Positions 1 through 64,000 of a stretch of DNA of 64,000 nucleotides are shown here, one piece after another. Positions within the stretch are counted from its first letter, which is position 1, and each line of letters starts with the position of its first letter. The notes below the pieces were generated by a model. That model saw nothing but the letters and a program-made list of their open reading frames with translations, had not been told where the DNA came from and did not search any database. Source of the stretch: Salinimicrobium sediminis (GTDB lineage Bacteria > Bacteroidota > Bacteroidia > Flavobacteriales > Flavobacteriaceae); NCBI RefSeq assembly GCF_900215295.1, contig NZ_OCMF01000001.1, positions 558,001-622,000 of the forward strand, read 5' to 3'. Position numbers and translations under genes: made by a program.

Positions 1-393
1 CATCGCCACCTGGTTATACTCATTGAAGATCGCTACAGCCTGCTCATCACCGGAAGCAATAAGCGCCTGGGAATTCTTGATCCACTCGTGCAACCATTCA
101 GAATCTCTTCTTTCTCCAACCCCTCTTAAAGCAGGTCCAATAGAATTTCCATCTAATTTGTGACAGGCAGCACAAAGGGTATTAAAAAGCTCCTTCCCTG
201 CAGCAGCATCTCCACCTGATGCTTCAGCCTCAACATTAGATTCTTCTGGTCCCTGAACAGTCTCCTGGACATCGGCCTCATTCTCAGAAAGTGGTGAGTC
301 CTGCGCAATAACATGAGCATTAATGGAGAAAATAAAGGATACACTTAAAAGAACAAGTCGGGCGGCTGAATGGCGGTATTTCACCTTTTTCAT
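1..393 (-). CDS. c-type cytochrome of alternative complex III, ActA-like (5' part only)
   Basis: The gene runs off the left edge; 131 codons are visible from an ATG at 393. A signal peptide (about residues 1-31, ending at an A-Q-D boundary) is followed by an acidic linker and a monoheme cytochrome c domain with the heme motif CAACH (C74, C77, H78), then IGPALRGVG. In Flavobacteriia a cytochrome of this form, continuing into multiheme motifs, is the first subunit of alternative complex III (quinol:cytochrome c oxidoreductase) and commonly lies beside a SPOR-domain gene and infB, as here. The multiheme part would lie outside the window, so the ActA identity is inferred from context. The visible piece alone could be any periplasmic cytochrome c. 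Confidence 0.75.
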   Translation of the reverse strand, partial: MKKVKYRHSAARLVLLSVSFIFSINAHVIAQDSPLSENEADVQETVQGPEESNVEAEASGGDAAAGKELFNTLCAACHKLDGNSIGPALRGVGERRDSEWLHEWIKNSQALIASGDEQAVAIFNEYNQVAM

Positions 394-414
394 ATTATAA
401 GTTGAATTAACGTC

Positions 415-492
415 TTTTTGGTACGATTTTTAGAGCAAATAAAATGTGACAAATGTCATGTTTTAGTACCCAAAAATTTACGGACAAAAGTA
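415..492 (-). promoter_or_regulatory. Promoter -7 box and nested inverted repeat in cytochrome gene leader
   Basis: On the minus strand TACTTTTG (492-485) fits the Bacteroidota -7 element TAnnTTTG, which puts transcription start near 478 and leaves a leader of about 85 nt before the cytochrome ATG. Inside that leader are nested inverted repeats: outer arms GGTAC (420-424) and GTACC (466-470), flanked by T5 (415-419) and A5 (472-476), and an inner pair TGACA (447-451) / TGTCA (454-458). The leader could fold into a long stem or hold a dimeric operator. No clear -33 TTG is seen. Confidence 0.4.
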
Positions 493-608
493 ATACTTAA
501 GTTCGATTTAAGACGGCAGGGAAATAATTTATAACTGTTCTAAATAACTGCTGAAGCCTGAAATAAGGGATAAAGTTATAATTTTGTAATTCAGAAAATT
601 AAGAAGAA

Positions 609-995
609 ATGTTCAAAAAAAAGAGTTTAATTCTGGCTTCTGCCCTTGTGATTGGAGCAGTAACATCCAGCACAGCACAGCAAGGTCAGGTTTCAATCAT
701 TCAGGATGAGGCTATTCCCGAGCTGCTAGAGAAGAAAACAGAGATGGTTAAGGATGGCATTATTGGAGACCGCTATCGAATACAGTTGTTTTCCGGGGAT
801 AATAATCAGGCCAGTAAAGTTATAAAAGACTATCGCTCCCAGTATCCCGATTGGCCTTCAACAATTGTTTTTGAAACCCCCAACTATAAAGTTTGGGTTG
901 GAAATTTCAGGAACAGCCTGGAAGCTGACAGAGCTTTGCTAGAAATTAAAAAAACATTTCCTTCCGCCTTCAGATTTAAGCCGGAAAAAAGATAG
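609..995 (+). CDS. SPOR-domain periplasmic protein
   Basis: A 128-residue protein with a signal peptide (about residues 1-23, cleavage near T-A-Q) and a C-terminal SPOR-like domain from about residue 55: YRIQLFSG, then spaced aromatics and KVWVGNFRN, the beta-alpha-beta pattern of this family. SPOR domains bind denuded peptidoglycan glycan strands, usually at division sites. It lies between the divergent cytochrome gene and the convergent infB, an arrangement common in flavobacteria. It has no other catalytic domain. The ATG at 609 is preceded by an AT-rich stretch without a Shine-Dalgarno sequence, as usual in this phylum. Confidence 0.8.
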   Translation: MFKKKSLILASALVIGAVTSSTAQQGQVSIIQDEAIPELLEKKTEMVKDGIIGDRYRIQLFSGDNNQASKVIKDYRSQYPDWPSTIVFETPNYKVWVGNFRNSLEADRALLEIKKTFPSAFRFKPEKR

Positions 996-1013
996 AAGAA
1001 AAAAAACAGGAAT

Positions 1014-1044
1014 AAAAAAAGGGATGCGGCTGCATCCCTTTTTT
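1014..1044. terminator. Bidirectional intrinsic terminator
   Basis: GGGATGC (1021-1027) and GCATCCC (1032-1038) form a 7-bp stem with loop GGCT, flanked by A7 on the left and T6 on the right. It can terminate both the SPOR gene on the plus strand and infB on the minus strand. Confidence 0.85.
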
Positions 1045-1059
1045 AGTGGAAAATAATTC

Positions 1060-3837
1060 CTATTTAAGTTTTTTCTTCACGGCTACTTCCTGGAATGCTT
1101 CTACAACGTCACCCACATTAATGTCATTGTAATTCTTGATCTGCAATCCACAGTCATATCCTTTAGAAACTTCTTTTACATCGTCTTTAAATCGCTTCAG
1201 CGATGCCAGCACTCCAGTGTAAACTACTACTCCATCTCTAATCAACCTGATCTGAGAATTTCTGTAGATCTTACCGTCTGTTACCATACACCCTGCAATG
1301 GTTCCAATCTTGGACACTTTAAAGATCTCCCTGATCTCTGCATTTCCGGTGATCTCTTCCTTCATTTCAGGAGAAAGCATTCCTTCCATCGCATCTTTAA
1401 GGTCGTTGATCGCATCGTAGATGATCGAATAAGTTCTGATATCTATCTCTTCCTTCTCTGCTACCATTCGCGCATTTCCGGCAGGTCTCACGTTAAATCC
1501 AATAATAATCGCATCTGAGGCCGAAGCAAGCAACACATCACTTTCTGTAATTGCACCTACTCCTTTATGAATGATATTCACCTGAATTTCTTCAGTAGAT
1601 AACTTCTGGAAGGAATCTGTAAGCGCTTCCACAGAACCATCCACATCACCTTTAAGGATAATATTAAGTTCTTTAAATTCACCGAGAGCGATACGACGAC
1701 CAATTTCATCAAGAGTGATGTGACGCTGAGTCCTTACAGACTGCTCACGTTGTAACTGCGTACGTTTTGCTGCAATATCTCTTGCCTCCCGCTCATCTGT
1801 CATCACCTTGAACTTATCACCCGCCTGAGGGGCGCCATCGAGTCCAAGAATAGACACAGGTGTGGAAGGCCCTGCTTCTTTTACATCTTTTCCACGTTCA
1901 TCCTGCATGGCTTTAACTTTACCACTATTTCTTCCGGCAAGAACGTAATCTCCTATTTTCAAAGTTCCCGACTGCACCAGAATAGTGGATACATAACCTC
2001 TACCTTTATCCAGATATGCCTCAACAACAGTTCCTGTCGCAAGTTTATCAGGATTAGCCTGCAGTTCAAGGATTTCGGCTTCTAAAAGCACTTTTTCAAG
2101 CAGCTCTTTTACACCCATTCCTGTTTTGGCGGAGATATCCTGGGATTGGATCTTTCCACCCCAATCTTCTACCAACAGGTTCATACCTGCGAGTTTTTCT
2201 TTGATCTTTTCCGGATTCGCTGTTGGAAGATCAGATTTGTTGATAGCGAAAACAATAGGCACTCCCGCCGCCTGAGCGTGAGAAATAGCCTCTTTTGTTT
2301 GCGGCATCACGTCATCATCTGCTGCGATCACAATAATGGCAAGGTCGGTAACCTGCGCACCCCTTGCCCGCATCGCGGTAAAGGCTTCGTGACCCGGAGT
2401 ATCCAAAAATGTTATTTTTTGACCGTTATCCAGTTTCACCCCATAGGCACCAATGTGCTGGGTAATTCCTCCACTCTCACCTGCAATTACATTTTCTTTA
2501 CGAATGTAATCCAGCAAAGATGTCTTACCGTGGTCAACATGACCCATTACGGTCACAATTGGAGCTCTTGGTTTAAGATCTTCCGGATTTTCAGGAGCAA
2601 CTTCTTTAGGCTCATCAAGATCGGCAGTAACAAACTCAACTTCGTAATCAAATTCTTCTGCTACGATAGACAATGTTTCAGCATCGAGACGCTGGTTCAT
2701 GGTTACCATCATTCCGAGAGACATACAGGCAGAGATGATCTGGGTTACCGGCACATCCATCATGGTAGCTACTTCACTTACCGTAACGAATTCAGTAACC
2801 TTTAATACCTTGTTCTCATCTTCAAGCTGAGCATCCTCAGTTCTTTGACGGTGAGAATCTCTCTTATTTCTACGATACTTGGCACCACGACCTTTTCCGG
2901 ATTTACCCTGTAATTTTTCAAGGGTTTCACGTACCTGCTTTTGTACTTCTTCTTCGCTAGGCTCCTCCTTGGTTACCGGACGGGTGCGTTTTCCTCCTGC
3001 TTTATTATTTTTTGCTCCGGCACCACCTTGTCCGGGTGCACCTTTCACATCTTTGCTAATACGACGGCGGCGTTTCTTGCGCTTATCCTTATCCTCTTCA
3101 GCTTTTTTATCTTTTTCGGTCTGCTTCTTAACCGGCTTCTTAAACTGGGAAAGGTCAATTTTCTCCCCTGTGAAATTCGGTCCGCTAAGTTTCTGGTACT
3201 TTGTAGTTACTGTAGAAGACTCTTCTTCTTTAGGAGCTTCAGGCTTAGTTTCTGCTTCTGTAGCTTCCTGGGGCTTCTCTTCCTTAGGCTGGACAGCTTC
3301 AGGTTTTTCTGTTTTTGCTTCAACAGGCTTAGGAGTTTCCTTTTCGGGCGCTTTAGGAGCTTCTTCTTTTTTAGGCTCCGGAGTTTCAGCAACTTCCGGC
3401 TTTTGAACTTCGGCCTGTGGCTGTTCAGGCTTTTTAGTCTCTGCTGCCGGAGGAGTTTCAGTTTTTTGTGCTGCAGGCTTTGGCTTATCAAGATCTATCT
3501 TTCCTACCTGTTTTGGGCCTTCCAGGTTAGATTTAGCTCTTATCACCTCCTGCTTTTCATCCTGTCGACGCTTATCTTCCAGCTCCTTCTCTCTCTCAAG
3601 ACGCAGGCTTTCCTTTTCTTTACGCTTCTCTTCGCCTACTTCCTTAGCTTCGACCTTTTTACTTTTATCGGTTTGAAATTCATCAGAAAGCACCTGATAA
3701 ATCTCTCCCGATATCTTTGTGGTAGGACGCGCTTCTATCTCGTGACCATGGGAACTAAGAAATTCCACAGCACGATCAAGCGAAATATTAAATTCGCGTA
3801 GTACCTTATTTAATCGCATTGTTTTTGCTTCAGCCAT
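1060..3837 (-). CDS. infB: Translation initiation factor IF-2
   Basis: A 925-residue GTPase that places initiator tRNA on the 30S subunit. The N-terminal IF2_N domain ([13 protein letters not shown]) is followed by a long Lys/Glu/Pro/Ala-rich linker (about residues 50-340), then the G domain with G1 [13 protein letters not shown] near residue 430, DTPGHEAF and NKSD, and the C-terminal beta-barrel and initiator-tRNA binding domains. Length is normal for Bacteroidota. It is the third gene of rimP-nusA-infB, 31 nt after nusA. The repetitive linker leaves long open frames on the opposite strand that are not genes. The start could be M1 or M7; M1 is kept. Confidence 0.98.
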
Positions 3838-3868
3838 AAATTGCCCTCTAAATTATCCTCTTTTATTC

Positions 3869-5113
3869 TTAACTGTTATTCTCTTCTTCAAATTCTTCTC
3901 TAAGAACTCTCATCACATCACGAATTGTCTCCTCTTCAAGATCGGTTCTCTTAACAAGATCATCTACATCCTGCTCCAGTATACTTTTTGCCGTATCAAG
4001 ACCAATTTTAGCAAATTCTTCGATAACCCAATCATCGATCTCATCTGCAAACTCTCTTAATTCAACATCTTCTTCAACGCCTTCTCTAAAAACATCTATT
4101 TCATAACCCGTCAATTGTCCTGCCAATCTTATATTATGACCTCCACGACCAATTGCTTTGGAAACTTCTTCGGGTTTAAGCATAACTTCTGCCCGTTTGT
4201 TTTCCTCATCTATCTTAAGAGAGGTGATCTTTGCCGGACTTAATGCACGGGTGATTAATAATTGATTATTGGTGGTATAATTGATCACATCAATATTTTC
4301 ATTCCCCAGTTCGCGAACAATACTGTGGATTCTTGACCCTTTCATACCCACACAGGCACCAACAGGGTCAATACGATCATCATAAGAATCTACAGCTACT
4401 TTTGCTTTTTCACCTGGTATCCTAACTACCTTCTTTACATTAATAAGACCGTCAAAAACTTCAGGAATCTCCTGCTCAAAAAGTTTCTCCAAAAATAAAG
4501 GAGAAGTTCTTGACATGATAATAGCAGGCTTATTTCCTTTTAATTCCACACTTTCAATGATCCCTCTCACATTTTCCCCTTTTCTGAAGAAATCTGAAGG
4601 AATCTGTCTATCCTTAGGTAAAATGATCTCGTTACCTTCATCGTCAAGCAAGATTATTGCTCTGTGACGAATGTGATGAACTTCGGCAGTATAGATCTCC
4701 CCTTCAAGATCTTTAAAGTGCTTATAGATATTGGTGTTATCATGTTCATGAACCTTGGAAATAAGATTCTGACGAAGAGAAAGAATAGAACGACGTCCAA
4801 GGTCGATCAATTTTACTTCTTCAGAAACATCTTCTCCCACTTCAAAATCGGGCTCGATCTTACGGGCTTCGGTTAAAGAGATCTCCTGGTTAGGATCCTC
4901 CACTTCTCCGTCGGCAACCACCACACGGTTTCTCCAGATCTCAAGATCTCCCTTGTCTGGGTTTACAATGATATCAAAGTTATCATCTTCCCCATACTTC
5001 TTTTTCAGAGCATTTCTCAATACGTCTTCAAGAATAGCCATTAAAGTTGGCTTATCTATAGACTTGTCATCCTTGAATTCTGAAAACGATTCTATCAACG
5101 CGATATTTTCCAT
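3869..5113 (-). CDS. nusA: Transcription elongation/termination factor NusA
   Basis: A 414-residue RNA polymerase-binding factor that controls pausing, termination and antitermination. It has the N-terminal polymerase-binding domain, an S1 domain (about 135-205) and two KH domains with the loops GMKGSRIH and GRGGHNIR. It ends soon after KH2 with a short acidic tail, so it lacks the paired C-terminal acidic repeats of the 495-residue E. coli protein, as is usual outside proteobacteria. It sits between rimP (12 nt upstream) and infB in the conserved operon. In E. coli the equivalent operon is autoregulated by NusA; whether that holds here is unknown, but a leader hairpin is present. Confidence 0.98.
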   Translation of the reverse strand: MENIALIESFSEFKDDKSIDKPTLMAILEDVLRNALKKKYGEDDNFDIIVNPDKGDLEIWRNRVVVADGEVEDPNQEISLTEARKIEPDFEVGEDVSEEVKLIDLGRRSILSLRQNLISKVHEHDNTNIYKHFKDLEGEIYTAEVHHIRHRAIILLDDEGNEIILPKDRQIPSDFFRKGENVRGIIESVELKGNKPAIIMSRTSPLFLEKLFEQEIPEVFDGLINVKKVVRIPGEKAKVAVDSYDDRIDPVGACVGMKGSRIHSIVRELGNENIDVINYTTNNQLLITRALSPAKITSLKIDEENKRAEVMLKPEEVSKAIGRGGHNIRLAGQLTGYEIDVFREGVEEDVELREFADEIDDWVIEEFAKIGLDTAKSILEQDVDDLVKRTDLEEETIRDVMRVLREEFEEENNS

Positions 5114-5125
5114 ATCTTTTGTCTG

Positions 5126-5590
5126 TTAAAATGTTATAATCACTTTTGCCTCCTTCACATCCTCAAGAGACAACACAGCTTCTTTATTTACAGTAACCTT
5201 TCCTTTACCTACAGGTTTAGGCTCTCTGGCCTTCCATTTAAGAGTAAGCTTATTATCCTCAAAACTGGTCAGCTCCCCTTCTATCTTTTCTCCCCCCACC
5301 GTTGTCACAGCAAGAGTTCTTCCAATATTCTTGCGATATTGTCTCGGCATCTCAAGCGGGGTAGAAACACCCGCAGAAGCCACATCCAGAGAAAAATCCT
5401 CTTCTTCCCTGTCCAGGTTGTGTTCAATCTTGCGACTTACCGCGATACAGTCATTAACCGAAACACCATTGTCGCCATCTATTACCACAGTAATATGATT
5501 GGCGTCATTGATATTGAGCTCAATTAAAAATAATGAATTATTTTCTTCGAAAGCTTCCTGCAGTAAATTTTCTACTTTCTCTCGTAACAT
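5126..5590 (-). CDS. rimP: Ribosome maturation factor RimP
   Basis: A 154-residue protein needed for 30S subunit maturation. It has the two-domain RimP pattern: an N-terminal alpha/beta domain (LFLIELNIND, VVIDGDNGVSVNDC, LDVASAGVSTPL) and a C-terminal Sm-like barrel (GRTLAVTTVGGEKIEGEL). It is the first gene of rimP-nusA-infB. The ATG at 5590 follows a leader of about 60 nt that contains a terminator-like hairpin. Confidence 0.96.
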   Translation of the reverse strand: MLREKVENLLQEAFEENNSLFLIELNINDANHITVVIDGDNGVSVNDCIAVSRKIEHNLDREEEDFSLDVASAGVSTPLEMPRQYRKNIGRTLAVTTVGGEKIEGELTSFEDNKLTLKWKAREPKPVGKGKVTVNKEAVLSLEDVKEAKVIITF

Positions 5591-5611
5591 TCCCGATTGC
5601 GGCTATAAAAA

Positions 5612-5632
5612 GAGGGGACTTTCTGTCCCCTC
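5612..5632 (-). terminator. Terminator-like hairpin in the rimP-nusA-infB leader (possible attenuator)
   Basis: Perfect 8-bp arms GAGGGGAC (5612-5619) and GTCCCCTC (5625-5632) with a 5-nt loop. Read on the minus strand the stem is followed at once by T5, the form of an intrinsic terminator. It lies between the predicted promoter and rimP, and no gene ends upstream on this strand, so it is better placed to attenuate the operon than to end another transcript. Confidence 0.55.
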
Positions 5633-5658
5633 GTTGTTCTTTTTTCGCTTCAACGGTG

Positions 5659-5692
5659 CAAATATAGTAATATTTTTGAAGAACGAAAACAA
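5659..5692 (-). promoter_or_regulatory. Promoter of rimP-nusA-infB
   Basis: On the minus strand TATATTTG (5666-5659) matches the Bacteroidota -7 box TAnnTTTG, and a TTG lies 23 nt upstream (5692-5690). Predicted transcription start is near 5652. Confidence 0.65.
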
Positions 5693-5758
5693 GAATTCCA
5701 ATGAAAAAATAATTGTAAATTTATAACTGAAACAACCTTAAAATATTACCGTCACCTT

Positions 5759-6595
5759 ATGAAAAAAATCCTCGTGCCAACAGATTTTTCGGAACAGGCC
5801 GAAAATGCACTAAAAGTAGCGGCTCAACTGGCCAAAAAATATAATGCAGAGATCTATCTGTTACACATGATAGAACTTCCTGCAGATATGAGTAACCCGG
5901 TGGGAGAGACCCGAAGCAACGATTTACCAGAAGCTCTGTTCTTTATGAAGTTGGCCAAGAAGAAATTTACTAAATTACTTTCAGCACCATACCTGTCAGG
6001 TTTAAAAATACATGACACGGTAGAATTTAATCAGGCTTTTGATGGAATTATGGACAGCAGCAAAAAACACGGCTGCGATTTTATTGTTATGGGTTCCCAG
6101 GGAGCATCAGGCTTCAAAGAAATGTTTATTGGTTCCAATACAGAGAAGGTGGTTAGAACTTCCGAAATCCCTGTACTGGTTATCAAGAATGAGCATCCAA
6201 CTTTTGAAGTTAAAAATTTTGTGTTTGCCACAAACCTGGAAGAGCAGGGAAAAAGCACCTTCCAAAAAGTGGTGGATTTTGCCGAGTTCATGAATGCCAG
6301 ATTATTCCTGGTGTACGTCAATACAGCAAATGAATTCATCACTTCTGAAGCTATAGAAAACCGCTTAGAAAAATACATGGAAAATCTCAATTTTTCCAAT
6401 AATGAATTTCAGGTATATAATGATGACTCCGTTGAAACAGGAATTTTAAATTTTGCCCGAAAGGTAAATGCAGACCTGGTAGGGATAGCCACCCATGGCC
6501 GAAAGGGATTGTCCCACTTTTTTAACGGAAGCATAAGTGAAGATCTTGTAAACCATGCCAACAGTCCTGTCATTACTTTTAAGCTTAAAAAATAA
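5759..6595 (+). CDS. Tandem universal stress protein (UspA family)
   Basis: A 278-residue cytoplasmic protein made of two Usp domains. The first (residues 1-140) begins ILVPTDFSE and carries a Usp ATP-binding signature GSQG-x9-GS (GSQGASGFKEMFIGS). The second (about 145-278) has ATHGRKGLSHFFNGS. Usp proteins bind ATP and accumulate in growth arrest or low oxygen; targets are rarely known. It opens a cluster with a second Usp, a PAS kinase, a CRP-type regulator, RIC and NO reductase, so a role in hypoxic or nitrosative stress is likely by association. No strong TAnnTTTG promoter is seen in the 170 bp before it. Confidence 0.9.
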   Translation: MKKILVPTDFSEQAENALKVAAQLAKKYNAEIYLLHMIELPADMSNPVGETRSNDLPEALFFMKLAKKKFTKLLSAPYLSGLKIHDTVEFNQAFDGIMDSSKKHGCDFIVMGSQGASGFKEMFIGSNTEKVVRTSEIPVLVIKNEHPTFEVKNFVFATNLEEQGKSTFQKVVDFAEFMNARLFLVYVNTANEFITSEAIENRLEKYMENLNFSNNEFQVYNDDSVETGILNFARKVNADLVGIATHGRKGLSHFFNGSISEDLVNHANSPVITFKLKK

Positions 6596-6679
6596 AACCT
6601 CTATAGCAGCTGCATCTTTTACCTAAAGAATTTAACCTTTTGGAAACCACGCGTTAAATTTGAGTCAAACCCGAATTTA

Positions 6680-6713
6680 TTGCGAAAAAAAACTTGCAAC
6701 AAATGTACCTTTG
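6680..6713 (+). promoter_or_regulatory. Promoter of the small membrane protein gene
   Basis: TTG (6680-6682), 23-nt spacer and TACCTTTG (6706-6713) match the flavobacterial consensus. This places transcription start near 6720 and rules out the upstream ATG at 6679-6681 as the start codon. Further upstream an 8-bp inverted repeat AATTTAAC (6629-6636) / GTTAAATT (6653-6660) could be an operator. Confidence 0.6.
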
Positions 6714-6730
6714 AGCCATATTATTATCGT

Positions 6731-6943
6731 ATGGTTTTAAAAGCAAGTTTTCAAATGGCTTTTCTCGCAATAGAGATCATCCTTACCTTTTACAGCAATG
6801 TATTAGAGGATAGCCTCATGGTGAAATTCCTGCTTTTTGTTATTACCGCGGTCTTAATAGCTATGGGAGTTACAAAGCTCGCAAACAATCTTTTACCTGC
6901 CGACAAAGATTTTGTCTCTTCTGCAGACGAACAAGGAACTTAA
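6731..6943 (+). CDS. Small two-helix membrane protein
   Basis: A 70-residue protein of unknown function with two predicted membrane helices: one around MAFLAIEIILTFYSN and one around VKFLLFVITAVLIAMG. The C-terminal tail is hydrophilic (ADKDFVSSADEQ). The ATG at 6731 is preferred over an earlier in-frame ATG because a promoter (TTG-N23-TACCTTTG) overlaps the earlier one. It lies between two stress genes and ahead of the PAS kinase, so it may belong to the same low-oxygen or NO response, but nothing in the protein shows this. No family was recognised. Confidence 0.6.
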   Translation: MVLKASFQMAFLAIEIILTFYSNVLEDSLMVKFLLFVITAVLIAMGVTKLANNLLPADKDFVSSADEQGT

Positions 6944-6955
6944 AGAAAATTGTGA

Positions 6956-7047
6956 TCCTGCAGCCGCGAGAGTGAAAACTGCATGAAGGATACGAACTGC
7001 AGGACGCAATGAAGGATCCGGAGAACATTATTTCTCCGGATCCTTTC
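6956..7047 (+). ncRNA. Candidate structured RNA / terminator region
   Basis: About 90 nt of intergenic sequence with two strong hairpins. Hairpin 1 pairs TCCTGCAG (6956-6963) with CTGCAGGA (6997-7004). Hairpin 2 is a perfect 14-bp stem (7012-7025 with 7032-7045, loop CATTAT) followed by only a short T run. Between them GAAGGAT is repeated (6985-6991 and 7011-7017). It may be just the terminator of the small membrane protein gene, or a structured RNA such as the flavobacterial Rfam Flavo-1 family; that name is a suggestion from its lineage and intergenic position and was not tested. Confidence 0.4.
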
Positions 7048-7114
7048 AATTTACAGAGGTCTAAAAATGGCATTTCTAAAAGGGTTTTTCTATACCGGTT
7101 TCGGTTAGCTGAAA

Positions 7115-8422
7115 TTGTTTAAATTTGATCCTTATTTCAAAAATGATACATTGAATATAGCCCGAAATCAATACCTGCAAATGTTTGAAAAAGACGAGAA
7201 CGTATTTAACGTGCTTTTTGAAGCCGCTTCAGAAGGAATTATAGTTGTGGACAGATCTCAGACCATTGTAAGTAGCAACCTTGCTGCAGATCATATGTTT
7301 GGATATGAGCGGGGAGAGTTAAAAGGCAAATCCCTGAACATTTTAATTCCGCAGAAATATCGCTCAAAACATCCTTCTCATTTTAAAAGCTTTCTACAGG
7401 ATTCTGAAAAAAGGCAAATGGGCCATGGAAGAGATCTCTATGGCATTAAGAAGAATGGGGAGGAATTTCCTGTAGAAGCAGGATTAAACCCCTTTAAAAT
7501 AGGAGAAGAGCAGTTTGTGATGTCATTAATAATTGACATTTCCGTTAGAAAAGAAGCACAAAAGCAAATCACCGAACTCAATAATGAACTTGAGGGCAAA
7601 ATAAAGATTAGAACCAAAGAACTGGAGGAGAGCATTGAAAAGTTACAGAAAAGCAACCGGGCCCTGGAACTTGAGGTAAAACGAAGAAAAGAAGCCGAGA
7701 ACAGGATCAAAAATGCGCTCCAGAAGGAGAAAGAATTAAGTGATTTAAAAACGAAATTTCTTTCCCTTGTGTCTCACGAGTTCAAAACTCCTTTAAGTGG
7801 CATTCTTACATCTGTGGTCCTGGCAGGGAAATATAAACTGGAAGAGCAACAGGAAAAAAGGGAAAAACACCTTAACACCATTAAGAGCAAAGTCCATTAC
7901 CTTGATAATATTCTTAATGATTTTTTATCTATTGAAAGGCTCGAAAGCGGTAAGGTAAACTATAAATTCTCCACCTTTAGTCTTAGCAAACTTGTAAACG
8001 AAGTGGTTTACAATGCCAATGTCACTTTAAAAAGCGGGCAAAACATAGAATATCCAAGGAACATAGATCACATTGTCCTGCACCAGGATGAAAAGATCCT
8101 GGAACTTGTGCTTTCAAACCTTTTGAGCAATGCGATCAAATATTCTCCGGAAGATACCCTCATCAAGTTTGAATCGGAAGTTAATGACAAAACGATCAAG
8201 TTCACGGTTTCAGACCAGGGGATAGGAATTCCCGCAAAAGATCAAAAACATATATTTGAAAGATATTTTAGAGCAGAAAATGCCCTTCTAAATCAAGGGA
8301 CGGGAATAGGCCTTAATATTGCCAAGGTACATCTTGAAAATCTTGGCGGGACCATTAGCTTTAACAGCAAAGAAGCAGAAGGCACTCAATTTATTGTAGA
8401 ACTACCTATTGTAAAAGAATGA
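7115..8422 (+). CDS. Soluble PAS-domain sensor histidine kinase, FixL-like
   Basis: A 435-residue cytosolic kinase without membrane segments. One PAS domain spans about residues 28-145, followed by a coiled coil (about 145-210), a HisKA domain with phosphoacceptor H221 (SHEFKTPLSG) and an HATPase domain (SNLLSNAIKYSP, DQGIGIP, GTGIGLNIAK). The PAS segment aligns without gaps to FixL: H86 falls on the proximal heme histidine and R106 on the distal arginine that contacts bound oxygen. A gas-sensing heme is therefore plausible but unproven. The stop overlaps the start of the receiver-CRP regulator, its likely partner. The start is TTG at 7115; an in-frame ATG at 7181 is an alternative that would keep the PAS domain. 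Confidence 0.85.
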   Translation: MFKFDPYFKNDTLNIARNQYLQMFEKDENVFNVLFEAASEGIIVVDRSQTIVSSNLAADHMFGYERGELKGKSLNILIPQKYRSKHPSHFKSFLQDSEKRQMGHGRDLYGIKKNGEEFPVEAGLNPFKIGEEQFVMSLIIDISVRKEAQKQITELNNELEGKIKIRTKELEESIEKLQKSNRALELEVKRRKEAENRIKNALQKEKELSDLKTKFLSLVSHEFKTPLSGILTSVVLAGKYKLEEQQEKREKHLNTIKSKVHYLDNILNDFLSIERLESGKVNYKFSTFSLSKLVNEVVYNANVTLKSGQNIEYPRNIDHIVLHQDEKILELVLSNLLSNAIKYSPEDTLIKFESEVNDKTIKFTVSDQGIGIPAKDQKHIFERYFRAENALLNQGTGIGLNIAKVHLENLGGTISFNSKEAEGTQFIVELPIVKE

Positions 8423-9471
8423 AAAAAGTACTCATAATAGAAGATGACACTGTAGTACGTGAAAACACAGCCGAACTTTTAGAACTGGCAGATTATGACG
8501 TGATCACTGCCCCTAATGGCAAATCCGGCCTGGCTATAGCCAAAAAAGAGCTGCCGAATATCATAGTATGTGACATCATGATGCCCGAAATGGACGGCTA
8601 CGGAGTGCTGCAGGGGTTGGCTGAAGATCCAAAAACGCAACAAATCCCGTTCATTTTCCTTTCAGCAAAAACAGAACACAAGGATATTCGTAAAGGAATG
8701 GACCTTGGTGCCGACGACTATCTCACCAAACCATTTGAAGAAGATGAACTTATAAGTGCTATCGAAAGCAGGTTGGCAAAAGTGGCTATTTTGAACAAGC
8801 TCAATGAGAACAGCAAAACAGCTGTTACAGCTGAGCCTGAACAAAAGATAAATTCTCTGCAGGAGTTGAGGCAGGAGGTTAAGAAATTCGATGAACAAAC
8901 TTATAAAGCCGGGGAGGTCATATATGAAGAGGGAAAACAGAGCAATCATTTTTTCTTTGTTGACCGGGGTGTGGTAAAGAGCCATCGCATGGATGAGTAC
9001 GGCAAAGAATTGATCACCTCCATATATAAGGAGGGAGATTTCTTCGGAAATACTTCATTTCACAAGGCCAATGCATATTCAGAATATGCAACCGCCATGG
9101 AGGACACCCGCGTTTACGCTGTGACCAAAGAGGAATTGAAAAACCTGCTAATGAACAATAGCAACATTACTCTGGAATTAATTGATGTAATGGGGGATAA
9201 TATTTCGGGGATTAAAGAGCAGTTGCTTGAGATGGCTTATGGCTCCGTGAGAAAAAAGGCAGCCCGTACCATACTATTGTTTTCTCAAAAAATAAGGAGG
9301 CATCCCACCCAGAGTATCAGGATCTCCAGAAGTGATCTCGCCAGTGTTGCGGGTATGGCTTCTGAAACCCTGATACGAACATTATCTGATTTTAAAAAGG
9401 AAGGCTTGCTGGAGATAGAAGGCCGTAACATCAAATTACTTGATGTGGAAGCATTAAAGAGGATCATATGA
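8419..9471 (+). CDS. Response regulator fused to a CRP/FNR-type transcription factor
   Basis: A 350-residue fusion. Residues 1-125 form a receiver domain with D52 as phosphoacceptor (CDIMMPEMDG) and K104 (LTKPF). About 150-280 is a cyclic-nucleotide-binding-like domain (AGEVIYEEGKQSNHFFFVDRG, split as read), and 285-345 is a CRP-type winged helix with recognition region SDLASVAGMASETLIRTL. It overlaps the kinase gene by 4 nt, so the two form a two-component pair in which phosphorylation would gate a CRP-like DNA binder. No FNR-type cysteine cluster is visible, so oxygen or NO input probably comes through the kinase. Likely targets are the neighbouring usp, ric and NO reductase genes. Confidence 0.9.
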   Translation: MKKVLIIEDDTVVRENTAELLELADYDVITAPNGKSGLAIAKKELPNIIVCDIMMPEMDGYGVLQGLAEDPKTQQIPFIFLSAKTEHKDIRKGMDLGADDYLTKPFEEDELISAIESRLAKVAILNKLNENSKTAVTAEPEQKINSLQELRQEVKKFDEQTYKAGEVIYEEGKQSNHFFFVDRGVVKSHRMDEYGKELITSIYKEGDFFGNTSFHKANAYSEYATAMEDTRVYAVTKEELKNLLMNNSNITLELIDVMGDNISGIKEQLLEMAYGSVRKKAARTILLFSQKIRRHPTQSIRISRSDLASVAGMASETLIRTLSDFKKEGLLEIEGRNIKLLDVEALKRII

Positions 9472-9482
9472 TCCTCTTTTTA
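9456..9482 (+). terminator. Terminator overlapping the end of the regulator gene
   Basis: A palindrome pairs 9456-9467 with 9468-9479 (core AGAGGATC/GATCCTCT, loop ATAT) and runs into T5. The stop codon TGA (9469-9471) lies inside the hairpin, so the last codons double as terminator sequence. Confidence 0.75.
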
Positions 9483-9568
9483 GTTTCTAATTTGGTTGCA
9501 TAACCTGATTTTCATCATTTTTTCTGCTGAGCATCGTCTATATCTTTGCGGGGTATAATTGACGTGAG

Positions 9569-10381
9569 ATGATGAATATCCTACTGCCCACAGATTTTTC
9601 CGAGAACAGCAGGAATGCCGCAGCGTATGCCTTGCAGTTTTTCAAAGATACACCATGTAATTTTCATTTATTACATGTTCTACCTACTCCGGCAGATAAA
9701 ATGACCTCGGGGTATCTTGCCATGTCACCGGCAGTAAAGGATAACTTTGACAAGTTACTTTCCTGGCTGCACAGCATTCGCACAAATCCTGAACATAACT
9801 TCAAGATCTGTTTTAAAGTAGATTATCTAATTAACGCCGTAAGAGAGAAAGTAAGAGAGAAACAGATAGATCTCATTCTCATGGGCACCAAAGGAAAAAC
9901 CAATAAGGAAGGAGTCGTAATTGGCAACAACACTTCCGATGTTATGATGAAGGTGAAATGCCCTGTTTTGGCCATTTCTGAACATGCTTCTTTTAGAGAG
10001 CATAAAAAGATCCTTTTCCCAACAGATTATAAGATCCACTACGGAAGCAACGTGCTTCGTACCCTTTTAAATCTCGCATCTCTTTCAAAGGCTAATGTCA
10101 AGATCCTTGAGATCTTTGGAAATGAACATGAACCCTCCCTCGAGCAAATTGAGAACAGGGAATTTTTACAGGATGCATTTTCACCCAGGATCCCGGTGTT
10201 ACAAACCTATTATACCTCTAAAGAAAAAAATCCTAAAAAGGTGATGGTCACCAACCGCGACATAGATATGATCGTGCTGGCAGCCAAAAACCTCAACCTT
10301 TGTCAAAAGTTCCTGAAGAACGAGGAAGATGAAAATATTCCGTTTATAAACCAACTGCCATTACTGGTTTTACACGGGTAA
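9569..10381 (+). CDS. Universal stress protein (UspA family)
   Basis: A 270-residue Usp protein. The N-terminal domain begins NILLPTDFSENS and carries a variant ATP-loop signature (MGTKGKTNKEGVVIGNN, with N after the second glycine). The C-terminal half (about 150-270) is a degenerate second domain beginning KKILFPTDY with no recognisable ATP loop. It follows the receiver-CRP regulator by 97 nt, and TATCTTTG (9541-9548), a -7-like box, lies 20 nt before the start. The context suggests hypoxic or NO stress. Start could be either of two adjacent ATGs (9569 or 9572). Confidence 0.88.
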   Translation: MMNILLPTDFSENSRNAAAYALQFFKDTPCNFHLLHVLPTPADKMTSGYLAMSPAVKDNFDKLLSWLHSIRTNPEHNFKICFKVDYLINAVREKVREKQIDLILMGTKGKTNKEGVVIGNNTSDVMMKVKCPVLAISEHASFREHKKILFPTDYKIHYGSNVLRTLLNLASLSKANVKILEIFGNEHEPSLEQIENREFLQDAFSPRIPVLQTYYTSKEKNPKKVMVTNRDIDMIVLAAKNLNLCQKFLKNEEDENIPFINQLPLLVLHG

Positions 10382-10423
10382 ATAGTTTGTAGTTTAGTTA
10401 TTATTTAGTTTGGTTTAGTAGAG

Positions 10424-10455
10424 AAAAACACCTCCGTGTAAGAGGTGTTTTTTTT
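10424..10455 (+). terminator. Intrinsic terminator after the second usp gene
   Basis: An 11-bp stem (10424-10434 with 10442-10452; core ACACCTC/GAGGTGT), loop of 7 nt, then a T run to 10455. Confidence 0.88.
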
Positions 10456-10486
10456 GTTTCACTCATTTAATAAGACAAAACAGTCC

Positions 10487-10508
10487 TTTTATGACTTGAC
10501 TCATAAAA
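10487..10508 (+). promoter_or_regulatory. CRP/FNR-like palindromic operator before ric
   Basis: TTTTATGA-N6-TCATAAAA is a perfect inverted repeat with 8-bp arms and the 6-bp spacer typical of CRP-family sites. A weak -7-like box CATCTTTG lies at 10527-10534, giving a start near 10541, so the palindrome would be centred near -43, the position used by class II activators. The receiver-CRP regulator 1 kb upstream is the obvious candidate to bind it. Confidence 0.6.
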
Positions 10509-10569
10509 GACCGCTTCTAAATCTCACATCTTTGTAACTGAATTTGAAACTTTTATTAATCAAAATATT

Positions 10570-11298
10570 ATGGAAAAGCTACAATCAAAAACAGTTGCAG
10601 AAATGGTAACGGAGAATATCAAAACTGCACACATTTTCAAAAAATACGGCATCGACTTTTGCTGTGGGGGAGGAATTACTCTGGACAAAGCCTGCAAAAA
10701 ATATAATGCAGATTATGACCTACTGGTAAACGATCTGATTAATGTTGACAATACTTCTTCCCGTGCTACCAACTATAACAGCTGGGATTTAGACTTTCTT
10801 GCAGATCATATTGTCAACGTTCATCACTCTTACGTAGAAGAAAATATTCCCCTCCTTTTGCAATATTCGGCCAGAGTAGCTCAGGTACACGGCCATCATT
10901 ATACTGAATTACTGGAGATCGAAGAACTGGTAAAAGAAGTAGCAGGGGAACTCAGCGCGCACTGCAAAAAAGAAGAATTGATCCTGTTTCCGTTCGTAAA
11001 GAAAATGGTCAAAGCTAAAAAAGAAGGCACAGAACTTCCTGAAGCACATTTTGGAACAGTGGACAATCCAATCAAAATGATGGAAACTGAACATGAAGAT
11101 GCAGGAGAATTGCTTCGCAGAATAGCTAAATTAAGTAACAATTATACTCCGCCGCAGGGGGCCTGCAATACCTACAGAGCTTTCTATGCAAAACTGGACG
11201 AGTTTGAGCAGGATTTACACCACCACATTCACCTGGAGAACAACATCCTTTTTCCAAAATCGCTCATGCTGGAAAAAGAACTACGCAATAACCAGTAA
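10570..11298 (+). CDS. ric: Iron-sulfur cluster repair di-iron protein RIC (ScdA/YtfE family)
   Basis: A 242-residue cytoplasmic protein that repairs Fe-S clusters damaged by NO or oxidants. It has the N-terminal ScdA domain (KTVAEMVTEN, YGIDFCCGGG with the conserved Cys pair) and a hemerythrin-like di-iron domain with histidines in HHSYVEE, HGHHY, HCKKEE, TEHEDAG and HHHIHLENN. It is followed by NO reductase, so the pair would detoxify NO and mend its damage. A CRP-like palindrome lies 62 bp upstream. Confidence 0.95.
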   Translation: MEKLQSKTVAEMVTENIKTAHIFKKYGIDFCCGGGITLDKACKKYNADYDLLVNDLINVDNTSSRATNYNSWDLDFLADHIVNVHHSYVEENIPLLLQYSARVAQVHGHHYTELLEIEELVKEVAGELSAHCKKEELILFPFVKKMVKAKKEGTELPEAHFGTVDNPIKMMETEHEDAGELLRRIAKLSNNYTPPQGACNTYRAFYAKLDEFEQDLHHHIHLENNILFPKSLMLEKELRNNQ

Positions 11299-11326
11299 AC
11301 ATTAAATTATATCTAATCAGGAAAAT

Positions 11327-11390
11327 GCCGGAAAAAGGAAAAAGCGATCTGAAAAATTCAGTTCCAAAAGTTCCCTTTCCGGCTTTTAAT
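11327..11390 (+). other. Branched hairpin between ric and the NO reductase gene
   Basis: GCCGGAAA (11327-11334) pairs with TTTCCGGC (11376-11383), followed by T4. The 41-nt interior contains a smaller hairpin CTGAA/TTCAG (11349-11353 with 11357-11361 approximately). It ends only 17 nt before the NO reductase ATG. It may be a partial terminator or an mRNA-processing element that sets different levels of the two transcripts. Confidence 0.45.
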
Positions 11391-11400
11391 ATTTCTAACT

Positions 11401-13674
11401 ATGACTAAAGAAAGAAAACTTTGGGTCGCATTTTTTATAATTACTTCCATTTCCTTTGCAATTCTAGGATACTACGGTTTTGAGATCTATCAAAAAGCTC
11501 CGCCGCAACCGGCAAAAGTAGTGACCACTACGGGAGAAGTTGTTTTTGAAGGCCAGGATATACTGGATGGTCAGAATGTATGGCAAAGCATGGGGGGCCA
11601 GGAAGTAGGTTCTATATGGGGCCACGGTGCCTATACAGCTCCCGACTGGACTGCCGACTGGCTACATCGGGAATCGCTGTACATCCTCAACCTCTGGTCC
11701 CAGGAAGATCATGGTAAAGCATATGAAGAATTGAGCAGTGAAGAACAGGCTTCCCTGGAAAGAAGGCTACAGGAAGAGCTTCGGAAGAATACCTATGATG
11801 AATCCACCGGGGTCATCACCATTTCTCGTATAAGAGCACAGGCGGTAGAGTATTTGCATTCGTACTACAAAGGCTTGTTCATGGAAAATCCTGAACTGGA
11901 TGAGTTACGTTCTCATTATGCCATTCCTAAAAATTCCATTAAAGACGAAACACGGATGCGCCAAATGAGCGGATTCTTCTTCTGGGCCACCTGGGCAACG
12001 GTCACCGAAAGACCCGGCAGTAACGTCACCTATACCCATAACTGGCCACCCGAAGATCTTGTTGGCAATAAACCTACCGGAGATCTGTTGATCTGGACCG
12101 GTTTCAGTATTATCCTGCTGCTCTTTGGAATTGGAGTTATGGTATTTTACCACGCTAAAATGAAAGAAGATGAACATGTGGACATGCCTGTGGAAGATCC
12201 ATTGATGCGGCAGGTGATCACACCATCTATGTTGGCGGTAAAGAAGTATTTGTGGATAGTTTCCATCCTGATCCTAATTCAGGTGACCTTTGGTGTGGTT
12301 ACAGCTCACTACGGCGTAGAAGGAGACGGTTTCTACGGATTTAATCTGGCTGATATCCTTCCATACTCTATTTCCAGGACCTGGCACGTACAGCTCGGAA
12401 TCCTGTGGATCGCAACCGCATGGCTCGCTACAGGACTCTATATTGCACCGGCAGTTTCGGGACGGGATCCCAAATTTCAGAAACTGGGAGTGAACTTTTT
12501 ATTTATCTGTCTTCTTATCATTGTTGCAGGTTCCATGATTGGACAGTGGATGGGAATTATGCAAAAGCTGGGACTGGTCGAAAACTTCTGGTTTGGGCAT
12601 CAGGGTTATGAATATGTAGACCTTGGCCGCTTTTGGCAGATCTTCCTGCTCGTTGGATTATTCCTTTGGTTGGCTCTTATGGTAAGACCTTTACTACCGG
12701 TACTCCGCAGTAAAACATCAGAAAAGAACCTGCTGCTTATGTTCCTGGTATCTTCCGCAGCAATCGCACTCTTTTATGCCGCCGGACTCATGTGGGGAAG
12801 ACAAACCAACCTTGCCATTGCAGAATACTGGCGCTGGTGGGTGGTGCACCTTTGGGTGGAAGGCTTCTTTGAAGTTTTTGCAACCGTAGTAGGTGCCTTC
12901 CTTTTTGTAAGACTCGGACTCTTACGCACCCGTACGGCTACTTTGGGAGTCTTATTAGCGACTGTGATCTTCTTAAGTGGTGGTATTTTAGGAACTTTTC
13001 ATCACCTTTATTTTAGTGGAACCCCAACTGCGGTAATGGCATTGGGAGCTACTTTTAGTGCACTGGAAGTAGTACCTCTTGTTTTAATAGGTTTTGAAGC
13101 TTATGAAAATTATCGATTAAGTAAAGCGACAAAATGGATCAAAGATTATAAGTGGCCCATCTACTGCCTGGTGGCGGTGGCATTCTGGAACTTCCTGGGG
13201 GCAGGGATCTTTGGTTTCATTATCAATCCTCCAATCGCTCTTTATTACATGCAAGGCCTAAATACAACTGCCGTTCATGCACATACTGCCTTATTCGGGG
13301 TCTATGGAATGTTAGGGATAGGATTGATGCTGTTTGTGCTTAGAAGCCTTTACCGCGTTCAGGTTTGGAATGATAAGCTGTTAAGTTTCTCCTTCTGGTC
13401 TATTAATATCGGTTTAATTCTCATGGTGCTTTTAAGCGTCCTACCTATTGGACTTTTACAAACAGTAGCCAGTGTAAATGAGGGAATGTGGTACGCCCGT
13501 TCAGCTGAATTTATGCAGCAACCGGGAATGGATACCCTTAGATGGTTAAGAGTAGTGGGAGATACTATTTTTGCCGTAGGTCTTATTGCCTTTGTATGGT
13601 TTGTCTTCACGCTGGATAGCCGTAAAAAATTACCGGCAGAAAAAGAAAGGAAGCTTGAAGAGGTAGAAGCTTAA
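11401..13674 (+). CDS. norZ: Quinol-dependent nitric oxide reductase (qNor)
   Basis: A 757-residue inner-membrane enzyme that reduces 2 NO to N2O with electrons from quinol. A first membrane helix (about 9-27) is followed by a soluble cytochrome-c-like domain without a CxxCH heme motif (about 30-215), as in single-subunit qNor, then the NorB core with metal-binding histidines in HVQLGILW, HLWVEGFFEVFAT, HHLYFSG and HAHTALFG. The glutamates of WVEGFFEVF sit at the FeB site. It detoxifies NO; no other denitrification enzyme appears in the window. It lies in a run with ric upstream and a histidine-bearing membrane protein downstream. Confidence 0.95.
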   Translation: MTKERKLWVAFFIITSISFAILGYYGFEIYQKAPPQPAKVVTTTGEVVFEGQDILDGQNVWQSMGGQEVGSIWGHGAYTAPDWTADWLHRESLYILNLWSQEDHGKAYEELSSEEQASLERRLQEELRKNTYDESTGVITISRIRAQAVEYLHSYYKGLFMENPELDELRSHYAIPKNSIKDETRMRQMSGFFFWATWATVTERPGSNVTYTHNWPPEDLVGNKPTGDLLIWTGFSIILLLFGIGVMVFYHAKMKEDEHVDMPVEDPLMRQVITPSMLAVKKYLWIVSILILIQVTFGVVTAHYGVEGDGFYGFNLADILPYSISRTWHVQLGILWIATAWLATGLYIAPAVSGRDPKFQKLGVNFLFICLLIIVAGSMIGQWMGIMQKLGLVENFWFGHQGYEYVDLGRFWQIFLLVGLFLWLALMVRPLLPVLRSKTSEKNLLLMFLVSSAAIALFYAAGLMWGRQTNLAIAEYWRWWVVHLWVEGFFEVFATVVGAFLFVRLGLLRTRTATLGVLLATVIFLSGGILGTFHHLYFSGTPTAVMALGATFSALEVVPLVLIGFEAYENYRLSKATKWIKDYKWPIYCLVAVAFWNFLGAGIFGFIINPPIALYYMQGLNTTAVHAHTALFGVYGMLGIGLMLFVLRSLYRVQVWNDKLLSFSFWSINIGLILMVLLSVLPIGLLQTVASVNEGMWYARSAEFMQQPGMDTLRWLRVVGDTIFAVGLIAFVWFVFTLDSRKKLPAEKERKLEEVEA

Positions 13675-13684
13675 CCGGAGCAAG

Positions 13685-13766
13685 AAAAAGGAGGCAATGA
13701 ATTGCAATAGATTTCCACCAAAGACGGAAGTCTGGAAAATGCAGTTTTTTGCCTCCTCTCTTTTTC
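13685..13766 (+). other. Nested stem-loop between the NO reductase and the next gene
   Basis: Four nested stems: AGGAGGCAA (13689-13697) with TTGCCTCCT (13749-13757); TGCA (13703-13706) with TGCA (13740-13743); TTTCC (13712-13716) with GGAAA (13734-13738); and AGAC/GTCT (13722-13725 with 13730-13733) closing a GGAA loop of the GNRA type. A T run follows at 13761-13765. It could act as a terminator, a processing site, or a structured leader for the downstream gene, whose ATG is at 13780. Confidence 0.5.
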
Positions 13767-13779
13767 CTAATTTTAACCA

Positions 13780-15000
13780 ATGATCAATTTAAAAAACCAC
13801 ACCAATGTGGCCCTGCTATATTTTTTTCTGGTCGGGTTATTTGGTGTATTTCTCCGTTTTTTTTTCGTGCTACCCATACCTGCAAACTTCAGGTATGTAG
13901 TGCATGCACATTCGCATATTGCACTATTAGGATGGGTGTATATTGCCCTCACCACTTTGATCTATAAAATGTACTTTTCTGAAGCAGGCTTCGGAAGGAC
14001 CTATAAACGCATTTTCTGGTTTACACAGATCACTCTTGTGGGAATGATGGTTACCTTCCCTTTTACCGGTTATGCCCTGTTTTCTATTACCTTTTCAACG
14101 CTTTTCCTCATCGCCTCTTATTTTATGGCGTGGTTTATCCTTAAGAAAACTCCGGCGATTTCCAGGACAACAGGTTCCTTCCGACTCATTAGGGCAGCAT
14201 TATGGTATATGGTCTTTTCAAGCATTGGGCCCTGGGCCCTTGGCGGAATCATGGCAACCCTTGGAAATACCAGCATTTGGTATAAAATGGCTATCTATTA
14301 TTATCTGCATTTCCAATACAACGCCTGGTTTATTCTTGCCCTCTGCGGAATCTTCTTCTACTTCATAGAAAGACAAAACCTGAAGCCTCAAAAAAAGGAT
14401 TTCAAAAGCTTTTTCTGGCAGGTGAATGCTGCCGTAATATTAAGCTTCTTTCTTTCGGTTCTATGGGTGGAACCTCATTGGAGCTACCATGTGCTTGCCG
14501 GGATAGGCGCTATTTTACAGGTCTCAGCCTTTGCCAAATTCTTTCAGATCATTTCTCCTTTTTGGAAGCAACTTGATTTTTCCACTTTTACGAAGGTGTT
14601 TTTAAAAATTGTTGGAATACTATTGGTTGCAAAGCTCCTCTTGCAACTGCTTTCGGCTATTCCGTGGTTTGCAAATCTGGCCTTCAATTTCCCTGATCTT
14701 GTTATAGGATATCTGCACTGGGTATTTCTTGGAGTTGTAAGCATAGCTCTTTTTGCACTGCTTACTGAAGCAAAACTTCTTACGCTCCCAAAATGGATCT
14801 TCTGGGTCTATTTTGCAGCGTTTTTAGTCACTGAGGCTTTAATCTTTTATAAAGGGACTGCAATTTGGCTGGGTTTACCCTTACCATCCTACTACTTCAA
14901 ATTGGTTGCCTATGCAAGCATTTTCCTGCCACTGACAGTAGGTGTGGTGCTGGTGAAGAATCTCTTAACAAAAAGACAAATTTCTGCCAAATATGACTGA
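13780..15000 (+). CDS. Polytopic membrane protein with conserved histidines, heme-copper-oxidase-like
   Basis: A 406-residue protein with about twelve predicted membrane helices. Histidines occur inside or at the edges of helices: VVHAHSHIALLGW (about residues 42-54), YYLHFQYNAWF (about 182-192), HWSYHVLAG and YLHWVFLG. Such placement resembles heme- or metal-binding helices of heme-copper oxidase subunit I and of NnrS-type proteins, but the full set of oxidase ligands was not recognised. It directly follows quinol NO reductase, so a function in NO metabolism or respiratory heme chemistry is inferred only from context. I do not recognise a named family with confidence. Confidence 0.7.
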   Translation: MINLKNHTNVALLYFFLVGLFGVFLRFFFVLPIPANFRYVVHAHSHIALLGWVYIALTTLIYKMYFSEAGFGRTYKRIFWFTQITLVGMMVTFPFTGYALFSITFSTLFLIASYFMAWFILKKTPAISRTTGSFRLIRAALWYMVFSSIGPWALGGIMATLGNTSIWYKMAIYYYLHFQYNAWFILALCGIFFYFIERQNLKPQKKDFKSFFWQVNAAVILSFFLSVLWVEPHWSYHVLAGIGAILQVSAFAKFFQIISPFWKQLDFSTFTKVFLKIVGILLVAKLLLQLLSAIPWFANLAFNFPDLVIGYLHWVFLGVVSIALFALLTEAKLLTLPKWIFWVYFAAFLVTEALIFYKGTAIWLGLPLPSYYFKLVAYASIFLPLTVGVVLVKNLLTKRQISAKYD

Positions 15001-15051
15001 TTTAGTAGTACGTTAACTCAAATAAATTTATTCTTCCTTAATTTAAGGGAG

Positions 15052-15273
15052 ATGAAAGTATCGGCACATTTTTATGTAATAGTTACTACCCTACTCCTTG
15101 TGGCAGTGGCTGTCATGGTATTTTTTAATGTTGCCCACCCTATTGTCTATAGTACCGTAGTGATTGGCCAGGCCTGGTGGATCTTAACCGTGTACAAGGT
15201 GCTTACCAACAAATACACCACAACAAAAACTTTTGAAGACTGGTATGAAGATCACCCAATTGGAAAGGAGTGA
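15052..15273 (+). CDS. Small two-helix membrane protein
   Basis: A 73-residue protein with two predicted membrane helices (about 7-26 and 30-50) and a short acidic C-terminal tail (FEDWYEDHPIGKE). It lies 51 nt after the histidine-bearing membrane protein on the same strand and may be its small subunit, but no family was recognised. A heptanucleotide repeat tract begins at its stop codon. Confidence 0.65.
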   Translation: MKVSAHFYVIVTTLLLVAVAVMVFFNVAHPIVYSTVVIGQAWWILTVYKVLTNKYTTTKTFEDWYEDHPIGKE

Positions 15274-15312
15274 TCAGTGATCAGTGGTCAGTGGTCAGTG
15301 GTCAGTGATCAA
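15271..15312. repeat. 7-bp tandem repeat, unit TGRTCAG
   Basis: Six consecutive heptads: two TGATCAG, three TGGTCAG and a final TGATCAA. The tract starts at the TGA stop codon of the small membrane protein gene. Similar 7-bp-period tracts occur elsewhere in the window. Confidence 0.8.
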
Positions 15313-15349
15313 AAAAGCAGTAAATCGTTTTACTATTCAAGTGCTCTTT

Positions 15350-15387
15350 TAAAGAAAAAAGAAAACCCTGAAAAAGGAATTCAGGGT
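15350..15387 (-). terminator. Intrinsic terminator of the dnaE gene
   Basis: On the minus strand ACCCTGAA (15387-15380) pairs with TTCAGGGT (15372-15365), loop 7 nt, followed by a T-rich run (15364-15350). Confidence 0.82.
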
Positions 15388-15413
15388 CGTTCTAATCACA
15401 TAAAAGAAATTGT

Positions 15414-18400
15414 TTAATTCAGCTTATAAAGAACCTGCTGTTCTTCAAGGGCATTCAGTAATTCCTGGGAGATACGGATCTTTTGCTTGCGGCTTGGCAT
15501 ATGCAGTTTGATCTTCTCTTTCATTTCATACACCACGAAGTTCAGCTTATTTTCTCCGCTATGGTTCCTGAAAATATCCTGCAACACATCGATCTTATCT
15601 GCCTGCAGCTCATCGATGTTGAGCTGAATGGTCAACTTCTTGGCATAGGTTTCCATCACATCATGCAACAGCTGTATGTTATTGAACTGCATTCGCGGAT
15701 CTCCTTTTTTACCGGTTTCCCGGTTTGGATAACCTTCCCTCACAAAGATCTTTACGTGAACAAATGAATTGGGAACAAGGAAATGCCTGTACTTAAGGTA
15801 CTCTTCCTTGAACATCCTGAATTCGTAGGAATCTGAATAATCCTCTACAATGAAACTTGCCCAACCCTGCCCCTGTTTATTGGTACGATGTTGCACATCA
15901 CTTATCACTCCTCCAAAAGTGAGTTCTTTATTCACCACTTCATTAAGGTCTGAAAAATCTGAAAGGACGGCATTACAGAAACATTTTAATTCGGTTTTAA
16001 AATCATCAAGTGGATGTCCCGAGATATAGATCCCTACCACTTCACGCTCTCTCTTGAGTTTTTCCATCGTTCCCCACTCCTCACATGGAGGAACGATTGG
16101 TTCCGGTATTTGGACTTCACTGGCATCCCCAAAAAGACTTACCTGTGCCGAATTTTCATTTTCCTGAAATTTAGCAGCATACTTCACTACCTTCTCTAAA
16201 AAGGTAATTCCGTCGCCTTCGTCATGAAAATACTGGGCTCTATGGGTGCCTCCAAAACTGTCGAAACCTCCAGCCAAAGCCAGGTTCTCAAAGGCTTTCT
16301 TATTCGCTGCCCTTAAGTCGATCCTTTTTGCCATATCAAATATGGATCTGTAAGGACCTTTTTCTTTTCGGTTTTCTACTATAGTAGCCACAGCTCCTGC
16401 TCCAACTCCTTTAATAGCCCCCATACCAAACCGAACTGCATTCTCTTTGTTAACCGAGAACTTGTAGTAAGATTCATTGACATCGGGACCAAGTACATTA
16501 AGCTTCATGCGCTTACATTCTTCCATAAAGAAGGTCACCTGCTTAATGTCATTCATATTATTGGAAAGTACCGCCGCCATGTATTCGGCAGGATAATGCG
16601 CTTTAAGGTAAGCTGTTTGATAGGCGATCCAGGCATAACAGGTAGAGTGCGATTTGTTGAAAGCATAAGAGGCAAAAGCCTCCCAGTCTTTCCATACCTT
16701 CTCGAGCACATCCCGTGGATGTCCTTTTGCTTCCCCGCCATCAAGGAATTTCGGCTTTAATTCTTCCAGCAGGGCAAAGATCTTTTTACCCATCGCTTTC
16801 CGAAGCACATCTGCTTCACCTTTAGTAAACCCGGCAAGCTTCTGTGAAAGTAACATCACCTGCTCCTGGTAGACTGTAATTCCGTAGGTTTCCTTAAGAT
16901 ATTCCTCCATATCGGGCAGGTCGTAAACGATCTCTTCCTCCCCATGCTTCCGTGCAATAAAACTCGGAATATATTCCATTGGTCCCGGCCTGTATAAGGC
17001 GTTCATTGCAATAAGATCATCAAAGACCGTAGGCTTGAGGTCTTTCATATGCTTTTGCATCCCGGGAGATTCATACTGGAAGATCCCTACTGTTTCTCCG
17101 CGTTGGAAAAGTTCATAGGTTTTCTCATCGTCCAGGGGAAAATTATCGGGATCAAGATCGATATCATGACGTCCCTTTACGATCTTAACCGTATCCTTGA
17201 TCAAAGTAAGGGTCTTAAGACCCAAAAAGTCCATTTTTAGAAGTCCGGCACTCTCTACGACCGAGTTATCGAACTGGGTTACATAGAGATCTGAATCTTT
17301 TGCAACTGCGACCGGAACGAAATTCGTTATGTCGCTGGGAGTTATGATCACCCCACAGGCATGTATTCCCGTATTTCTAACTGAACCTTCAAGGATTCGT
17401 GCCTGGTTCACCGTTTGTGCCTCCAGGTCATCCCCGTCGGCAATATTAAGCAGTTCATTTACCTTATCCAGTTCCTCACTCCTAAAGCTGCTGCGCAATT
17501 CCTTCTCATCCATTCCGAAGATCTTGGAGAGCTTAGTGTTAGGAATTAGCTTCGCAATCCTGTCGGCTTCATTAAGCGGAAGGTCTAAAACCCTCGCGGT
17601 ATCTCTAATCGAAGACTTTGCAGCCATGGTACCATAGGTGATGATCTGCGCCACCTGGTTTGCCCCGTATTTCTTGATCACGTAGTCCATAACCCTACTA
17701 CGGCCCTCATCATCGAAGTCGATATCAATATCGGGCATACTCACCCTATCCGGATTTAAGAACCTCTCAAAAAGCAGATCATATTTGATCGGGTCAATAT
17801 TGGTGATCCCAAGGCAGTAGGCTACAGCACTTCCTGCCGCCGATCCCCTTCCCGGCCCTACCGATACATCCATATTCCTGGCCTCCCTTATGAAATCTTC
17901 CACAATAAGGAAATATCCGGGATAGCCGGTATTCTCAATTACTGAAAGCTCGAAATCAAGACGCTCCTTAATGGCCGGTGTGAGCTCACCATATCGCTTT
18001 TCAGCTCCCACAAAGGTGATATGCTTTAGATAAGCATTTTCTCCCCTTTTTCCACCGTCTACAGCATCTTCGGCAACAATGAATTCTTCAGGAATCGTAA
18101 ATGCAGGAAGTAAAACGTCCCTTGCAAGTTCGTAAGGCTCGATCTTATCAACCACCTCCTGCACATTGGAAATAGCTTCCGGCAGGTCCTTAAAGAGGGC
18201 TTTCATTTCATCGCCGCACTTGAAATAATATTCGTTGTTCGGCAGTCCATACCTATAACCTCTTCCGCGACCTATTGGCGTCGCCTGCTTTTCACCATCT
18301 TTTACGCACAACAGAATATCGTGCGCATTGGCATCTTCCTGGGCGCAATAATAGGTATTGTTGGTAGCCACCAGCTTCACTTCATGCTTTTTTGCCAGCT

Positions 18401-19796
18401 CCACAAGTACGGGATTCACCCTGTTCTCATCTTCCTGGTTGTGGCGCATCAATTCCACATAAAGATCCTCTCCAAATTCCTCTTTCCACCAGAGCAAAGC
18501 TTCTTCTGCCTGATTTTCTCCCACGTTAAGGATCTTTCCGGGCACTTCTCCATAGAGGTTCCCTGTAAGAACAATGATATCCTCCTTATATTTTTTGATG
18601 ACCTCTTTGTCAATCCGGGGAACGTAGTAAAATCCTTCGGTGTAAGCAATGGAAGACATTTTTGCCAGGTTATGGTAACCTTTCTTATTCTTCGCCAGCA
18701 ACACGATCTGGTAACCGTTATCTTTTCTGGATTTATCTTTATGGTTTTCACACACAAAGAATTCACAGCCTATAATGGCTTTTAGCTCCCGCCCTTCAGC
18801 TTTTTCTCCGGCTGCGGCGGCTGCAGCGATCTTTGCCTTAATACCTTTATTATATGCCCCTACTTCTTTCACAAAATGGAAAGCTCCCATCATGTTCGCA
18901 TGATCTGTAAGTGCAACCGCCGGCATATTTTGTTTTGCCGCCGCATTTACAAGGTCTTTGATACTTATGGTGGATTGCAATATAGAAAACTGGCTGTGGT
19001 TATGAAGGTGCGAAAAAGCTACTTCATCAAGTTTTTCCAGGTTCTCCTTAATTTCTGCGGAAGAAATTCCGGTATCTTCTTTCTTCTGAAGTCTCTTCCT
19101 TATTGCAGCCGAAGCCTCCTTAAGGTTAATGTGCTTAAGCCCGATCAACTTTACAGGCTGCGGATTTGCTTCTGAAAAATTTTCGAAATAACCGGGTTTT
19201 ACGTCCAGCTCTTCCGAAGTGAAGACACGCTTCCTTATCAACTCCAGAAAACAACGGGTAGTCGCCTCCACATCTGCTGTTGCATTATGTGCTTCAGCAA
19301 AAGGTTCATGAAAAAGTATCTCGTGAAGTTCTGTAAGCGTAGGGAGTTTATATTTCCCGCCGCGACCCCCGGGAAGACAGCAAAGTTGTGCAGTGACTTC
19401 TGTACAGGTATCCAATACCGGAAGCCCCTGCAATTTATTTTCCATTTCGAGCCTGTGGAATTCAGCCCCCATGATATTTACATCAAAACCAACATTCTGG
19501 CCCACCACAAATTTTGAGCGGGAAAGGGCAATGTTGAACTTTTCAAGTACTTCCTGAAGAGTGATCCCTTCTTCCGAAGCCAGTTCCGTAGAAATCCCGT
19601 GGACCTTTTCGGCATCATAAGGAATATTAAAACCTTCGGGCCGCACCAGATAATCCTGATGCTCCACCAACCGACCCATATCATCATGCAACTGCCACGC
19701 GATCTGTATACATCGCGGCCAATTATCGCTATCTGTCAATGGTGCGTCCCAACGCTTGGGAAGTCCGGTGGTTTCAGTATCGAAGATCAGGTACAT
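15414..19796 (-). CDS. dnaE: DNA polymerase III alpha subunit with N-terminal DnaQ-like exonuclease
   Basis: A 1460-residue replicative polymerase. Residues 1-190 are a DEDDh 3'-5' exonuclease (FDTETTGLP, and HNATADVEAT with the catalytic His and Asp), normally a separate epsilon subunit. From about 265 follow a PHP domain (HLHNHSQFS), the polymerase core with the catalytic aspartates in PDIDIDFDD, a helix-hairpin-helix region (GVGAGAVATI) and an OB fold (LTFGGVISDV). Exonuclease-polymerase fusion at the N terminus is a feature of this lineage and differs from Gram-positive PolC, where the exonuclease is inserted internally. An earlier ATG at 19832 exists, but the promoter box at 19843-19850 would leave it almost no leader, and MYLIFDTETTG is the natural N terminus. 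Confidence 0.95.
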   Translation of the reverse strand: MYLIFDTETTGLPKRWDAPLTDSDNWPRCIQIAWQLHDDMGRLVEHQDYLVRPEGFNIPYDAEKVHGISTELASEEGITLQEVLEKFNIALSRSKFVVGQNVGFDVNIMGAEFHRLEMENKLQGLPVLDTCTEVTAQLCCLPGGRGGKYKLPTLTELHEILFHEPFAEAHNATADVEATTRCFLELIRKRVFTSEELDVKPGYFENFSEANPQPVKLIGLKHINLKEASAAIRKRLQKKEDTGISSAEIKENLEKLDEVAFSHLHNHSQFSILQSTISIKDLVNAAAKQNMPAVALTDHANMMGAFHFVKEVGAYNKGIKAKIAAAAAAGEKAEGRELKAIIGCEFFVCENHKDKSRKDNGYQIVLLAKNKKGYHNLAKMSSIAYTEGFYYVPRIDKEVIKKYKEDIIVLTGNLYGEVPGKILNVGENQAEEALLWWKEEFGEDLYVELMRHNQEDENRVNPVLVELAKKHEVKLVATNNTYYCAQEDANAHDILLCVKDGEKQATPIGRGRGYRYGLPNNEYYFKCGDEMKALFKDLPEAISNVQEVVDKIEPYELARDVLLPAFTIPEEFIVAEDAVDGGKRGENAYLKHITFVGAEKRYGELTPAIKERLDFELSVIENTGYPGYFLIVEDFIREARNMDVSVGPGRGSAAGSAVAYCLGITNIDPIKYDLLFERFLNPDRVSMPDIDIDFDDEGRSRVMDYVIKKYGANQVAQIITYGTMAAKSSIRDTARVLDLPLNEADRIAKLIPNTKLSKIFGMDEKELRSSFRSEELDKVNELLNIADGDDLEAQTVNQARILEGSVRNTGIHACGVIITPSDITNFVPVAVAKDSDLYVTQFDNSVVESAGLLKMDFLGLKTLTLIKDTVKIVKGRHDIDLDPDNFPLDDEKTYELFQRGETVGIFQYESPGMQKHMKDLKPTVFDDLIAMNALYRPGPMEYIPSFIARKHGEEEIVYDLPDMEEYLKETYGITVYQEQVMLLSQKLAGFTKGEADVLRKAMGKKIFALLEELKPKFLDGGEAKGHPRDVLEKVWKDWEAFASYAFNKSHSTCYAWIAYQTAYLKAHYPAEYMAAVLSNNMNDIKQVTFFMEECKRMKLNVLGPDVNESYYKFSVNKENAVRFGMGAIKGVGAGAVATIVENRKEKGPYRSIFDMAKRIDLRAANKKAFENLALAGGFDSFGGTHRAQYFHDEGDGITFLEKVVKYAAKFQENENSAQVSLFGDASEVQIPEPIVPPCEEWGTMEKLKREREVVGIYISGHPLDDFKTELKCFCNAVLSDFSDLNEVVNKELTFGGVISDVQHRTNKQGQGWASFIVEDYSDSYEFRMFKEEYLKYRHFLVPNSFVHVKIFVREGYPNRETGKKGDPRMQFNNIQLLHDVMETYAKKLTIQLNIDELQADKIDVLQDIFRNHSGENKLNFVVYEMKEKIKLHMPSRKQKIRISQELLNALEEQQVLYKLN

Positions 19797-19842
19797 AAAA
19801 TGTTGTTTTTCAGGGGTTTTTGAGCTGACCATAGCGCCAGCG

Positions 19843-19850
19843 CAAAGTTA
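19843..19850 (-). promoter_or_regulatory. Promoter -7 box of dnaE
   Basis: TAACTTTG on the minus strand matches TAnnTTTG. It predicts a start near 19837 and supports the downstream ATG (19796) as the dnaE start. No good -33 TTG is seen. Confidence 0.5.
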
Positions 19851-19927
19851 CAAAGCAATTCGAATGGGTAAAAATAAATATAAATTGAGGTTTGAGAGAG
19901 GAAAGTTTTAAGGAATTATCAACGAAA

Positions 19928-19964
19928 AAAAGGGTGCCAAAAATGATATTTCAGGCACCCTTTT
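19928..19964. terminator. Intrinsic terminator after the DUF2383 gene
   Basis: AAAAGGGTGCC (19928-19938) pairs with GGCACCCTTTT (19954-19964); the interior AAAT/ATTT pairs again. A/T runs on both sides permit action on either strand; it lies downstream of the minus-strand DUF2383 gene. Confidence 0.8.
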
Positions 19965-19998
19965 ATTTAAGAGTTCAGTATTCGGTTGTCAGTTATTC

Positions 19999-20448
19999 TT
20001 AGTCAAATGCTTCTTCAAGACCTTTGACCTCATTTAATGTACGTTCAATAGCATTGCGCTGTTTGATAAGAAGATTGGCTGTTGAAGGTGGCAGCTCGGC
20101 ATTATTGATTACTTTATTATAATCCTCTACCGCAGCTTTTTCTCCTCTTATAGCTTCTTCCAGTACAGCCTCTTCCTTATCTGAAGTAAAGGCCGATTTA
20201 AGATCCATCCACGCCCGGTGAGCATCTCCCGTAAAACTGGAACCTTTGTCGGGAGTCTCTCCCAGGTTTTTGATCTCTGTTTTTAACTCATGGCCAAAAT
20301 CGTAGCGCTGCTTCGCTTTTTGTTCAAAAAATGTCTTTAATCTTGGATTCTTTACATCTTCTGCGGCGTTTTTAAAACCTTTTTCGGAATCGTAATTTTT
20401 CTCCAGCAGTTCATTCAGTTTTTCTGCCATTTCCTTTGTCTTACTCAT
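19999..20448 (-). CDS. DUF2383 (PA2169-type) four-helix protein
   Basis: A 149-residue soluble, entirely helical, highly charged protein. The pattern (LNELLEKNYDSEKGF, VKNPRLKTFFEQKAKQR, EAIRGEKAAVEDYNKV) fits the DUF2383 family, a ferritin-like four-helix bundle often induced by stress. Function is unknown and no metal-binding motif was confirmed. It is monocistronic, ended by a strong terminator. A run of TTAACA-like hexamers lies 80-115 bp upstream and may be an operator. Confidence 0.82.
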   Translation of the reverse strand: MSKTKEMAEKLNELLEKNYDSEKGFKNAAEDVKNPRLKTFFEQKAKQRYDFGHELKTEIKNLGETPDKGSSFTGDAHRAWMDLKSAFTSDKEEAVLEEAIRGEKAAVEDYNKVINNAELPPSTANLLIKQRNAIERTLNEVKGLEEAFD

Positions 20449-20646
20449 AACATTTGTTTTTTTGGTTACAATTTTTTTCTTTTTCAGATTAAATATAAGG
20501 TGGAAACGCTGATATAATTCAATGTTTAACAGGGTTTAGCACAGACTTAACGAAGTAAATAACCTTAAGAAGGAAAAGAATATCTGTTGGAAAATTGAGC
20601 CTGACAAAATTTTTATAACTACTTAATTTACAATAAAAAATAATAG

Positions 20647-20686
20647 TATCTTTGCCCCCTCATTAATAACCGGGGTCGGGAACCCC
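20647..20686 (+). promoter_or_regulatory. rpsP promoter -7 box and leader hairpin
   Basis: TATCTTTG (20647-20654) is a strong -7 box, with start near 20661. The leader contains GGGGT (20672-20676) / ACCCC (20682-20686) with loop CGGGA, a small stable hairpin that may be a ribosomal-protein-type autoregulatory site. Confidence 0.6.
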
Positions 20687-20700
20687 ACAAATTAATTTTT

Positions 20701-21270
20701 ATGCCTGTAAAGATCAGATTACAAAGACACGGTAAAAAAGGGAAGCCTTTTTTCTGGATCGTTGCTGCGGACTCCCGCGCAAAAAGAGATGGTAGATTCC
20801 TTGAAAAACTTGGAATTTACAATCCAACCACTAACCCTGCAACTATTGACATCAATGTTGACAAATCGGTTAAATGGTTACAAAATGGTGCACAGCCAAC
20901 AGAAACTGCAAAGGCTATCCTGTCTTACAAAGGAGTACTTCTTAAGAATCACCTTGCAGGTGGTGTAAGAAAAGGCGCTTTGACTCAAGAACAAGCAGAT
21001 GAGAAATTCAATGCATGGGTAGAGGAAAAAGAAGGAAGAGTTGACGCTAAAAAAGAGAATTTGAGCAAAGAGCAGGAGGCTGCTAAAGCTAAAGCTCTTG
21101 AGGCTGAAAAAGAAGTGAACGCAAAACGTGAGGCCGAAGCTGCTGCCGCTGCGCAACCTGAAGTTGAGGAAACTACCGAAGACCAGGAAGCTGCTGCTGC
21201 AAACGAAGTAGATGACGCTACGGCTGCTGAAGCAAACGCTGAAGAAAAACAAGATCAGTCAGGATCGTAA
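20701..21270 (+). CDS. rpsP: 30S ribosomal protein S16 with acidic C-terminal extension
   Basis: A 189-residue S16. The first 80-85 residues are the ribosomal domain (VKIRLQRHGKKGKPFFWIV, ADSRAKRDGRFLEKLG). The rest is a charged helix followed by an Ala/Glu/Asp-rich, low-complexity tail that roughly doubles the usual bacterial length; such extensions are common in Bacteroidota. It is followed 19 nt later by rimM, the standard partner for 30S head assembly. Confidence 0.97.
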   Translation: MPVKIRLQRHGKKGKPFFWIVAADSRAKRDGRFLEKLGIYNPTTNPATIDINVDKSVKWLQNGAQPTETAKAILSYKGVLLKNHLAGGVRKGALTQEQADEKFNAWVEEKEGRVDAKKENLSKEQEAAKAKALEAEKEVNAKREAEAAAAAQPEVEETTEDQEAAAANEVDDATAAEANAEEKQDQSGS

Positions 21271-21289
21271 ATTTTCATTCTAACGAGCA

Positions 21290-21814
21290 ATGACAAAAGA
21301 AGAGTGTTTCTATCTTGGCAGGATCGTTAGTAAATTCAGTTTTAAGGGAGAGGTATTGATCAAACTCGATACCGATGAACCCGAAAGTTATTTAGAAATG
21401 GAATCAGTTTTTGTCGAATACGACAATAACCTGGTTCCATTTTTTATTGAAAGAAGCTCCCTTCAAAAAAGCAATTTGCTAAGAGTAAAGTTTGAAGAGG
21501 TAGATTCTGAAGAGGACGCCGAAGATCTAATGAAGTGCGACCTCTACCTTCCCCTAAACCTCCTACCCGAACTTAGTGAAGATCAATTCTATTTCCATGA
21601 GATCATTGGGTTTAAAGTAGAAGACGAACTCTACGGAACCGTAGGAACACTCACCGGTGTAAACGACACCACCACCCAGGCCCTTTTTGAAATAGAAAAA
21701 GACGGGAAACAGGTGCTTATCCCTATGAATGACCAGTTCCTTCTAAAAGTGGATAAAAAGAATAAGACCATTCACGTGAAGACACCTGAAGGATTGATCG
21801 ATCTTTACCTTTAA
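21290..21814 (+). CDS. rimM: 16S rRNA processing protein RimM
   Basis: A 174-residue 30S assembly factor that binds ribosomal protein S19. It has the N-terminal barrel (YLGRIVSKFSFKGEVLIKL) and the C-terminal PRC barrel (FHEIIGFKVED, VLIPMNDQFL, KTIHVKTPEGLIDLY). It is in an operon with rpsP. Length is usual. Confidence 0.95.
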   Translation: MTKEECFYLGRIVSKFSFKGEVLIKLDTDEPESYLEMESVFVEYDNNLVPFFIERSSLQKSNLLRVKFEEVDSEEDAEDLMKCDLYLPLNLLPELSEDQFYFHEIIGFKVEDELYGTVGTLTGVNDTTTQALFEIEKDGKQVLIPMNDQFLLKVDKKNKTIHVKTPEGLIDLYL

Positions 21815-21815
21815 G

Positions 21816-21843
21816 GATTCAAGGTTCAAAATTCAAGGTTCAA
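21816..21843. repeat. 7-bp-period repeat, unit RRTTCAA
   Basis: Four heptads: GATTCAA, GGTTCAA, AATTCAA, GGTTCAA. It begins just after the rimM stop codon. The same unit occurs at 50734-50747 and, inside leuS, at 52755-52782. Confidence 0.75.
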
Positions 21844-21938
21844 AATTCCTTTTTTAAGCCTTGCTCAATACTCACTACTAAATTCTCATTACTATTTTTC
21901 AGTTTAAACAATTCAACATTCAGCAGGACCGCACCGCC

Positions 21939-22604
21939 ATGAAAGTAGGCACAGACGGAGTATTGCTTGGTGCCTGGACCTCACTTGAGCACCAGCCATT
22001 TTCTATTCTTGATATCGGAACAGGCACCGGCTTAATCGCTCTTATGCTGGCGCAACGAAGTCATGCTGAACTTATAGATGCTTTAGAGATCGATGAGGAT
22101 GCTTATGAGCAGGCAGTGGAGAATTTCGAAAACAGCGCTTGGGGCGACAGACTGTTTTGCTATCATGCTGCCTTTGATGAATTTGTAGAGGAAATGCAGG
22201 ATGAGGAGAAATACGAGCTTATTGTATCTAATCCGCCTTTCTATTCTGCCGACTATTCTTCGGGAGATGCGAAGCGTGATCAGGCACGGTTTGCAGAAGC
22301 ACTTCCGTTTGAGGAACTTTTGGAAGGAGTGTCACTCCTGCTCTCAAAAAAGGGGAAATTCAGTGTTGTTATCCCGGCTTCAGAAGAAAAAAACTTCCTT
22401 GAACTGGCTGAAAGATTCAGTTTGTTTCCGCAGAGAATCACCCGTGTAAAAGGCACTCCGGAATCTCATGTAAAAAGAAGTCTGCTGGAATTGTCATTTT
22501 TGGAAGGGAAGCCAAAAATTGATGAGCTCGTGATCGAAACCGCCAGACATCAATACACTCCAGAATACATTGAGCTGGTGAAGGATTTTTATTTGAAGAT
22601 GTAG
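21939..22604 (+). CDS. TrmN6-like tRNA (adenine-N6)-methyltransferase
   Basis: From its first ATG a 221-residue class I SAM-dependent methyltransferase. It has the SAM motif ILDIGTGTGLIALMLAQR and catalytic NPPF (IVSNPPFYSAD) typical of N6-adenine modification of tRNA1(Val) A37. The conserved family N terminus (QFKQFNIQQDRTA before MKVGTDGVLLGAW) is encoded in frame upstream of the ATG from about 21897, but between the upstream stop at 21879 and 21939 there is no ATG, GTG or TTG. An ATT codon at 21894 sits where family members begin, so translation may start there. Function of the shorter form is uncertain. Confidence 0.85.
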   Translation: MKVGTDGVLLGAWTSLEHQPFSILDIGTGTGLIALMLAQRSHAELIDALEIDEDAYEQAVENFENSAWGDRLFCYHAAFDEFVEEMQDEEKYELIVSNPPFYSADYSSGDAKRDQARFAEALPFEELLEGVSLLLSKKGKFSVVIPASEEKNFLELAERFSLFPQRITRVKGTPESHVKRSLLELSFLEGKPKIDELVIETARHQYTPEYIELVKDFYLKM

Positions 22605-22647
22605 ATTATTTTAAAGAACTTTTTCAGGGAATGGAACCCTAAAAGGA

Positions 22648-22677
22648 TTGTACAAATCCAAAAAAATCCTATATTTA
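22648..22677 (+). promoter_or_regulatory. Promoter of the toxin-antitoxin pair
   Basis: TTG (22648-22650), 19-nt spacer, TATATTTA (22670-22677). It overlaps an upstream in-frame start at 22648 and so supports the ATG at 22696 as the antitoxin start. An AT dinucleotide-rich stretch follows (22670-22693). Confidence 0.55.
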
Positions 22678-22695
22678 TATATATTATATATAACA

Positions 22696-22941
22696 ATGGA
22701 GAAAGTCCGAAAATTGATTGACCTTGACAAAGAAACATTAGAAATTCTTAATGCCGAAGCGAAGAATCAGAATCGGTCATTAAAAAATCTACTGGAATCC
22801 ACACTTCAAAATGAAGCTCAGAAATTAGCAACTCCCTCTCCAAAATATCAAAAAATGATGGACGAGATGCTGGAAAGAGTTTCAAAAGGAGATGTTGAGT
22901 TTACTCCTGTTTCTGAGATCAAAAAACAATATGGCTTATAA
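22696..22941 (+). CDS. Antitoxin of a type II toxin-antitoxin pair
   Basis: An 81-residue protein with a ribbon-helix-helix-like N terminus (KLIDLDKETLEILNAEAKNQ) and a charged C-terminal region that would wrap the toxin. It overlaps the downstream RelE/ParE-like toxin gene by 11 nt, the usual organisation. Such antitoxins normally bind their own promoter; the TTG-N19-TATATTTA promoter lies 20 bp upstream. The short AT-rich upstream region could be the operator. Confidence 0.75.
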   Translation: MEKVRKLIDLDKETLEILNAEAKNQNRSLKNLLESTLQNEAQKLATPSPKYQKMMDEMLERVSKGDVEFTPVSEIKKQYGL

Positions 22942-23200
22942 GGTCCTGATCTCAAAAGAAGCCGAAGTTGAATTAAGTGTAGCTGATTGCTACTTCCGCA
23001 CCAAAGATCTGGAAAAGGCTTTTAGAGCCGATTTGCTAAAGCAATTAGAATTTCTTGAGGCAACGCCATTTTCCTTTCAAATGAGGTACAAAGAAGTACG
23101 AATAATTTTATTTAACCATTTCAATTATTCCATTCATTATATTATTAAAGATCAAACTGTATTGATCTTAAGAATCCTAAATCAAAGACAAAACTTTTAA
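22931..23200 (+). CDS. RelE/ParE-family toxin
   Basis: An 89-residue protein with the RelE/ParE fold pattern: an N-terminal strand and two helices (YKVLISKEAEVELSVADCYF), then EATPFSFQMRYKEVRIILF, YSIHYIIKDQTVLILRILNQ. It is probably an mRNA interferase or gyrase inhibitor; the sequence does not decide. The ATG at 22931 is chosen over an earlier start at 22892 because it gives the normal fold start and the normal antitoxin overlap. Confidence 0.8.
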   Translation: MAYKVLISKEAEVELSVADCYFRTKDLEKAFRADLLKQLEFLEATPFSFQMRYKEVRIILFNHFNYSIHYIIKDQTVLILRILNQRQNF

Positions 23201-23211
23201 TTGTACTGTTC

Positions 23212-23370
23212 TCAAAATAGATTTTCCAATTTCTGAATTTGGGAGGCGTCTAAATTATTGGGACTCTTAATCCTTAAATTAAAGCCGTCTTTAATCTTCT
23301 TTTCCCGCTTGCCCCTAATTTCTGTTTGCTTAAATTTACTCTTCCAGACAAATACAAAAACACCAAATAA
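23212..23370 (-). other. Open stretch without a start codon
   Basis: The minus strand stays open from the gcdH start region to a TGA at 23214-23212 and reads like real protein (KQTEIRGKREKKIKDGF, NLRIKSPNNLDASQIQKLEN), but no ATG, GTG or TTG lies in the intergenic part of the frame. It may be the tail of a decayed gene or chance. No family was recognised. Confidence 0.2.
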
Positions 23371-24548
23371 TGAAAGCAGACCAATTTCAGGCTCCAGATT
23401 ACTATAATCTTGATGATTTACTTAGTGACGAACACAAAATGGTACGTGAAGCTTCCCGGGAATGGGTGAAGCGTGAGGTATCTCCAATAATAGAAGAAGC
23501 GGCTCAAAAAGCTGAATTTCCGAAGCAATTGATCAACGGCCTTGCAGAAATTGGTGCCTTTGGTCCTTATATCCCTGAAGAATATGGTGGTGCCGGGCTC
23601 GACCAGATCTCCTATGGACTCATCATGCAGGAGATTGAAAGAGGCGACAGCGGAATCCGCTCCACAGCCTCAGTTCAGTCTTCCCTGGTCATGTATCCCA
23701 TTTTCAAATACGGAACAGAGGAACAGAAGAAAAAATATCTTCCTAAGCTTGCCTCCGGTGAAATGATGGGTTGTTTTGGACTTACAGAACCCGATCATGG
23801 ATCCAATCCCGGGGGCATGACTTCCAATTTTAAAGACAAAGGAGATCATTACCTGCTCAACGGGGCAAAATTGTGGATCTCTAATTCTCCATTTGCAGAT
23901 ATAGCAGTGGTGTGGGCAAAAAATGAAGAAGGAAGAATTCATGGCCTTATCGTGGAACGCGGAATGGAAGGTTTCTCAACACCCGAAACTCACAACAAAT
24001 GGTCTCTACGTGCCAGCGCTACAGGAGAACTTGTCTTCAACAATATGAAAGTTCCAAAGGAAAACCTCCTGCCCGAAAAAAGCGGATTGGGAGCTCCTCT
24101 CGGATGTCTTGATTCTGCCCGCTACGGAATTGCCTGGGGAGCAATTGGTGCCGCTATGGATTGTTATGACACTGCGCTGCGTTATGCCAAAGAGAGGATT
24201 CAGTTTGGAAAACCTATTGCCGGCTTCCAGCTACAGCAAAAAAAGCTTGCCGAAATGATCACAGAGATCACTAAAGCTCAGCTGCTCGCATGGAGGTTGG
24301 GCGTTATGAGAAACGAAGGCACGGCAACTTCAGCCCAAATTTCTATGGCAAAGAGAAACAATGTAGCTATGGCTATCAATATCGCCAGGGAAGCAAGACA
24401 GATCCTGGGTGGAATGGGAATTACCGGCGAATATAGCATAATGCGCCACATGATGAATCTCGAAAGTGTAATCACGTATGAAGGAACTCACGATATTCAC
24501 CTGTTGATCACGGGGGCAGACATTACGGGAATTCCTGCGTTTCAATAA
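23370..24548 (+). CDS. gcdH: Glutaryl-CoA dehydrogenase-like acyl-CoA dehydrogenase
   Basis: A 392-residue FAD-dependent acyl-CoA dehydrogenase. It has the N-terminal helical domain, FGLTEPDHGSNPGGM at the FAD/substrate site, KLWISNS, and the C-terminal catalytic base region TYEGTHDIHLLITG with the conserved Glu. The sequence around RSTASVQSSLVMYPI and the GTHDIH tail fit glutaryl-CoA dehydrogenases, which convert glutaryl-CoA to crotonyl-CoA in lysine and tryptophan breakdown. No pathway partner is adjacent. It appears to be transcribed alone or with the following metallophosphoesterase gene. Confidence 0.88.
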   Translation: MKADQFQAPDYYNLDDLLSDEHKMVREASREWVKREVSPIIEEAAQKAEFPKQLINGLAEIGAFGPYIPEEYGGAGLDQISYGLIMQEIERGDSGIRSTASVQSSLVMYPIFKYGTEEQKKKYLPKLASGEMMGCFGLTEPDHGSNPGGMTSNFKDKGDHYLLNGAKLWISNSPFADIAVVWAKNEEGRIHGLIVERGMEGFSTPETHNKWSLRASATGELVFNNMKVPKENLLPEKSGLGAPLGCLDSARYGIAWGAIGAAMDCYDTALRYAKERIQFGKPIAGFQLQQKKLAEMITEITKAQLLAWRLGVMRNEGTATSAQISMAKRNNVAMAINIAREARQILGGMGITGEYSIMRHMMNLESVITYEGTHDIHLLITGADITGIPAFQ

Positions 24549-24571
24549 GTCTCTAAAAAAGCAAGAATAGA

Positions 24572-25477
24572 ATGGCATCCGGAAGCAGATTGACCAACGC
24601 ATACCGAACTGCACTCCGGATTCCATTTGATGATGACTCAAAAATCATAATTTTTAGCGATTGCCACCGCGGCAATAATAGTTTTGCTGATGATTTTGCA
24701 AACAATCGCAACAGTTATTTTCATGCCCTCTCACATTATTACAGGAAAGGTTTTACCTACTGTGAACTGGGGGACGGAGATGAATTGTGGGAAAATCTAA
24801 CTTTTGAATCCATTTTTGAAGCTCATAAAGATGTCTTCAAATTAATGCGCCTGTTCTTTACTGAAGGCCGACTCTATCGCATTGTGGGGAATCATGACAT
24901 GGTTTACAGCAATCAGGATTATGTGGCAAAACACCTCTATAGCTATTGCGACACAGGCACCGAAAAGGAATTACCTCTTTTCCCGGGGATCACTTTCCCT
25001 GAAGCTCTAATTCTTGAGCATCAAAAAACCGGACAGGAAATTTTTATGGTTCACGGGCACCAGGCAGACTGGCTGCATTACTATATATGGAAGATCGACC
25101 GTTTCCTGGTGAGGGTTCTATGGAGGCAGTTACAGATATTCGGAATCGGCGATCCAACCAGCCCTGCAAAAAACAATATCGAGCTTAACAAGATCGAACG
25201 GAAAACGAAGAAATGGATCGTTGAGAACAATGACCAGTTCATGATCACCGGCCACACGCACAGGCCCAGATTTCCAAGGCCGGGGGAAATTCCTTATTTC
25301 AATGACGGCAGCTGTGTTCATCCCAGGTCCATCACAGGAATTGAAATCGAAGAAGGAGCTATCAGCCTTATAAAGTGGCAGGTAGCTATTAATGAAGAAG
25401 GTTTTCTAAAGGTAATAAGGATCGTACTTGAAGGACCTCAAAAACTTGAAGCTTACCAGAAGGCGAAAGCTACATAA
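24572..25477 (+). CDS. Calcineurin-like metallophosphoesterase
   Basis: A 301-residue enzyme with the full two-metal motif set: FSDCHRG, GDGDE, GNHDMVY, HGHQAD and GHTHRPRF. It resembles the UDP-2,3-diacylglucosamine pyrophosphatase-like branch, but the substrate cannot be read from sequence. There is no signal peptide, so it should be cytoplasmic. It starts 23 nt after gcdH and its 3' end overlaps, tail to tail, a small minus-strand gene by 8 nt. Confidence 0.88.
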   Translation: MASGSRLTNAYRTALRIPFDDDSKIIIFSDCHRGNNSFADDFANNRNSYFHALSHYYRKGFTYCELGDGDELWENLTFESIFEAHKDVFKLMRLFFTEGRLYRIVGNHDMVYSNQDYVAKHLYSYCDTGTEKELPLFPGITFPEALILEHQKTGQEIFMVHGHQADWLHYYIWKIDRFLVRVLWRQLQIFGIGDPTSPAKNNIELNKIERKTKKWIVENNDQFMITGHTHRPRFPRPGEIPYFNDGSCVHPRSITGIEIEEGAISLIKWQVAINEEGFLKVIRIVLEGPQKLEAYQKAKAT

Positions 25478-25631
25478 GATCGAAACAGGGGCAACGTTTA
25501 CATCGCTTTCCCTTCAAATACTTCTCACAGCACTCGCTTTTTAACTCCACAGGTTTTTTAGAGATAACCCCCTCAAACTTGAGGTAATCTTTAGATTTAT
25601 TGGAGTAAAATACAATAACATTAAAGCTCAT
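25470..25631 (-). CDS. Small cysteine-rich protein
   Basis: A 53-residue protein from an ATG at 25631. The N-terminal half is basic and hydrophobic (SFNVIVFYSNKSKDYLKF) and the C-terminal half carries five cysteines arranged CC-x9-C-x2-C-x1-C in KSECCEKYLKGKRCKRCPC. This could bind zinc or an Fe-S cluster. I recall similar short proteins ending KRCKRCPCFDL in flavobacteria, which would support a conserved family; this was not checked. It lies just downstream of the ferredoxin gene on the same strand (47 nt), so it may be part of the Fe-S operon. Confidence 0.65.
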   Translation of the reverse strand: MSFNVIVFYSNKSKDYLKFEGVISKKPVELKSECCEKYLKGKRCKRCPCFDLM

Positions 25632-25678
25632 GCCTGTTGTTTTTCTTTCCTGCCAAAAAGGGCAAATATTAAGCCTTT

Positions 25679-26017
25679 TTAGTCAGCGTTATATGGAGAT
25701 ATCTTTACTTCCAGCCCCTCCAGTTCTTTTGTAATAGGGATTTGGCAACTCAAACGGCTGTTGTCCTGCACAAAGAATGCCTGGTCCAGCATATCTTCTT
25801 CCTCATAACCTTTTTCGGGCAGGAGGTGTTCCTTGTTCAGCATATAGCACTGGCAGGAAGCGCACATGGCCATTCCGCCGCAGATGCCAATAGTACCTTC
25901 GGGCGCCAGTTCATGAGAACGTATCACTTCCATGAGGTTCATGTTCATATCTGTAGGCGCATCTACTAAATGCGCTTCTCCCTCGCGGTCTATTATAGTG
26001 ATCTTAATATCTGACAT
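25679..26017 (-). CDS. 2Fe-2S ferredoxin, adrenodoxin type
   Basis: A 112-residue electron carrier. Cluster ligands are in CGGMAMCASC (C-x5-C-x2-C) and the later LSCQIPI, the pattern of adrenodoxin/ISC-type ferredoxins used in Fe-S assembly and redox supply. It is the last main gene after mrp-nfu-ferredoxin reductase, so it probably receives electrons from the adjacent reductase. A 12-bp palindrome sits 12 nt before the ATG. Confidence 0.92.
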   Translation of the reverse strand: MSDIKITIIDREGEAHLVDAPTDMNMNLMEVIRSHELAPEGTIGICGGMAMCASCQCYMLNKEHLLPEKGYEEEDMLDQAFFVQDNSRLSCQIPITKELEGLEVKISPYNAD

Positions 26018-26029
26018 CTTTCAAAAATT

Positions 26030-26062
26030 AAACCTCACAGGTTTTCAAATCCTGTGAGGTTT
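26030..26062 (-). repeat. REP-like palindrome upstream of the ferredoxin gene
   Basis: Perfect 12-bp arms AAACCTCACAGG (26030-26041) and CCTGTGAGGTTT (26051-26062) with a 9-nt loop, followed on the minus strand by AATTTTTG. It could act as a partial terminator between the reductase and ferredoxin genes. The stem resembles an intergenic palindrome that I recall as widespread in flavobacteria; only one copy is present here. Confidence 0.65.
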
Positions 26063-26076
26063 GGATTAATTTGAAA

Positions 26077-27138
26077 TTAATTTATACTTTTTACTACTTC
26101 TCTTTTCGCCTCTTTCTTGCTGCCGTCAAAACCGTTCACTCCACTTACGGTAGTATATTTCATGACGTACTTCTTATCGGGATAGATACGCTGGTATGCG
26201 CTTTGACACATGATAGCTGCTTCGTGAAATCCGCAAAGGATCAATTTTAATTTTCCCGGATAAGTGTTCACATCTCCAATTGCATAAATTCCGGGGATAT
26301 TGGTCTGGTAATCATAACTGTTATCAACTTTGATCGCATTCTTCTCGATCTCCAGCCCCCAGTTTGCTATAGGTCCCAGCTTTGGCGATAATCCAAAAAG
26401 AGGAATAAAATGATCTGTTTCTTTGATCTCTTCTTCGGAAGCACTTCCGCCGTGGCGTATCACCACCGACTCCAATTTGTTGTCTCCCTTAAGGCCTACC
26501 ACTTCAGCTTCGGTAATAAGGTTGATCTTTCCTATTTTAGAGAGTTCAGATACTTTTTCTACGGAATCCAAAGCTCCACGGAACTCATTTCTCCTGTGAA
26601 CCAGGGAAACTTCCGAAGCAACTTCAGAAAGATAAATAGCCCAGTCTAAAGCCGAATCTCCTCCACCTGCTATTACCACCCGCTTATCCCTGAAGTCTTC
26701 AGGTTCGCGTATCATATAGGAAACTCCGTTATTTTCGTATTTTGCAATATTTGGAATAGGCGGCTTTCTTGGCTCAAAGCTACCAAGTCCGCCGGCGATT
26801 ACCACCACCGGGGCCTGATGTTTTGTACCTTCACTGGTAGTCACTATAAAAGATCCGTCTTCCAGCTTCTCAATAGTTTCTGCGCGTTCCCCAAGGGTAA
26901 AACCGGGTTCAAACGGTTTGATCTGCTCCATAAGGTTATCTACCAGGTCCCCTGCCAGGATTTCCGGAAAAGCCGGAATATCATAAATAGGTTTTTTAGG
27001 GTAGATCTCTGAGCACTGGCCACCCGGCTGCGGTAAAGCATCGATAAGGTGGCATTTTAATTTTAATAATCCTGCTTCAAAAACGGCAAAAAGACCCGTA
27101 GGCCCAGCGCCGATAATCAACATATCTGTTTTAATCAT
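26077..27138 (-). CDS. Ferredoxin-NADP+ reductase, thioredoxin-reductase-like
   Basis: A 353-residue FAD/NAD(P)H oxidoreductase of the YumC type. The N-terminal FAD motif is LIIGAGPTGLFAVFEAG, with PQPGGQCSEIYP; the NAD(P) motif is VVIAGGGDSALDWAI, and the C-terminal FAD motif is GIYAIGDVNTYPGKLKL. It lacks the CxxC redox pair of thioredoxin reductase, as expected for this class. It would transfer electrons between NADPH and the downstream ferredoxin. The gene follows nfu by 30 nt. Confidence 0.92.
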   Translation of the reverse strand: MIKTDMLIIGAGPTGLFAVFEAGLLKLKCHLIDALPQPGGQCSEIYPKKPIYDIPAFPEILAGDLVDNLMEQIKPFEPGFTLGERAETIEKLEDGSFIVTTSEGTKHQAPVVVIAGGLGSFEPRKPPIPNIAKYENNGVSYMIREPEDFRDKRVVIAGGGDSALDWAIYLSEVASEVSLVHRRNEFRGALDSVEKVSELSKIGKINLITEAEVVGLKGDNKLESVVIRHGGSASEEEIKETDHFIPLFGLSPKLGPIANWGLEIEKNAIKVDNSYDYQTNIPGIYAIGDVNTYPGKLKLILCGFHEAAIMCQSAYQRIYPDKKYVMKYTTVSGVNGFDGSKKEAKREVVKSIN

Positions 27139-27168
27139 TACGTCTTGTTTTGGAAAGTGCCGAAAAAG

Positions 27169-27411
27169 CTATTTTTCGATATTCAGCACCGTTTCGATTT
27201 GAGGCACATAACGCTTAATGGTCATCTCAACACCCGACTTTAACGTCATAGTGTTGACGCTGCATCCTACGCACGCCCCTTCGAGCTGCACCTTTACCAG
27301 CCGGTCATCTTCAATACTGATAAGGGAGATATCTCCCCCATCATTCCTCAAGAATGGCCTTATCTCTTCTAAGGCCCTCTCCACGTTAAACCTAACTTCT
27401 TCGCTTGTCAT
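27169..27411 (-). CDS. Nfu-type Fe-S scaffold protein (NifU C-terminal domain)
   Basis: An 80-residue protein consisting of a single Nfu domain with the CxxC motif in GACVGCSVNTMTLK, which bridges a 4Fe-4S cluster between two monomers for delivery to target proteins. It lies 2 nt after mrp and before the ferredoxin reductase. Length is typical of stand-alone Nfu. Confidence 0.93.
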   Translation of the reverse strand: MTSEEVRFNVERALEEIRPFLRNDGGDISLISIEDDRLVKVQLEGACVGCSVNTMTLKSGVEMTIKRYVPQIETVLNIEK

Positions 27412-27413
27412 GA

Positions 27414-28541
27414 CTATTTATTAACTGCACTACAGCCAGCCATAGTGGTGATTTTAATTGCTTCGGTAGGAGGCAGACTGGTGTTTCGTCTTACGGTCTC
27501 CTGTACCACATTCTGGGTAAGCACCTCAAAGGCTTCAGACAGTGGAGTTCCTTCCTGCAAGGCAGCAGGATGTCCTATATCTCCGGCCTCCCTGATACTT
27601 TGCACCAACGGAATTTGTCCAAGGAATGGCACCTGCAGGTCTTCAGCAAGTAACTTCGCGCCTTCCCTTCCAAAAATGTAATATTTATTATCGGGTAATT
27701 CTTCCGGCGTAAAGTAAGCCATATTCTCAATGATTCCCAGCACAGGAACATTAATGGTCTCCTGCTGGAACATTGCCACTCCCTTACGGGCATCGGCAAG
27801 AGCTACATTTTGAGGCGTACTCACCACAACAGCTCCCGTGATTGGCAGGGATTGCATAATTGATAAATGAATATCTCCAGTTCCCGGAGGAAGATCCACT
27901 AATAGGAAATCCAATTCTCCCCACGCGGCATCAAAGATCATTTGATTCAATGCCTTTGCTGCCATTGGCCCTCTCCAGATCACGGCCTGATTGGGTTGTG
28001 TAAAGAACCCAATTGAAAGGAGCTTTACCCCGTGATTTTCGACAGGCTTCATTTTCGATTTTCCGTCAACGTTGACAGAAAGCGGTTTTTCCGTGATCAC
28101 ATCAAACATCATGGGCATAGAAGGTCCGTAAATATCTGAATCCAGAAGACCCACCTTAAATCCCATTTTTGCGAGACTAACAGCAAGGTTCGCGGTAACG
28201 GTTGATTTACCAACCCCACCTTTTCCTGAAGCCACCGCGATAATATTTTTGATCCCCGGAATAGATTTTCCTTTGATCTCAGGTTTATCCGGCGCCTGCA
28301 CTTTTATATTAACCTTGACCTTGGCTTTTTGATGCACGTGCTCATGAATGGCTTTCATTACATCCACTTCTGCCCTTTTTTTAATATGTAAGGCCGGGGT
28401 GGTAAGCAAAAGATCCACTACCACCTCATCTCCAAAGGTCATAATATTCTGGACCGCACCACTTTCAACCATATTTTTACCTTCTCCCGAAACTGAAATG
28501 GTCTCAAGAGCATTTAATATATCTTTCCGATTAAGTTTCAT
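27414..28541 (-). CDS. mrp: Mrp/ApbC-type P-loop ATPase, Fe-S carrier
   Basis: A 375-residue protein with an N-terminal MIP18/DUF59 domain (1-90) and a deviant Walker A ATPase (VASGKGGVGKSTVTANLAV; DLPPGTGD). Family members carry Fe-S clusters to apoproteins. In many homologues a CxxC pair follows ENMSYF; here the segment reads ENMAYFTPEELPDNKYY, with no cysteines, and only one Cys occurs near the C terminus (AGCSAVNK). It heads the operon mrp-nfu-reductase-ferredoxin. Confidence 0.93.
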   Translation of the reverse strand: MKLNRKDILNALETISVSGEGKNMVESGAVQNIMTFGDEVVVDLLLTTPALHIKKRAEVDVMKAIHEHVHQKAKVKVNIKVQAPDKPEIKGKSIPGIKNIIAVASGKGGVGKSTVTANLAVSLAKMGFKVGLLDSDIYGPSMPMMFDVITEKPLSVNVDGKSKMKPVENHGVKLLSIGFFTQPNQAVIWRGPMAAKALNQMIFDAAWGELDFLLVDLPPGTGDIHLSIMQSLPITGAVVVSTPQNVALADARKGVAMFQQETINVPVLGIIENMAYFTPEELPDNKYYIFGREGAKLLAEDLQVPFLGQIPLVQSIREAGDIGHPAALQEGTPLSEAFEVLTQNVVQETVRRNTSLPPTEAIKITTMAGCSAVNK

Positions 28542-28588
28542 GCTGTAAAATTGAATTTAATGAACCTTATGTAGATTCATTCTAAATG

Positions 28589-28596
28589 CAAATATA
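28589..28596 (-). promoter_or_regulatory. Promoter -7 box of the mrp operon
   Basis: TATATTTG on the minus strand matches TAnnTTTG, giving a start near 28582 and a leader of about 40 nt. The -33 region has no clear TTG. Confidence 0.5.
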
Positions 28597-28645
28597 AGTT
28601 GAAAAGCTAAGATAACGAAAGTATTACCCAATTTTGATTCGGACT

Positions 28646-28981
28646 TTATTCTTCGTGAAGTTCTGCGGAAGGATCCCAGAAATGCTGCTGAAAATTAATG
28701 ATCTTATCTTCCTTTATTGCAATCCCTTCCTCCTCTAAAAGTTGTTCCATAAGTCGGGTTCCCGGAAAGTGATGCTTACCCGTAAGTAAACCGTTCCTGT
28801 TTACTACCCGATGTGCCGGAATATCTTCCATTTTTGAAGCATTGTTCATTGCCCAGCCCACCATTCTCGCACTGCCCGAAGCTCCCAGGAAATTGGCAAT
28901 GGCCCCGTAGCTGGTCACCCTACCTTCAGGAATTTGTTTTACCACCTCATATACGCGGTCAAAAAATGAAATTTCAGCCAT
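28646..28981 (-). CDS. Alkyltransferase-like protein (MGMT family, no active-site cysteine)
   Basis: A 111-residue protein with the MGMT C-terminal DNA-binding fold (VYEVVKQIPEGRVTSYGAIA, GSARMVGWAMNN). The active-site motif PCHRV of alkyltransferases is PAHRV here, so the alkyl-acceptor cysteine is replaced by alanine. Atl proteins of this sort bind O6-alkylguanine and recruit nucleotide excision repair rather than reverse the damage. The start overlaps the end of the LysE-type exporter gene by 8 nt. Confidence 0.9.
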   Translation of the reverse strand: MAEISFFDRVYEVVKQIPEGRVTSYGAIANFLGASGSARMVGWAMNNASKMEDIPAHRVVNRNGLLTGKHHFPGTRLMEQLLEEEGIAIKEDKIINFQQHFWDPSAELHEE

Positions 28982-29600
28982 TGTTAAAGATCCTGATAAA
29001 GGTGATGATCACCAGCACCAACATGAGCCCGGCCATGAAGTAATTGGAGTATTTTGCAAAGAAATTACCTTCAGATTCGATCTTGGCAAAGAAAAGCGCA
29101 TATAGATACAGCGTGGTAAAAGTTCCCAGGCCTGCTGCCAGTACAAAAACAGCATTATTAAGCAGGTGATATTGAACATTGCCATTCACATTTAAAGCTG
29201 CTCCTAAAGCCACAAAATAAGGGATAGGAAAGATATTGAGAGCCCCTATCATCATCCCTTTAAAGACACTGCGAATGCCCGAAGTTGGATGTACTTCGAC
29301 TTCCTTGCGCTTATGTTGTGCCATCACCAGAAAATAAACCATCATGATCAAAAAGATCACAAAACCGGCTCTTAACAATATGCTGTTTACGTACTCATTA
29401 TTGAAAATGTAGCGGGCAAGCTGAATAGCAATAGTAGCCTGGAGCAGCACGATGCCGGCAGCCCCTACAGCCATATACATCCCGTTCTGCTGTCCTCTTT
29501 GTAGAGAAGTTCTGGCAACGCTCATATTGACGAGCCCCGGAGGCACCACCCCCAGCAAAGCCGCGAAATAGGTAATAAGGAAAATTTTAGTTTCCTCCAA
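28974..29600 (-). CDS. LysE/RhtB-family exporter
   Basis: A 208-residue inner-membrane protein with about six membrane helices and the family signature near the N terminus (GVVPPGLVNMSVARTSLQRG). LysE-type proteins export amino acids or related small molecules; the substrate is unknown here. It lies between trmB (6 nt upstream) and the Atl gene (8-nt overlap), so the three form an operon without obvious functional link. Confidence 0.85.
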   Translation of the reverse strand: MEETKIFLITYFAALLGVVPPGLVNMSVARTSLQRGQQNGMYMAVGAAGIVLLQATIAIQLARYIFNNEYVNSILLRAGFVIFLIMMVYFLVMAQHKRKEVEVHPTSGIRSVFKGMMIGALNIFPIPYFVALGAALNVNGNVQYHLLNNAVFVLAAGLGTFTTLYLYALFFAKIESEGNFFAKYSNYFMAGLMLVLVIITFIRIFNNG

Positions 29601-29606
29601 AAGGCA

Positions 29607-30281
29607 TTATTTTATCCTAAACTGAATGTAAGTTATAGGTTTTCCCTGCTCAAGATACTGTTTTTCGTAAAAAGTCTGTATCCCGATAACCTCCTTAGGT
29701 GAATATTCATTTTTGTACACGTCGTGATTGGCCTGTATCACCTCATGACCTTCGCCATGCAACAGCCCTAGTGTATAACCGTGCATAAATTCACTATCGG
29801 TTTTTAGGTTCATGAGGCCCTGAGGTTTGAGTATTTTTTTATACTTCTGCAGGAATTCTGAATTGGTCATGCGGTGTTTGGTACGTTTATACTTGATCTG
29901 CGGATCGGGAAAAGTGATCCAGATCTCGTCAACCTCATTTTCAGCAAAAAGCAGGTCTACCAATTCTATCTGACTTCTCATAAACGCAACATTTTGCAAG
30001 CCTTCTTCCAAAGCAGTTTTAGCGCCTCTCCAAAACCGGGCACCTTTGATATCTATTCCAATGAAATTCTTTTCGGGATATGCCTGAGCAAGGCCAACGC
30101 TGTATTCTCCTTTTCCGCAACCTAATTCCAGAACGATAGGTTTATCATTTTTGAAGAAATCACTGCTCCAACTGCCTTTATACTGGAAATTTCCCTCCAG
30201 CACTTCTTCCCTGGTGGGCTGTATTACATTTGAAAATGTTTCGTTTTCTCTAAACCGTTTTAATTTATTCTTACTTCCCAC
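29607..30281 (-). CDS. trmB: tRNA (guanine-N7)-methyltransferase
   Basis: A 224-residue enzyme that methylates G46 of tRNA. The SAM motif is VLELGCGKGEYSVGLA, with FIGIDIKGARFWRGA, and WITFPDPQIKYKRTKHR is the TrmB signature. A GTG at 30281 begins GSKNKLKRFRENETF, the usual N terminus of this family in Bacteroidota, so the longer reading from an ATG at 30335 is not preferred. The longer form would also run into the divergent promoter region. Confidence 0.92.
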   Translation of the reverse strand: MGSKNKLKRFRENETFSNVIQPTREEVLEGNFQYKGSWSSDFFKNDKPIVLELGCGKGEYSVGLAQAYPEKNFIGIDIKGARFWRGAKTALEEGLQNVAFMRSQIELVDLLFAENEVDEIWITFPDPQIKYKRTKHRMTNSEFLQKYKKILKPQGLMNLKTDSEFMHGYTLGLLHGEGHEVIQANHDVYKNEYSPKEVIGIQTFYEKQYLEQGKPITYIQFRIK

Positions 30282-30336
30282 CTGGATATTTAATATTTTG
30301 GTAAATTTAAATAAATTCCCCCACAGGCCTTTCAAT

Positions 30337-30344
30337 TATATTTG
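30337..30344 (+). promoter_or_regulatory. Promoter -7 box of the glycosyltransferase gene
   Basis: TATATTTG lies only 5 nt before the ATG at 30349, which would make the transcript leaderless or nearly so. No clear -33 TTG is seen at the right distance. Confidence 0.4.
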
Positions 30345-30348
30345 TTTT

Positions 30349-31407
30349 ATGCGAAGCAGAAGGATTCTTGTTGCGCCCATAAACTGGGGGTTGGGGCACG
30401 CCACCAGGTGCATCCCAATTATAAAAAAACTGGAAGAAAAAGGTTACACGCCTTTCCTCGCATCAGACGGGGCTGCGCTGGAATTGCTGAAAAAAGAATT
30501 TCCCCACCTGCGCAGTTTTGAATTACCTTCCTACAATATTACCTATACCAGCCGTGGAAGCCTGCTCAAGTGGAAACTCCTTCTGGACAGTCCGCACATC
30601 CTCAGGAACATTAAAAAAGAAAAACTGGCAACAAAGATCCTGGTGGAAAAGCTTAATCTCCACGGAATAATTTCCGACAGCAGGTTTGGAGTGATATATA
30701 AACATCTTCCGAATGTTTTTATTACCCATCAACTCAACGTACTTTCAGGAAATACTACATTTTTAAGCAGCAGACTGCATCAGCAATACATTAGAAAATA
30801 TGACGAGTGCTGGGTACCCGATGCCCCCGGAAAACCAAACCTCAGCGGATTCCTCGGTCACTCAAGATCTACTTTAGAAGCTGTGAAATACATGGGAATC
30901 ATTAGCAGGTTTAAAAAAAGGGAATTGCCCCAGATCTATGACTATATGGTGCTGCTCTCGGGGCCCGAACCTCAGCGCAGCCTGCTCGAAGATATCCTGT
31001 TCCGTGAGTTGAAACAAACAGAAAAGAGGGTCCTTTTTGTAAGAGGAAAAATAAGTGAGGAAGCCGCCGCATTTTCTTCTCCAAACATGACCATCAAAAA
31101 TTACCTTTTTGGGAAGGATCTGGAGGAAGCTCTTAACAGCAGCAAGGTGATCATTTCCAGGTCTGGCTACACAACTTTGATGGATTTGGCGAAGCTTGGA
31201 AAAAAGGCTTTTTTCATCCCCACCCCCGGACAGTTTGAGCAGGAATATCTTGCAGAAAGAATGTCAAAACTTGGTTTTGCCCCTTCCTGTAAGCAGGAAG
31301 ATTTTAATTTGGAAAAATTGAAGAAAGTAGAAACTTTTTCCGGGTTAAACGACCCCGGATTTGTCTGTGACTACAGCCGTCTTTTTAGCCTTTTTAAGCG
31401 TAAATGA
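30349..31407 (+). CDS. MurG-like glycosyltransferase (GT-B fold)
   Basis: A 352-residue cytoplasmic or membrane-associated enzyme. The N terminus RILVAPINWGLGHATRC holds the glycine-rich loop of GT28-type transferases, and the C-terminal nucleotide-sugar region includes ISRSGYTTLMDLAKLGKKAFFIPTPGQ (read in two parts) with the E of FEQEYLAE. Substrate is unknown; it is not MurG itself, whose gene belongs to the cell-wall cluster. An earlier in-frame ATG at 30151 lies inside trmB and is rejected. The last 63 nt overlap the end of phoR, tail to tail. Confidence 0.85.
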   Translation: MRSRRILVAPINWGLGHATRCIPIIKKLEEKGYTPFLASDGAALELLKKEFPHLRSFELPSYNITYTSRGSLLKWKLLLDSPHILRNIKKEKLATKILVEKLNLHGIISDSRFGVIYKHLPNVFITHQLNVLSGNTTFLSSRLHQQYIRKYDECWVPDAPGKPNLSGFLGHSRSTLEAVKYMGIISRFKKRELPQIYDYMVLLSGPEPQRSLLEDILFRELKQTEKRVLFVRGKISEEAAAFSSPNMTIKNYLFGKDLEEALNSSKVIISRSGYTTLMDLAKLGKKAFFIPTPGQFEQEYLAERMSKLGFAPSCKQEDFNLEKLKKVETFSGLNDPGFVCDYSRLFSLFKRK

Positions 31408-32421
31408 AAATTCGCTGCCCATTCCAAAAGTGCTCGTTACAAAGATCCTTTCTTTATGTGCCTCCAGTAAATGTTTAACTATTGCTAAACCTAATCCCGA
31501 CCCACCTTCTTTCCTGGAGCCGCTTTTATCCACACGATAGAACCTTTCAAACAGCCGTGGAATATGCTCTTTTTGGATCCCCTCTCCGTTATCGCTCACT
31601 TTGATAATAATTTTCTTTTTCGAATGTTCCTGTATGGAAACCTCTGTAGTCCCATCTTTCTTACCATATTTAATTGAATTTACCAGAAGATTGGTTACAA
31701 CTTGCTGAATCCTCTCCTTATCGGCTTTAACCATCAAAGGGGCATATGGTGTTTCGAAAACCAGGCTTATATTCTTTTTGGCAGCTTTCATTTCTAAAAG
31801 ATCGAATACATTCTGAATTAGTTCCACAATGTCAAAAGCTTCCTGTTTCAGGCGGAGATCTCCGGTTTCAAGTTTTGTGATCATATCCAGGTCACGCACG
31901 ATGTACACCAGTCTCTCTACACCTTTTGCTGCTCTTTCCAGATATTGCTGTCGTACTTTTTTGTCATTCATCGCCCCGTCAAGGAGCGTCTCAATATAAC
32001 CCTGCACTGTAAAAAGAGGAGTTTTTAGCTCGTGAGATATGTTTCCCATAAATTCCTTGCGGTAGCTGTCCCGTACTTTTAAAGCTTCTATTTCCAGTTT
32101 TTTACCTTCAGCAAATTTTTGAACCTCCTGGGAGAGGGTAGCCATATCTGTGGTTACATGATCTGGCTTGAGAGAAGAGGCATTAAGCATGCTAACATTT
32201 TCGTAGATCTTCTTGATCTTCTTATAGATAAAGAATTCCACTCTGTATTGGATCACCAGAAATGAAAAAAGGAAGCAGCAAATCGCGTAGATCAATAAGG
32301 CTGCTTCGGAATAGGTGTCGTTCACAATAAGAAAGACAGCTGAAATCAATGTCATAAAAATTGTGACATAGAGAGAGGTCTTAACTGCAAATTTGTATGA
32401 TCGCCTGAAGCTTTTTCCCAT
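31345..32421 (-). CDS. phoR: PhoR-like sensor histidine kinase
   Basis: A 358-residue membrane kinase. Two N-terminal membrane helices (about 14-34 and 39-57) are followed by a short linker, HisKA with NISHELKTPLFTVQGY and HATPase (NLLVNSIKYG, DNGEGIQ, GGSGLGLAIVKHLL). There is little periplasmic sequence, as in PhoR proteins that sense phosphate through the Pst transporter. The stop and start overlap phoB by 1 nt. With PhoB and a divergent phosphate-box-like array it probably controls phosphate starvation genes. Confidence 0.85.
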   Translation of the reverse strand: MGKSFRRSYKFAVKTSLYVTIFMTLISAVFLIVNDTYSEAALLIYAICCFLFSFLVIQYRVEFFIYKKIKKIYENVSMLNASSLKPDHVTTDMATLSQEVQKFAEGKKLEIEALKVRDSYRKEFMGNISHELKTPLFTVQGYIETLLDGAMNDKKVRQQYLERAAKGVERLVYIVRDLDMITKLETGDLRLKQEAFDIVELIQNVFDLLEMKAAKKNISLVFETPYAPLMVKADKERIQQVVTNLLVNSIKYGKKDGTTEVSIQEHSKKKIIIKVSDNGEGIQKEHIPRLFERFYRVDKSGSRKEGGSGLGLAIVKHLLEAHKERIFVTSTFGMGSEFSFTLKKAKKTAVVTDKSGVV

Positions 32422-33107
32422 TATTCTACGAATTTATAACCTACCCCCTTTATAGTTTGAATTTTGTCGTCTCCTATTTTCTCCCGTAGCTTTCGGATAT
32501 GTACATCAATTGTTCTGCCTCCCACAACTACCTCGTTTCCCCAAACCCTTTCCAGGATCTCATCTCTCTGGAAAACCCTTCCGGGTTGTGAAGCCAAAAG
32601 ATAAAGAAGTTCGAATTCTTTTCTTGGCAAGGGAATGATCTCTCCGGCTTTGGTGACCTTATATTCCTCCCTATTGATCTCCAGGTCTCCAAGGGTGATC
32701 AATTCTGCTTTTGTGGAGGAATCGGTATTAAGACGCCTTAGCAAAGCTTTCACCTTACTCACCAGCACCTTAGGTTTAATTGGTTTGGTAATATAGTCAT
32801 CGGCCCCGGCATCAAAACCTGCCATGTGGGAGTAATCTTCTCCCCTGGCTGTCAAAAAAGTGATAATGGTATCTGCAAGCTCCGGCTCCTTTCTCATTTG
32901 GTAGCAGGTTTCAATACCGTCCATTTCGGGCATCATCACATCCAGGACTATTAAATGGGGCTTGTGCTTTTTAGCCTCTTTAAGGGCCTGTTTCCCATTT
33001 TCGGCTGTAATAACAGAGTAGCCTTCGGCAGCAAGATTGTACCTGATGATCTCGATGATATCGGGTTCATCATCAACCAATAAAATGCAGATATCGCTAT
33101 TTTTCAT
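32421..33107 (-). CDS. phoB: PhoB-like response regulator (OmpR family)
   Basis: A 228-residue regulator with a receiver domain (LLVDDEPD, phosphoacceptor in VLDVMMPEMDG, TKPIKP) and an OmpR-type winged helix (PLPRKEFELLYLLASQPGRV split as read, RTIDVHIRKLREKIG, IKGVGYKFVE). OmpR-family dimers bind direct repeats with 10-11 bp spacing, exactly what lies upstream at 33175-33257. A TATCTTTA box (33142-33135, minus strand) may be its promoter, so the array could also autoregulate phoBR. Confidence 0.88.
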   Translation of the reverse strand: MKNSDICILLVDDEPDIIEIIRYNLAAEGYSVITAENGKQALKEAKKHKPHLIVLDVMMPEMDGIETCYQMRKEPELADTIITFLTARGEDYSHMAGFDAGADDYITKPIKPKVLVSKVKALLRRLNTDSSTKAELITLGDLEINREEYKVTKAGEIIPLPRKEFELLYLLASQPGRVFQRDEILERVWGNEVVVGGRTIDVHIRKLREKIGDDKIQTIKGVGYKFVE

Positions 33108-33174
33108 AAGGTTTCATCTAATTCTTTGTAAAAGTAAAGATAAAAACTGTGCTCTGTTTCTCTGCATGTCATTG

Positions 33175-33257
33175 TTAACCTTGAGATAACCTTTGCTTCA
33201 AAAAGCCTTAACCTTAGGATAAACCAGCCTTAATAGCCGGGTAACTCTCCGGTTACA
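33175..33257 (+). promoter_or_regulatory. Array of 11-bp-phased TTAACC-like half sites (probable PhoB box)
   Basis: Hexamers begin at 33175 (TTAACC), 33186 (ATAACC), 33197 (TTCAAA, weak), 33208 (TTAACC), 33219 (ATAAAC), 33230 (TTAATA), 33241 (GTAACT) and 33252 (GTTACA), every 11 bp without a break. Direct repeats of this kind match OmpR/PhoP-type binding; the Bacillus PhoP box is TTAACA with 11-bp spacing. A -7-like TTTCTTTG (33267-33274) lacks a -33 TTG, as expected of an activator-dependent promoter. Confidence 0.7.
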
Positions 33258-33294
33258 TTGTGCCCCTTTCTTTGCGATATAATTAAAACACAAA

Positions 33295-36084
33295 ATGAGA
33301 AGCATTTTAATATTTATTTTTTCTCTCCTTTTTCCCACTGTACTACTTGCTCAGGGACCTTCACCATCGGGAATGATTGCCGGAAAACTAACAGACAGGG
33401 AAATGAACGGCGAACCTTTACCTTTTGCCAATGTCATTATCAAAGGCAGCAGCTCAGGTGCCACTACAGACCTTAACGGACTTTTCAAAATAGAAGATGT
33501 GAAGCCGGGAGTGTACACACTAACCATAAGCTTTACTGGTTATGAAAGTCGGGAAATTAACAACGTGGAAGTCGCGGCAGGAAAAGTTACTGAAATCAAT
33601 ACAGAACTTGGTGCCAGCGCAGCCGCTTTAAATGAGGTCGTTATTACAACTGTATCCCGAAAGGATTCTAAAATTGCCTTGTTGCTGGAGCAAAAGTCGG
33701 CAGTAAATATTAAGGAAAGCATAGGAGCTCAGGAACTGGCAAAAATGGGAGTTTCGGATGTTGCCAAAGCTACCACCCGCATATCGGGAGTTTCGGGCAG
33801 TGAGGCCTCCGGTGATATTTTTGTAAGAGGCCTGGGAGACAGGTATCTCTACACCACCATGAATAATTTACCTATTCCTTCAGATGATGTGGAGCGCAAG
33901 AACATTGACCTGGGATTGTTCTCTACAGGCGTAATTCAGGATGTGGGGATCAGCAAAACATGGTCTTCTTTTAATTCCGCAGACCAGGCTTCGGGAACCA
34001 TTGATATTTCTTCCCGCGCCCTTTCCGGAGCATCTGAGTTAGAGCTGGGAATAAAAGCAGGTATTAACACGAATGTGCTGGACCGGTATGAGAATTTTAA
34101 ATTGAGTGCCAACCGCAGTGATGTCACCCTGGGATTCTATAACAGGGATATCCCGCTGCAAGATGCTCTGAATAACCAGGGTTGGGATCCTGTAAAAGAT
34201 GAAATGCCCTTAAACAGAAGTTACTCCTTTACCGCAGGAAAAGGTTTTGGCGACCGGTTAAGATTGTTATTCACCGGATCACAATCAACCTCTTATGAGT
34301 ATAATAAAGGACTTTTCAGAGAGTATGGATCGAATAATCTTTATGATTACTTCACTGATGCTGAAGAATTCAGCAGAACCGACAATACCACCGGATTACT
34401 GGATGCAAGTCTAAATCTGAATTCCAATCATCAGGTAAGATACGTAGGCTTATTCGTCAACAAACTGACAGATGAAGTTTATGAAAGCGGTCGTAATGCC
34501 GAAGGGGTGGTATTTGAGGAAACCAACACGGCTGAAGACCTGAATCAGTTCATCAGGGATCAGAACATTACCCAAACCCGTCTTTTTGTACACCAGTTTC
34601 ATGGGAAACACAAGATCAACAGCAATAATCACCTTGAATGGGCAATGGGTTACAATACAGTAGATGCAGGGGAACCTAACCGCATTAGAAATGAACTCAA
34701 CCTGGATGGGGAAGGATTTATACAATTGGGGCGTACGGGAGGTTTTCAGCAGAGAAAATCAACCCAGCAAATCGAAGATGCAGAGTTCAACGGCCTTATA
34801 AGGGACAAAATCACATTTTCTGATCCCGAAACTGCCAGGTTTCTTGAAGTAGGTGGAAATTTCAGAAACAAACAAAGAGATTTCTATTCCCGCTTTTTTG
34901 GTGTAACCGAAACTAGTTTGAACAGCGTGAATCCTCCCTCTCCGGATGATCTAAGCAGTATTTTTACTACCGCAAACTTTGAAAACGGAATTTTAAGGAT
35001 CAACAGGCTTAATCCTGAGATCTATGAAGCCGAATTGCAATCTTACAGCGGTTTCGCAACCTTAAACTATGATATAGGCAAATGGAATTTCAACCTGGGG
35101 GCAAGGTATCAACGGGATGAACTGGACGTCGCCTGGGCAGTAAATAACTACCCATCTACTCTGCCTCAGTATGTAAACAAGAAGTACAACAATCTCTATC
35201 CCGCAGTCAATATAAAGTATTCCCCTTCTGAAAGGTCTAACCTCAGGTTTGCCGGAAGCCGCACTATTACTCTGCCGGAATTTAAGGAGGTGGCTCCCTT
35301 CGAATATGTTTCACAGACCGGGCAGGTCACCCGGGGTAATCCCGCTTTAGAAGCATCAAAGAACCTCAACCTGGATCTAAAATATGAGTTCTTCCCCAGC
35401 AACGGGCAATTAATTTCCTTTGCCGGATTCTATAAAAATATTCAGGATCCTATCAATAAAGTTCTGGATCGTGGGGCTGCGGGAAGGTTATCCTATTTCA
35501 ATGCCGGAGATGAAGCTAATATATATGGCATCGAGCTGGAAACCCGTCTCAGCCTTATAGACAATGAAGACCCGGCAGATATTGATCTTGACCTGAGTCT
35601 TAATGCAACCAGGATGTGGCACAGCCAAACCCTTAAAGATGTTTATAACGAAAATGGAAGTTTTGTACGCACCTTTCGCTATAACAACAAAGAAGAAGTT
35701 GGCCTGCAGGGTGCATCAGATTGGATCTTTAACGGTTCCCTCAGCCTGTCTACAGCATCTGAAAGCCCATGGAATATAACCCTGGTGGGCAATTATGCAT
35801 CTGATAAGATCTATGCTTTAGGCGCGCCTGAAATTCAAACTCAGCCCGATGTATTTTATAATGATGAGATCATTGAAAAAGGCTTTGTCACTTTAGATGC
35901 TGTCATTAGTAAAGGTTTCGGAGATCACTGGTCTTTTAAACTCAGCGGGGAAAATCTGCTAAACCCTGAAATTGAAAGGATACAGGCTATACGCCCCAGT
36001 TCGACAGGGATTGAAAAGGTGCAAAGCATTCGCTCCTATACCACCGGGGCAGTATTAAGTCTTGGAATAGGATATTCATTTTAA
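33295..36084 (+). CDS. TonB-dependent outer-membrane receptor
   Basis: A 929-residue receptor with signal peptide (about 1-19), an N-terminal carboxypeptidase-regulatory-like domain (about 25-105; GKLTDREMNGEPLPFANVII), a plug domain (about 125-235) and a 22-strand barrel ending in phenylalanine (LGIGYSF). It imports a ligand through the outer membrane using TonB energy. The divergent phoBR genes and the phased operator suggest phosphate-starvation control, so the ligand may be phosphate-containing. The downstream lipoprotein is the likely surface partner, in the place SusD takes in SusCD pairs. Confidence 0.93.
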   Translation: MRSILIFIFSLLFPTVLLAQGPSPSGMIAGKLTDREMNGEPLPFANVIIKGSSSGATTDLNGLFKIEDVKPGVYTLTISFTGYESREINNVEVAAGKVTEINTELGASAAALNEVVITTVSRKDSKIALLLEQKSAVNIKESIGAQELAKMGVSDVAKATTRISGVSGSEASGDIFVRGLGDRYLYTTMNNLPIPSDDVERKNIDLGLFSTGVIQDVGISKTWSSFNSADQASGTIDISSRALSGASELELGIKAGINTNVLDRYENFKLSANRSDVTLGFYNRDIPLQDALNNQGWDPVKDEMPLNRSYSFTAGKGFGDRLRLLFTGSQSTSYEYNKGLFREYGSNNLYDYFTDAEEFSRTDNTTGLLDASLNLNSNHQVRYVGLFVNKLTDEVYESGRNAEGVVFEETNTAEDLNQFIRDQNITQTRLFVHQFHGKHKINSNNHLEWAMGYNTVDAGEPNRIRNELNLDGEGFIQLGRTGGFQQRKSTQQIEDAEFNGLIRDKITFSDPETARFLEVGGNFRNKQRDFYSRFFGVTETSLNSVNPPSPDDLSSIFTTANFENGILRINRLNPEIYEAELQSYSGFATLNYDIGKWNFNLGARYQRDELDVAWAVNNYPSTLPQYVNKKYNNLYPAVNIKYSPSERSNLRFAGSRTITLPEFKEVAPFEYVSQTGQVTRGNPALEASKNLNLDLKYEFFPSNGQLISFAGFYKNIQDPINKVLDRGAAGRLSYFNAGDEANIYGIELETRLSLIDNEDPADIDLDLSLNATRMWHSQTLKDVYNENGSFVRTFRYNNKEEVGLQGASDWIFNGSLSLSTASESPWNITLVGNYASDKIYALGAPEIQTQPDVFYNDEIIEKGFVTLDAVISKGFGDHWSFKLSGENLLNPEIERIQAIRPSSTGIEKVQSIRSYTTGAVLSLGIGYSF

Positions 36085-36118
36085 ACATAAATCAAACTAA
36101 ATCTAAAATTAAAACAAC

Positions 36119-37165
36119 ATGAAAAACGCAACTAAAACAATTTATGCAATGCTTTTCGCTCTATTGAGCTTAGGAGTGACCAGCTGTAGCGATGATGATT
36201 CAATGGATCCAATAGTACAACCCGGAGAGGAATCTATTGACCCTGCGAATTTTCAGGGAACCGTAAATAAAGATGTCCGCCTTAACCCTAATGAAACTTA
36301 CAGGCTTAGCGGGATTCTTTCTGTGGAAGCCGGCACCACCCTTACCATTCCTGCAGGCACAAAGATAGTCGCCAATACAGATAGCGATGATAATCCCGCA
36401 ACCGGAGTGTATATCGTAGTACAACAAGGAGCAAAAATAGATATCCAGGGAACAGCTGCTGCTCCGGTAGTGATGTCTTCTGCAAGTGGCGGGGCCGGAA
36501 GCTGGGGCGGACTGGTGATTGCCGGTAAAGCTAAATCTACAGCCGGGATCAATGCAATTGCCGAGGTAGGAAGCATCATCTACGGCGGCGATAATCCAGC
36601 CGATAATTCAGGTAAGATTAATTACCTGGTGATCAAAGATGCGGGTGCGCAAATTGATCCTGAATCTCAATACAACGGGCTTTCCCTGTACGGAGTGGGT
36701 TCAGGAACCAGCATCCAGAATGTGGCTATCATGAACGGAGCCGATGACGGAGTTGAATTCTTTGGAGGTTCGGTTGCTGTGACTAATCTTTATCTTGAAA
36801 ATAACGAAGATGATGCTGTGGACTGGACCGAAGGATGGGATGGTACTGTTGAAAATGTTTATGTAAAACATTCCATTGAAAATTTTTCAACTGCAATTGA
36901 AGCCGATGGTGCGAATGCCAATCCTACGATCACCAACTTTACAGCTGTGTCCACTACAGGGGGTACTGCACTTCAATTCAAAAAACAATCGGGAGCTACA
37001 ATTACGGGGCTTTACCTTTCAGGATATGACACAAATATAGATATCACTGAAGACGGAAGAACAGATCTGTCCGGAATACAGATAGAGGGAGAGGATGCAG
37101 ACCTGCACGCTACTTACGATGCCGGTGTAATGGTAGATGTTGCTCAATTCAACTGGGCACAGTAA
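36119..37165 (+). CDS. Surface lipoprotein with predicted beta-helix repeats
   Basis: A 348-residue lipoprotein. The signal peptide ends at LGVTSC (Cys about residue 22) followed by SDDDS, an acidic export signal for surface lipoproteins in Bacteroidota. The body has repeated short beta-strand turns rich in Asn, Asp and Gly (GTTLTIPAGTKIVANTD; GVGSGTSIQNVAIMNGADDG), as in right-handed parallel beta-helices. No catalytic motif was recognised. It starts 34 nt after the TonB receptor gene, so the two are probably co-transcribed and form a receptor-lipoprotein pair. Confidence 0.8.
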   Translation: MKNATKTIYAMLFALLSLGVTSCSDDDSMDPIVQPGEESIDPANFQGTVNKDVRLNPNETYRLSGILSVEAGTTLTIPAGTKIVANTDSDDNPATGVYIVVQQGAKIDIQGTAAAPVVMSSASGGAGSWGGLVIAGKAKSTAGINAIAEVGSIIYGGDNPADNSGKINYLVIKDAGAQIDPESQYNGLSLYGVGSGTSIQNVAIMNGADDGVEFFGGSVAVTNLYLENNEDDAVDWTEGWDGTVENVYVKHSIENFSTAIEADGANANPTITNFTAVSTTGGTALQFKKQSGATITGLYLSGYDTNIDITEDGRTDLSGIQIEGEDADLHATYDAGVMVDVAQFNWAQ

Positions 37166-37209
37166 AAAAGTTTAATTAGCCACTAAACTGTAATGCTTTG
37201 ATTCTGAAT

Positions 37210-37240
37210 AAAAAGACTGCCCAACGGCAGTCTTTTTGTT
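37210..37240 (+). terminator. Intrinsic terminator after the receptor-lipoprotein pair
   Basis: A 12-bp stem (37210-37221 with 37226-37237; core AGACTGCC/GGCAGTCT), loop CAAC, followed by T-rich sequence. Confidence 0.88.
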
Positions 37241-37338
37241 TTTATTGTTTAAAATTATTAGTTTAACGTTTCGAAAAGTAATTTTTGGTGTGGTTTTTGA
37301 ATTTTTTATTGTAATTTTGAATTGATACTTTGCTGAAA

Positions 37339-37677
37339 ATGAAACAACTCTACTTGTACCCCCTCTTATTAATCGGCCTTTTGCTGTTTGCAAATCCTGC
37401 CGCTGCACAGGTATCTCAACCGGAACCTCCTGCAAAAGAAGTCCCTATTGAAGGTCTTTCTATCTTCCCAAATCCTGCTTCGGGACAAAAGGTTTATATC
37501 AACACCAAATCTGGCAAGGCTAAAAAAGTAGAGATCTACAATGTTTTAGGCAACAGCATTTTATCTGCCGAGTTGGTTGGAAATGAACTTAATATATCCT
37601 CGCTTGAGCCAGGGATTTACATTATGAAGATCCAGGAAGGCAAAAGCACTGCTACCAGAAAGCTTGTTGTAAGATAA
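37339..37677 (+). CDS. Stand-alone type IX secretion sorting-domain protein
   Basis: A 112-residue protein: signal peptide (about 1-22, ending AAAQ), a short Pro/Glu linker, then a complete type A Por-secretion C-terminal domain (GLSIFPNPASGQKVYINT, KVEIYNVLGN, LNISSLEPGIYIMKI, RKLVVR). Such domains normally sit at the end of large secreted enzymes or adhesins and direct them to the type IX machinery; here there is almost no cargo. The start ATG at 37339 is preferred to a TTG at 37330. It stands alone behind a terminator. Confidence 0.82.
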   Translation: MKQLYLYPLLLIGLLLFANPAAAQVSQPEPPAKEVPIEGLSIFPNPASGQKVYINTKSGKAKKVEIYNVLGNSILSAELVGNELNISSLEPGIYIMKIQEGKSTATRKLVVR

Positions 37678-37706
37678 CATTCCATTCTTTTACTTTAATT
37701 AATCTG

Positions 37707-37714
37707 TACCTTTG
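37707..37714 (+). promoter_or_regulatory. Promoter -7 box of the LuxE-like gene
   Basis: TACCTTTG matches TAnnTTTG and predicts a start near 37721, which favours the ATG at 37729 over the GTG at 37714. Confidence 0.5.
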
Positions 37715-37728
37715 TGCCACCACAAGTT

Positions 37729-38709
37729 ATGCGCAAGCCAAAGGACATTTTTTCCATTTCAACTGCCGGGGAATTTGAAGAAAAATCTCTGCAGGTATTT
37801 GAATTTCAGTATTTCAACAATCCGGTTTACAAACATTTTTGTGATCTCCTGGGCCGTAGTCCGGCGCAGGTAGATAAGCTTGAAAAGATCCCTTTTCTTC
37901 CCATCGAATTCTTTAAATCCCATAGGATAACTTCTTCGGAAGATTCCGAAGAGATCATTTTTACCAGCAGCGGCACTACAGGACAGGTTAAAAGCAAGCA
38001 TTTTGTTACTGATCTTGCAATTTATGAGGAAAGTTTCCGCAGGGCCTTCACAAATTTCTACGGAAGTGTGGAAAACTATGCGGTTCTTGCATTACTTCCC
38101 TCTTACTTGGAAAGGAAAGGCTCATCTCTCATTTACATGGTTGACGACCTCATCAAAAAAAGCAAAAATCCCGCCAGCGGATTCTATCTTCACGACCTTG
38201 AGGCCCTGGCCCAAAAACTTAATGAACTGGAGCAGAAGCAACAAAAAGTTTTACTCATAGGGGTTTCTTTTGCTTTACTGGACCTGGCAGAGAAGTTTTC
38301 CCTTAATCTAAAGCATACTGTTGTAATGGAAACCGGAGGCATGAAAGGCCGCAGAAAGGAGATGATAAGAGCAGAACTTCATGAGATCCTGAAGCAGGGA
38401 TTGGGTGTGGAAAACATCCACAGTGAGTATGGAATGACCGAATTACTGTCCCAGGCATACGCTGTCAAAAATGGCATTTTTGAATGCCCTCCCTGGATGA
38501 AGCTTCTTATTCGGGATCCCGAAGATGCATTGACCCTGCTTCCCGATGGAAAATCGGGCGGAATAAATGTGATCGACCTGGCGAATTTTAATTCCTGTTC
38601 CTTTATTGCAACTCAGGATTTGGGTAAGAATTTGGGAGCCGGAAAAACCGAAATTTTAGGCCGTTTTGACAACAGCGACATCAGGGGATGCAACCTGATG
38701 GTTTTTTAA
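37729..38709 (+). CDS. LuxE-like acyl-protein synthetase/acyltransferase family protein
   Basis: A 326-residue adenylate-forming enzyme. The phosphate-binding motif is FTSSGTTGQVKSKH and the A5-like motif is HSEYGMTELLSQAY. The family includes LuxE, which activates fatty acids with ATP for bioluminescence aldehyde synthesis, but no other lux gene is present, and the flavobacterial members have unknown substrates. It probably activates a carboxylic acid. A -7 box immediately upstream fixes the start at MRKPKDIF. Confidence 0.82.
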   Translation: MRKPKDIFSISTAGEFEEKSLQVFEFQYFNNPVYKHFCDLLGRSPAQVDKLEKIPFLPIEFFKSHRITSSEDSEEIIFTSSGTTGQVKSKHFVTDLAIYEESFRRAFTNFYGSVENYAVLALLPSYLERKGSSLIYMVDDLIKKSKNPASGFYLHDLEALAQKLNELEQKQQKVLLIGVSFALLDLAEKFSLNLKHTVVMETGGMKGRRKEMIRAELHEILKQGLGVENIHSEYGMTELLSQAYAVKNGIFECPPWMKLLIRDPEDALTLLPDGKSGGINVIDLANFNSCSFIATQDLGKNLGAGKTEILGRFDNSDIRGCNLMVF

Positions 38710-38803
38710 CAAAAAAAATTTTATAAAGCTGTAAGGAATTGATTTTCTGTCGACTTACTGTACGGTTAGATTATGTTTTCATAATTGGTTGGTTAGTTAG
38801 ATG

Positions 38804-38840
38804 CCCCCTTCGCCTCCAAAGCAAGGGGGTTATCTTTGTT
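38804..38840 (+). terminator. Hairpin between the LuxE-like gene and tyrS
   Basis: CCCCCTT (38804-38810) pairs with AAGGGGG (38823-38829), loop 12 nt, followed on the plus strand by a T-rich run. It probably ends the LuxE-like transcript; the minus-strand side has no T tract. Confidence 0.55.
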
Positions 38841-40136
38841 TTACTCAACCCGTAAAATATAGGTGTTCCTTTTGCCTTTATTGATGATCACATATTTGTT
38901 ATTTAAAAGGTCCTTTTTAGTGATCATATAGTCTTCAGAAACTTTCTCTTTATTTACAGAGATAGAATTTTCTTTCAGAGCTCTTCTGGCTTCCCCGTTG
39001 GAGTTAAGGAATTCAGTTTTTGCAGAAAGGGCTGCGATCATATCCAATCCATTCTCCACATCTTCCCTGTCGATCTTTGCCTGCGGAACCCCTTCGAATA
39101 CATCCAAAAAGGTGTTTTCATTAAGATCCTTAAGATCTTGAGCAGTACTTTTTCCAAAAAGCACTTCAGAAGCTTTTACAGCATTATCATAATCTTCACG
39201 GGAGTGAACCATCACCGTGATCTCTTCGGCAAGCTTTCGCTGAAGCTGACGCAGATGCGGAGCTTCTTTATGAGTGCTAACAAGATCTTCAATTACATTT
39301 TTTGGGAGGAATGTAAAGATCTTGATAAACCTTTCGGCATCTTCATCGCTGGTGTTGAGCCAGTACTGGTAGAACTTGTATGGGGAAGTACGTTCAGGAT
39401 CAAGCCAGATGTTTCCTGATTCTGTTTTTCCGAATTTTGTACCATCGGCTTTAGTGATCAATGGGCAGGTAAGTGCATAGCCTTTCCCGTCGCCAATCCT
39501 TCGGATGAGTTCTGTTCCCGTGGTAATGTTTCCCCACTGGTCGCTTCCACCCATTTGCAATGTGCAATCCAGCTCCCTGTACAAATGAAGAAAATCATAT
39601 CCCTGCACAAGCTGATAAGTAAATTCTGTAAAGGACATCCCTTCCGAAGCATCTGAAGAAAGACGCTTTTTGACACTGTCTTTAGACATCATGTAATTCA
39701 CAGTAATATGCTTACCAACATCCCGGATAAAATCGAGGAAACTGAATTCTTTCATCCAGTCATAGTTATTCACCATTAGTGCGGCATTCTCACCGTCACT
39801 TTCGAAGTCAAGAAACTTGGATAGTTGTTTTTTTAAAGCATGTTGATTTTGCAGCAACGTGGCCTCGTCCAGCAGGTTACGTTCGTTGGATTTTCCTGAA
39901 GGGTCTCCTATCATTCCTGTTGCTCCCCCAACAAGGGCCACAGGACGATGTCCCGCCTCCTGAAAATGTTTCAGCATCATCACCCCTACCAGGTGTCCAA
40001 TATGTAAAGAATCGGCTGTGGGATCTATTCCAACATAAGCCGATCTAAGTCCTTCCATCAGATGCTCTTCAGTACCGGGCATTACGTCATGGATCATCCC
40101 TCTCCAGGTCAATTCTTCTACAAAATTCTTGTTCAT
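38841..40136 (-). CDS. tyrS: Tyrosyl-tRNA synthetase
   Basis: A 431-residue class I synthetase. The HIGH motif is in [11 protein letters not shown], the KMSKS equivalent is KFGKT, and a C-terminal S4 RNA-binding domain begins near residue 360 ([14 protein letters not shown]). A TATCTTTA box on the minus strand (40172-40165) is the likely -7 element. Length is normal. Confidence 0.97.
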
Positions 40137-40218
40137 GATTTATCTTTTGAAGTAAAAACAGCCGTAAAGATACCATAAACCAGCATTTTTCCTAAGTGGA
40201 TTTGGCTATATTTACAGC

Positions 40219-41238
40219 ATGATTCTAGTTACCGGAGGCACGGGTTTAGTGGGTTCTCATTTATTGCTTGACCTGGTAAAGAACGGGGAAAAGCCGCGGG
40301 CTATTTACCGCACCCAGGAAAGTCTTAAGGCTGTTAAAAATGTCTTTTCCTACACCAATTCTTCTCAAGAAACAGAACATCTGTTCAATCGCATTGAGTG
40401 GGTAAAAGCTGATATTACCGATATTCCTTCTCTCACAAAGGTTTTTGAGAATGTAGATTATGTATACCACTGCGCGGCATTAGTAAGCTTCGATACTTCT
40501 AAGGATGCAGAGCTAAGAAAGGTGAACATCGAGGGTACTGCTAATGTCGTCAACTTCTGCATCAAAAATGAGATCAATAAGCTCTGTTTCGTGAGTTCTA
40601 TTGCCACATTTGATCTTAAACCGGGAGAAAAAGAAATTACAGAAGCTTCTTTCTGGAACAAGGAACTCAATCACAATATGTACGCAATTACTAAGTATGG
40701 GGCCGAGATGGAGGTGTGGCGGGCAAGCCAGGAGGGCGTCCCGGTGGTGATTGTGAATCCGGGTGTAATTATTGGCCCGGGATTCTGGAACAATGGCAGC
40801 GGCAAGATCTTCAAAAAAGTGGATTCGGGACTGGATCATTACTTCCCGAAGACCACGGGATTCGTGGGAGTGTGGGATGTTGTGAAGAGCATGCGGGAGC
40901 TAATGGCTTCTTCAGTAAAAAACGAACAGTATATCGTAATTTCAGAAAATCATTCTTTTAAAGAAATTTTTTCTTTGACTGCAAAAGCTCTCCAAAAACC
41001 TGCACCTGGAAAAAAACTGAAAAAATGGATGGTCCTAATGGGATGGGTTTGGCAGGAAGCTTCAGGAATATTTTCAGACAAGGAAAAGCAGCTGGACAGG
41101 AGGTCCCAAAAAAGCCTTTTTGAACATAGATTTTATTCCGCAGAAAAATTAAAAGCTGAACTTGATTTTCAGTTTGAACCTGTTTCTGAAGTTATTGAAC
41201 GGACTGCAAAATCATACAGGAAAGACAAAACTACCTGA
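40219..41238 (+). CDS. NAD-dependent epimerase/dehydratase family protein (extended SDR)
   Basis: A 339-residue extended short-chain dehydrogenase. The nucleotide-binding motif is VTGGTGLVGSHLL, with YHCAALVSFD and the active-site YAITKYG (YxxxK). It resembles the flavobacterial dihydroflavonol-reductase-like group of unknown substrate. The 3' end overlaps the convergent DUF4296 gene by 8 nt. A TATATTTA box lies just before the start. Confidence 0.88.
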   Translation: MILVTGGTGLVGSHLLLDLVKNGEKPRAIYRTQESLKAVKNVFSYTNSSQETEHLFNRIEWVKADITDIPSLTKVFENVDYVYHCAALVSFDTSKDAELRKVNIEGTANVVNFCIKNEINKLCFVSSIATFDLKPGEKEITEASFWNKELNHNMYAITKYGAEMEVWRASQEGVPVVIVNPGVIIGPGFWNNGSGKIFKKVDSGLDHYFPKTTGFVGVWDVVKSMRELMASSVKNEQYIVISENHSFKEIFSLTAKALQKPAPGKKLKKWMVLMGWVWQEASGIFSDKEKQLDRRSQKSLFEHRFYSAEKLKAELDFQFEPVSEVIERTAKSYRKDKTT

Positions 41239-41746
41239 TGCTCTTCTGCACTACAGAATCCTGAATTTTAAAAGAATTCAGCTTTCTGGAAATGGGTCCG
41301 GGAAGTCTTCGTTGTAAACTATCCTGTTGCAGGGAATCTATTGGAAGGTCCAGAGAATCTCTCTCCAGGGTCCTTAATGAATCCCTTTCCCTTTCCTCAA
41401 TTTCCCTTAGAGAATCGTATTCCTTTAGCAGTAATTCAAGCCTTTGCTTTACCCTTTCATAAATATCGTTGTACTCCCGATAATTTTCGGCATAGTAATT
41501 ATTGCTTTGCACCAATTGAGTACTATCGATCCCATATTTCTCCATGAGGTAAGGATAAGGCGCAATCCCTTTTTCTTGCAAAAGTTTCTTGTTATAGCTG
41601 CGGGCCCCGTGAAGCAGGGAAAGCTCTGTAAGCACCTCTACCATTTTATCCTGAGGAATGAGATCCTTTGGTCTCTCCATTCGCTCCACATCCTGACAAG
41701 AATTGAGGATCAAAGCAAGAAATATTGCCCAACTTAGCTTTTTCAT
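41231..41746 (-). CDS. DUF4296 lipoprotein
   Basis: A 171-residue lipoprotein with signal peptide ending in LILNSC. The DUF4296 domain follows (RPKDLIPQDKMVEVLTELSL, LMEKYGIDSTQL), then a helical region with repeated RDSL units. Function is unknown; the family is confined to Bacteroidota and often sits next to pyrC, as here. The ATG at 41746 is preferred to one at 41758. Its start overlaps or abuts the pyrC stop, so the genes are co-transcribed. Confidence 0.85.
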   Translation of the reverse strand: MKKLSWAIFLALILNSCQDVERMERPKDLIPQDKMVEVLTELSLLHGARSYNKKLLQEKGIAPYPYLMEKYGIDSTQLVQSNNYYAENYREYNDIYERVKQRLELLLKEYDSLREIEERERDSLRTLERDSLDLPIDSLQQDSLQRRLPGPISRKLNSFKIQDSVVQKSIR

Positions 41747-41747
41747 T

Positions 41748-43088
41748 TTAACGGTCAAACTTAAGACGCTCTGCCTTTACAAATGGATTGAAATTAAAGT
41801 TTTTGTAAACCAGATTTCCATTTACAAAAGTGTGAGTAACGCGGGATTTGAAAGTTATGCCTTCAAAAGGGGACCATCCGCATTTATAGAGGGTATTACC
41901 CGGTTGCACCGCCCATGGTGCATTAAGATCAACAATAACCAAATCTGCTTTGTATCCTTCTCTTATAAAACCACGCTTTTCAATATCGAAGAGAATAGCC
42001 GGGTTATGGCACATCTTTTCCACGATCTTTTCTAAAGAGATCTTTCCCTGGTGATGCATTTGTAACATTGCAGGTAAAGCATGTTGTACTAAAGGACCTC
42101 CACTGGGGGCCTTGGTATATACATTTTTTTTCTCTTCCCTGGTATGCGGTGCATGATCTGTCGCGATCACATCAATCTTATCTTCTATAAGAGCTTTAAG
42201 CAGAGCATCCTGGTCTTCTTTGGTCTTAACGGCTGGATTCCATTTTATAAAGGTTCCCTTTTTCGCATAATCACTGTCATTAAACCAAAGGTGATGCACA
42301 CAGACTTCTGCAGTGATCTTTTTATCCTTCAAAGGTTTCTTATTTTCAAAAAGCTTAAGCTCCTTTGCAGTTGATAAATGGAAGACATGCAGGCGTGCCC
42401 CCGTTTTTTTAGCTAAGGCTACAGCTTTTGAGGAGGATAAATAACAAGCCTCTTCACTCCTGATTTTTGGATGTAGTTCGATAGGAATATCATCTCCATA
42501 TCTTTCCACACACTCCTGTAAATTCTTTTGAATTGTTTTCTCATCCTCACAATGTGCTGCGATAAGTACAGGAGATTCCTTAAATATCTTTTCGAGTACT
42601 TGCTCGTCGTCAACAAGCATGTTCCCTGTAGAAGAACCCAAAAAAAGCTTTAACGCCGGCACTTTTTTAGGATCAATCTTTTTGATCTCTTCAAGGTTAT
42701 CATTGGTGCCTCCAAACATAAAGGCATAATTAGCATAGGAGGTATTGGCAGCGAGCTTATATTTCTCTTCCAGCAGGTCTATGGTAGTAGTTTGCGGCTG
42801 AGTATTTGGCATTTCAATGAAGGAAGTAATTCCCCCGGCAACTGCAGCTTTTGATCCCGTTGCTATAGTTTCTTTATGCGTGAGTCCCGGTTCTCTGAAA
42901 TGGACCTGATCATCAATAACACCCGGCATCAGGTAATTCCCCTCGGCATCTATAATGCTAAGATTGGGAGATTTGGCACTTATACTCGATGCTATCTCTG
43001 TAATGATCCCCTCTTCAATAAAAACATCCCCTTCGAAGATTTCACCTTCATTGACAATTTTCGCATTCTTAATTAGCACCTTTTTCAT
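41748..43088 (-). CDS. pyrC: Dihydroorotase
   Basis: A 446-residue class I amidohydrolase of pyrimidine biosynthesis. Motifs include HFREPGLTHKE, the carbamylated-lysine region KLFLGSSTGN, AAHCEDE, HVFHLST and TDHAPH. The first metal motif, normally DxHxH, reads D59-D-Q61-V-H63, so the first His ligand is Gln. This seems to be the rule in Bacteroidota dihydroorotases from what I recall, and the rest of the site is intact, so the enzyme is probably active. It shares a 1-nt overlap with the upstream glycosyltransferase gene. Confidence 0.93.
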   Translation of the reverse strand: MKKVLIKNAKIVNEGEIFEGDVFIEEGIITEIASSISAKSPNLSIIDAEGNYLMPGVIDDQVHFREPGLTHKETIATGSKAAVAGGITSFIEMPNTQPQTTTIDLLEEKYKLAANTSYANYAFMFGGTNDNLEEIKKIDPKKVPALKLFLGSSTGNMLVDDEQVLEKIFKESPVLIAAHCEDEKTIQKNLQECVERYGDDIPIELHPKIRSEEACYLSSSKAVALAKKTGARLHVFHLSTAKELKLFENKKPLKDKKITAEVCVHHLWFNDSDYAKKGTFIKWNPAVKTKEDQDALLKALIEDKIDVIATDHAPHTREEKKNVYTKAPSGGPLVQHALPAMLQMHHQGKISLEKIVEKMCHNPAILFDIEKRGFIREGYKADLVIVDLNAPWAVQPGNTLYKCGWSPFEGITFKSRVTHTFVNGNLVYKNFNFNPFVKAERLKFDR

Positions 43089-43819
43089 TATATCGTCATC
43101 TTATTAAACAGACTGTTTATTTTCATTTTCACAACTCCAAAAACAGCTTCCCAAATTATAGATCCACTCATCTTAGAAGTACCCCGTGTTCTGTCAGTAA
43201 ATATTACAGGGACCTCCACAATGTTGAATTTTGCCAAATAGGCTTTAAATTTCATTTCAATTTGAAAGGCGTAGCCAACAAATTTTATTTTATCCAGATG
43301 GATCCTTTCCAAAACTTCTCTTTTATAGCAAACGAACCCTGCTGTGGTATCTTCTACCGGCATAGCCGTGATTAACCTTACATATTTTGAGGCCATCCAG
43401 GAGAGCAGTACTCTGCTCATTGGCCAGTTCACCACATTTACCCCTGTTTTATACCGGGAACCTACAGCTACATCTGCCCCTCTCCTTTTGCACTCATTAT
43501 AAAGACGGATGAGATCATTAGGATTGTGAGAAAAATCGGCATCCATCTGAAAGATGTATTTATACTCCCTATCGAGTACCCAATGAAAACCCTTTATATA
43601 AGCAGTTCCAAGACCCGACTTCCCTTTTCGTTTTATTAAAAAAAGCTGATCGTTAAAGGTTGGCTGCAGCGATTCTACAATTGCCGCCGTACCATCGGGA
43701 GAGTTATCATCCACCACCAAAATATGAAAATTGCGCTGAAGAGAAAACACGTTTCTTATTATCCGCTCAATATTTTCTTTTTCGTTATAGGTGGGTATTA
43801 TAACAATCCCATCTGGCAT
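43088..43819 (-). CDS. Dolichol/polyprenol-phosphate mannose synthase-like glycosyltransferase
   Basis: A 243-residue GT2 enzyme without the C-terminal membrane domain. It has VIIPTYNEKENIERII, the metal motif DDNSPDGT, FQMDADFSHNP and a RGTSKMS C-terminal signature, close to DPM1. It would transfer mannose or a similar sugar to a polyprenyl phosphate at the inner face of the membrane. It is the first gene of an operon with pyrC and the DUF4296 gene. Confidence 0.9.
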   Translation of the reverse strand: MPDGIVIIPTYNEKENIERIIRNVFSLQRNFHILVVDDNSPDGTAAIVESLQPTFNDQLFLIKRKGKSGLGTAYIKGFHWVLDREYKYIFQMDADFSHNPNDLIRLYNECKRRGADVAVGSRYKTGVNVVNWPMSRVLLSWMASKYVRLITAMPVEDTTAGFVCYKREVLERIHLDKIKFVGYAFQIEMKFKAYLAKFNIVEVPVIFTDRTRGTSKMSGSIIWEAVFGVVKMKINSLFNKMTI

Positions 43820-43833
43820 AAAATTCTTTTGGA

Positions 43834-43861
43834 CAAATGTAACTAATTTTAAAGTTTACAA
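43834..43861 (-). promoter_or_regulatory. Promoter of the GT2-pyrC-DUF4296 operon
   Basis: On the minus strand TTG (43861-43859), 17-nt spacer, TACATTTG (43841-43834). Both elements match the flavobacterial consensus. Confidence 0.6.
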
Positions 43862-43896
43862 TTTAGTTTTAAGGCTTCTTTTCATCGCTTTAATTA

Positions 43897-43904
43897 TACC
43901 TTTG
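43897..43904 (+). promoter_or_regulatory. Promoter -7 box of the DUF4271 gene
   Basis: TACCTTTG matches TAnnTTTG; predicted start near 43911 supports the TTG start codon at 43921. Confidence 0.5.
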
Positions 43905-43920
43905 TAGAAAATAATATTTA

Positions 43921-44589
43921 TTGGAAGCTATAGAAAGATATGCAGTTTCTCAAGATTGGATCACCCTTCTACTGCTGCTGGTTTTAATTTTACTGGTAGT
44001 AGCAAAATATTCTTTTACACAGCGATTTGCTCATTTTGTAATGTTATTTGCCACCGATAAATATTTACTCTTAAAAGGAAAGAATGCTAATCTTTTTCAT
44101 CCTTTCAACATTATTTTTTTCACCATAAATGCTATTTCGGCAGCATTGTTCATTTATTTGTTTTATCTCACTTTCAATGAAACCCCACCCGCCCGTCCGG
44201 GAGTGTTATTTCTTAGGATCATAACAGCCTATACTGCTTTCGTCCTTTTAAAATTCTCAATTGAAAAGATACTCGCCGATATTATTTCGGTTAACAAAAA
44301 GATCAACTATTACCTCTTTTACAAGCTAAGCTATAGAAATTTCATGGCCATGGTCATGCTCCCGGTAACGATATTGTTTATTTATGTGTGGGAACCAACT
44401 TCGCTGGCCCTCTATATCTTTCTGGGATTGATCCTACTAATGAATTTCATTACCCTTTTAAGTATTTTTGCCAAAAACCGGCAGTACATTTTGACCCATT
44501 CGTTTTATTTTATTTTGTATCTTTGCGCTCTTGAAATTGGGCCCTATTATATTTTATATAAGCTGGTTACCAAGTTGCAAGGTGTATAA
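43921..44589 (+). CDS. DUF4271 membrane protein
   Basis: A 222-residue membrane protein with about five to six helices, of unknown function and restricted to Bacteroidota. The start is a TTG at 43921: a -7 box at 43897-43904 fits it and the next in-frame ATG is about 45 codons downstream, inside the conserved part. It is followed by hemD after 6 nt, an arrangement seen in many flavobacteria. Confidence 0.85.
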   Translation: MEAIERYAVSQDWITLLLLLVLILLVVAKYSFTQRFAHFVMLFATDKYLLLKGKNANLFHPFNIIFFTINAISAALFIYLFYLTFNETPPARPGVLFLRIITAYTAFVLLKFSIEKILADIISVNKKINYYLFYKLSYRNFMAMVMLPVTILFIYVWEPTSLALYIFLGLILLMNFITLLSIFAKNRQYILTHSFYFILYLCALEIGPYYILYKLVTKLQGV

Positions 44590-44595
44590 AAGAAA

Positions 44596-45354
44596 ATGTA
44601 TATGAAAGTGAAAACAATTCTGGTTTCTCAGCCCGAACCTAAAGTTGAAAATTCCCCTTATTTTGACCTTGAAGAAAAGCAAAAAGTTAAAATTGATTTC
44701 ATTCCTTTTATACATGTAGAGGGAGTTTCTTCCAAGGATGTTAGACAACAAAAGGTAGATTTATCACAATACACTGCAATTATTCTTACAAGTAGAAATT
44801 CTGTTGATCATTTCTTTAGGATTGCCGAAGAAATGAGATATAAGGTGCCCGATACCTTAAAGTATTTTTGCCAAAGCGAAGCTGTAGCCTATTACCTTCA
44901 AAAGTATGTGGTATACAGAAAACGGAAGATTTATGTAGGAAAAAGAACTTTTGCTGAATTATCTCCCCTTATCAAGAAATATAAAACCGAGAAATTCCTT
45001 CTTCCTTCTTCAGATATGCTGAAGCCGGACGTGCCCAAGACACTTAATAAATTGGGTGTAGATTGGAAGAAAGCTGTTTTTTACAAGACAGTAGTAAGTG
45101 ATCTTTCTCACCTAAGAGAAGTTTTTTATGATATTCTGGTTTTCTTTAGCCCTAGCGGAATAAAATCCCTGTTTGAAAACTTTCCCGATTTTAAACAAAA
45201 CGATACTAAAATTGCTGTTTTTGGAAATACTACGGTGAAAGCCGCAAAAGAACATGGGCTTGTAGTTAACATACAGGCGCCAACTCCTGAAACTCCGTCA
45301 ATGACCATGGCGCTTGAAAAATATATTAAGGAACAAAATAAAAAGGCTCATTAA
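44596..45354 (+). CDS. hemD: Uroporphyrinogen-III synthase
   Basis: A 252-residue enzyme of heme biosynthesis that closes the tetrapyrrole ring. The bilobed pattern is present: ILVSQPEPKVENSPYFD, AIILTSRNSVDHFF, FLLPSSDMLKPDVP, LVFFSPSGIKSLFENF and VFGNTTVKAAKEHGL, with APTPETPSMTMALEKYI at the end. Bacteroidota HemD proteins are divergent, but this pattern is recognisable. It is in an operon with the DUF4271 gene and is ended by two tandem hairpins. Confidence 0.88.
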   Translation: MYMKVKTILVSQPEPKVENSPYFDLEEKQKVKIDFIPFIHVEGVSSKDVRQQKVDLSQYTAIILTSRNSVDHFFRIAEEMRYKVPDTLKYFCQSEAVAYYLQKYVVYRKRKIYVGKRTFAELSPLIKKYKTEKFLLPSSDMLKPDVPKTLNKLGVDWKKAVFYKTVVSDLSHLREVFYDILVFFSPSGIKSLFENFPDFKQNDTKIAVFGNTTVKAAKEHGLVVNIQAPTPETPSMTMALEKYIKEQNKKAH

Positions 45355-45400
45355 GCCTTTTCAATAGACGTAAAAAAACCGGCAGAAGCCGGTTTTTTTT
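45341..45400. terminator. Tandem terminators between hemD and pckA
   Basis: The first hairpin, AAAAGGCT (45341-45348) / AGCCTTTT (45354-45361), encloses the hemD stop codon. The second, AAAAAACCGGC (45373-45383) / GCCGGTTTTTT (45388-45398) with loop AGAA, is flanked by A and T runs and can serve the convergent pckA as well. Confidence 0.88.
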
Positions 45401-45418
45401 ATGTCTAAGCTGAAGCTT

Positions 45419-47020
45419 TTAAGAAGCCTTGGGAGCTCCCGATAAAATTTCGACGTTCGCCTGCTTCTCGAATTTTTCAAAGTTCTTTTGAAAAGAAGTT
45501 GCTAAAGTCTCAGCTTTTTTATCGTATGCTTCCTTATCCTTCCAGGTGTTTCTTGGGTTAAGAACTTCTGAAGGAACGTTTTCACATTCCACCGGCATCT
45601 TTAAACCAAAAATCGGATGTTCGGTAAATTCTACATTTTCAAGTTTGCCTTCTAAAGCCGAGGAGATCATCTCCCTTGTATACCGTAGTTTCATTCTTGA
45701 TCCAACTCCATAAGGTCCGCCGGTCCATCCTGTGTTCACCAGCCATACATTTACATTGTTCTCCTTCATTTTTGCACTAAGCATTTCTGCATATTTAGTT
45801 GGATGCAGCGGCATGAATGGCGCTCCAAAGCAAGCAGAAAAACTTGGCACCGGCTCATCAACACCTGCTTCAGTTCCCGCAACCTTTGCGGTATAACCGC
45901 TTATAAAATGATAAGCAGCCTGGCCAGGAGTAAGTTTGCTAATAGGCGGCAATACTCCAAAAGCATCAGCCGTAAGGAAAAATATGTTCTTTGGGTTCTC
46001 GCCTATTGAAGGTTCCTGAATATTATCAATATGATAAATAGGATAACTCACCCGTGTGTTTTGCGTGATCGAAGTATCCTCAAAATCCACGTCCCCATCC
46101 TCTTCCAGAATCACATTTTCAAGAATTGCTCCGGGTTTAATTGCTCTGTAGATGTCGGGTTCGTTCTCTTCAGTAAGGTTGATCACCTTCGCATAACAAC
46201 CTCCTTCAAAATTGAATACTCTGTTTTCTTTGGTCCAGCCGTGCTCATCATCTCCAATCAATTTTCTTTCGGGATCTGCAGATAAAGTTGTTTTGCCGGT
46301 ACCTGACAATCCGAAGAAAATAGCAGTATCACCTTCCTCTCCCACATTGGCAGAACAGTGCATTGGTAATGTGTTTTTATCTACAGGGAGAATGAAATTA
46401 AGAGCAGAAAAAATTCCCTTTTTTATCTCTCCTGTGTATCCTGTCCCCCCAATTAGAGCAATTTTCCTCGTAAAGTTGAGAATTGCAAAGTTGTGTTGTC
46501 TTGTTCCATCAACTTCGGGATCTGCCATAAATCCGGGGGCGTTAACCACCAGCCAGTCCTCTTTAAAATCTTTAAGTTCGCTCTCTTCCGGGCGAAGGAA
46601 CATGTTATAGGCAAAAAGATTTGACCATGGATATTCATTGATCACCCGAATATTTAACCTGTAATCATCATCTGCACACGCATAAGAATCCCGTGCAAAA
46701 ATTTCTTTCCCGGAAAGATAGTCGGTTACTTTGTTGTAAAGAGCATCAAACTTTTCAGGATCAAAAGGGAGGTTGATATCCCCCCACCATACTTTGTCTT
46801 TAGTGATCTCATCCTTAACTATAAACCTGTCTTTTGGAGATCTTCCGGTAAATTCTCCGGTGTTCACAGCCAAAGCTCCAGAGGAAGCTTCTACTCCCTG
46901 TCCTTTTTCGATCGTGATCTCATGAAGTTCTTCCGGAGAAAGCTGGTAATGGATCTCTGCATTCTTAATACCATACTGTTCCAGCGCAATCGTTTTCGTA
47001 AATTGTTTTTTAGCCAACAT
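45419..47020 (-). CDS. pckA: Phosphoenolpyruvate carboxykinase (ATP)
   Basis: A 533-residue cytoplasmic enzyme converting oxaloacetate to phosphoenolpyruvate for gluconeogenesis. The kinase loop is FFGLSGTGKTTLSADP, followed by LIGDDEHGW and the FEGGCYAK metal/substrate region. Length and motifs are standard for the ATP-dependent form. A TACTTTTG box (47063-47056, minus strand) is the likely promoter. Confidence 0.97.
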   Translation of the reverse strand: MLAKKQFTKTIALEQYGIKNAEIHYQLSPEELHEITIEKGQGVEASSGALAVNTGEFTGRSPKDRFIVKDEITKDKVWWGDINLPFDPEKFDALYNKVTDYLSGKEIFARDSYACADDDYRLNIRVINEYPWSNLFAYNMFLRPEESELKDFKEDWLVVNAPGFMADPEVDGTRQHNFAILNFTRKIALIGGTGYTGEIKKGIFSALNFILPVDKNTLPMHCSANVGEEGDTAIFFGLSGTGKTTLSADPERKLIGDDEHGWTKENRVFNFEGGCYAKVINLTEENEPDIYRAIKPGAILENVILEEDGDVDFEDTSITQNTRVSYPIYHIDNIQEPSIGENPKNIFFLTADAFGVLPPISKLTPGQAAYHFISGYTAKVAGTEAGVDEPVPSFSACFGAPFMPLHPTKYAEMLSAKMKENNVNVWLVNTGWTGGPYGVGSRMKLRYTREMISSALEGKLENVEFTEHPIFGLKMPVECENVPSEVLNPRNTWKDKEAYDKKAETLATSFQKNFEKFEKQANVEILSGAPKAS

Positions 47021-47100
47021 AAAAAGTTTTGTCGTGTGATTGTTACTTAGGCGAACAAAAGTAGAAAATCTTAGAAAGATTCTGCGGCAGCGTTTTCCTT

Positions 47101-47490
47101 TTATTTCTTTTTTAACTTAAAAAAGTTGATCAATAGCATAATCCATGCAGCGATCATTAACGTTCCTCCTATTGGTGTAATGGGACCAAACAGCCTAAAA
47201 TCAAATGATGTCATGGAATTGGTAGCTAAAAGATAAATTGATCCTGAAAAAAATATCACTCCGGTAATTGTTAAATAGAAGCATATCTTTTTAACTTTTT
47301 CTGAAGCAAGGGGCAATGACCCCAGGAGTAGCAGGAATAAAGCATGATACATTTGATATTTCACCCCGGTTTCAAATGTTTGCAGGCTTTCCACACTTAA
47401 ATATGGTTTAAGTCCATGGGCGGCAAAAGCACCCAAAATAATCGCTATTACTCCTAGAAAACCTCCTGCAATTAATATACTTCTGCTCAT
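47101..47490 (-). CDS. DUF423 membrane protein
   Basis: A 129-residue membrane protein with four predicted helices and the DUF423 signature GVIAIILGAFAAHGLKPYL, then ETGVKYQMYHALFLLLLG. Function is unknown (YgdD-like). It lies downstream of pckA on the same strand but 80 nt upstream in transcription order, so co-transcription with pckA is possible. Confidence 0.9.
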   Translation of the reverse strand: MSRSILIAGGFLGVIAIILGAFAAHGLKPYLSVESLQTFETGVKYQMYHALFLLLLGSLPLASEKVKKICFYLTITGVIFFSGSIYLLATNSMTSFDFRLFGPITPIGGTLMIAAWIMLLINFFKLKKK

Positions 47491-47568
47491 ACAATATTTT
47501 TAAAGCCGCTGCCAATTATTTACATTCGTTGTCCAAACAAATGACAAACATACTCAATTTTACTCCTT

Positions 47569-48942
47569 ATGCGCAAAATACTCATTGTTGGTGCAGGTAA
47601 ATCTACTTCTGTACTTATTGAATATCTACTTAAAAAATCTGATTCTGAAAACTTACAACTTCAAATAGCCGATCTGGTCCTGGAGAATGCCTCAAAACTG
47701 GCGGGAGACCATCCCCGGGCAAAAGCCATGGCTTTGGATATCTTTAAAAAAGAGGAAAGACAGGCCGCAGTTCAGGAGGCCGACCTGGTGATCTCTATGT
47801 TGCCCGCACGTTTTCATATAGAAGTGGCGAAAGACTGCCTTAACTACGGAAAGAATATGGTAACCGCTTCCTATGTGAGTGATGAAATGCAGGAGCTCGA
47901 TGAGGAGGTGAAGAAAAAAGGCCTGGTCTTTATGAATGAAATTGGAGTGGATCCCGGGATCGACCACATGAGTGCCATGCAGGTGATCGACAGGATAAGG
48001 GCAAAAGGCGGAAAAATGCTGCTTTTTGAATCATTTACCGGCGGACTGGTAGCTCCCGAAAGTGATACAAACCTCTGGAACTATAAATTCACCTGGAACC
48101 CGAGAAATGTAGTAGTTGCAGGACAGGGAGGCGTAGCCAAATTTCTTCAGGAAGGAAAATTCAAATACATTCCGTATAACCGGCTTTTCAGAAGAACTGA
48201 ATTTATCGAGGTGAAAGGCTATGGAAAATTTGAGGTTTACGCTAATCGAAACTCTCTTAAATACAAGAGCGTTTACGGATTGGATGATGTTCTCACCCTT
48301 TACCGCGGAACAATAAGACGTGTAGGATTTAGCCGGGCATGGAACATGTTTGTACAACTTGGAATGACCGATGACAGTTACATTATGGAGAATTCTGCGG
48401 ATATGAGCTACCGGGATTTTACCAATTCTTTTCTTCCCTACTCTCCTACAGATTCAGTAGAGCTGAAATTCAGGCACAACCTTAAGATCGATCAGGATGA
48501 CATCATGTGGGACAAACTCCTGGAGCTTGATATTTTTAATCCAAAGAAAAAGGTGGGTCTCAAAAATGTGACTCCGGCAGAGATCCTTCAGAAGATATTA
48601 ATGGACAAATGGACGCTTTCAGAAGAGGATAAGGATATGATCGTTATGTATCATAAGTTTGGCTATGAACTGGATGGAGAAAAGAAGCAAATCGATGCTA
48701 CTATGGTACATATCGGGCAGGATCAAATCCGCACCGCGATGGCTCGTACGGTAGGATTGCCTGTTGCCATTGCCGCTTTGAAGATCCTTAACGGAACCAT
48801 TTCCACTCCGGGAGTGCAACTGCCTATTACAAAAGAGGTCTATGATCCTATTCTAAAAGAACTTGCCGGGAACGGGATTGTTTTTAAAGAAGAAGAGAAA
48901 GAATATTTAGGTTATAATCCCTTTGGAGAGGTAGGAAATTAA
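47569..48942 (+). CDS. Saccharopine dehydrogenase-like protein
   Basis: A 457-residue NAD(P)-dependent enzyme. The Rossmann motif is ILIVGAGKSTSVLIEYLL, with LVISMLPARFHIEVAKDC, NEIGVDPGIDHMSA and the C-terminal domain typical of the Lys9/saccharopine reductase group. In yeast the family links glutamate and aminoadipate semialdehyde in lysine metabolism; the bacterial role may be lysine breakdown or polyamine synthesis and is not decided here. The glutaryl-CoA dehydrogenase gene 23 kb away may be part of the same catabolic theme. Confidence 0.88.
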   Translation: MRKILIVGAGKSTSVLIEYLLKKSDSENLQLQIADLVLENASKLAGDHPRAKAMALDIFKKEERQAAVQEADLVISMLPARFHIEVAKDCLNYGKNMVTASYVSDEMQELDEEVKKKGLVFMNEIGVDPGIDHMSAMQVIDRIRAKGGKMLLFESFTGGLVAPESDTNLWNYKFTWNPRNVVVAGQGGVAKFLQEGKFKYIPYNRLFRRTEFIEVKGYGKFEVYANRNSLKYKSVYGLDDVLTLYRGTIRRVGFSRAWNMFVQLGMTDDSYIMENSADMSYRDFTNSFLPYSPTDSVELKFRHNLKIDQDDIMWDKLLELDIFNPKKKVGLKNVTPAEILQKILMDKWTLSEEDKDMIVMYHKFGYELDGEKKQIDATMVHIGQDQIRTAMARTVGLPVAIAALKILNGTISTPGVQLPITKEVYDPILKELAGNGIVFKEEEKEYLGYNPFGEVGN

Positions 48943-48950
48943 GCAATTCT

Positions 48951-48992
48951 AAATCCTGAAGATGATCCTCGTCATTCTTCAGGATTTTTTGC
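48951..48992 (+). terminator. Intrinsic terminator
   Basis: AAATCCTGAAGA (48951-48962) pairs with TCTTCAGGATTT (48976-48987), extended inside by TGA/TCA, and ends in T6. Confidence 0.88.
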
Positions 48993-49041
48993 TGATTATT
49001 ATTTGGAATAAGTCTCAATAAGAAATACTTTTGTCGGCAGC

Positions 49042-49353
49042 ATGAACCTGCTTTACAAAACATATTATTATTCTTCTTACCAGTGCGACCAGGGCCGCTG
49101 TTTTTATGTGGATTTTGGACATAAACGGGTAAAACTGAGTTTTTGCCAGTTGCTCGCTTTGAGGCAAAAGGTGCACAACATAGATATCTCTTCTCACTTT
49201 GATAAGGATTTGAACTATAGCGGGATTGAGATTTTGACCCTATGCAACCGGGAGCACCTCTTTGTCTTTGATACTTTACAGATCATTGACCTCAAGCAGC
49301 TTCTTAAAGCCACTTTTGGCATCCTGGAATTAAATTCCCTGGTAGTTCCTTAA
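49042..49353 (+). CDS. Conserved small hypothetical protein
   Basis: A 103-residue soluble protein of unknown function. It starts KTYYYSSYQCDQGRCFYVDFG, with two Cys in the first strands, and ends in an alternating pattern (ILTLCNREHLFVFDTLQI). The layout resembles small Bacteroidota proteins of the DUF6686 type, but this is a tentative match. It is preceded by a terminator and followed by ferritin. An overlapping minus-strand frame (49015-49197) is rejected. Confidence 0.65.
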   Translation: MNLLYKTYYYSSYQCDQGRCFYVDFGHKRVKLSFCQLLALRQKVHNIDISSHFDKDLNYSGIEILTLCNREHLFVFDTLQIIDLKQLLKATFGILELNSLVVP

Positions 49354-49440
49354 ATCTCTTGGATTTAGATTAAGTATAAATTCCCTTACTTTCTGAGAAA
49401 GCAGCTTTCTTTTATGTAATTTTAGAAAAAGATTAAAATT

Positions 49441-49956
49441 ATGAAAGATATAGTTCGGCAAAAAATAGGAATTAATGTAGATGTAATGGACCTTTTAAAC
49501 GAGCAGATCGCTAAAGAGGCCCATTCCGCTGCAGCTTATCTCGCAATGGCTTCATGGTGCGACCATAACGGACTGGTTTATAGTGCAGATTTTTTCTATA
49601 AACAGTCAAATGAAGAACGCGAACACATGCTTAAGATCTTCAAGTTCATCAACGAGAACGGAGGTACTGCATATTCTCCTGAAGTAAGCAATATTAACCA
49701 CGAGTTCAATTCTCTCCAGGAAATTTTTGAAACTGCATTAGACCAGGAGATTCAAATTTCAAAATCCATTCATAATATCGTCACCAAATGCCGTAAAGTG
49801 ATGGACTATGGAACCGAAAATTTCCTACAATGGTTTATTCAGGAACAAATGGAGGAAGAAAATCAGTTTAGAAGGATCCTTGAAATGTTTGACCTTATGG
49901 GTACAGACGGGTTGGCTCTTAAACTGATTGACGAAAGGATAAAACACGGAGAATAA
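49441..49956 (+). CDS. ftnA: Ferritin
   Basis: A 171-residue iron-storage protein. Ferroxidase-centre residues appear in LNEQIAKEAHSAAAYLAMASW (split as read), SNEEREHMLKIF and the later EEENQFRRILEMF. It forms 24-mer cages that oxidise and store iron. A terminator follows immediately. No regulatory site was recognised in the 87 bp upstream. Confidence 0.93.
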   Translation: MKDIVRQKIGINVDVMDLLNEQIAKEAHSAAAYLAMASWCDHNGLVYSADFFYKQSNEEREHMLKIFKFINENGGTAYSPEVSNINHEFNSLQEIFETALDQEIQISKSIHNIVTKCRKVMDYGTENFLQWFIQEQMEEENQFRRILEMFDLMGTDGLALKLIDERIKHGE

Positions 49957-49976
49957 ATAAAGACCTTATTTAATAA

Positions 49977-50001
49977 AAAAGGACGCCGGCGGCGTCCTTT
50001 T
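49977..50001. terminator. Bidirectional intrinsic terminator
   Basis: AAAAGGACGCC (49977-49987) pairs with GGCGTCCTTTT (49991-50001), loop GGC, between the convergent ferritin and zinc peptidase genes. Confidence 0.88.
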
Positions 50002-50022
50002 CTTGTTTTTAAAAGCCTTTTT

Positions 50023-50715
50023 TTAGTCTCTCCCCAGATAGATGCTAACAAAATATAGCAAAGTAGCCAGAGAACCTACAGCTGCCACTACATAAGTACG
50101 TGCTGCCCATTTTAGTGAATCCTCTGCGGCTTTATGTTCCTGGGTATTCAGCATATTTTCAGTCTCCAACCATACTAAAGCTCGCTTACTGGCATCGTAT
50201 TCTACAGGAAGGGTGATAAAGCTGAACAGTGTACCCATTGCGTAAAGTATGATTCCCACCAATAGTACGGTTTGTCCCACGCCCACAGAAACCATAGTCA
50301 TAAGGATCAAACCTCCAAAGATCGCCCACTGGGAAAATTGAGAAGCCACCTGCACCACCGGCACCAACTTGCTTCTCATCTGCAACCAGCTATAAGCTTT
50401 TGCATGCTGTATGGCGTGCCCACACTCATGAGCAGCAACAGCTGCTGCCGCAGCGTTCCTTTGAGTATAAACCGCCTCACTCAAGTTCACAGTTTTCTTG
50501 GAAGGGTTATAGTGGTCTGTCAATTGCCCGGGGGTAGAGATCACCTTTACATCATTGATCCCATTGTCACGCAACATTTTTTCTGCGATCTCACGGCCAC
50601 TCATCCCGTTTTGCAGGTGCACCTTGGAATAGTGCTTGAATTTACTTTTAAGTTTATTACTAACATAAAGACTCACTATAAAAATGAGCCCGGCGATGAT
50701 ATAATATCCCATCAT
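50023..50715 (-). CDS. Membrane zinc metallopeptidase (YugP family)
   Basis: A 230-residue membrane protein. After an N-terminal helix comes the zinc motif AAHECGHAIQHA (HExxH-like HECGH), then hydrophobic segments around 115-165 and a C-terminal helix. The family (YugP/DUF2268-like neutral zinc peptidases) has no well-defined substrate. Its promoter region (50716-50831) contains two heptads of the TTCAAGG repeat. Confidence 0.9.
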   Translation of the reverse strand: MMGYYIIAGLIFIVSLYVSNKLKSKFKHYSKVHLQNGMSGREIAEKMLRDNGINDVKVISTPGQLTDHYNPSKKTVNLSEAVYTQRNAAAAAVAAHECGHAIQHAKAYSWLQMRSKLVPVVQVASQFSQWAIFGGLILMTMVSVGVGQTVLLVGIILYAMGTLFSFITLPVEYDASKRALVWLETENMLNTQEHKAAEDSLKWAARTYVVAAVGSLATLLYFVSIYLGRD

Positions 50716-50733
50716 AGTTTCTAAAGTTGTTTT

Positions 50734-50747
50734 AGTTCAAGGTTCAA
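50734..50747. repeat. Two heptads of the RRTTCAA repeat
   Basis: AGTTCAA and GGTTCAA in tandem, between leuS and the zinc peptidase gene. Confidence 0.55.
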
Positions 50748-50831
50748 TAACAAAAATCCAGCCAATTTACATTTTTACAGGGAACTGCAATTTTGTCTTA
50801 TTCCACTGCTGCTGCGGCTTCACCGAAATTA

Positions 50832-53648
50832 TTATCCTACGATATTTACAATTTTTCCCGGCACAATTATAACCTTTTTAGGGGTACGTCCCTGCAATTG
50901 TTGCTGTGTTTTTTCATGAGCCATCACCGTTTGTTCGATCTCCTGTGGCGTCATGTCCAGCGGCAGTTCCAGGGTGAATCTCATTTTTCCATTAAAGGAA
51001 ATAGGATATTCCTTATTGCTTTCTACCAGATGTTTTTCTTCACAAACAGGGTAAACTGCCGTAGTGACTGAGGTGTCATGCCCCAGCTTCTGCCAAAGCT
51101 CTTCTGCAATATGAGGGGCATAAGGCGCGATAAGAACCACCAGAGGCTCTAATACCTCTCTAAAATTGCATTTTTGAGCAGAAAGTTCATTCACACAGAT
51201 CATGAAGGTACTTACGGAGGTATTGAAGCTGAAATTCTCAATATCCTCTGTCACTTTTTTAATGGTCTTGTGCAGGGTTTTTAAAGATTCGGCTGATGCC
51301 TTTCCATCTTTAACTTCAAAGTTATTATGCTCGTCATGGTAGAGCTTCCATAGTTTTTTCAGGAAGTTATGAACTCCGGTAATCCCTGCAGTATTCCATG
51401 GTTTAGCCTGTTCAAGAGGACCGAGGAACATCTCATACATTCTCAAGGTATCGGCCCCATAATCCTCACAAATGTCATCGGGGTTAACCACGTTGTATTT
51501 GGATTTTGACATCTTCTCCACCTCTCTGCCCACGATGTATTTATTGGCTTCAGTTACAAATTCAGCATCGGCAAATTCCGGTCTCCATTTTTTAAATTCT
51601 TCAATATCCAGCTCATCTGAAGCATTTACCAATGAGACATCCGCATGAATGGGTTGTACACTTTGATCGCCGATAAGATGTTTTGAAACAAATTTATTTT
51701 CTCCCTCCAGCCTGTAAACAAATGCGCTAGTTCCCAGGATCATTCCCTGGTTGATCAACTTTTTAAAAGGTTCATCTACCGTAAGAAAGCCGCGGTCTTT
51801 CAAAAATTTTGTCCAGAATCTGGAGTATAAAAGATGTCCCGTAGCATGTTCGCTCCCCCCAATGTACAGGTCTACATTCTCCCAGTATTGCTGCGCGGCT
51901 TCAGAAACGAATTCCTCCTCATTGTGAGGATCCATGTACCGGAACAAATACCAGGAACTTCCTGCCCATCCGGGCATGGTGTTTAATTCCAGCGGAAACA
52001 CAACATTATGGTCGATCAAATCTTTATGAACCACTTCATTTTTGGCAGTATTCCATGCCCATTCGATGGCATTTCCAAGGGGCGGTTCGCCGGTTTCTGT
52101 AGGAAGGTATTTTTCCACTTCGGGAAGTCTAAGCGGCAAATGCTCTTTTTCGATCATTTGAGGCAGGCCATTTACATAGTACACCGGAAATGGCTCCCCC
52201 CAGTATCTTTGCCTGCTAAAAACAGCGTCCCTCAACCTGTAATTTGTTTTTCCTTTTCCCTGCCCGATCTTTTCCAGTTCAGAAATGGCCTTTTTAAGCG
52301 CAGTCTTATATTCAAGGCCGTTAAGGAAGTCTGAGTTTGCTATTACGGTTCCTTCTTTCCCCGAAAAAGCCTCATCAGAAATATCGACATCTTTAAAAAT
52401 GTTCTTAATTGGAATATCGAAATGTCCGGCAAAATCATAATCCCGTTGATCTCCGCACGGTACTGCCATTACAGCTCCCGTCCCGTAACCCGCTAAAACA
52501 TAATCCCCAATCCAAATGGGAACCGGTTCTTTGGTAAATGGATGTTCTGCATAAGCCCCGGTGAAAACTCCGCTAATCGTCTTCACATCGGCCATGCGGT
52601 CGCGTTCACTTCTTTTAGCCGATGCTTCGACGTAAGCTTCAACTTGAGCTTTCTGCTCCGGCTTAGTGATCTTCTCCACCAAATCATGTTCGGGTGCCAG
52701 GGTCATAAAAGTCACTCCGAAAATGGTATCGGGTCTAGTGGTAAATACCGGAACCTTAAACCTTGAACCTTGAACTTTAAACTCCACAAGTGCCCCCACC
52801 GATTTTCCAATCCAGTTACGCTGACTCTCTTTTAAACTTTCGGTCCAGTCAATATCATTGAGCCCTTGCAGCAATCTTTCAGCGTAAGCTGAGATCCTCA
52901 TACTCCATTGGGTCATTTTTTTTCTAACTACCGGATATCCTCCTCTTTCTGAAACTCCATTGACGATTTCGTCATTGGCCAGCACAGTTCCTAACTGAGG
53001 GCACCAGTTTACTTCAGTTTCAGCCAGGTAAGTAAGACGGTATTTTAGAAGAATTCTCTGTTTTTCTTCGGAAGAGAAATTATTCCAATCCGCAGCAGAA
53101 AAAGCTTCGGTATCCTCATCACAGGCAGCCTTTATATCCCGGTTTCCTTCCGAAGAAAATAAATCCTCTAATTCGGAGATTGGTCGGGCACGATCTGCGG
53201 AATAGTCATACCAGGATTTAAACAACAGAATAAATATCCACTGTGTCCATTTGTAGTACTGAGGATCACTGGTGCGCACTTCTCTGCTCCAGTCAAAGGA
53301 AAAACCAATCTGGTCCAGTTGCTCCCGGTACCTGTTGATGTTGGCTTCTGTAGTAAGTGCGGGATGTTGACCGGTTTGAATGGCATACTGCTCTGCAGGA
53401 AGACCAAAACTGTCATAACCCTGAGGATGGAGCACATTAAAACCTTTGTGCCTTTTAAATCGGGCATAGATATCACTGGCTATGTATCCCAGCGGGTGGC
53501 CTACGTGTAGTCCGGCGCCCGAGGGATACGGAAACATGTCAAGCACGTAATATTTTGGTTTATCAGAATTATCTTCGGCCTTGAAAGTCTGGTTTTTTGC
53601 CCAGTATTCCTGCCATTTTTTTTCAATTTGGTTGAAGTCGTACCTCAT
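50832..53648 (-). CDS. leuS: Leucyl-tRNA synthetase
   Basis: A 938-residue class I synthetase. The HIGH motif is PYPSGAGLHVGHPLGY, the editing domain begins with VFTTRPDTIFGVTF, and KMSKS is in EKMSKSKYNVVNP. Just before the editing domain it reads FKVQGSRFKV, the translation of a 7-bp DNA repeat (52755-52782); homologues have an unrelated short strand there. An unusually long leucine-specific insert precedes KMSKS. A TATTTTTG box (53708-53701, minus strand) is the likely promoter -7 element. Confidence 0.97.
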   Translation of the reverse strand: MRYDFNQIEKKWQEYWAKNQTFKAEDNSDKPKYYVLDMFPYPSGAGLHVGHPLGYIASDIYARFKRHKGFNVLHPQGYDSFGLPAEQYAIQTGQHPALTTEANINRYREQLDQIGFSFDWSREVRTSDPQYYKWTQWIFILLFKSWYDYSADRARPISELEDLFSSEGNRDIKAACDEDTEAFSAADWNNFSSEEKQRILLKYRLTYLAETEVNWCPQLGTVLANDEIVNGVSERGGYPVVRKKMTQWSMRISAYAERLLQGLNDIDWTESLKESQRNWIGKSVGALVEFKVQGSRFKVPVFTTRPDTIFGVTFMTLAPEHDLVEKITKPEQKAQVEAYVEASAKRSERDRMADVKTISGVFTGAYAEHPFTKEPVPIWIGDYVLAGYGTGAVMAVPCGDQRDYDFAGHFDIPIKNIFKDVDISDEAFSGKEGTVIANSDFLNGLEYKTALKKAISELEKIGQGKGKTNYRLRDAVFSRQRYWGEPFPVYYVNGLPQMIEKEHLPLRLPEVEKYLPTETGEPPLGNAIEWAWNTAKNEVVHKDLIDHNVVFPLELNTMPGWAGSSWYLFRYMDPHNEEEFVSEAAQQYWENVDLYIGGSEHATGHLLYSRFWTKFLKDRGFLTVDEPFKKLINQGMILGTSAFVYRLEGENKFVSKHLIGDQSVQPIHADVSLVNASDELDIEEFKKWRPEFADAEFVTEANKYIVGREVEKMSKSKYNVVNPDDICEDYGADTLRMYEMFLGPLEQAKPWNTAGITGVHNFLKKLWKLYHDEHNNFEVKDGKASAESLKTLHKTIKKVTEDIENFSFNTSVSTFMICVNELSAQKCNFREVLEPLVVLIAPYAPHIAEELWQKLGHDTSVTTAVYPVCEEKHLVESNKEYPISFNGKMRFTLELPLDMTPQEIEQTVMAHEKTQQQLQGRTPKKVIIVPGKIVNIVG
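52755..52782. repeat. 7-bp-period repeat inside leuS
   Basis: Four heptads (CTTAAAC, CTTGAAC, CTTGAAC, TTTAAAC on the plus strand). Three heptads equal seven codons, so the tract reads FKVQGSR-FKV in the leuS frame without interrupting it. Confidence 0.8.
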
Positions 53649-53799
53649 TTTACAGATTCAGCATCACGTTATTACAGCCCCTGAGATCTCAAGGGAAGCG
53701 CAAAAATACGTTTAATGTACGAAAGTGAAAAGTTTGGTCGTTTTAAAGAAAAGGATTCATTTACTTTATTACTTTTACACAAATTTACGCAGCCGCCCT

Positions 53800-54678
53800 A
53801 TGAGTTCATCTTTTGAAAAGTATCAAAAAAGACGTCTTATTTCCTCTTATTTTTCGGTCGTTATCAGTATTGCGCTGGTGCTTTTTTTACTTGGATTGTT
53901 GGGCCTGCTGGTGCTCAACACTAAAAAGATCGCAGATCATTTTAAGGAACAGATCGCACTTACTATCTATCTAAAAGATACTGCCAAGGAAGTCGAGATC
54001 ACACAGCTCAACAAAAGTCTGGCTTTAGCCGAATATACCAAATCCACCACCTATGTGACCAAAGAAGAGGCAGCCGAGGCACATAGTAAAGAAATTGGGG
54101 AGGATTTCATGGAGTTCCTGGGGTATAATCCGCTGCAGAATTCTATAGATGTCTATTTTAAAGCAGATTATATTACATCGGGAGAGATCGACCAGATCGC
54201 CGAAGAACTTACCGCCAAAAGTTTTGTAGATGAAGTGGTTTATGATAAGCCGCTGATCTCCCTTTTGAACGAGAACGTGACAAAAATAAGTTTTTGGATC
54301 CTGGTGATCAGCGCCATTTTCACTTTTATAGCAGTGTTGTTGATCAATAGCTCTATACGATTATCGGTTTATTCCAAGAGATTTACCATTAAGACCATGC
54401 AAATGGTGGGGGCTACAAAAAGGTTTATTAGAAGGCCTTTCGTGTGGCAAAGCGTTAAGCTGGGAATGATAGGAGCTGTACTGGCTTTATTTGGAATGGG
54501 TCTTGTGCTTCATTACATGAACAAAAGTTTCCCTGAACTGGAACTCCTCAATGATGTGACGCTTTTAGCCGCTCTTTTTATCGGAGTATTTTTAATGGGA
54601 ATCATTATCACCTGGTTTAGCACATTTTTGGCCACTCAAAGATTCCTGAACCTTAAAACGGATGAGCTTTATTACTAG
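53800..54678 (+). CDS. ftsX: Cell division protein FtsX
   Basis: A 292-residue membrane protein with four helices and a periplasmic loop. It starts SSSFEKYQKRRLISSYFS; the ECD region has QIALTIYLKD and FVDEVVYDKPLI, and the cytoplasmic signature is RLSVYSKRFTIKTMQMVGAT. FtsEX couples ATP hydrolysis to activation of cell-wall hydrolases at division. ftsE is not adjacent. The ATG at 53800 is preferred to one at 53725 inside the leuS upstream region. It heads ftsX-(insert)-DUF3098-uppP-truB. Confidence 0.93.
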   Translation: MSSSFEKYQKRRLISSYFSVVISIALVLFLLGLLGLLVLNTKKIADHFKEQIALTIYLKDTAKEVEITQLNKSLALAEYTKSTTYVTKEEAAEAHSKEIGEDFMEFLGYNPLQNSIDVYFKADYITSGEIDQIAEELTAKSFVDEVVYDKPLISLLNENVTKISFWILVISAIFTFIAVLLINSSIRLSVYSKRFTIKTMQMVGATKRFIRRPFVWQSVKLGMIGAVLALFGMGLVLHYMNKSFPELELLNDVTLLAALFIGVFLMGIIITWFSTFLATQRFLNLKTDELYY

Positions 54679-54693
54679 TAAGATCCTCAATCA

Positions 54694-54711
54694 ATTTAGC
54701 CACAGATGCAC
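54694..54711. repeat. Left inverted repeat of the GxxExxY cassette
   Basis: ATTTAGCCACAGATGCAC, 18 bp, is the exact reverse complement of 55169-55186. The next 13 bases also match imperfectly. Confidence 0.9.
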
Positions 54712-54719
54712 TGATATTT

Positions 54720-55094
54720 ATGGGAGAATTTCTTTATAAAGATCTAACCTATCAAATTATTGGTGTTCTTTTCGACGTTCACAATGAACTTGGAGGTGGT
54801 TTCCTTGAAGTAGTTTATTCTGATGCTGTAGAATATGAATTAAAAGCCAGAGAAATTCCTTATGAGAGAGAGAAAAAATACCAGGTTCATTATAAAGACT
54901 CCATTCTTCCTCATCATTTTTATGCAGATTTTGTAGTATTTGATAAAATAATTCTGGAATTGAAATCAGCTAGCCATCTTCATGATGCTCATATGGCGCA
55001 ATGTCTGAATTATCTAAAAATCTCTAAATTGAAGCTTGCCATCCTGGCAAACTTTGAAGGAGATAAATTAATACACCACAGAATTATACTTTAA
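54720..55094 (+). CDS. GxxExxY protein
   Basis: A 124-residue protein of the GxxExxY family, named for NELGGGFLEVVYSDAV (G-x2-E-x2-Y form), with RELPYEREKKY-like IPYEREKKYQVHYKD, FYADFVVFDKIILELKSA and QCLNYLKISKLKLAILANF. The ELK and YADFVV pattern resembles a PD-(D/E)XK nuclease core. Members occur scattered in bacterial genomes and inside 23S rRNA intervening sequences; function is unproven. It starts 9 bp inside the left repeat and is bounded on the right by its inverted copy; it separates ftsX from DUF3098-uppP-truB, usually contiguous. Confidence 0.88.
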   Translation: MGEFLYKDLTYQIIGVLFDVHNELGGGFLEVVYSDAVEYELKAREIPYEREKKYQVHYKDSILPHHFYADFVVFDKIILELKSASHLHDAHMAQCLNYLKISKLKLAILANFEGDKLIHHRIIL

Positions 55095-55168
55095 TTATAA
55101 AATTGAGATCATTTGGAGGAAAAAAGTTTTATTGTCCCTAATTTTGGAGGCAAGATAAAAATACATCT

Positions 55169-55186
55169 GTGCATCTGTGGCTAAAT
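55169..55186. repeat. Right inverted repeat of the GxxExxY cassette
   Basis: GTGCATCTGTGGCTAAAT, the exact reverse complement of 54694-54711. It is preceded by a further CATCTGT (55164-55170), so ATCTGTG occurs twice in tandem. It overlaps a possible GTG start (55177) of the DUF3098 gene. Confidence 0.9.
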
Positions 55187-55194
55187 CCTATTCT

Positions 55195-55449
55195 ATGAAC
55201 AAAAGCAAAAAACCTCTACACAAACAGGACCTCAATTTCGTTTTTGAGAAAAAGAATTATATAGTCATGGGTATTGGGCTGGCGGTGATTGCACTGGGTT
55301 TTATTCTAATGGCCGGCGGCGGTAGCGACGATCCGAATGTTTTTAATGAAGAGATCTACAATTTTAGAAGAATTAGACTGGCACCTGCGTTGGTATTAAT
55401 TGGCTTTGCAATAGAAGTCTACGCCATTCTTCTTAACCCCCGAAAATAA
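55195..55449 (+). CDS. DUF3098 membrane protein
   Basis: An 84-residue protein with two predicted helices (about 25-45 and 62-80) and the DUF3098 pattern (DLNFVFEKKNYIVMGIGLAV, FNEEIYNFRRIRLAPALVLI, read separately). Function is unknown; in Bacteroidota it sits between ftsX and uppP. The ATG at 55195 is chosen because an earlier GTG at 55177 lies inside the right repeat of the inserted cassette. It is 3 nt before uppP. Confidence 0.88.
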   Translation: MNKSKKPLHKQDLNFVFEKKNYIVMGIGLAVIALGFILMAGGGSDDPNVFNEEIYNFRRIRLAPALVLIGFAIEVYAILLNPRK

Positions 55450-55452
55450 TAA

Positions 55453-56250
55453 ATGGAAGTTATTGATGCTGTGTTCCTGGGGATCATCCAGGGACTAACC
55501 GAATTTTTACCTGTTTCGTCCAGTGGACACCTTGAAATTGGAAAAGCCCTTCTTGGGGACAACAGTATTCCCGAAGAATCCTTAATGGTCACTGTGGTGC
55601 TGCATTTCGCTACCGCATTAAGTACTATTGTTGTGTTTAGAAAAGATGTAGCCGAGATATTCCGGGGGCTGTTTTCCTTTAGATGGAATGAGGAAACTCA
55701 ATTTTCTGTAAAGATTATCCTTTCTATGATCCCTGCGGTTATTATAGGGCTCATGTTTGAAGAAGAACTGGAAGCCTTATTTGGCGGAGATCTCACTTTT
55801 GTAGGTTTTATGCTGTTGATCACTTCCCTGTTGCTGTGGTTGGCCGATAAAGCAAAAAATACCGGAAAGCCCGTGAGTTACAAAGACAGTTTTGTTATAG
55901 GAGTGGCACAGGCCATAGCCATTCTCCCGGGGATTTCCCGTAGTGGAGCTACTATTTCTACTTCGGTTTTACTCGGAAATGACAAGGGAAAGGCTGCCCG
56001 TTTTTCATTTTTAATGGTTGTGCCTCTTATCTTCGGAAAGATCGCAAAAGACCTTCTTAGCGGGGAGATCACCAATAGCACCATAGAACCAATGCCGCTG
56101 ATTGCCGGCTTTATAGCAGCCTTTGTTGCAGGGTTTGCTGCCTGTACCTGGATGATCACCCTTGTGAAAAAAAGCAAACTATCCTACTTCGCCATCTATT
56201 GTTTTATAGTAGGGGGGATTGCAATTGCCTATGAATATGCTTACGCTTAA
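55453..56250 (+). CDS. uppP: Undecaprenyl-diphosphatase
   Basis: A 265-residue inner-membrane enzyme (BacA) that recycles the lipid carrier of peptidoglycan synthesis. The two catalytic motifs are LTEFLPVSSSGHLEIG and PGISRSGATIS. About eight membrane helices are predicted. It is followed by truB after 5 nt. Confidence 0.95.
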   Translation: MEVIDAVFLGIIQGLTEFLPVSSSGHLEIGKALLGDNSIPEESLMVTVVLHFATALSTIVVFRKDVAEIFRGLFSFRWNEETQFSVKIILSMIPAVIIGLMFEEELEALFGGDLTFVGFMLLITSLLLWLADKAKNTGKPVSYKDSFVIGVAQAIAILPGISRSGATISTSVLLGNDKGKAARFSFLMVVPLIFGKIAKDLLSGEITNSTIEPMPLIAGFIAAFVAGFAACTWMITLVKKSKLSYFAIYCFIVGGIAIAYEYAYA

Positions 56251-56255
56251 AAGCT

Positions 56256-56960
56256 ATGACTGAAGAAGATTTTAAAGCCGGACAAATTCTCCTATTCGAC
56301 AAGCCGCCGGATTGGACCTCCTTCCAGCTGGTGAATAAGGTTAGATGGCTTATAAAAAGAAACTTCAGGATCAAAAAGATCAAGGTGGGCCATGCAGGCA
56401 CTTTAGATCCGCTTGCTTCAGGTTTGCTCATCCTTTGTACCGGGAAGTCAACTAAACTTATTGAAAGCCTTCAGGGACAGGAAAAGGAGTACACCGGCAC
56501 TTTCACACTTGGCGCCACAACCCCATCCTACGATATGGAAACCGAAGTTGACCGGGAATTCCCTGTAGATCATATCACTTCGGAAGATATTCATCACGCT
56601 ACAAAGGCTTTTTCAGGAGATATTCAGCAGCAGCCACCTGTTTTTTCAGCATTAAAAAAAGACGGAAAAAGACTGTACGAATACGCCCGAAGCGGGGAAG
56701 AAGTGCACATCCCTACCCGAACGGTAAATATTTCAGAATTTGAGATCACCAAAGTAGAGCTTCCAAAAGTGCATTTTAGAGTGGTGTGCAGCAAAGGCAC
56801 TTATATTCGCAGCCTGGCACATGACTTCGGAAAGGAATTAGGCAGCGGCGCATATCTATCGTCCCTGCGGCGCACCCGCATTGGAGAATACCGGATTGAA
56901 GATGCTTTAAGTATAGATTCTTTTGAAAATGAGTATCTTTCGCGGGAAGAAGAGACTTAA
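56256..56960 (+). CDS. truB: tRNA pseudouridine(55) synthase
   Basis: A 234-residue enzyme with the catalytic Asp in KVGHAGTLDPLASGLL, then YTGTFTLGATTPSYDMET and RVVCSKGTYIRSLAHDFG. The protein is short and lacks the C-terminal PUA domain found in the E. coli enzyme, as usual in this phylum. It is in the operon with uppP. Confidence 0.95.
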   Translation: MTEEDFKAGQILLFDKPPDWTSFQLVNKVRWLIKRNFRIKKIKVGHAGTLDPLASGLLILCTGKSTKLIESLQGQEKEYTGTFTLGATTPSYDMETEVDREFPVDHITSEDIHHATKAFSGDIQQQPPVFSALKKDGKRLYEYARSGEEVHIPTRTVNISEFEITKVELPKVHFRVVCSKGTYIRSLAHDFGKELGSGAYLSSLRRTRIGEYRIEDALSIDSFENEYLSREEET

Positions 56961-56962
56961 AA

Positions 56963-57688
56963 ATGGACTTTTTTGACCGACATAAGGCGCTGATCATTAC
57001 CGTTCTTATCTTTTCGATATTGATCCTGTCCATGTACAACATTAATATCTCTAACGAGTCAAAAAAGATTAGGGAAACGCTTATAGAACTCAACGACTTG
57101 CGTCCCGAACCTCTTCCGGAAGAGCAACCTCAACCAGAAGATCCCGAACCGCCGACCCCGCAACCTCCAAGGCCTGCTTTTGAAACCCACCAGGCTTACA
57201 ACCAAAACCAACAGGAAAGTAAAAGCAATGTGGAATCGCGGTTGGAAGAGATCTTTGAAAAAAATGCTGCCCAACAGGAAGCTTCCGAAGAAGAGGCAAA
57301 TAGAACCTCAGAAGGAAATGTGGTTGTAAACAGCAATAAAGAACAGCGTAAACAGAAAGCTTCCGAAGGAGATAACACAACTAAGGAAACATCGGTTAAA
57401 AAAGGCAGCATGCGGAATAGTTCCATTTCATTTTCTCTGACCGGCCGCACTGCTGTTGATATTCCCAATCCTATTTACACCTGTGACAGATCGGGAAAAG
57501 TAGTTATAAACATCACTGTGAATGCCTTGGGAAATGTTTTAAAAACATCTGTCAACAAAGCGGCATCAACTACCAGCAATGAATGTTTGACCGATATGGC
57601 ACAGGAATATGCTATTAAAGCACGCTTTTCAAGGCAGCCCGGCAGAGATTCTCAACCCGGAACTATAACCTACAATTTTCAGAATTAA
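56963..57688 (+). CDS. TonB-like periplasm-spanning protein
   Basis: A 241-residue protein with an N-terminal membrane helix (about 9-27), a Pro/Glu-rich linker (PEEQPQPEDPEPPTPQPP), a charged Gln-rich region and a C-terminal domain (PNPIYTCDRSGKVVINITVN) resembling TonB C termini. It may energise a TonB-dependent receptor or act as a TolA-like envelope protein. It starts 2 nt after truB and overlaps tag by 1 nt. Confidence 0.72.
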   Translation: MDFFDRHKALIITVLIFSILILSMYNINISNESKKIRETLIELNDLRPEPLPEEQPQPEDPEPPTPQPPRPAFETHQAYNQNQQESKSNVESRLEEIFEKNAAQQEASEEEANRTSEGNVVVNSNKEQRKQKASEGDNTTKETSVKKGSMRNSSISFSLTGRTAVDIPNPIYTCDRSGKVVINITVNALGNVLKTSVNKAASTTSNECLTDMAQEYAIKARFSRQPGRDSQPGTITYNFQN

Positions 57689-58269
57689 TGGAGACAAAGA
57701 TCCGATGTGGCTGGTGTGTGGGAGATAAGCTTTATGAAGCTTATCACGACCTGGAGTGGGGAGTACCTTTAAAAGATGATGCCGCTATTTTTGAATTTTT
57801 GACCCTGGAGACTTTTCAGGCGGGATTAAGCTGGATCACTGTGCTTCGGAAAAGGGAAAATTTCAGAAAGGCTTTTGACAATTTTGATTATCAAAAGATC
57901 GCTGAATATTCCGAAGAAAAAACAGAAGCCCTCATGCAGGACAGCGGGATTATAAGAAACCGGTTGAAGATCCTGGCTACCGTGTCCAATTCACAGGCAT
58001 TTATGAAAGTGCAACAGGAATTTGGATCTTTTGCTCGGTACATTTGGGGTTTTGTGGATAACAATCCTTTGCAGAACAGTTGGAAGACCCTAAGTGAAGT
58101 ACCGGCAACCACAGCAATTAGCGATGCTTTAAGCAAGGACCTCAAAAAAAGAGGATTTAAATTTGTTGGTTCTACGGTAATGTATGCACACATGCAGGCA
58201 ACAGGAATGGTCAACGACCACGTTATCGGTTGCTTCAGGCATCTGGAAGTAAAACAAAAATCTCAATAA
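57688..58269 (+). CDS. tag: DNA-3-methyladenine glycosylase I
   Basis: A 193-residue repair enzyme that excises 3-methyladenine. It has the N-terminal zinc and recognition region IRCGWCVGDKLYEAYHDLEW, the family SWITVLRKRENFRKAF, and the C-terminal His/Cys zinc ligands (MVNDHVIGCFRH). Start overlaps the TonB-like gene stop. Length is normal. Confidence 0.95.
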   Translation: METKIRCGWCVGDKLYEAYHDLEWGVPLKDDAAIFEFLTLETFQAGLSWITVLRKRENFRKAFDNFDYQKIAEYSEEKTEALMQDSGIIRNRLKILATVSNSQAFMKVQQEFGSFARYIWGFVDNNPLQNSWKTLSEVPATTAISDALSKDLKKRGFKFVGSTVMYAHMQATGMVNDHVIGCFRHLEVKQKSQ

Positions 58270-58280
58270 ACTAAAATAAG

Positions 58281-58970
58281 ATGGCCCAAAAATGGCTTTT
58301 TTCGACCTTCTTTTTAGCAGCTGCTTTTTTTGGCAGCGTGAATACCGCAACTGCACAATCCACCCCCAGATCCTTTTTATGGGAACCTGAATTTTCTGTA
58401 GATCTTCCTTCAGATAACAAATGGGGTTTTAGTTTTGGCATTGCTAACCGCTACCTTTTTGAGAGTCGGCTTGATGGCGAGCAGATCAATGAAAATGAGC
58501 AACAACATTTTGAAGTAAACCAATTTACTTCATATAAAACCGGTGAAAATTCTTCGGTAGCTCTTGGATTTCGGTACAGGTTTCGGGAGACATTTAATGA
58601 CAGCCGGCATGATGAATTCAGGATGATTCAGCAATTTGGTTATAAACACAGAGGTACATTTTTAACCCCCGCACATCGGTTTAGATTTGAACAAAGATTC
58701 AGAGAGAATACCATTTTTAGGTTACGCTATCGAATTGGCATCTCACAACCACTGGGAGAAGACTTTGCAGCAGGCCTTTCCACCGAATTTCTTTATAGCA
58801 TGATCAAAGACTTTAAACCTGAAGCCGATCAACGGTATACTATTAAATTTGAGAATTCTTCAATTAAGAATCTAGAGCTTAGTGCAGGAGTGGAATTGAG
58901 AAGAGAAGATTATGCCGGCGCTCCTACCAGTGAGATCTATATTCTCTCGGGTATAAATTTGCAGCTTTAA
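58281..58970 (+). CDS. DUF2490 outer-membrane beta-barrel protein
   Basis: A 229-residue exported protein with a signal peptide (about 1-25, ending TATAQ) and alternating amphipathic strands (FSFGIANRYLFESRL, FRLRYRIGISQPLG) of a small barrel. DUF2490 proteins are of unknown function. It lies 11 nt after tag, and its stop abuts the convergent aat gene with no gap. Confidence 0.85.
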   Translation: MAQKWLFSTFFLAAAFFGSVNTATAQSTPRSFLWEPEFSVDLPSDNKWGFSFGIANRYLFESRLDGEQINENEQQHFEVNQFTSYKTGENSSVALGFRYRFRETFNDSRHDEFRMIQQFGYKHRGTFLTPAHRFRFEQRFRENTIFRLRYRIGISQPLGEDFAAGLSTEFLYSMIKDFKPEADQRYTIKFENSSIKNLELSAGVELRREDYAGAPTSEIYILSGINLQL

Positions 58971-59609
58971 TTATTTCAAAAATTTCAGGAATTCTGTCCG
59001 GGATATTTCTTCGGCACCAAGACTCTCCAGGTGCGGAGTATAGATCTGGCAGTCAATGATTCTAAGATCCTCCTCCTGCAGCTTTTGAACCAGGTGAATA
59101 AAACCATACTTAGAAGCATTGCTCACTTTGGCAAACATACTTTCGCCGCAAAAGATCTTCTTTTCCTTTAGATAAATTCCGTAGAGCCCTCCAACCAGCT
59201 CCTCTCCCTGCCATACTTCGACAGATCGTGCCACCCCCATTTCATGCAATTGCAGGTATGCCTGCTTCATTTCGTTGGTAATCCAGGTTCCGTTTTGCCC
59301 GTCTCTTTTAATGTTAGCACAATGATCAACCACTTCGGAAAAAGCTTTGTCAAAAGTGACCTTAAAAACCTCTTTTTTCAGAAGCTGTTTCATACTCCCG
59401 GAAATTTTCAGGTTTTCGGGGAACAGGACCATTCTGGGATCGGGGCTCCACCACAGCACAGGCTGGGAGCTGTCATACCAGGGAAAGATTCCGCGGGAAT
59501 AGGCATCGAGCAAACGTTGAGGAGAAAGACCACCTCCAACGGCCAGCAAACCCTCTTCGGAAGCTTCTTCTATTGAAGGAAATGGATCATTGGGGCTTAA
59601 AAATTGCAA
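58971..59609 (-). CDS. aat: Leucyl/phenylalanyl-tRNA-protein transferase
   Basis: A 212-residue N-end-rule enzyme that adds Leu or Phe to proteins with basic N termini. Motifs are GGLSPQRLLDAYSRGIFPWY, PVLWWSPDPRMV and GESMFAKVSNASKYGFIHL. Length is normal. It lies downstream of the DUF3127 gene, separated by a terminator. Confidence 0.96.
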   Translation of the reverse strand: MQFLSPNDPFPSIEEASEEGLLAVGGGLSPQRLLDAYSRGIFPWYDSSQPVLWWSPDPRMVLFPENLKISGSMKQLLKKEVFKVTFDKAFSEVVDHCANIKRDGQNGTWITNEMKQAYLQLHEMGVARSVEVWQGEELVGGLYGIYLKEKKIFCGESMFAKVSNASKYGFIHLVQKLQEEDLRIIDCQIYTPHLESLGAEEISRTEFLKFLK

Positions 59610-59644
59610 AACCTGATGCTTTGTTTGAAGTGTGAAAAATATAA

Positions 59645-59673
59645 AAAGCCCGACACTTTTAGCGACGGGCTTT
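59645..59673 (-). terminator. Intrinsic terminator of the DUF3127 gene
   Basis: On the minus strand AAAGCCCG (59673-59666) pairs with CGGGCTTT (59652-59645), followed by T-rich sequence. Confidence 0.82.
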
Positions 59674-59691
59674 CATTTTTAGTTTTGTTTT

Positions 59692-60063
59692 TTAGAATGG
59701 GAGATCGTCGTAATCTTCATCATTCAGGTCTTTTGCAGGCTCAAATTGATCTGCAGGAGGTACAGGTCCGCCACCCTGACTTTGAGCGGCAAGATTCTCG
59801 ATTCTCCACCCTTGGATAGAGTTGAAATACTTTGTTTCTCCCTGTGGATTCACCCACTCTCTTCCGTGTAGATTCACCCCGATCTTCACCGGCTGCCCTA
59901 CCGAAAAATTGTTCAAAAGATCACATTTGTCCTGAACAAATTCCACCATGATATGCTGAGGATATTGCTCCTCTGTGGTTACCACTACCTCTCTTTTTCT
60001 AAACCCATTGCTCCCAAAGGTCTGGGTATCTCCAATCATCTTAATCTTACCTTGTACTTCCAT
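59692..60063 (-). CDS. DUF3127 OB-fold protein
   Basis: A 123-residue protein with an OB-fold-like first 95 residues (VQGKIKMIGDTQTFGSNGFRKR, read in parts; VGQPVKIGVNLHGREWVN) and an acidic flexible tail (FEPAKDLNDEDYDDLPF), a layout like single-stranded DNA-binding protein. The family is typical of Bacteroidota and its function is not established. It follows the flavin reductase gene by 1 nt. Confidence 0.88.
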   Translation of the reverse strand: MEVQGKIKMIGDTQTFGSNGFRKREVVVTTEEQYPQHIMVEFVQDKCDLLNNFSVGQPVKIGVNLHGREWVNPQGETKYFNSIQGWRIENLAAQSQGGGPVPPADQFEPAKDLNDEDYDDLPF

Positions 60064-60064
60064 G

Positions 60065-60943
60065 CTATACGTTTTTTGCTAATAATATTTTCCAGGCAGT
60101 CCCCGGATCGTCGTTCTCTAAATATCTTTTTGCTTTCAGGTGGATCTTTTCTTCGTTATTCTCCCTGATCAAATCAGAAAGCTCTCCATTTCCATCTAAA
60201 AGTTTCTTTACTTCTTCTGCCGTTGGTAATTTTTCAACATTCCCAAGCCTGCCAAGGTCATTTCCCGTTAGGTACTTACTGTTCCTGATCTCTTCGGCAA
60301 TAGAATCAATCCCAATTCCCAACGTCTGCAACGGTTTTGGCACCTCGAACATTCCTGGAGTAGCCCGGGTGTACCAGTTGCCTCCCATACGCGCTACGAG
60401 GTCGATTTTATGCTGATCAATATAACCATTTTCGTCTAAAATATCTTCGCGGATATGCATTTTTAGCACCTCACAAATCACTAAATTTCCGGCACCGCCT
60501 TCTTCCCCTAATTCCACTACTTCATTGATCCTGCATTCAAATTGTACCGGAGATTCTTTAACTCTGAAAGGCCTTACCACTTCAGACCGCAACATCGTAA
60601 AACCTGCTTTTTTGAATTCGTTCACTCCTTCGGCATATTCTGTACTGGAAAGCGAGACCTGCTGCACCATATCATAGTTCACCACGTTGATTACCACCTC
60701 CCCTGTTGCTTTCACATTGTTGTAGGTATGTTTCACGGTATTATCCCTTCCCCTTCTCGCAGGAGAAAAAATAAGAATAGGCGGATTCGCACTAAAAACA
60801 TTAAAGAAACTAAATGGCGATAAATTTGGCCTGCCCTGCTCATCAAGAGTACTTGCAAAAGCAATAGGCCTTGGACCCACCGCACCTAAAAGGTACTGGT
60901 GCATCTGTGAAACAGGTATTTCTTTGGGATCTATGGTTAACAT
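60065..60943 (-). CDS. Flavin reductase-like / FMN-binding split-barrel protein
   Basis: A 292-residue protein with an N-terminal flavin reductase-like domain (GAVGPRPIAFASTLDEQGRP in parts; LSPFSFFNVFSANPPILIFSP; VINVVNYDMVQQVSL) and an extra C-terminal helical segment of about 100 residues. It probably binds FMN. The ATG at 60943 is used because a TACCTTTG promoter box lies at 60965-60958; a start at 60994 would precede the promoter. Confidence 0.86.
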   Translation of the reverse strand: MLTIDPKEIPVSQMHQYLLGAVGPRPIAFASTLDEQGRPNLSPFSFFNVFSANPPILIFSPARRGRDNTVKHTYNNVKATGEVVINVVNYDMVQQVSLSSTEYAEGVNEFKKAGFTMLRSEVVRPFRVKESPVQFECRINEVVELGEEGGAGNLVICEVLKMHIREDILDENGYIDQHKIDLVARMGGNWYTRATPGMFEVPKPLQTLGIGIDSIAEEIRNSKYLTGNDLGRLGNVEKLPTAEEVKKLLDGNGELSDLIRENNEEKIHLKAKRYLENDDPGTAWKILLAKNV

Positions 60944-60957
60944 TCTGAAGATTTTGA

Positions 60958-60965
60958 CAAAGGTA
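60958..60965 (-). promoter_or_regulatory. Promoter -7 box of the flavin reductase gene
   Basis: TACCTTTG on the minus strand; predicted start near 60951, 8 nt before the ATG at 60943. Confidence 0.5.
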
Positions 60966-61054
60966 ACGAAACAGGCAGGACATGAAAAATTCACTGCACA
61001 ATAAAAATAGGACTAAAACGCTTATATTTATTCGCATTTAAAGCTTTGCCCCTA

Positions 61055-62215
61055 ATGAGGTTTTCAGAAAAACGGAACTTTCGTCGTTGGTTTATCATAG
61101 TTTCCTCCCTCATCATTGTTTCCCTCATTATTTGGAATGCAATCGCTTTTTTTCAGCGGATCAAGGAGGAGGAAAGGATAAAGATGAACATCTGGGCCTC
61201 GGCACAGGTTTATCTTGACCAGGTCGATACAGACACCGGGCTTGATCTATATCTCGAGATCATCAACAGCAACTCCAGTATTCCTACCATTCTGGTCGAT
61301 GAGAACGGAAATATTGTTGATGCCATGAATATTCCTGAAGAGATATTATCTGAAGAGCAAAAACTTCAGGAATACCTCAGCAGTCTTAAAAATACCAACG
61401 AACCCATAGAAATGGACCTGGGAGAAGGAAGGGTCAATAAGGTCTATTATGGAAATTCCCCCATGCTTACCAAACTAAAATATTACCCCCTTGCCCTCAT
61501 CCTCATTATCATTCTTTTTATCGCGGTAGTTTATTTTTTCTATAAAACCACCCGCTCCAGCGAACAGAATAAATTATGGGCGGGAATGGCTAAAGAAACA
61601 GCCCATCAAATTGGAACTCCCCTTTCTTCATTAATTGGATGGACAGAAATTTTAAAAAGTGAAAATGTCAATCCTTCTTACATTCTGGAGATCCAGAAAG
61701 ATGTTGACCGGCTAAAAACAATAACAGAACGATTTTCAAAAATAGGTTCTGCCCCTACTTTGGAGCCTGAAGATATCGTGGAAAAAACGCGGGAATCTTT
61801 TGATTACCTTAAAGCCAGGAGTTCCAAGCTGGTAAAATTTCACCTCGAATTGCCGGAGGATAAAATCCTTGTGAACATGAATGCGCAGTTGTACAGCTGG
61901 ACCATTGAAAACCTGGTGAAGAACGCTATAGATGCCATGCGCGGTAAAGGAGAACTTAAGCTGAAATTGACCCAGGATGGCAAAAATATCCATCTTTTTG
62001 TCAGCGATACCGGAAAAGGAATTCCAAAAAGCAAGTATAAGCAGATCTTTGAACCGGGCTATACCACCAAAAAACGCGGGTGGGGCCTTGGTCTCTCCCT
62101 TGCCCGCAGGATCATAGAAAGATACCACAGCGGCAGGATCAGAGTGCTAAAAAGCGAGATCAACAAAGGAACTACCATCGAGATCCAGCTTCACAAGGCT
62201 AATACTGCTGCATAA
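61055..62215 (+). CDS. Orphan membrane sensor histidine kinase
   Basis: A 386-residue kinase with two membrane helices (about 14-33 and 145-167) enclosing a periplasmic sensor domain of about 110 residues, then a HisKA-like domain with AKETAHQIGTPLSSLIGW and an HATPase (NLVKNAIDAM, DTGKGIPKSKY, GLGLSLARRII). The H-box AHQIGTPLS differs from the usual SHELRTPL. No response regulator is adjacent. The ATG at 61055 is used; the extra codons from a TTG at 61046 overlap a -7-like box (AAGCTTTG, 61041-61048). Confidence 0.88.
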   Translation: MRFSEKRNFRRWFIIVSSLIIVSLIIWNAIAFFQRIKEEERIKMNIWASAQVYLDQVDTDTGLDLYLEIINSNSSIPTILVDENGNIVDAMNIPEEILSEEQKLQEYLSSLKNTNEPIEMDLGEGRVNKVYYGNSPMLTKLKYYPLALILIIILFIAVVYFFYKTTRSSEQNKLWAGMAKETAHQIGTPLSSLIGWTEILKSENVNPSYILEIQKDVDRLKTITERFSKIGSAPTLEPEDIVEKTRESFDYLKARSSKLVKFHLELPEDKILVNMNAQLYSWTIENLVKNAIDAMRGKGELKLKLTQDGKNIHLFVSDTGKGIPKSKYKQIFEPGYTTKKRGWGLGLSLARRIIERYHSGRIRVLKSEINKGTTIEIQLHKANTAA

Positions 62216-62609
62216 CCTCTTTAAGTTCCGGCGGAATAGGCAGGGCCTTATCTATACCGAAGTCGAAGAACACTGCAATATCCCTTCCTTCTGCACATAC
62301 TTCTCCTTTTTCATTCAGAATAAGCTGATCCAGGCCAAAACTGCTGTTCTTAATGTAAGCCAGTTTGGTTTTTACGGTAGCTGTACCGGGATAAAAAAGC
62401 GATTTTTTGAAGTCGCAGTGGGTAGAAACTAAGATGGCGCCTTTATTAGATTCTGCGAACAATTTTGCCAGACCGGCGGCTTCCCAAAAGTTCACCCGTC
62501 CCGATTGTAGAAACCTGATAAAAGTGAGGTTGTTCACGTGACGGTACATATCCAGATCGCTAAAATCTATACGCAGGTCCAGTGAAAGCTTATATTCTGT
62601 AATATCCAC
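62199..62609 (-). CDS. Acyl-CoA thioesterase, hot-dog fold
   Basis: A 136-residue protein of the 4-hydroxybenzoyl-CoA thioesterase/YbgC group: DFSDLDMYRHVNNLTFIRFL (with the catalytic Asp region), GAILVSTHCDFKKSL. Substrate unknown. Its 3' end overlaps the convergent kinase gene by 17 nt and its start overlaps the HIT gene by 1 nt. Confidence 0.85.
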   Translation of the reverse strand: MDITEYKLSLDLRIDFSDLDMYRHVNNLTFIRFLQSGRVNFWEAAGLAKLFAESNKGAILVSTHCDFKKSLFYPGTATVKTKLAYIKNSSFGLDQLILNEKGEVCAEGRDIAVFFDFGIDKALPIPPELKEVMQQY

Positions 62610-62998
62610 TAAATATTTGCCTTTATGTCTTTGGCAATCTGTTCGAATTCTTCTTCAGAAAAAGGAACACTGTTCGCAAAGTTCATATCTCCCATATTAT
62701 TCAGCGGAATAAGGTGAACATGCACGTGCGGCACTTCGAGCCCAACCACGGCCATTCCAACCCGCTTACAGGAAATCGCTTTTTCAAGACCTTTGGCCAC
62801 TTTTCGGGAGAAGGCCATAAGACCGATATAAGTCTCTTCATCAAGGTCAAAGATCTTGTTTACCTCCTCCTTGGGAATACAAAGGGTGTGGCCTTTTGTG
62901 TTGGGGCGGATATCCAAAAAAGCTAAAAATCTATCGTCTTCAGCGACTTTATAGGCGGGAATCTCTCCGTTGATGATCTTTGTAAAAAGTGTTGGCAT
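62609..62998 (-). CDS. HIT-family nucleotide hydrolase
   Basis: A 129-residue HINT-like protein with the histidine triad HVHVHLIPL and TLFTKIINGEIPAYKVAEDD at the N terminus. It probably hydrolyses nucleoside phosphoramidates or dinucleotides. The ATG at 62998 (MPTLFTKI) is chosen over one at 63022. It is followed by a thioesterase gene and preceded by greA. Confidence 0.93.
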   Translation of the reverse strand: MPTLFTKIINGEIPAYKVAEDDRFLAFLDIRPNTKGHTLCIPKEEVNKIFDLDEETYIGLMAFSRKVAKGLEKAISCKRVGMAVVGLEVPHVHVHLIPLNNMGDMNFANSVPFSEEEFEQIAKDIKANI

Positions 62999-63050
62999 AG
63001 CATTGAATTTTTGAAGTAACAAGTTAAGATTTTCAGCTTAAAACCTAAGC

Positions 63051-63080
63051 AAAAAAAATCCCTTCCGAAGAAAGGATCTT
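63051..63080 (-). terminator. Terminator of greA with TTCG loop
   Basis: On the minus strand AAGATCCTTTC (63080-63070) pairs with GAAGGGATTTT (63065-63055, two G-T pairs), closing a TTCG tetraloop, followed by T8. Confidence 0.8.
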
Positions 63081-63100
63081 TATAATGCATTTTTGAGTCT

Positions 63101-63577
63101 CTAGTCACGGGTGATCTCCAGGATCTCGAATTGAATGGTTCCTGAAGGCACCTGCACTTCAGCAATTTCCCCAACTTTCTTTCCTAAAAGGCCTTTGCCT
63201 ATAGGACTATCTACAGATATTTTTCCCGATTTTAAATCGGCTTCACTTTGGGCAACAAGTTTGTATTTAACCTCAGCCTTATTAGTAAGGTTCTTGATCT
63301 TTACTGTTGAATGTACCAGTGCTTTTGATGTATCCAATTGAGTTTCATCAATAAGACGGGCATTAGCAAAAACTTCTTCCATTTTTGCAATTTTCATCTC
63401 AAGAAGGCCCTGCGCCTCTTTGGCTGCATCATATTCGGCATTCTCACTAAGGTCTCCTTTATCACGCGCTTCGGCAATAGCCTGGGAAGCTTTTGGCCGC
63501 TCCACGTCTCTCAGGTGGTTAAGTTCATCCCTGAGCTTTTTTAGACCATCGGCGGTATAATATGATACTTTACTCAT
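63101..63577 (-). CDS. greA: Transcription elongation factor GreA
   Basis: A 158-residue factor that stimulates transcript cleavage by stalled RNA polymerase. The coiled-coil domain (KLRDELNHLRDVERPKASQA, AEARDKGDLSENAEYDAAKE in parts) carries the acidic tip DLSENAEYD; the C-terminal FKBP-like domain ends GTIQFEILEITRD. Length is normal. Confidence 0.96.
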   Translation of the reverse strand: MSKVSYYTADGLKKLRDELNHLRDVERPKASQAIAEARDKGDLSENAEYDAAKEAQGLLEMKIAKMEEVFANARLIDETQLDTSKALVHSTVKIKNLTNKAEVKYKLVAQSEADLKSGKISVDSPIGKGLLGKKVGEIAEVQVPSGTIQFEILEITRD

Positions 63578-63603
63578 AATTTAGTCGTTTATATAAATAG
63601 AAA

Positions 63604-63661
63604 AAATCCCATTCGTCGACGGGATTTACACAAATATAGTAAATTAAAATCTCCAGTACAA
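63604..63661 (-). promoter_or_regulatory. greA promoter with leader hairpin
   Basis: On the minus strand TTG (63661-63659), 20-nt spacer, TATATTTG (63638-63631): a full consensus promoter. Just downstream AAATCCC (63627-63621) and GGGATTT (63610-63604) form a hairpin followed by T-rich sequence, at or near the transcript 5' end. Confidence 0.65.
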
Positions 63662-63671
63662 TTATATCTCT

Positions 63672-63679
63672 TAGCTTTG
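63672..63679 (+). promoter_or_regulatory. Promoter -7 box of the terminal lipoprotein gene
   Basis: TAGCTTTG matches TAnnTTTG; predicted start near 63686, 6 nt before the ATG. It is divergent from and close to the greA promoter. Confidence 0.5.
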
Positions 63680-63691
63680 AAAAAACCTTTT

Positions 63692-64000
63692 ATGAAGCAA
63701 TTTTTTGCCCTTTTTCTCCTGATTTTTACTTTTTTGGGATGTTCATCAGATGATGATCTTCGCCGCAACCCTTACCTGCCTCACCTCAACTTTTCAGTAA
63801 ATTTTGATCTAAGCCTTCCTGAATATAATCAACTCAATTTCCCGGGAAATAAATTTGTTACCCGCAATTACGGCATCAATGGAATTGTGATCTTCAACCT
63901 CAACAATGACCAGTACATGGCTTTTGAACTCACAGACCCTAACCACGTTCCGCAGCCCTGCTCTACCCTTACTGTGGAAGGAACCGAAGCTGTTTGCTCC
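63692..64000 (+). CDS. Lipoprotein, Rieske-like (5' part only)
   Basis: The first 103 codons, running off the right edge. A lipoprotein signal ends in FTFLGC followed by SSDDD. The body (NPYLPHLNFSVNFDLSLPEY, NYGINGIVIFNLNNDQYM) and the segment PCSTLTVEGTEAVCS recall small flavobacterial lipoproteins with a Rieske-like fold, in which the CxH cluster motifs may be altered. The identification is tentative because the C-terminal half is missing. Confidence 0.6.
   Translation, partial: MKQFFALFLLIFTFLGCSSDDDLRRNPYLPHLNFSVNFDLSLPEYNQLNFPGNKFVTRNYGINGIVIFNLNNDQYMAFELTDPNHVPQPCSTLTVEGTEAVCS

Follow-up and report, generated by a model that had tools for sequence, protein, structure and literature searches.

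A GxxExxY gene within its own inverted heptamer arrays in Salinimicrobium sediminis: a probable member of a chromosomal repeat system

The window analyzed here is a stretch of 64,000 nucleotides from Salinimicrobium sediminis, and toward its end the gap between ftsX and a DUF3098-type gene holds a small unit made of one gene and two inverted arms. The features of this gap, in window coordinates, are as follows.

53725 to 54678, + strand: left neighbor, given as the ORF listed (its start is probably further downstream), which we take to be ftsX, the name used in the original prediction (ORF list).
54694 to 54715, + strand: left arm, ATTTAGC followed by the gene-facing words CACAGAT (54701 to 54707) and CACTGAT (54709 to 54715) (sequence, inverted-repeat search, word scan).
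54720 to 55094, + strand: GxxExxY gene, 124 aa, intact (ORF list, PF13366, TIGR04256).
55165 to 55186, − strand: right arm with the gene-facing words CACAGAT (55173 to 55179) and CACAGAT (55165 to 55171) (sequence, inverted-repeat search, word scan).
55195 to 55449, + strand: right neighbor, a DUF3098-type gene, the family name being that of the original prediction (sequence).

The ftsX stop lies 15 nt from the left arm, and the start codon of the DUF3098-type gene, which has matches in 38 of 40 genomes with its own included, lies 8 nt past the right arm. The unit had first been noticed as a perfect 18-bp inverted repeat around a single GxxExxY gene with no transposase, and all three observations stand. 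The repeat, ATTTAGCCACAGATGCAC, is found at 54694-54711 on the + strand, with its exact reverse complement at 55169-55186; tolerating up to 3 mismatches gives no further copy within the window, and tolerating up to 2 gives none in the whole genome of 3.48 Mb. Shuffled windows contained it 0.05 times on average, and none of 100 gave two copies. With some tolerance the inverted repeat lengthens to 22 nt at 95% complementarity (54694-54715 and 55165-55186), and the local alignment of arm to arm scores 41; across the other 68 ORFs of 100 aa or more in the window, the same alignment reaches 31 at most and 19 in the median.

Between the arms, the sole ORF of at least 50 aa is the 124-aa one, which matches PF13366 and TIGR04256, and neither the ORF list nor Pfam revealed further gene families. 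Among ORFs of at least 50 aa searched with Pfam, no DDE, HUH or site-specific recombinase gene was found there; for the window protein itself, Pfam at E 0.001 returned PF13366 alone and no HUH Y1 transposase. Terminal inverted repeats as in insertion sequences are present.

The protein belongs to an established family, matching TIGR04256 (GxxExxY) with E 2.7e-39 and 134.1 bits (curated cut-off 35) and PF13366 with E 2e-36 and 125.3 bits (curated cut-off 22). It carries the signature of a PD-(D/E)XK enzyme in E30, D70, E80-x-K82 and Q94xxxY98, the QxxxY motif being a mark of the RecB/Cas4 group. In an alignment of the window protein with 44 relatives, the residues invariant in all 45 sequences include G25, E30, Y33, D70, E80, K82, Q94, Y98, N111, F112 and R121. 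A search of solved structures by sequence gave as its best result one match at E 0.36. With the AF2 model (pLDDT 94.8, pTM 0.87), Foldseek ranks Cas4 SSO0001 (4ic1) first, at E 2.9e-4 and TMq 0.62, and nothing else reaches E 0.001; weaker matches, in the range 3e-3 to 5e-3, are ACE1 (3e-3), lambda exonuclease (4.7e-3) and LHK-Exo. The PD-(D/E)XK core suggested at the outset is thus supported by the model, by the Cas4 match and by the invariant D70, E80 and K82, and GxxExxY is, by its predicted structure, a Cas4/lambda-exonuclease-like PD-(D/E)XK core and a putative nuclease. Fold, D...ExK residues and QxxxY are shared with Cas4/RecB-family nucleases (SSO0001, lambda exonuclease, ACE1), whereas GxxExxY is a bare core of 124 aa. 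Cas4 carries an iron-sulfur cluster; the sequence of the bare core gives no sign of one, since no cysteine is among the residues invariant in the 45 GxxExxY sequences. A function for GxxExxY, PDDEXK_3 or PF13366 was not found in searches of the open PMC literature; where the available parts of PMC8934634 and PMC12085832 mention GxxExxY, it is not in connection with repeats.

What surrounds the other members of the family? The window genome has three PF13366 genes, each within inverted repeats of a different sequence: the words are of the CACAGAT type in the window, of the CGCAAAG type at locus L003 and of the CGCGAAT type at L004. The proposal to look for the 18-bp repeat around further GxxExxY genes missed this: a search for the exact repeat found no other copy, yet the other two genes have inverted repeats of their own. 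Exact matching is an unsuitable test here as the words vary by element, and to discard the idea on finding the repeat at this place alone, as had been proposed, would mislead because the letters of the word change between elements.

The same arrangement recurs within the genus and beyond. In most of 26 Salinimicrobium loci, the arms consist of a short gene-facing word, C-R-C-N-R-A-K, which varies from locus to locus yet mostly agrees between both arms of one locus. By eye, the flanks of two of these loci, L008 and L013, resemble those in records of S. profundisediminis and S. catena. The wider sample was built from 30 phylum loci, 80 more stretches and 80 named loci (subfamily query), and comprises 220 unique gene matches, 213 of them with complete flanks, mostly from Bacteroidota. 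The fetched loci are mostly best-scoring matches rather than a random sample. Dropped rows were L001 and L002 (same place as L005), three duplicate gene matches and seven with less than 200 nt of flank; near-identical copies from two collections may persist in the set of 213, and a small number of matches are pieces of the same gene. Gene-facing words reach a density of 2.23 per 100 bp upstream and 2.81 downstream in the 50 bp next to the gene, against 0.27 and 0.37 for the opposite orientation and about 0.1 past 400 bp (140 gene matches). Gene-facing arrays of at least two words flank 114 of the 213 genes on both sides and 51 on one side, leaving 48 with none; many of the latter show other words by eye, such as CGCAACG, CACATAG, CACGAAA and GAACGCAGAT. 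At 700-950 bp from the gene, both-sided arrays are found in 0 of 192 cases and any array in 9, and the other ORFs of the same loci have both-sided arrays in 2 of 158 cases; with outward orientation, used as a control, arrays still appear on both sides in 13 of the 213 and on any side in 49.

An alignment of the arms that makes no use of words agrees with these counts: arms score 35 in the median (n=215), far flanks 18 (n=192) and arms swapped between loci 21, and 137 of 213 gene matches lie above the 95th percentile set by those 158 ORFs. A statistic of shared 7-mers gave no separation (29 of 140 inverted and 27 of 140 direct above the 99th percentile of swapped flanks) and was replaced by word arrays and arm alignment. 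Adjacent words start 9 bp apart in most instances (186), followed by 10 (127), 8 (60) and 11 bp (50), a spacing close to one helical turn. The whole element has a median length of 471 bp (n=114). Two observations at single loci may be added here: at L049/L282 (G173:C30:42628-43312) CACAGAT arrays are amplified in a satellite-like manner, in steps of about 47 bp, adjoining a GxxExxY gene, and at L044, L064, L079 and L083 the GxxExxY matches occur in nearby pairs that suggest tandem duplication or element decay.

Inverted arms around a small ORF also recall the intervening sequences (IVS) of 23S rRNA, to which the original prediction had linked GxxExxY. That link does not hold: the Pfam model 23S_rRNA_IVP is PF05635, not PF13366, and the window unit, whose ORF matches PF13366 and not PF05635, lies in the ftsX-DUF3098 gap instead of a 23S rRNA gene. 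A broader form of the idea is an RNA-level element in which the arms pair, RNase III excises the loop with the gene, and insertion into an operon is harmless. Several elements do sit between housekeeping genes on the same strand (cysD|cysN, ftsX, and neighbors annotated as radA and as fabD|fabG), the arms are inverted, and PF05635, the IVS family with its four-helix-bundle ORF, has a similar architecture of a small ORF within inverted repeats. The two proteins are, however, unrelated, and the arms carry no sign of a constraint from RNA pairing: across 176 alignments, 319 mismatches between arms are wobble-compatible and 357 are not, and this lack of a G-U bias leads us to prefer words read in DNA to a stem formed in RNA. 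Moreover, several genus loci keep the words where the spacers between them differ, many loci have arms that are short or offset, and Rfam, run at 18 sources that represent a small part of the loci, found no rRNA and no match at the element. An RNA-level element is on these grounds highly improbable. The sole Rfam match in the 18 sources was the S16-Flavobacteria ribosomal leader RF03138, at 20662-20696 (+) of the window with 58.6 bits.

Recognition of DNA words raises the point of whether word and protein change together. On a FastTree tree of 211 proteins, from which matches below 100 bits were excluded, position 7 of the word (T or G) changes 8 times, compared with a minimum of 29 in 100 shuffles; for position 2 the figures are 18 and 37, and for positions 4-5 they are 26 and 47. 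By this comparison of sequences, word type is associated with protein clade; gene and arms are linked, so the association alone is no proof of recognition. Nearest-neighbor pairs pointed to residue 123 and residues 114-118 as candidates for specificity. At residue 123, V goes with G at word position 2 in 60 cases and I with A in 50, with 21 opposite combinations (143 labeled rows); with phylogenetically independent pairs and a correction over columns no specificity residue is significant, and residue 123 stays a lead. Between genes and arrays of the same genome, agreement in the type of position 7 is weak (p 0.015, 45 genomes, with part of the genes covered in most), and the contrary genomes include G135, G041, G246 and G185.

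In Salinimicrobium, similarity of the flanks places the 26 genes at 6 sites. For cysD|cysN, 10 genomes provide 15 junctions, second copies included, after exclusion of 6 weak matches (38% identity) from the cysN search. Six junctions are filled and 9 are without element, with stop-to-start distances of 467-542 bp and 2-137 bp, respectively; one junction counted as without element (L316) holds a single word, and one filled junction (L320) comes from a second copy within the G003 assembly and could be contamination. The window genome itself has two cysDN copies about 9 kb apart (G000:C7:346230 and 355643), one with the element and one without. At site C, the neighbors in G000 and G011 are 95% and 92% identical and the GxxExxY genes 56%, with words CGCGAAT and CRCGGAT, respectively. 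Another site, A, lies between genes read as AIR-synthase-like and msrA-like. There G000 and G010 have the gene in the opposite orientation to that in G001, G003, G004, G009 and G011, and genes of the CGCAGAT type are 46-61% identical to the others, compared with up to 97% for the neighbors; for two of its loci (L018, L019) one flank only matches in place.

At the ftsX site, inspection by eye of 12 genus genomes found the gene in 2, gene-less arms in 4, a single arm in 1, a degraded trace in 1, an array-free junction in 3, and 1 that fits no class. The gene-less arms (L220, L226, L227, L229) comprise one with a remnant word as its left arm (L220), one with a single right word (L226) and one that retains the first codons of the gene (L229). 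It had been stated that ftsX and the DUF3098-type gene are normally contiguous in this lineage; this holds in part, as 3 of the 12 genomes have a short junction without arrays (71-89 nt). Outside the genus, 18 such junctions were fetched, and the ftsX end motif was present in 4 only. The view of the window unit as an inserted minimal unit is in turn upheld by the junctions without element that occur in relatives.

By comparison alone, then, equivalent junctions occur in filled and empty form, and a fixed site can hold different subtypes in related species, with gene and flanking arms differing together. These alignments support insertion or loss, in either direction in any one case, as well as the presence of different whole units at one site; what looks like replacement there may also come from the loss of different old paralogues in different species.

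Do these sites speak for a resident or for a mobile unit? One possibility is that the arrays act as regulatory or terminator sites, with GxxExxY as a domesticated, immobile regulator that binds them, passed on by vertical descent and now and then lost. Long residence at the same genus sites and the gene-less arms at the ftsX site would agree with it. A mere regulator would sit oddly, however, with catalytic residues that are invariant in 45 sequences, with different subtypes and inverted orientation at fixed sites, with filled and empty cysDN copies in one genome, and with array numbers that range from 0 to 107 per genome among the matches listed. Such domestication appears very unlikely.

The opposite possibility is a very small insertion sequence, in which the arms would be terminal inverted repeats composed of several binding sites and the nuclease a PD-(D/E)XK transposase acting by cut-and-paste or copy-out. 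TnsA, a transposase of the PD-(D/E)XK type, offers a comparison. Inverted ends, a fairly constant length (the median of 471 bp given above) and the cysD|cysN junctions without element are what one would look for in this case. Flanking direct repeats were found in 10 of 111 elements against 0.3 expected, with lengths of 13-48, and by eye 8 of the 10 are bordered by further arrays, so that tandem duplication explains those repeats. No clear or consistent target-site duplication emerges, and the direct repeats, mostly tandem array structure, fit amplification and decay around the element. At L027, a perfect 15-nt duplication of the ftsX end is not bordered by arrays and counts in favor of an insertion sequence, though it does not abut the arms. 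Furthermore, 26 genus genes at 6 sites only are unlike free transposition, and so are different subtypes at one site in related species. Mobile records point the same way: with one query protein each, phage records gave 0 matches in 50,697 and plasmid records 6 in 72,556. An insertion sequence is for these reasons unlikely, though less so than a domesticated regulator.

The six plasmid loci have clear paired arms in two cases, namely Bernardetia (between ade and mannose-1-phosphate guanylyltransferase) and Bacteroides finegoldii (between radA and a gene for an FAD-dependent protein); the Sphingomonas locus, between fabD and fabG, has the left arm only, and the 3 others have no clear pairing. 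In viral contigs, one query gave 357 pattern stretches, none of which was confirmed. The family is common: of 247 genomes sampled from the window's phylum, 122 have PF13366 among the matches listed, and, with fragments counted, matches per genome are 3 in the window genome, at least 12 at the upper end in Bacteroidota and up to 15 in Planctomycetota. In a Planctomycetota sample the gene occurs in 36 of 79 genomes; 29 loci were fetched, one of which (L347) was excluded for its short flank, and arrays are present on both sides in 14 of 28 and on at least one side in 22 of 28, against 0 and 3 of 25 in the far control, with a median arm score of 44.5 versus 20. Paired arms are also seen in Nostoc (L217/L338, L340) and in a Methanophagales archaeon (L184/L336).

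The arrays are not confined to genes. A three-word pattern has 1,784 matches in 247 genomes, compared with 54 for the reversed pattern, and 1,663 of the 1,784 sit in genomes with PF13366; these counts, like all those that follow for the pattern, are among the matches listed and take in gene arms and tandem copies. Of the 122 genomes with PF13366, 93 contain an array and 29 contain none; of the 125 without it, 24 contain one (Fisher p 5e-20, shared ancestry included), and the mean number of matches per genome is 13.6 with the gene and 0.97 without. The numbers are very uneven, the maximum of 107 falling in a genome with 4 gene matches. Among 30 array loci that were fetched, 11 show by eye an inward, palindromic pair of arrays separated by a gap of a few to some tens of bp or more (L281, L287, L288, L289, L294, L295, L296, L301, L303, L306, L307). 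Others are one-sided or outward, two adjoin a GxxExxY gene (L280, L282), and a few of the 30 may fall in coding sequence. Two genomes, G169 and G160, have 33 and 37 three-word matches and no PF13366 match, again among the matches listed; the gene may have been lost or not assembled, or the arrays may be served by another protein.

Read together, the comparisons reveal a gene within inverted arrays, its phyletic breadth, a word specific to each element and an enrichment of arrays in genomes that bear the gene. It is our moderately confident view that the window unit is a member of a chromosomal repeat system, formed by a GxxExxY nuclease gene in its own inverted 7-mer arrays together with scattered gene-less copies, some of them palindromic. 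This would be a nuclease-plus-cognate-array system, possibly spread by homing-like conversion. We infer that the protein, 120-130 aa long, binds arrays of its own word and there nicks or cuts the DNA. The intact target would be a palindromic array without the gene, in which the arms are adjacent; in the gene-bearing copy, the gene would keep the half-sites apart. When a cut array is repaired from a copy with the gene, gene and arms would be copied together in a homing-like manner, which would keep the arms alike and explain the reuse of sites, and deletion of the gene would leave a gene-less array. Such conversion would fit a gene lying across its own palindromic target, together with palindromes that lack the gene, matched arms and differing units at fixed sites.

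The logic is close to that of RAYTs (TnpA-REP) and their REP/REPIN sequences. RAYTs are HUH Y1 transposases, each encoded by a single chromosomal gene between inverted copies of a short repeat; up to tens of copies of this repeat are also scattered over the genome, and its type tracks that of the gene. The GxxExxY arrays, too, are both dispersed genome-wide and found at the flanks of the gene. The protein family and fold were already known, and RAYT/REPIN is an established example of a repeat family that goes with a gene of its own. What differs here is the enzyme, an unrelated one of the PD-(D/E)XK type, the word grammar, a degenerate 7-mer array with 8-12 bp spacing, and the coexistence in one genome of several words, as several genes with different words are possible.

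Intergenic or free-standing homing endonuclease genes offer the other comparison. There as well a gene splits what appears to be its own target, filled and empty alleles exist, and the alleles differ in gene and flanking arms together. In the present case, however, homing would act on a dispersed repeat family and not on one conserved gene site, and the nearest fold is Cas4, followed by lambda-exonuclease-like folds, rather than LAGLIDADG, HNH or GIY-YIG. Association with word arrays, gene-less arrays and turnover at sites were not found in searches of the open PMC literature, where six repeat strings appeared only in papers on other subjects. That the arrangement returns, with a different word at each place, in other bacteria and an archaeon, along with many gene-less arrays, suggests that this class of minimal genome repeat element is widespread and as yet undescribed.

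GxxExxY, a common family, gains a candidate substrate from its own repeat words, and one class of dispersed short-word repeats gains a candidate cause. The word shifts from element to element and is consistent within each, so that recognition and coevolution could be tested directly on a synthetic 40-bp array with the small protein of 124 aa.

A last point concerns PF05635, the 23S_rRNA_IVP family, which occurs in 45 of 61 genomes, with 10 matches in the window genome, among the matches listed. Its flanks lack the C-R-C-N-R-A-K arrays (both sides 0 of 30, any side 1 of 30), but they align as inverted repeats with a median of 32, compared with 18 for far flanks (n=30), and by eye their short words include TCAGTAA-like and TATAAAG-like ones. 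Why would such arrays evolve twice, in a second and unrelated family of similar architecture? On a tentative reading, slightly less likely than not, degenerate 7-mer arrays are what can be seen of an undescribed kind of minimal selfish element in bacteria and archaea, in which small proteins of at least two unrelated families (the GxxExxY nucleases and the four-helix-bundle PF05635 proteins) would each read a drifting word, home into its arrays, keep the two arms alike by conversion and leave tens of gene-less palindromes behind.

Dispersed heptamers have been described before. TAACTGA repeats in Beggiatoaceae, Cyanobacteria and Bacteroidetes are dispersed, mostly intergenic and of unexplained cause, and a repeat-binding protein was considered as a possible mobile element (MacGregor 2015, PMC4679880). 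They share with the GxxExxY arrays the form of dispersed heptamer arrays and the overlapping lineages; they differ in the word, in being direct repeats of a heptamer and, in the available part of that paper, in having no gene tied to them. The TCAGTAA/TCAGTAG-like words at two PF05635 loci (L274, L276) resemble the reverse complement of TAACTGA and are a candidate link. The PF05635 loci as a whole (L249-L278) tend to lie within inverted arrays of short words that differ widely in sequence, for example CAGTAATCAGTAATCAG at L274 and CTAGAGTCTAGA at L275, and positions of the family in the window genome include C5:41166, C6:114060, C7:360925, C8:173515 and C8:701534.
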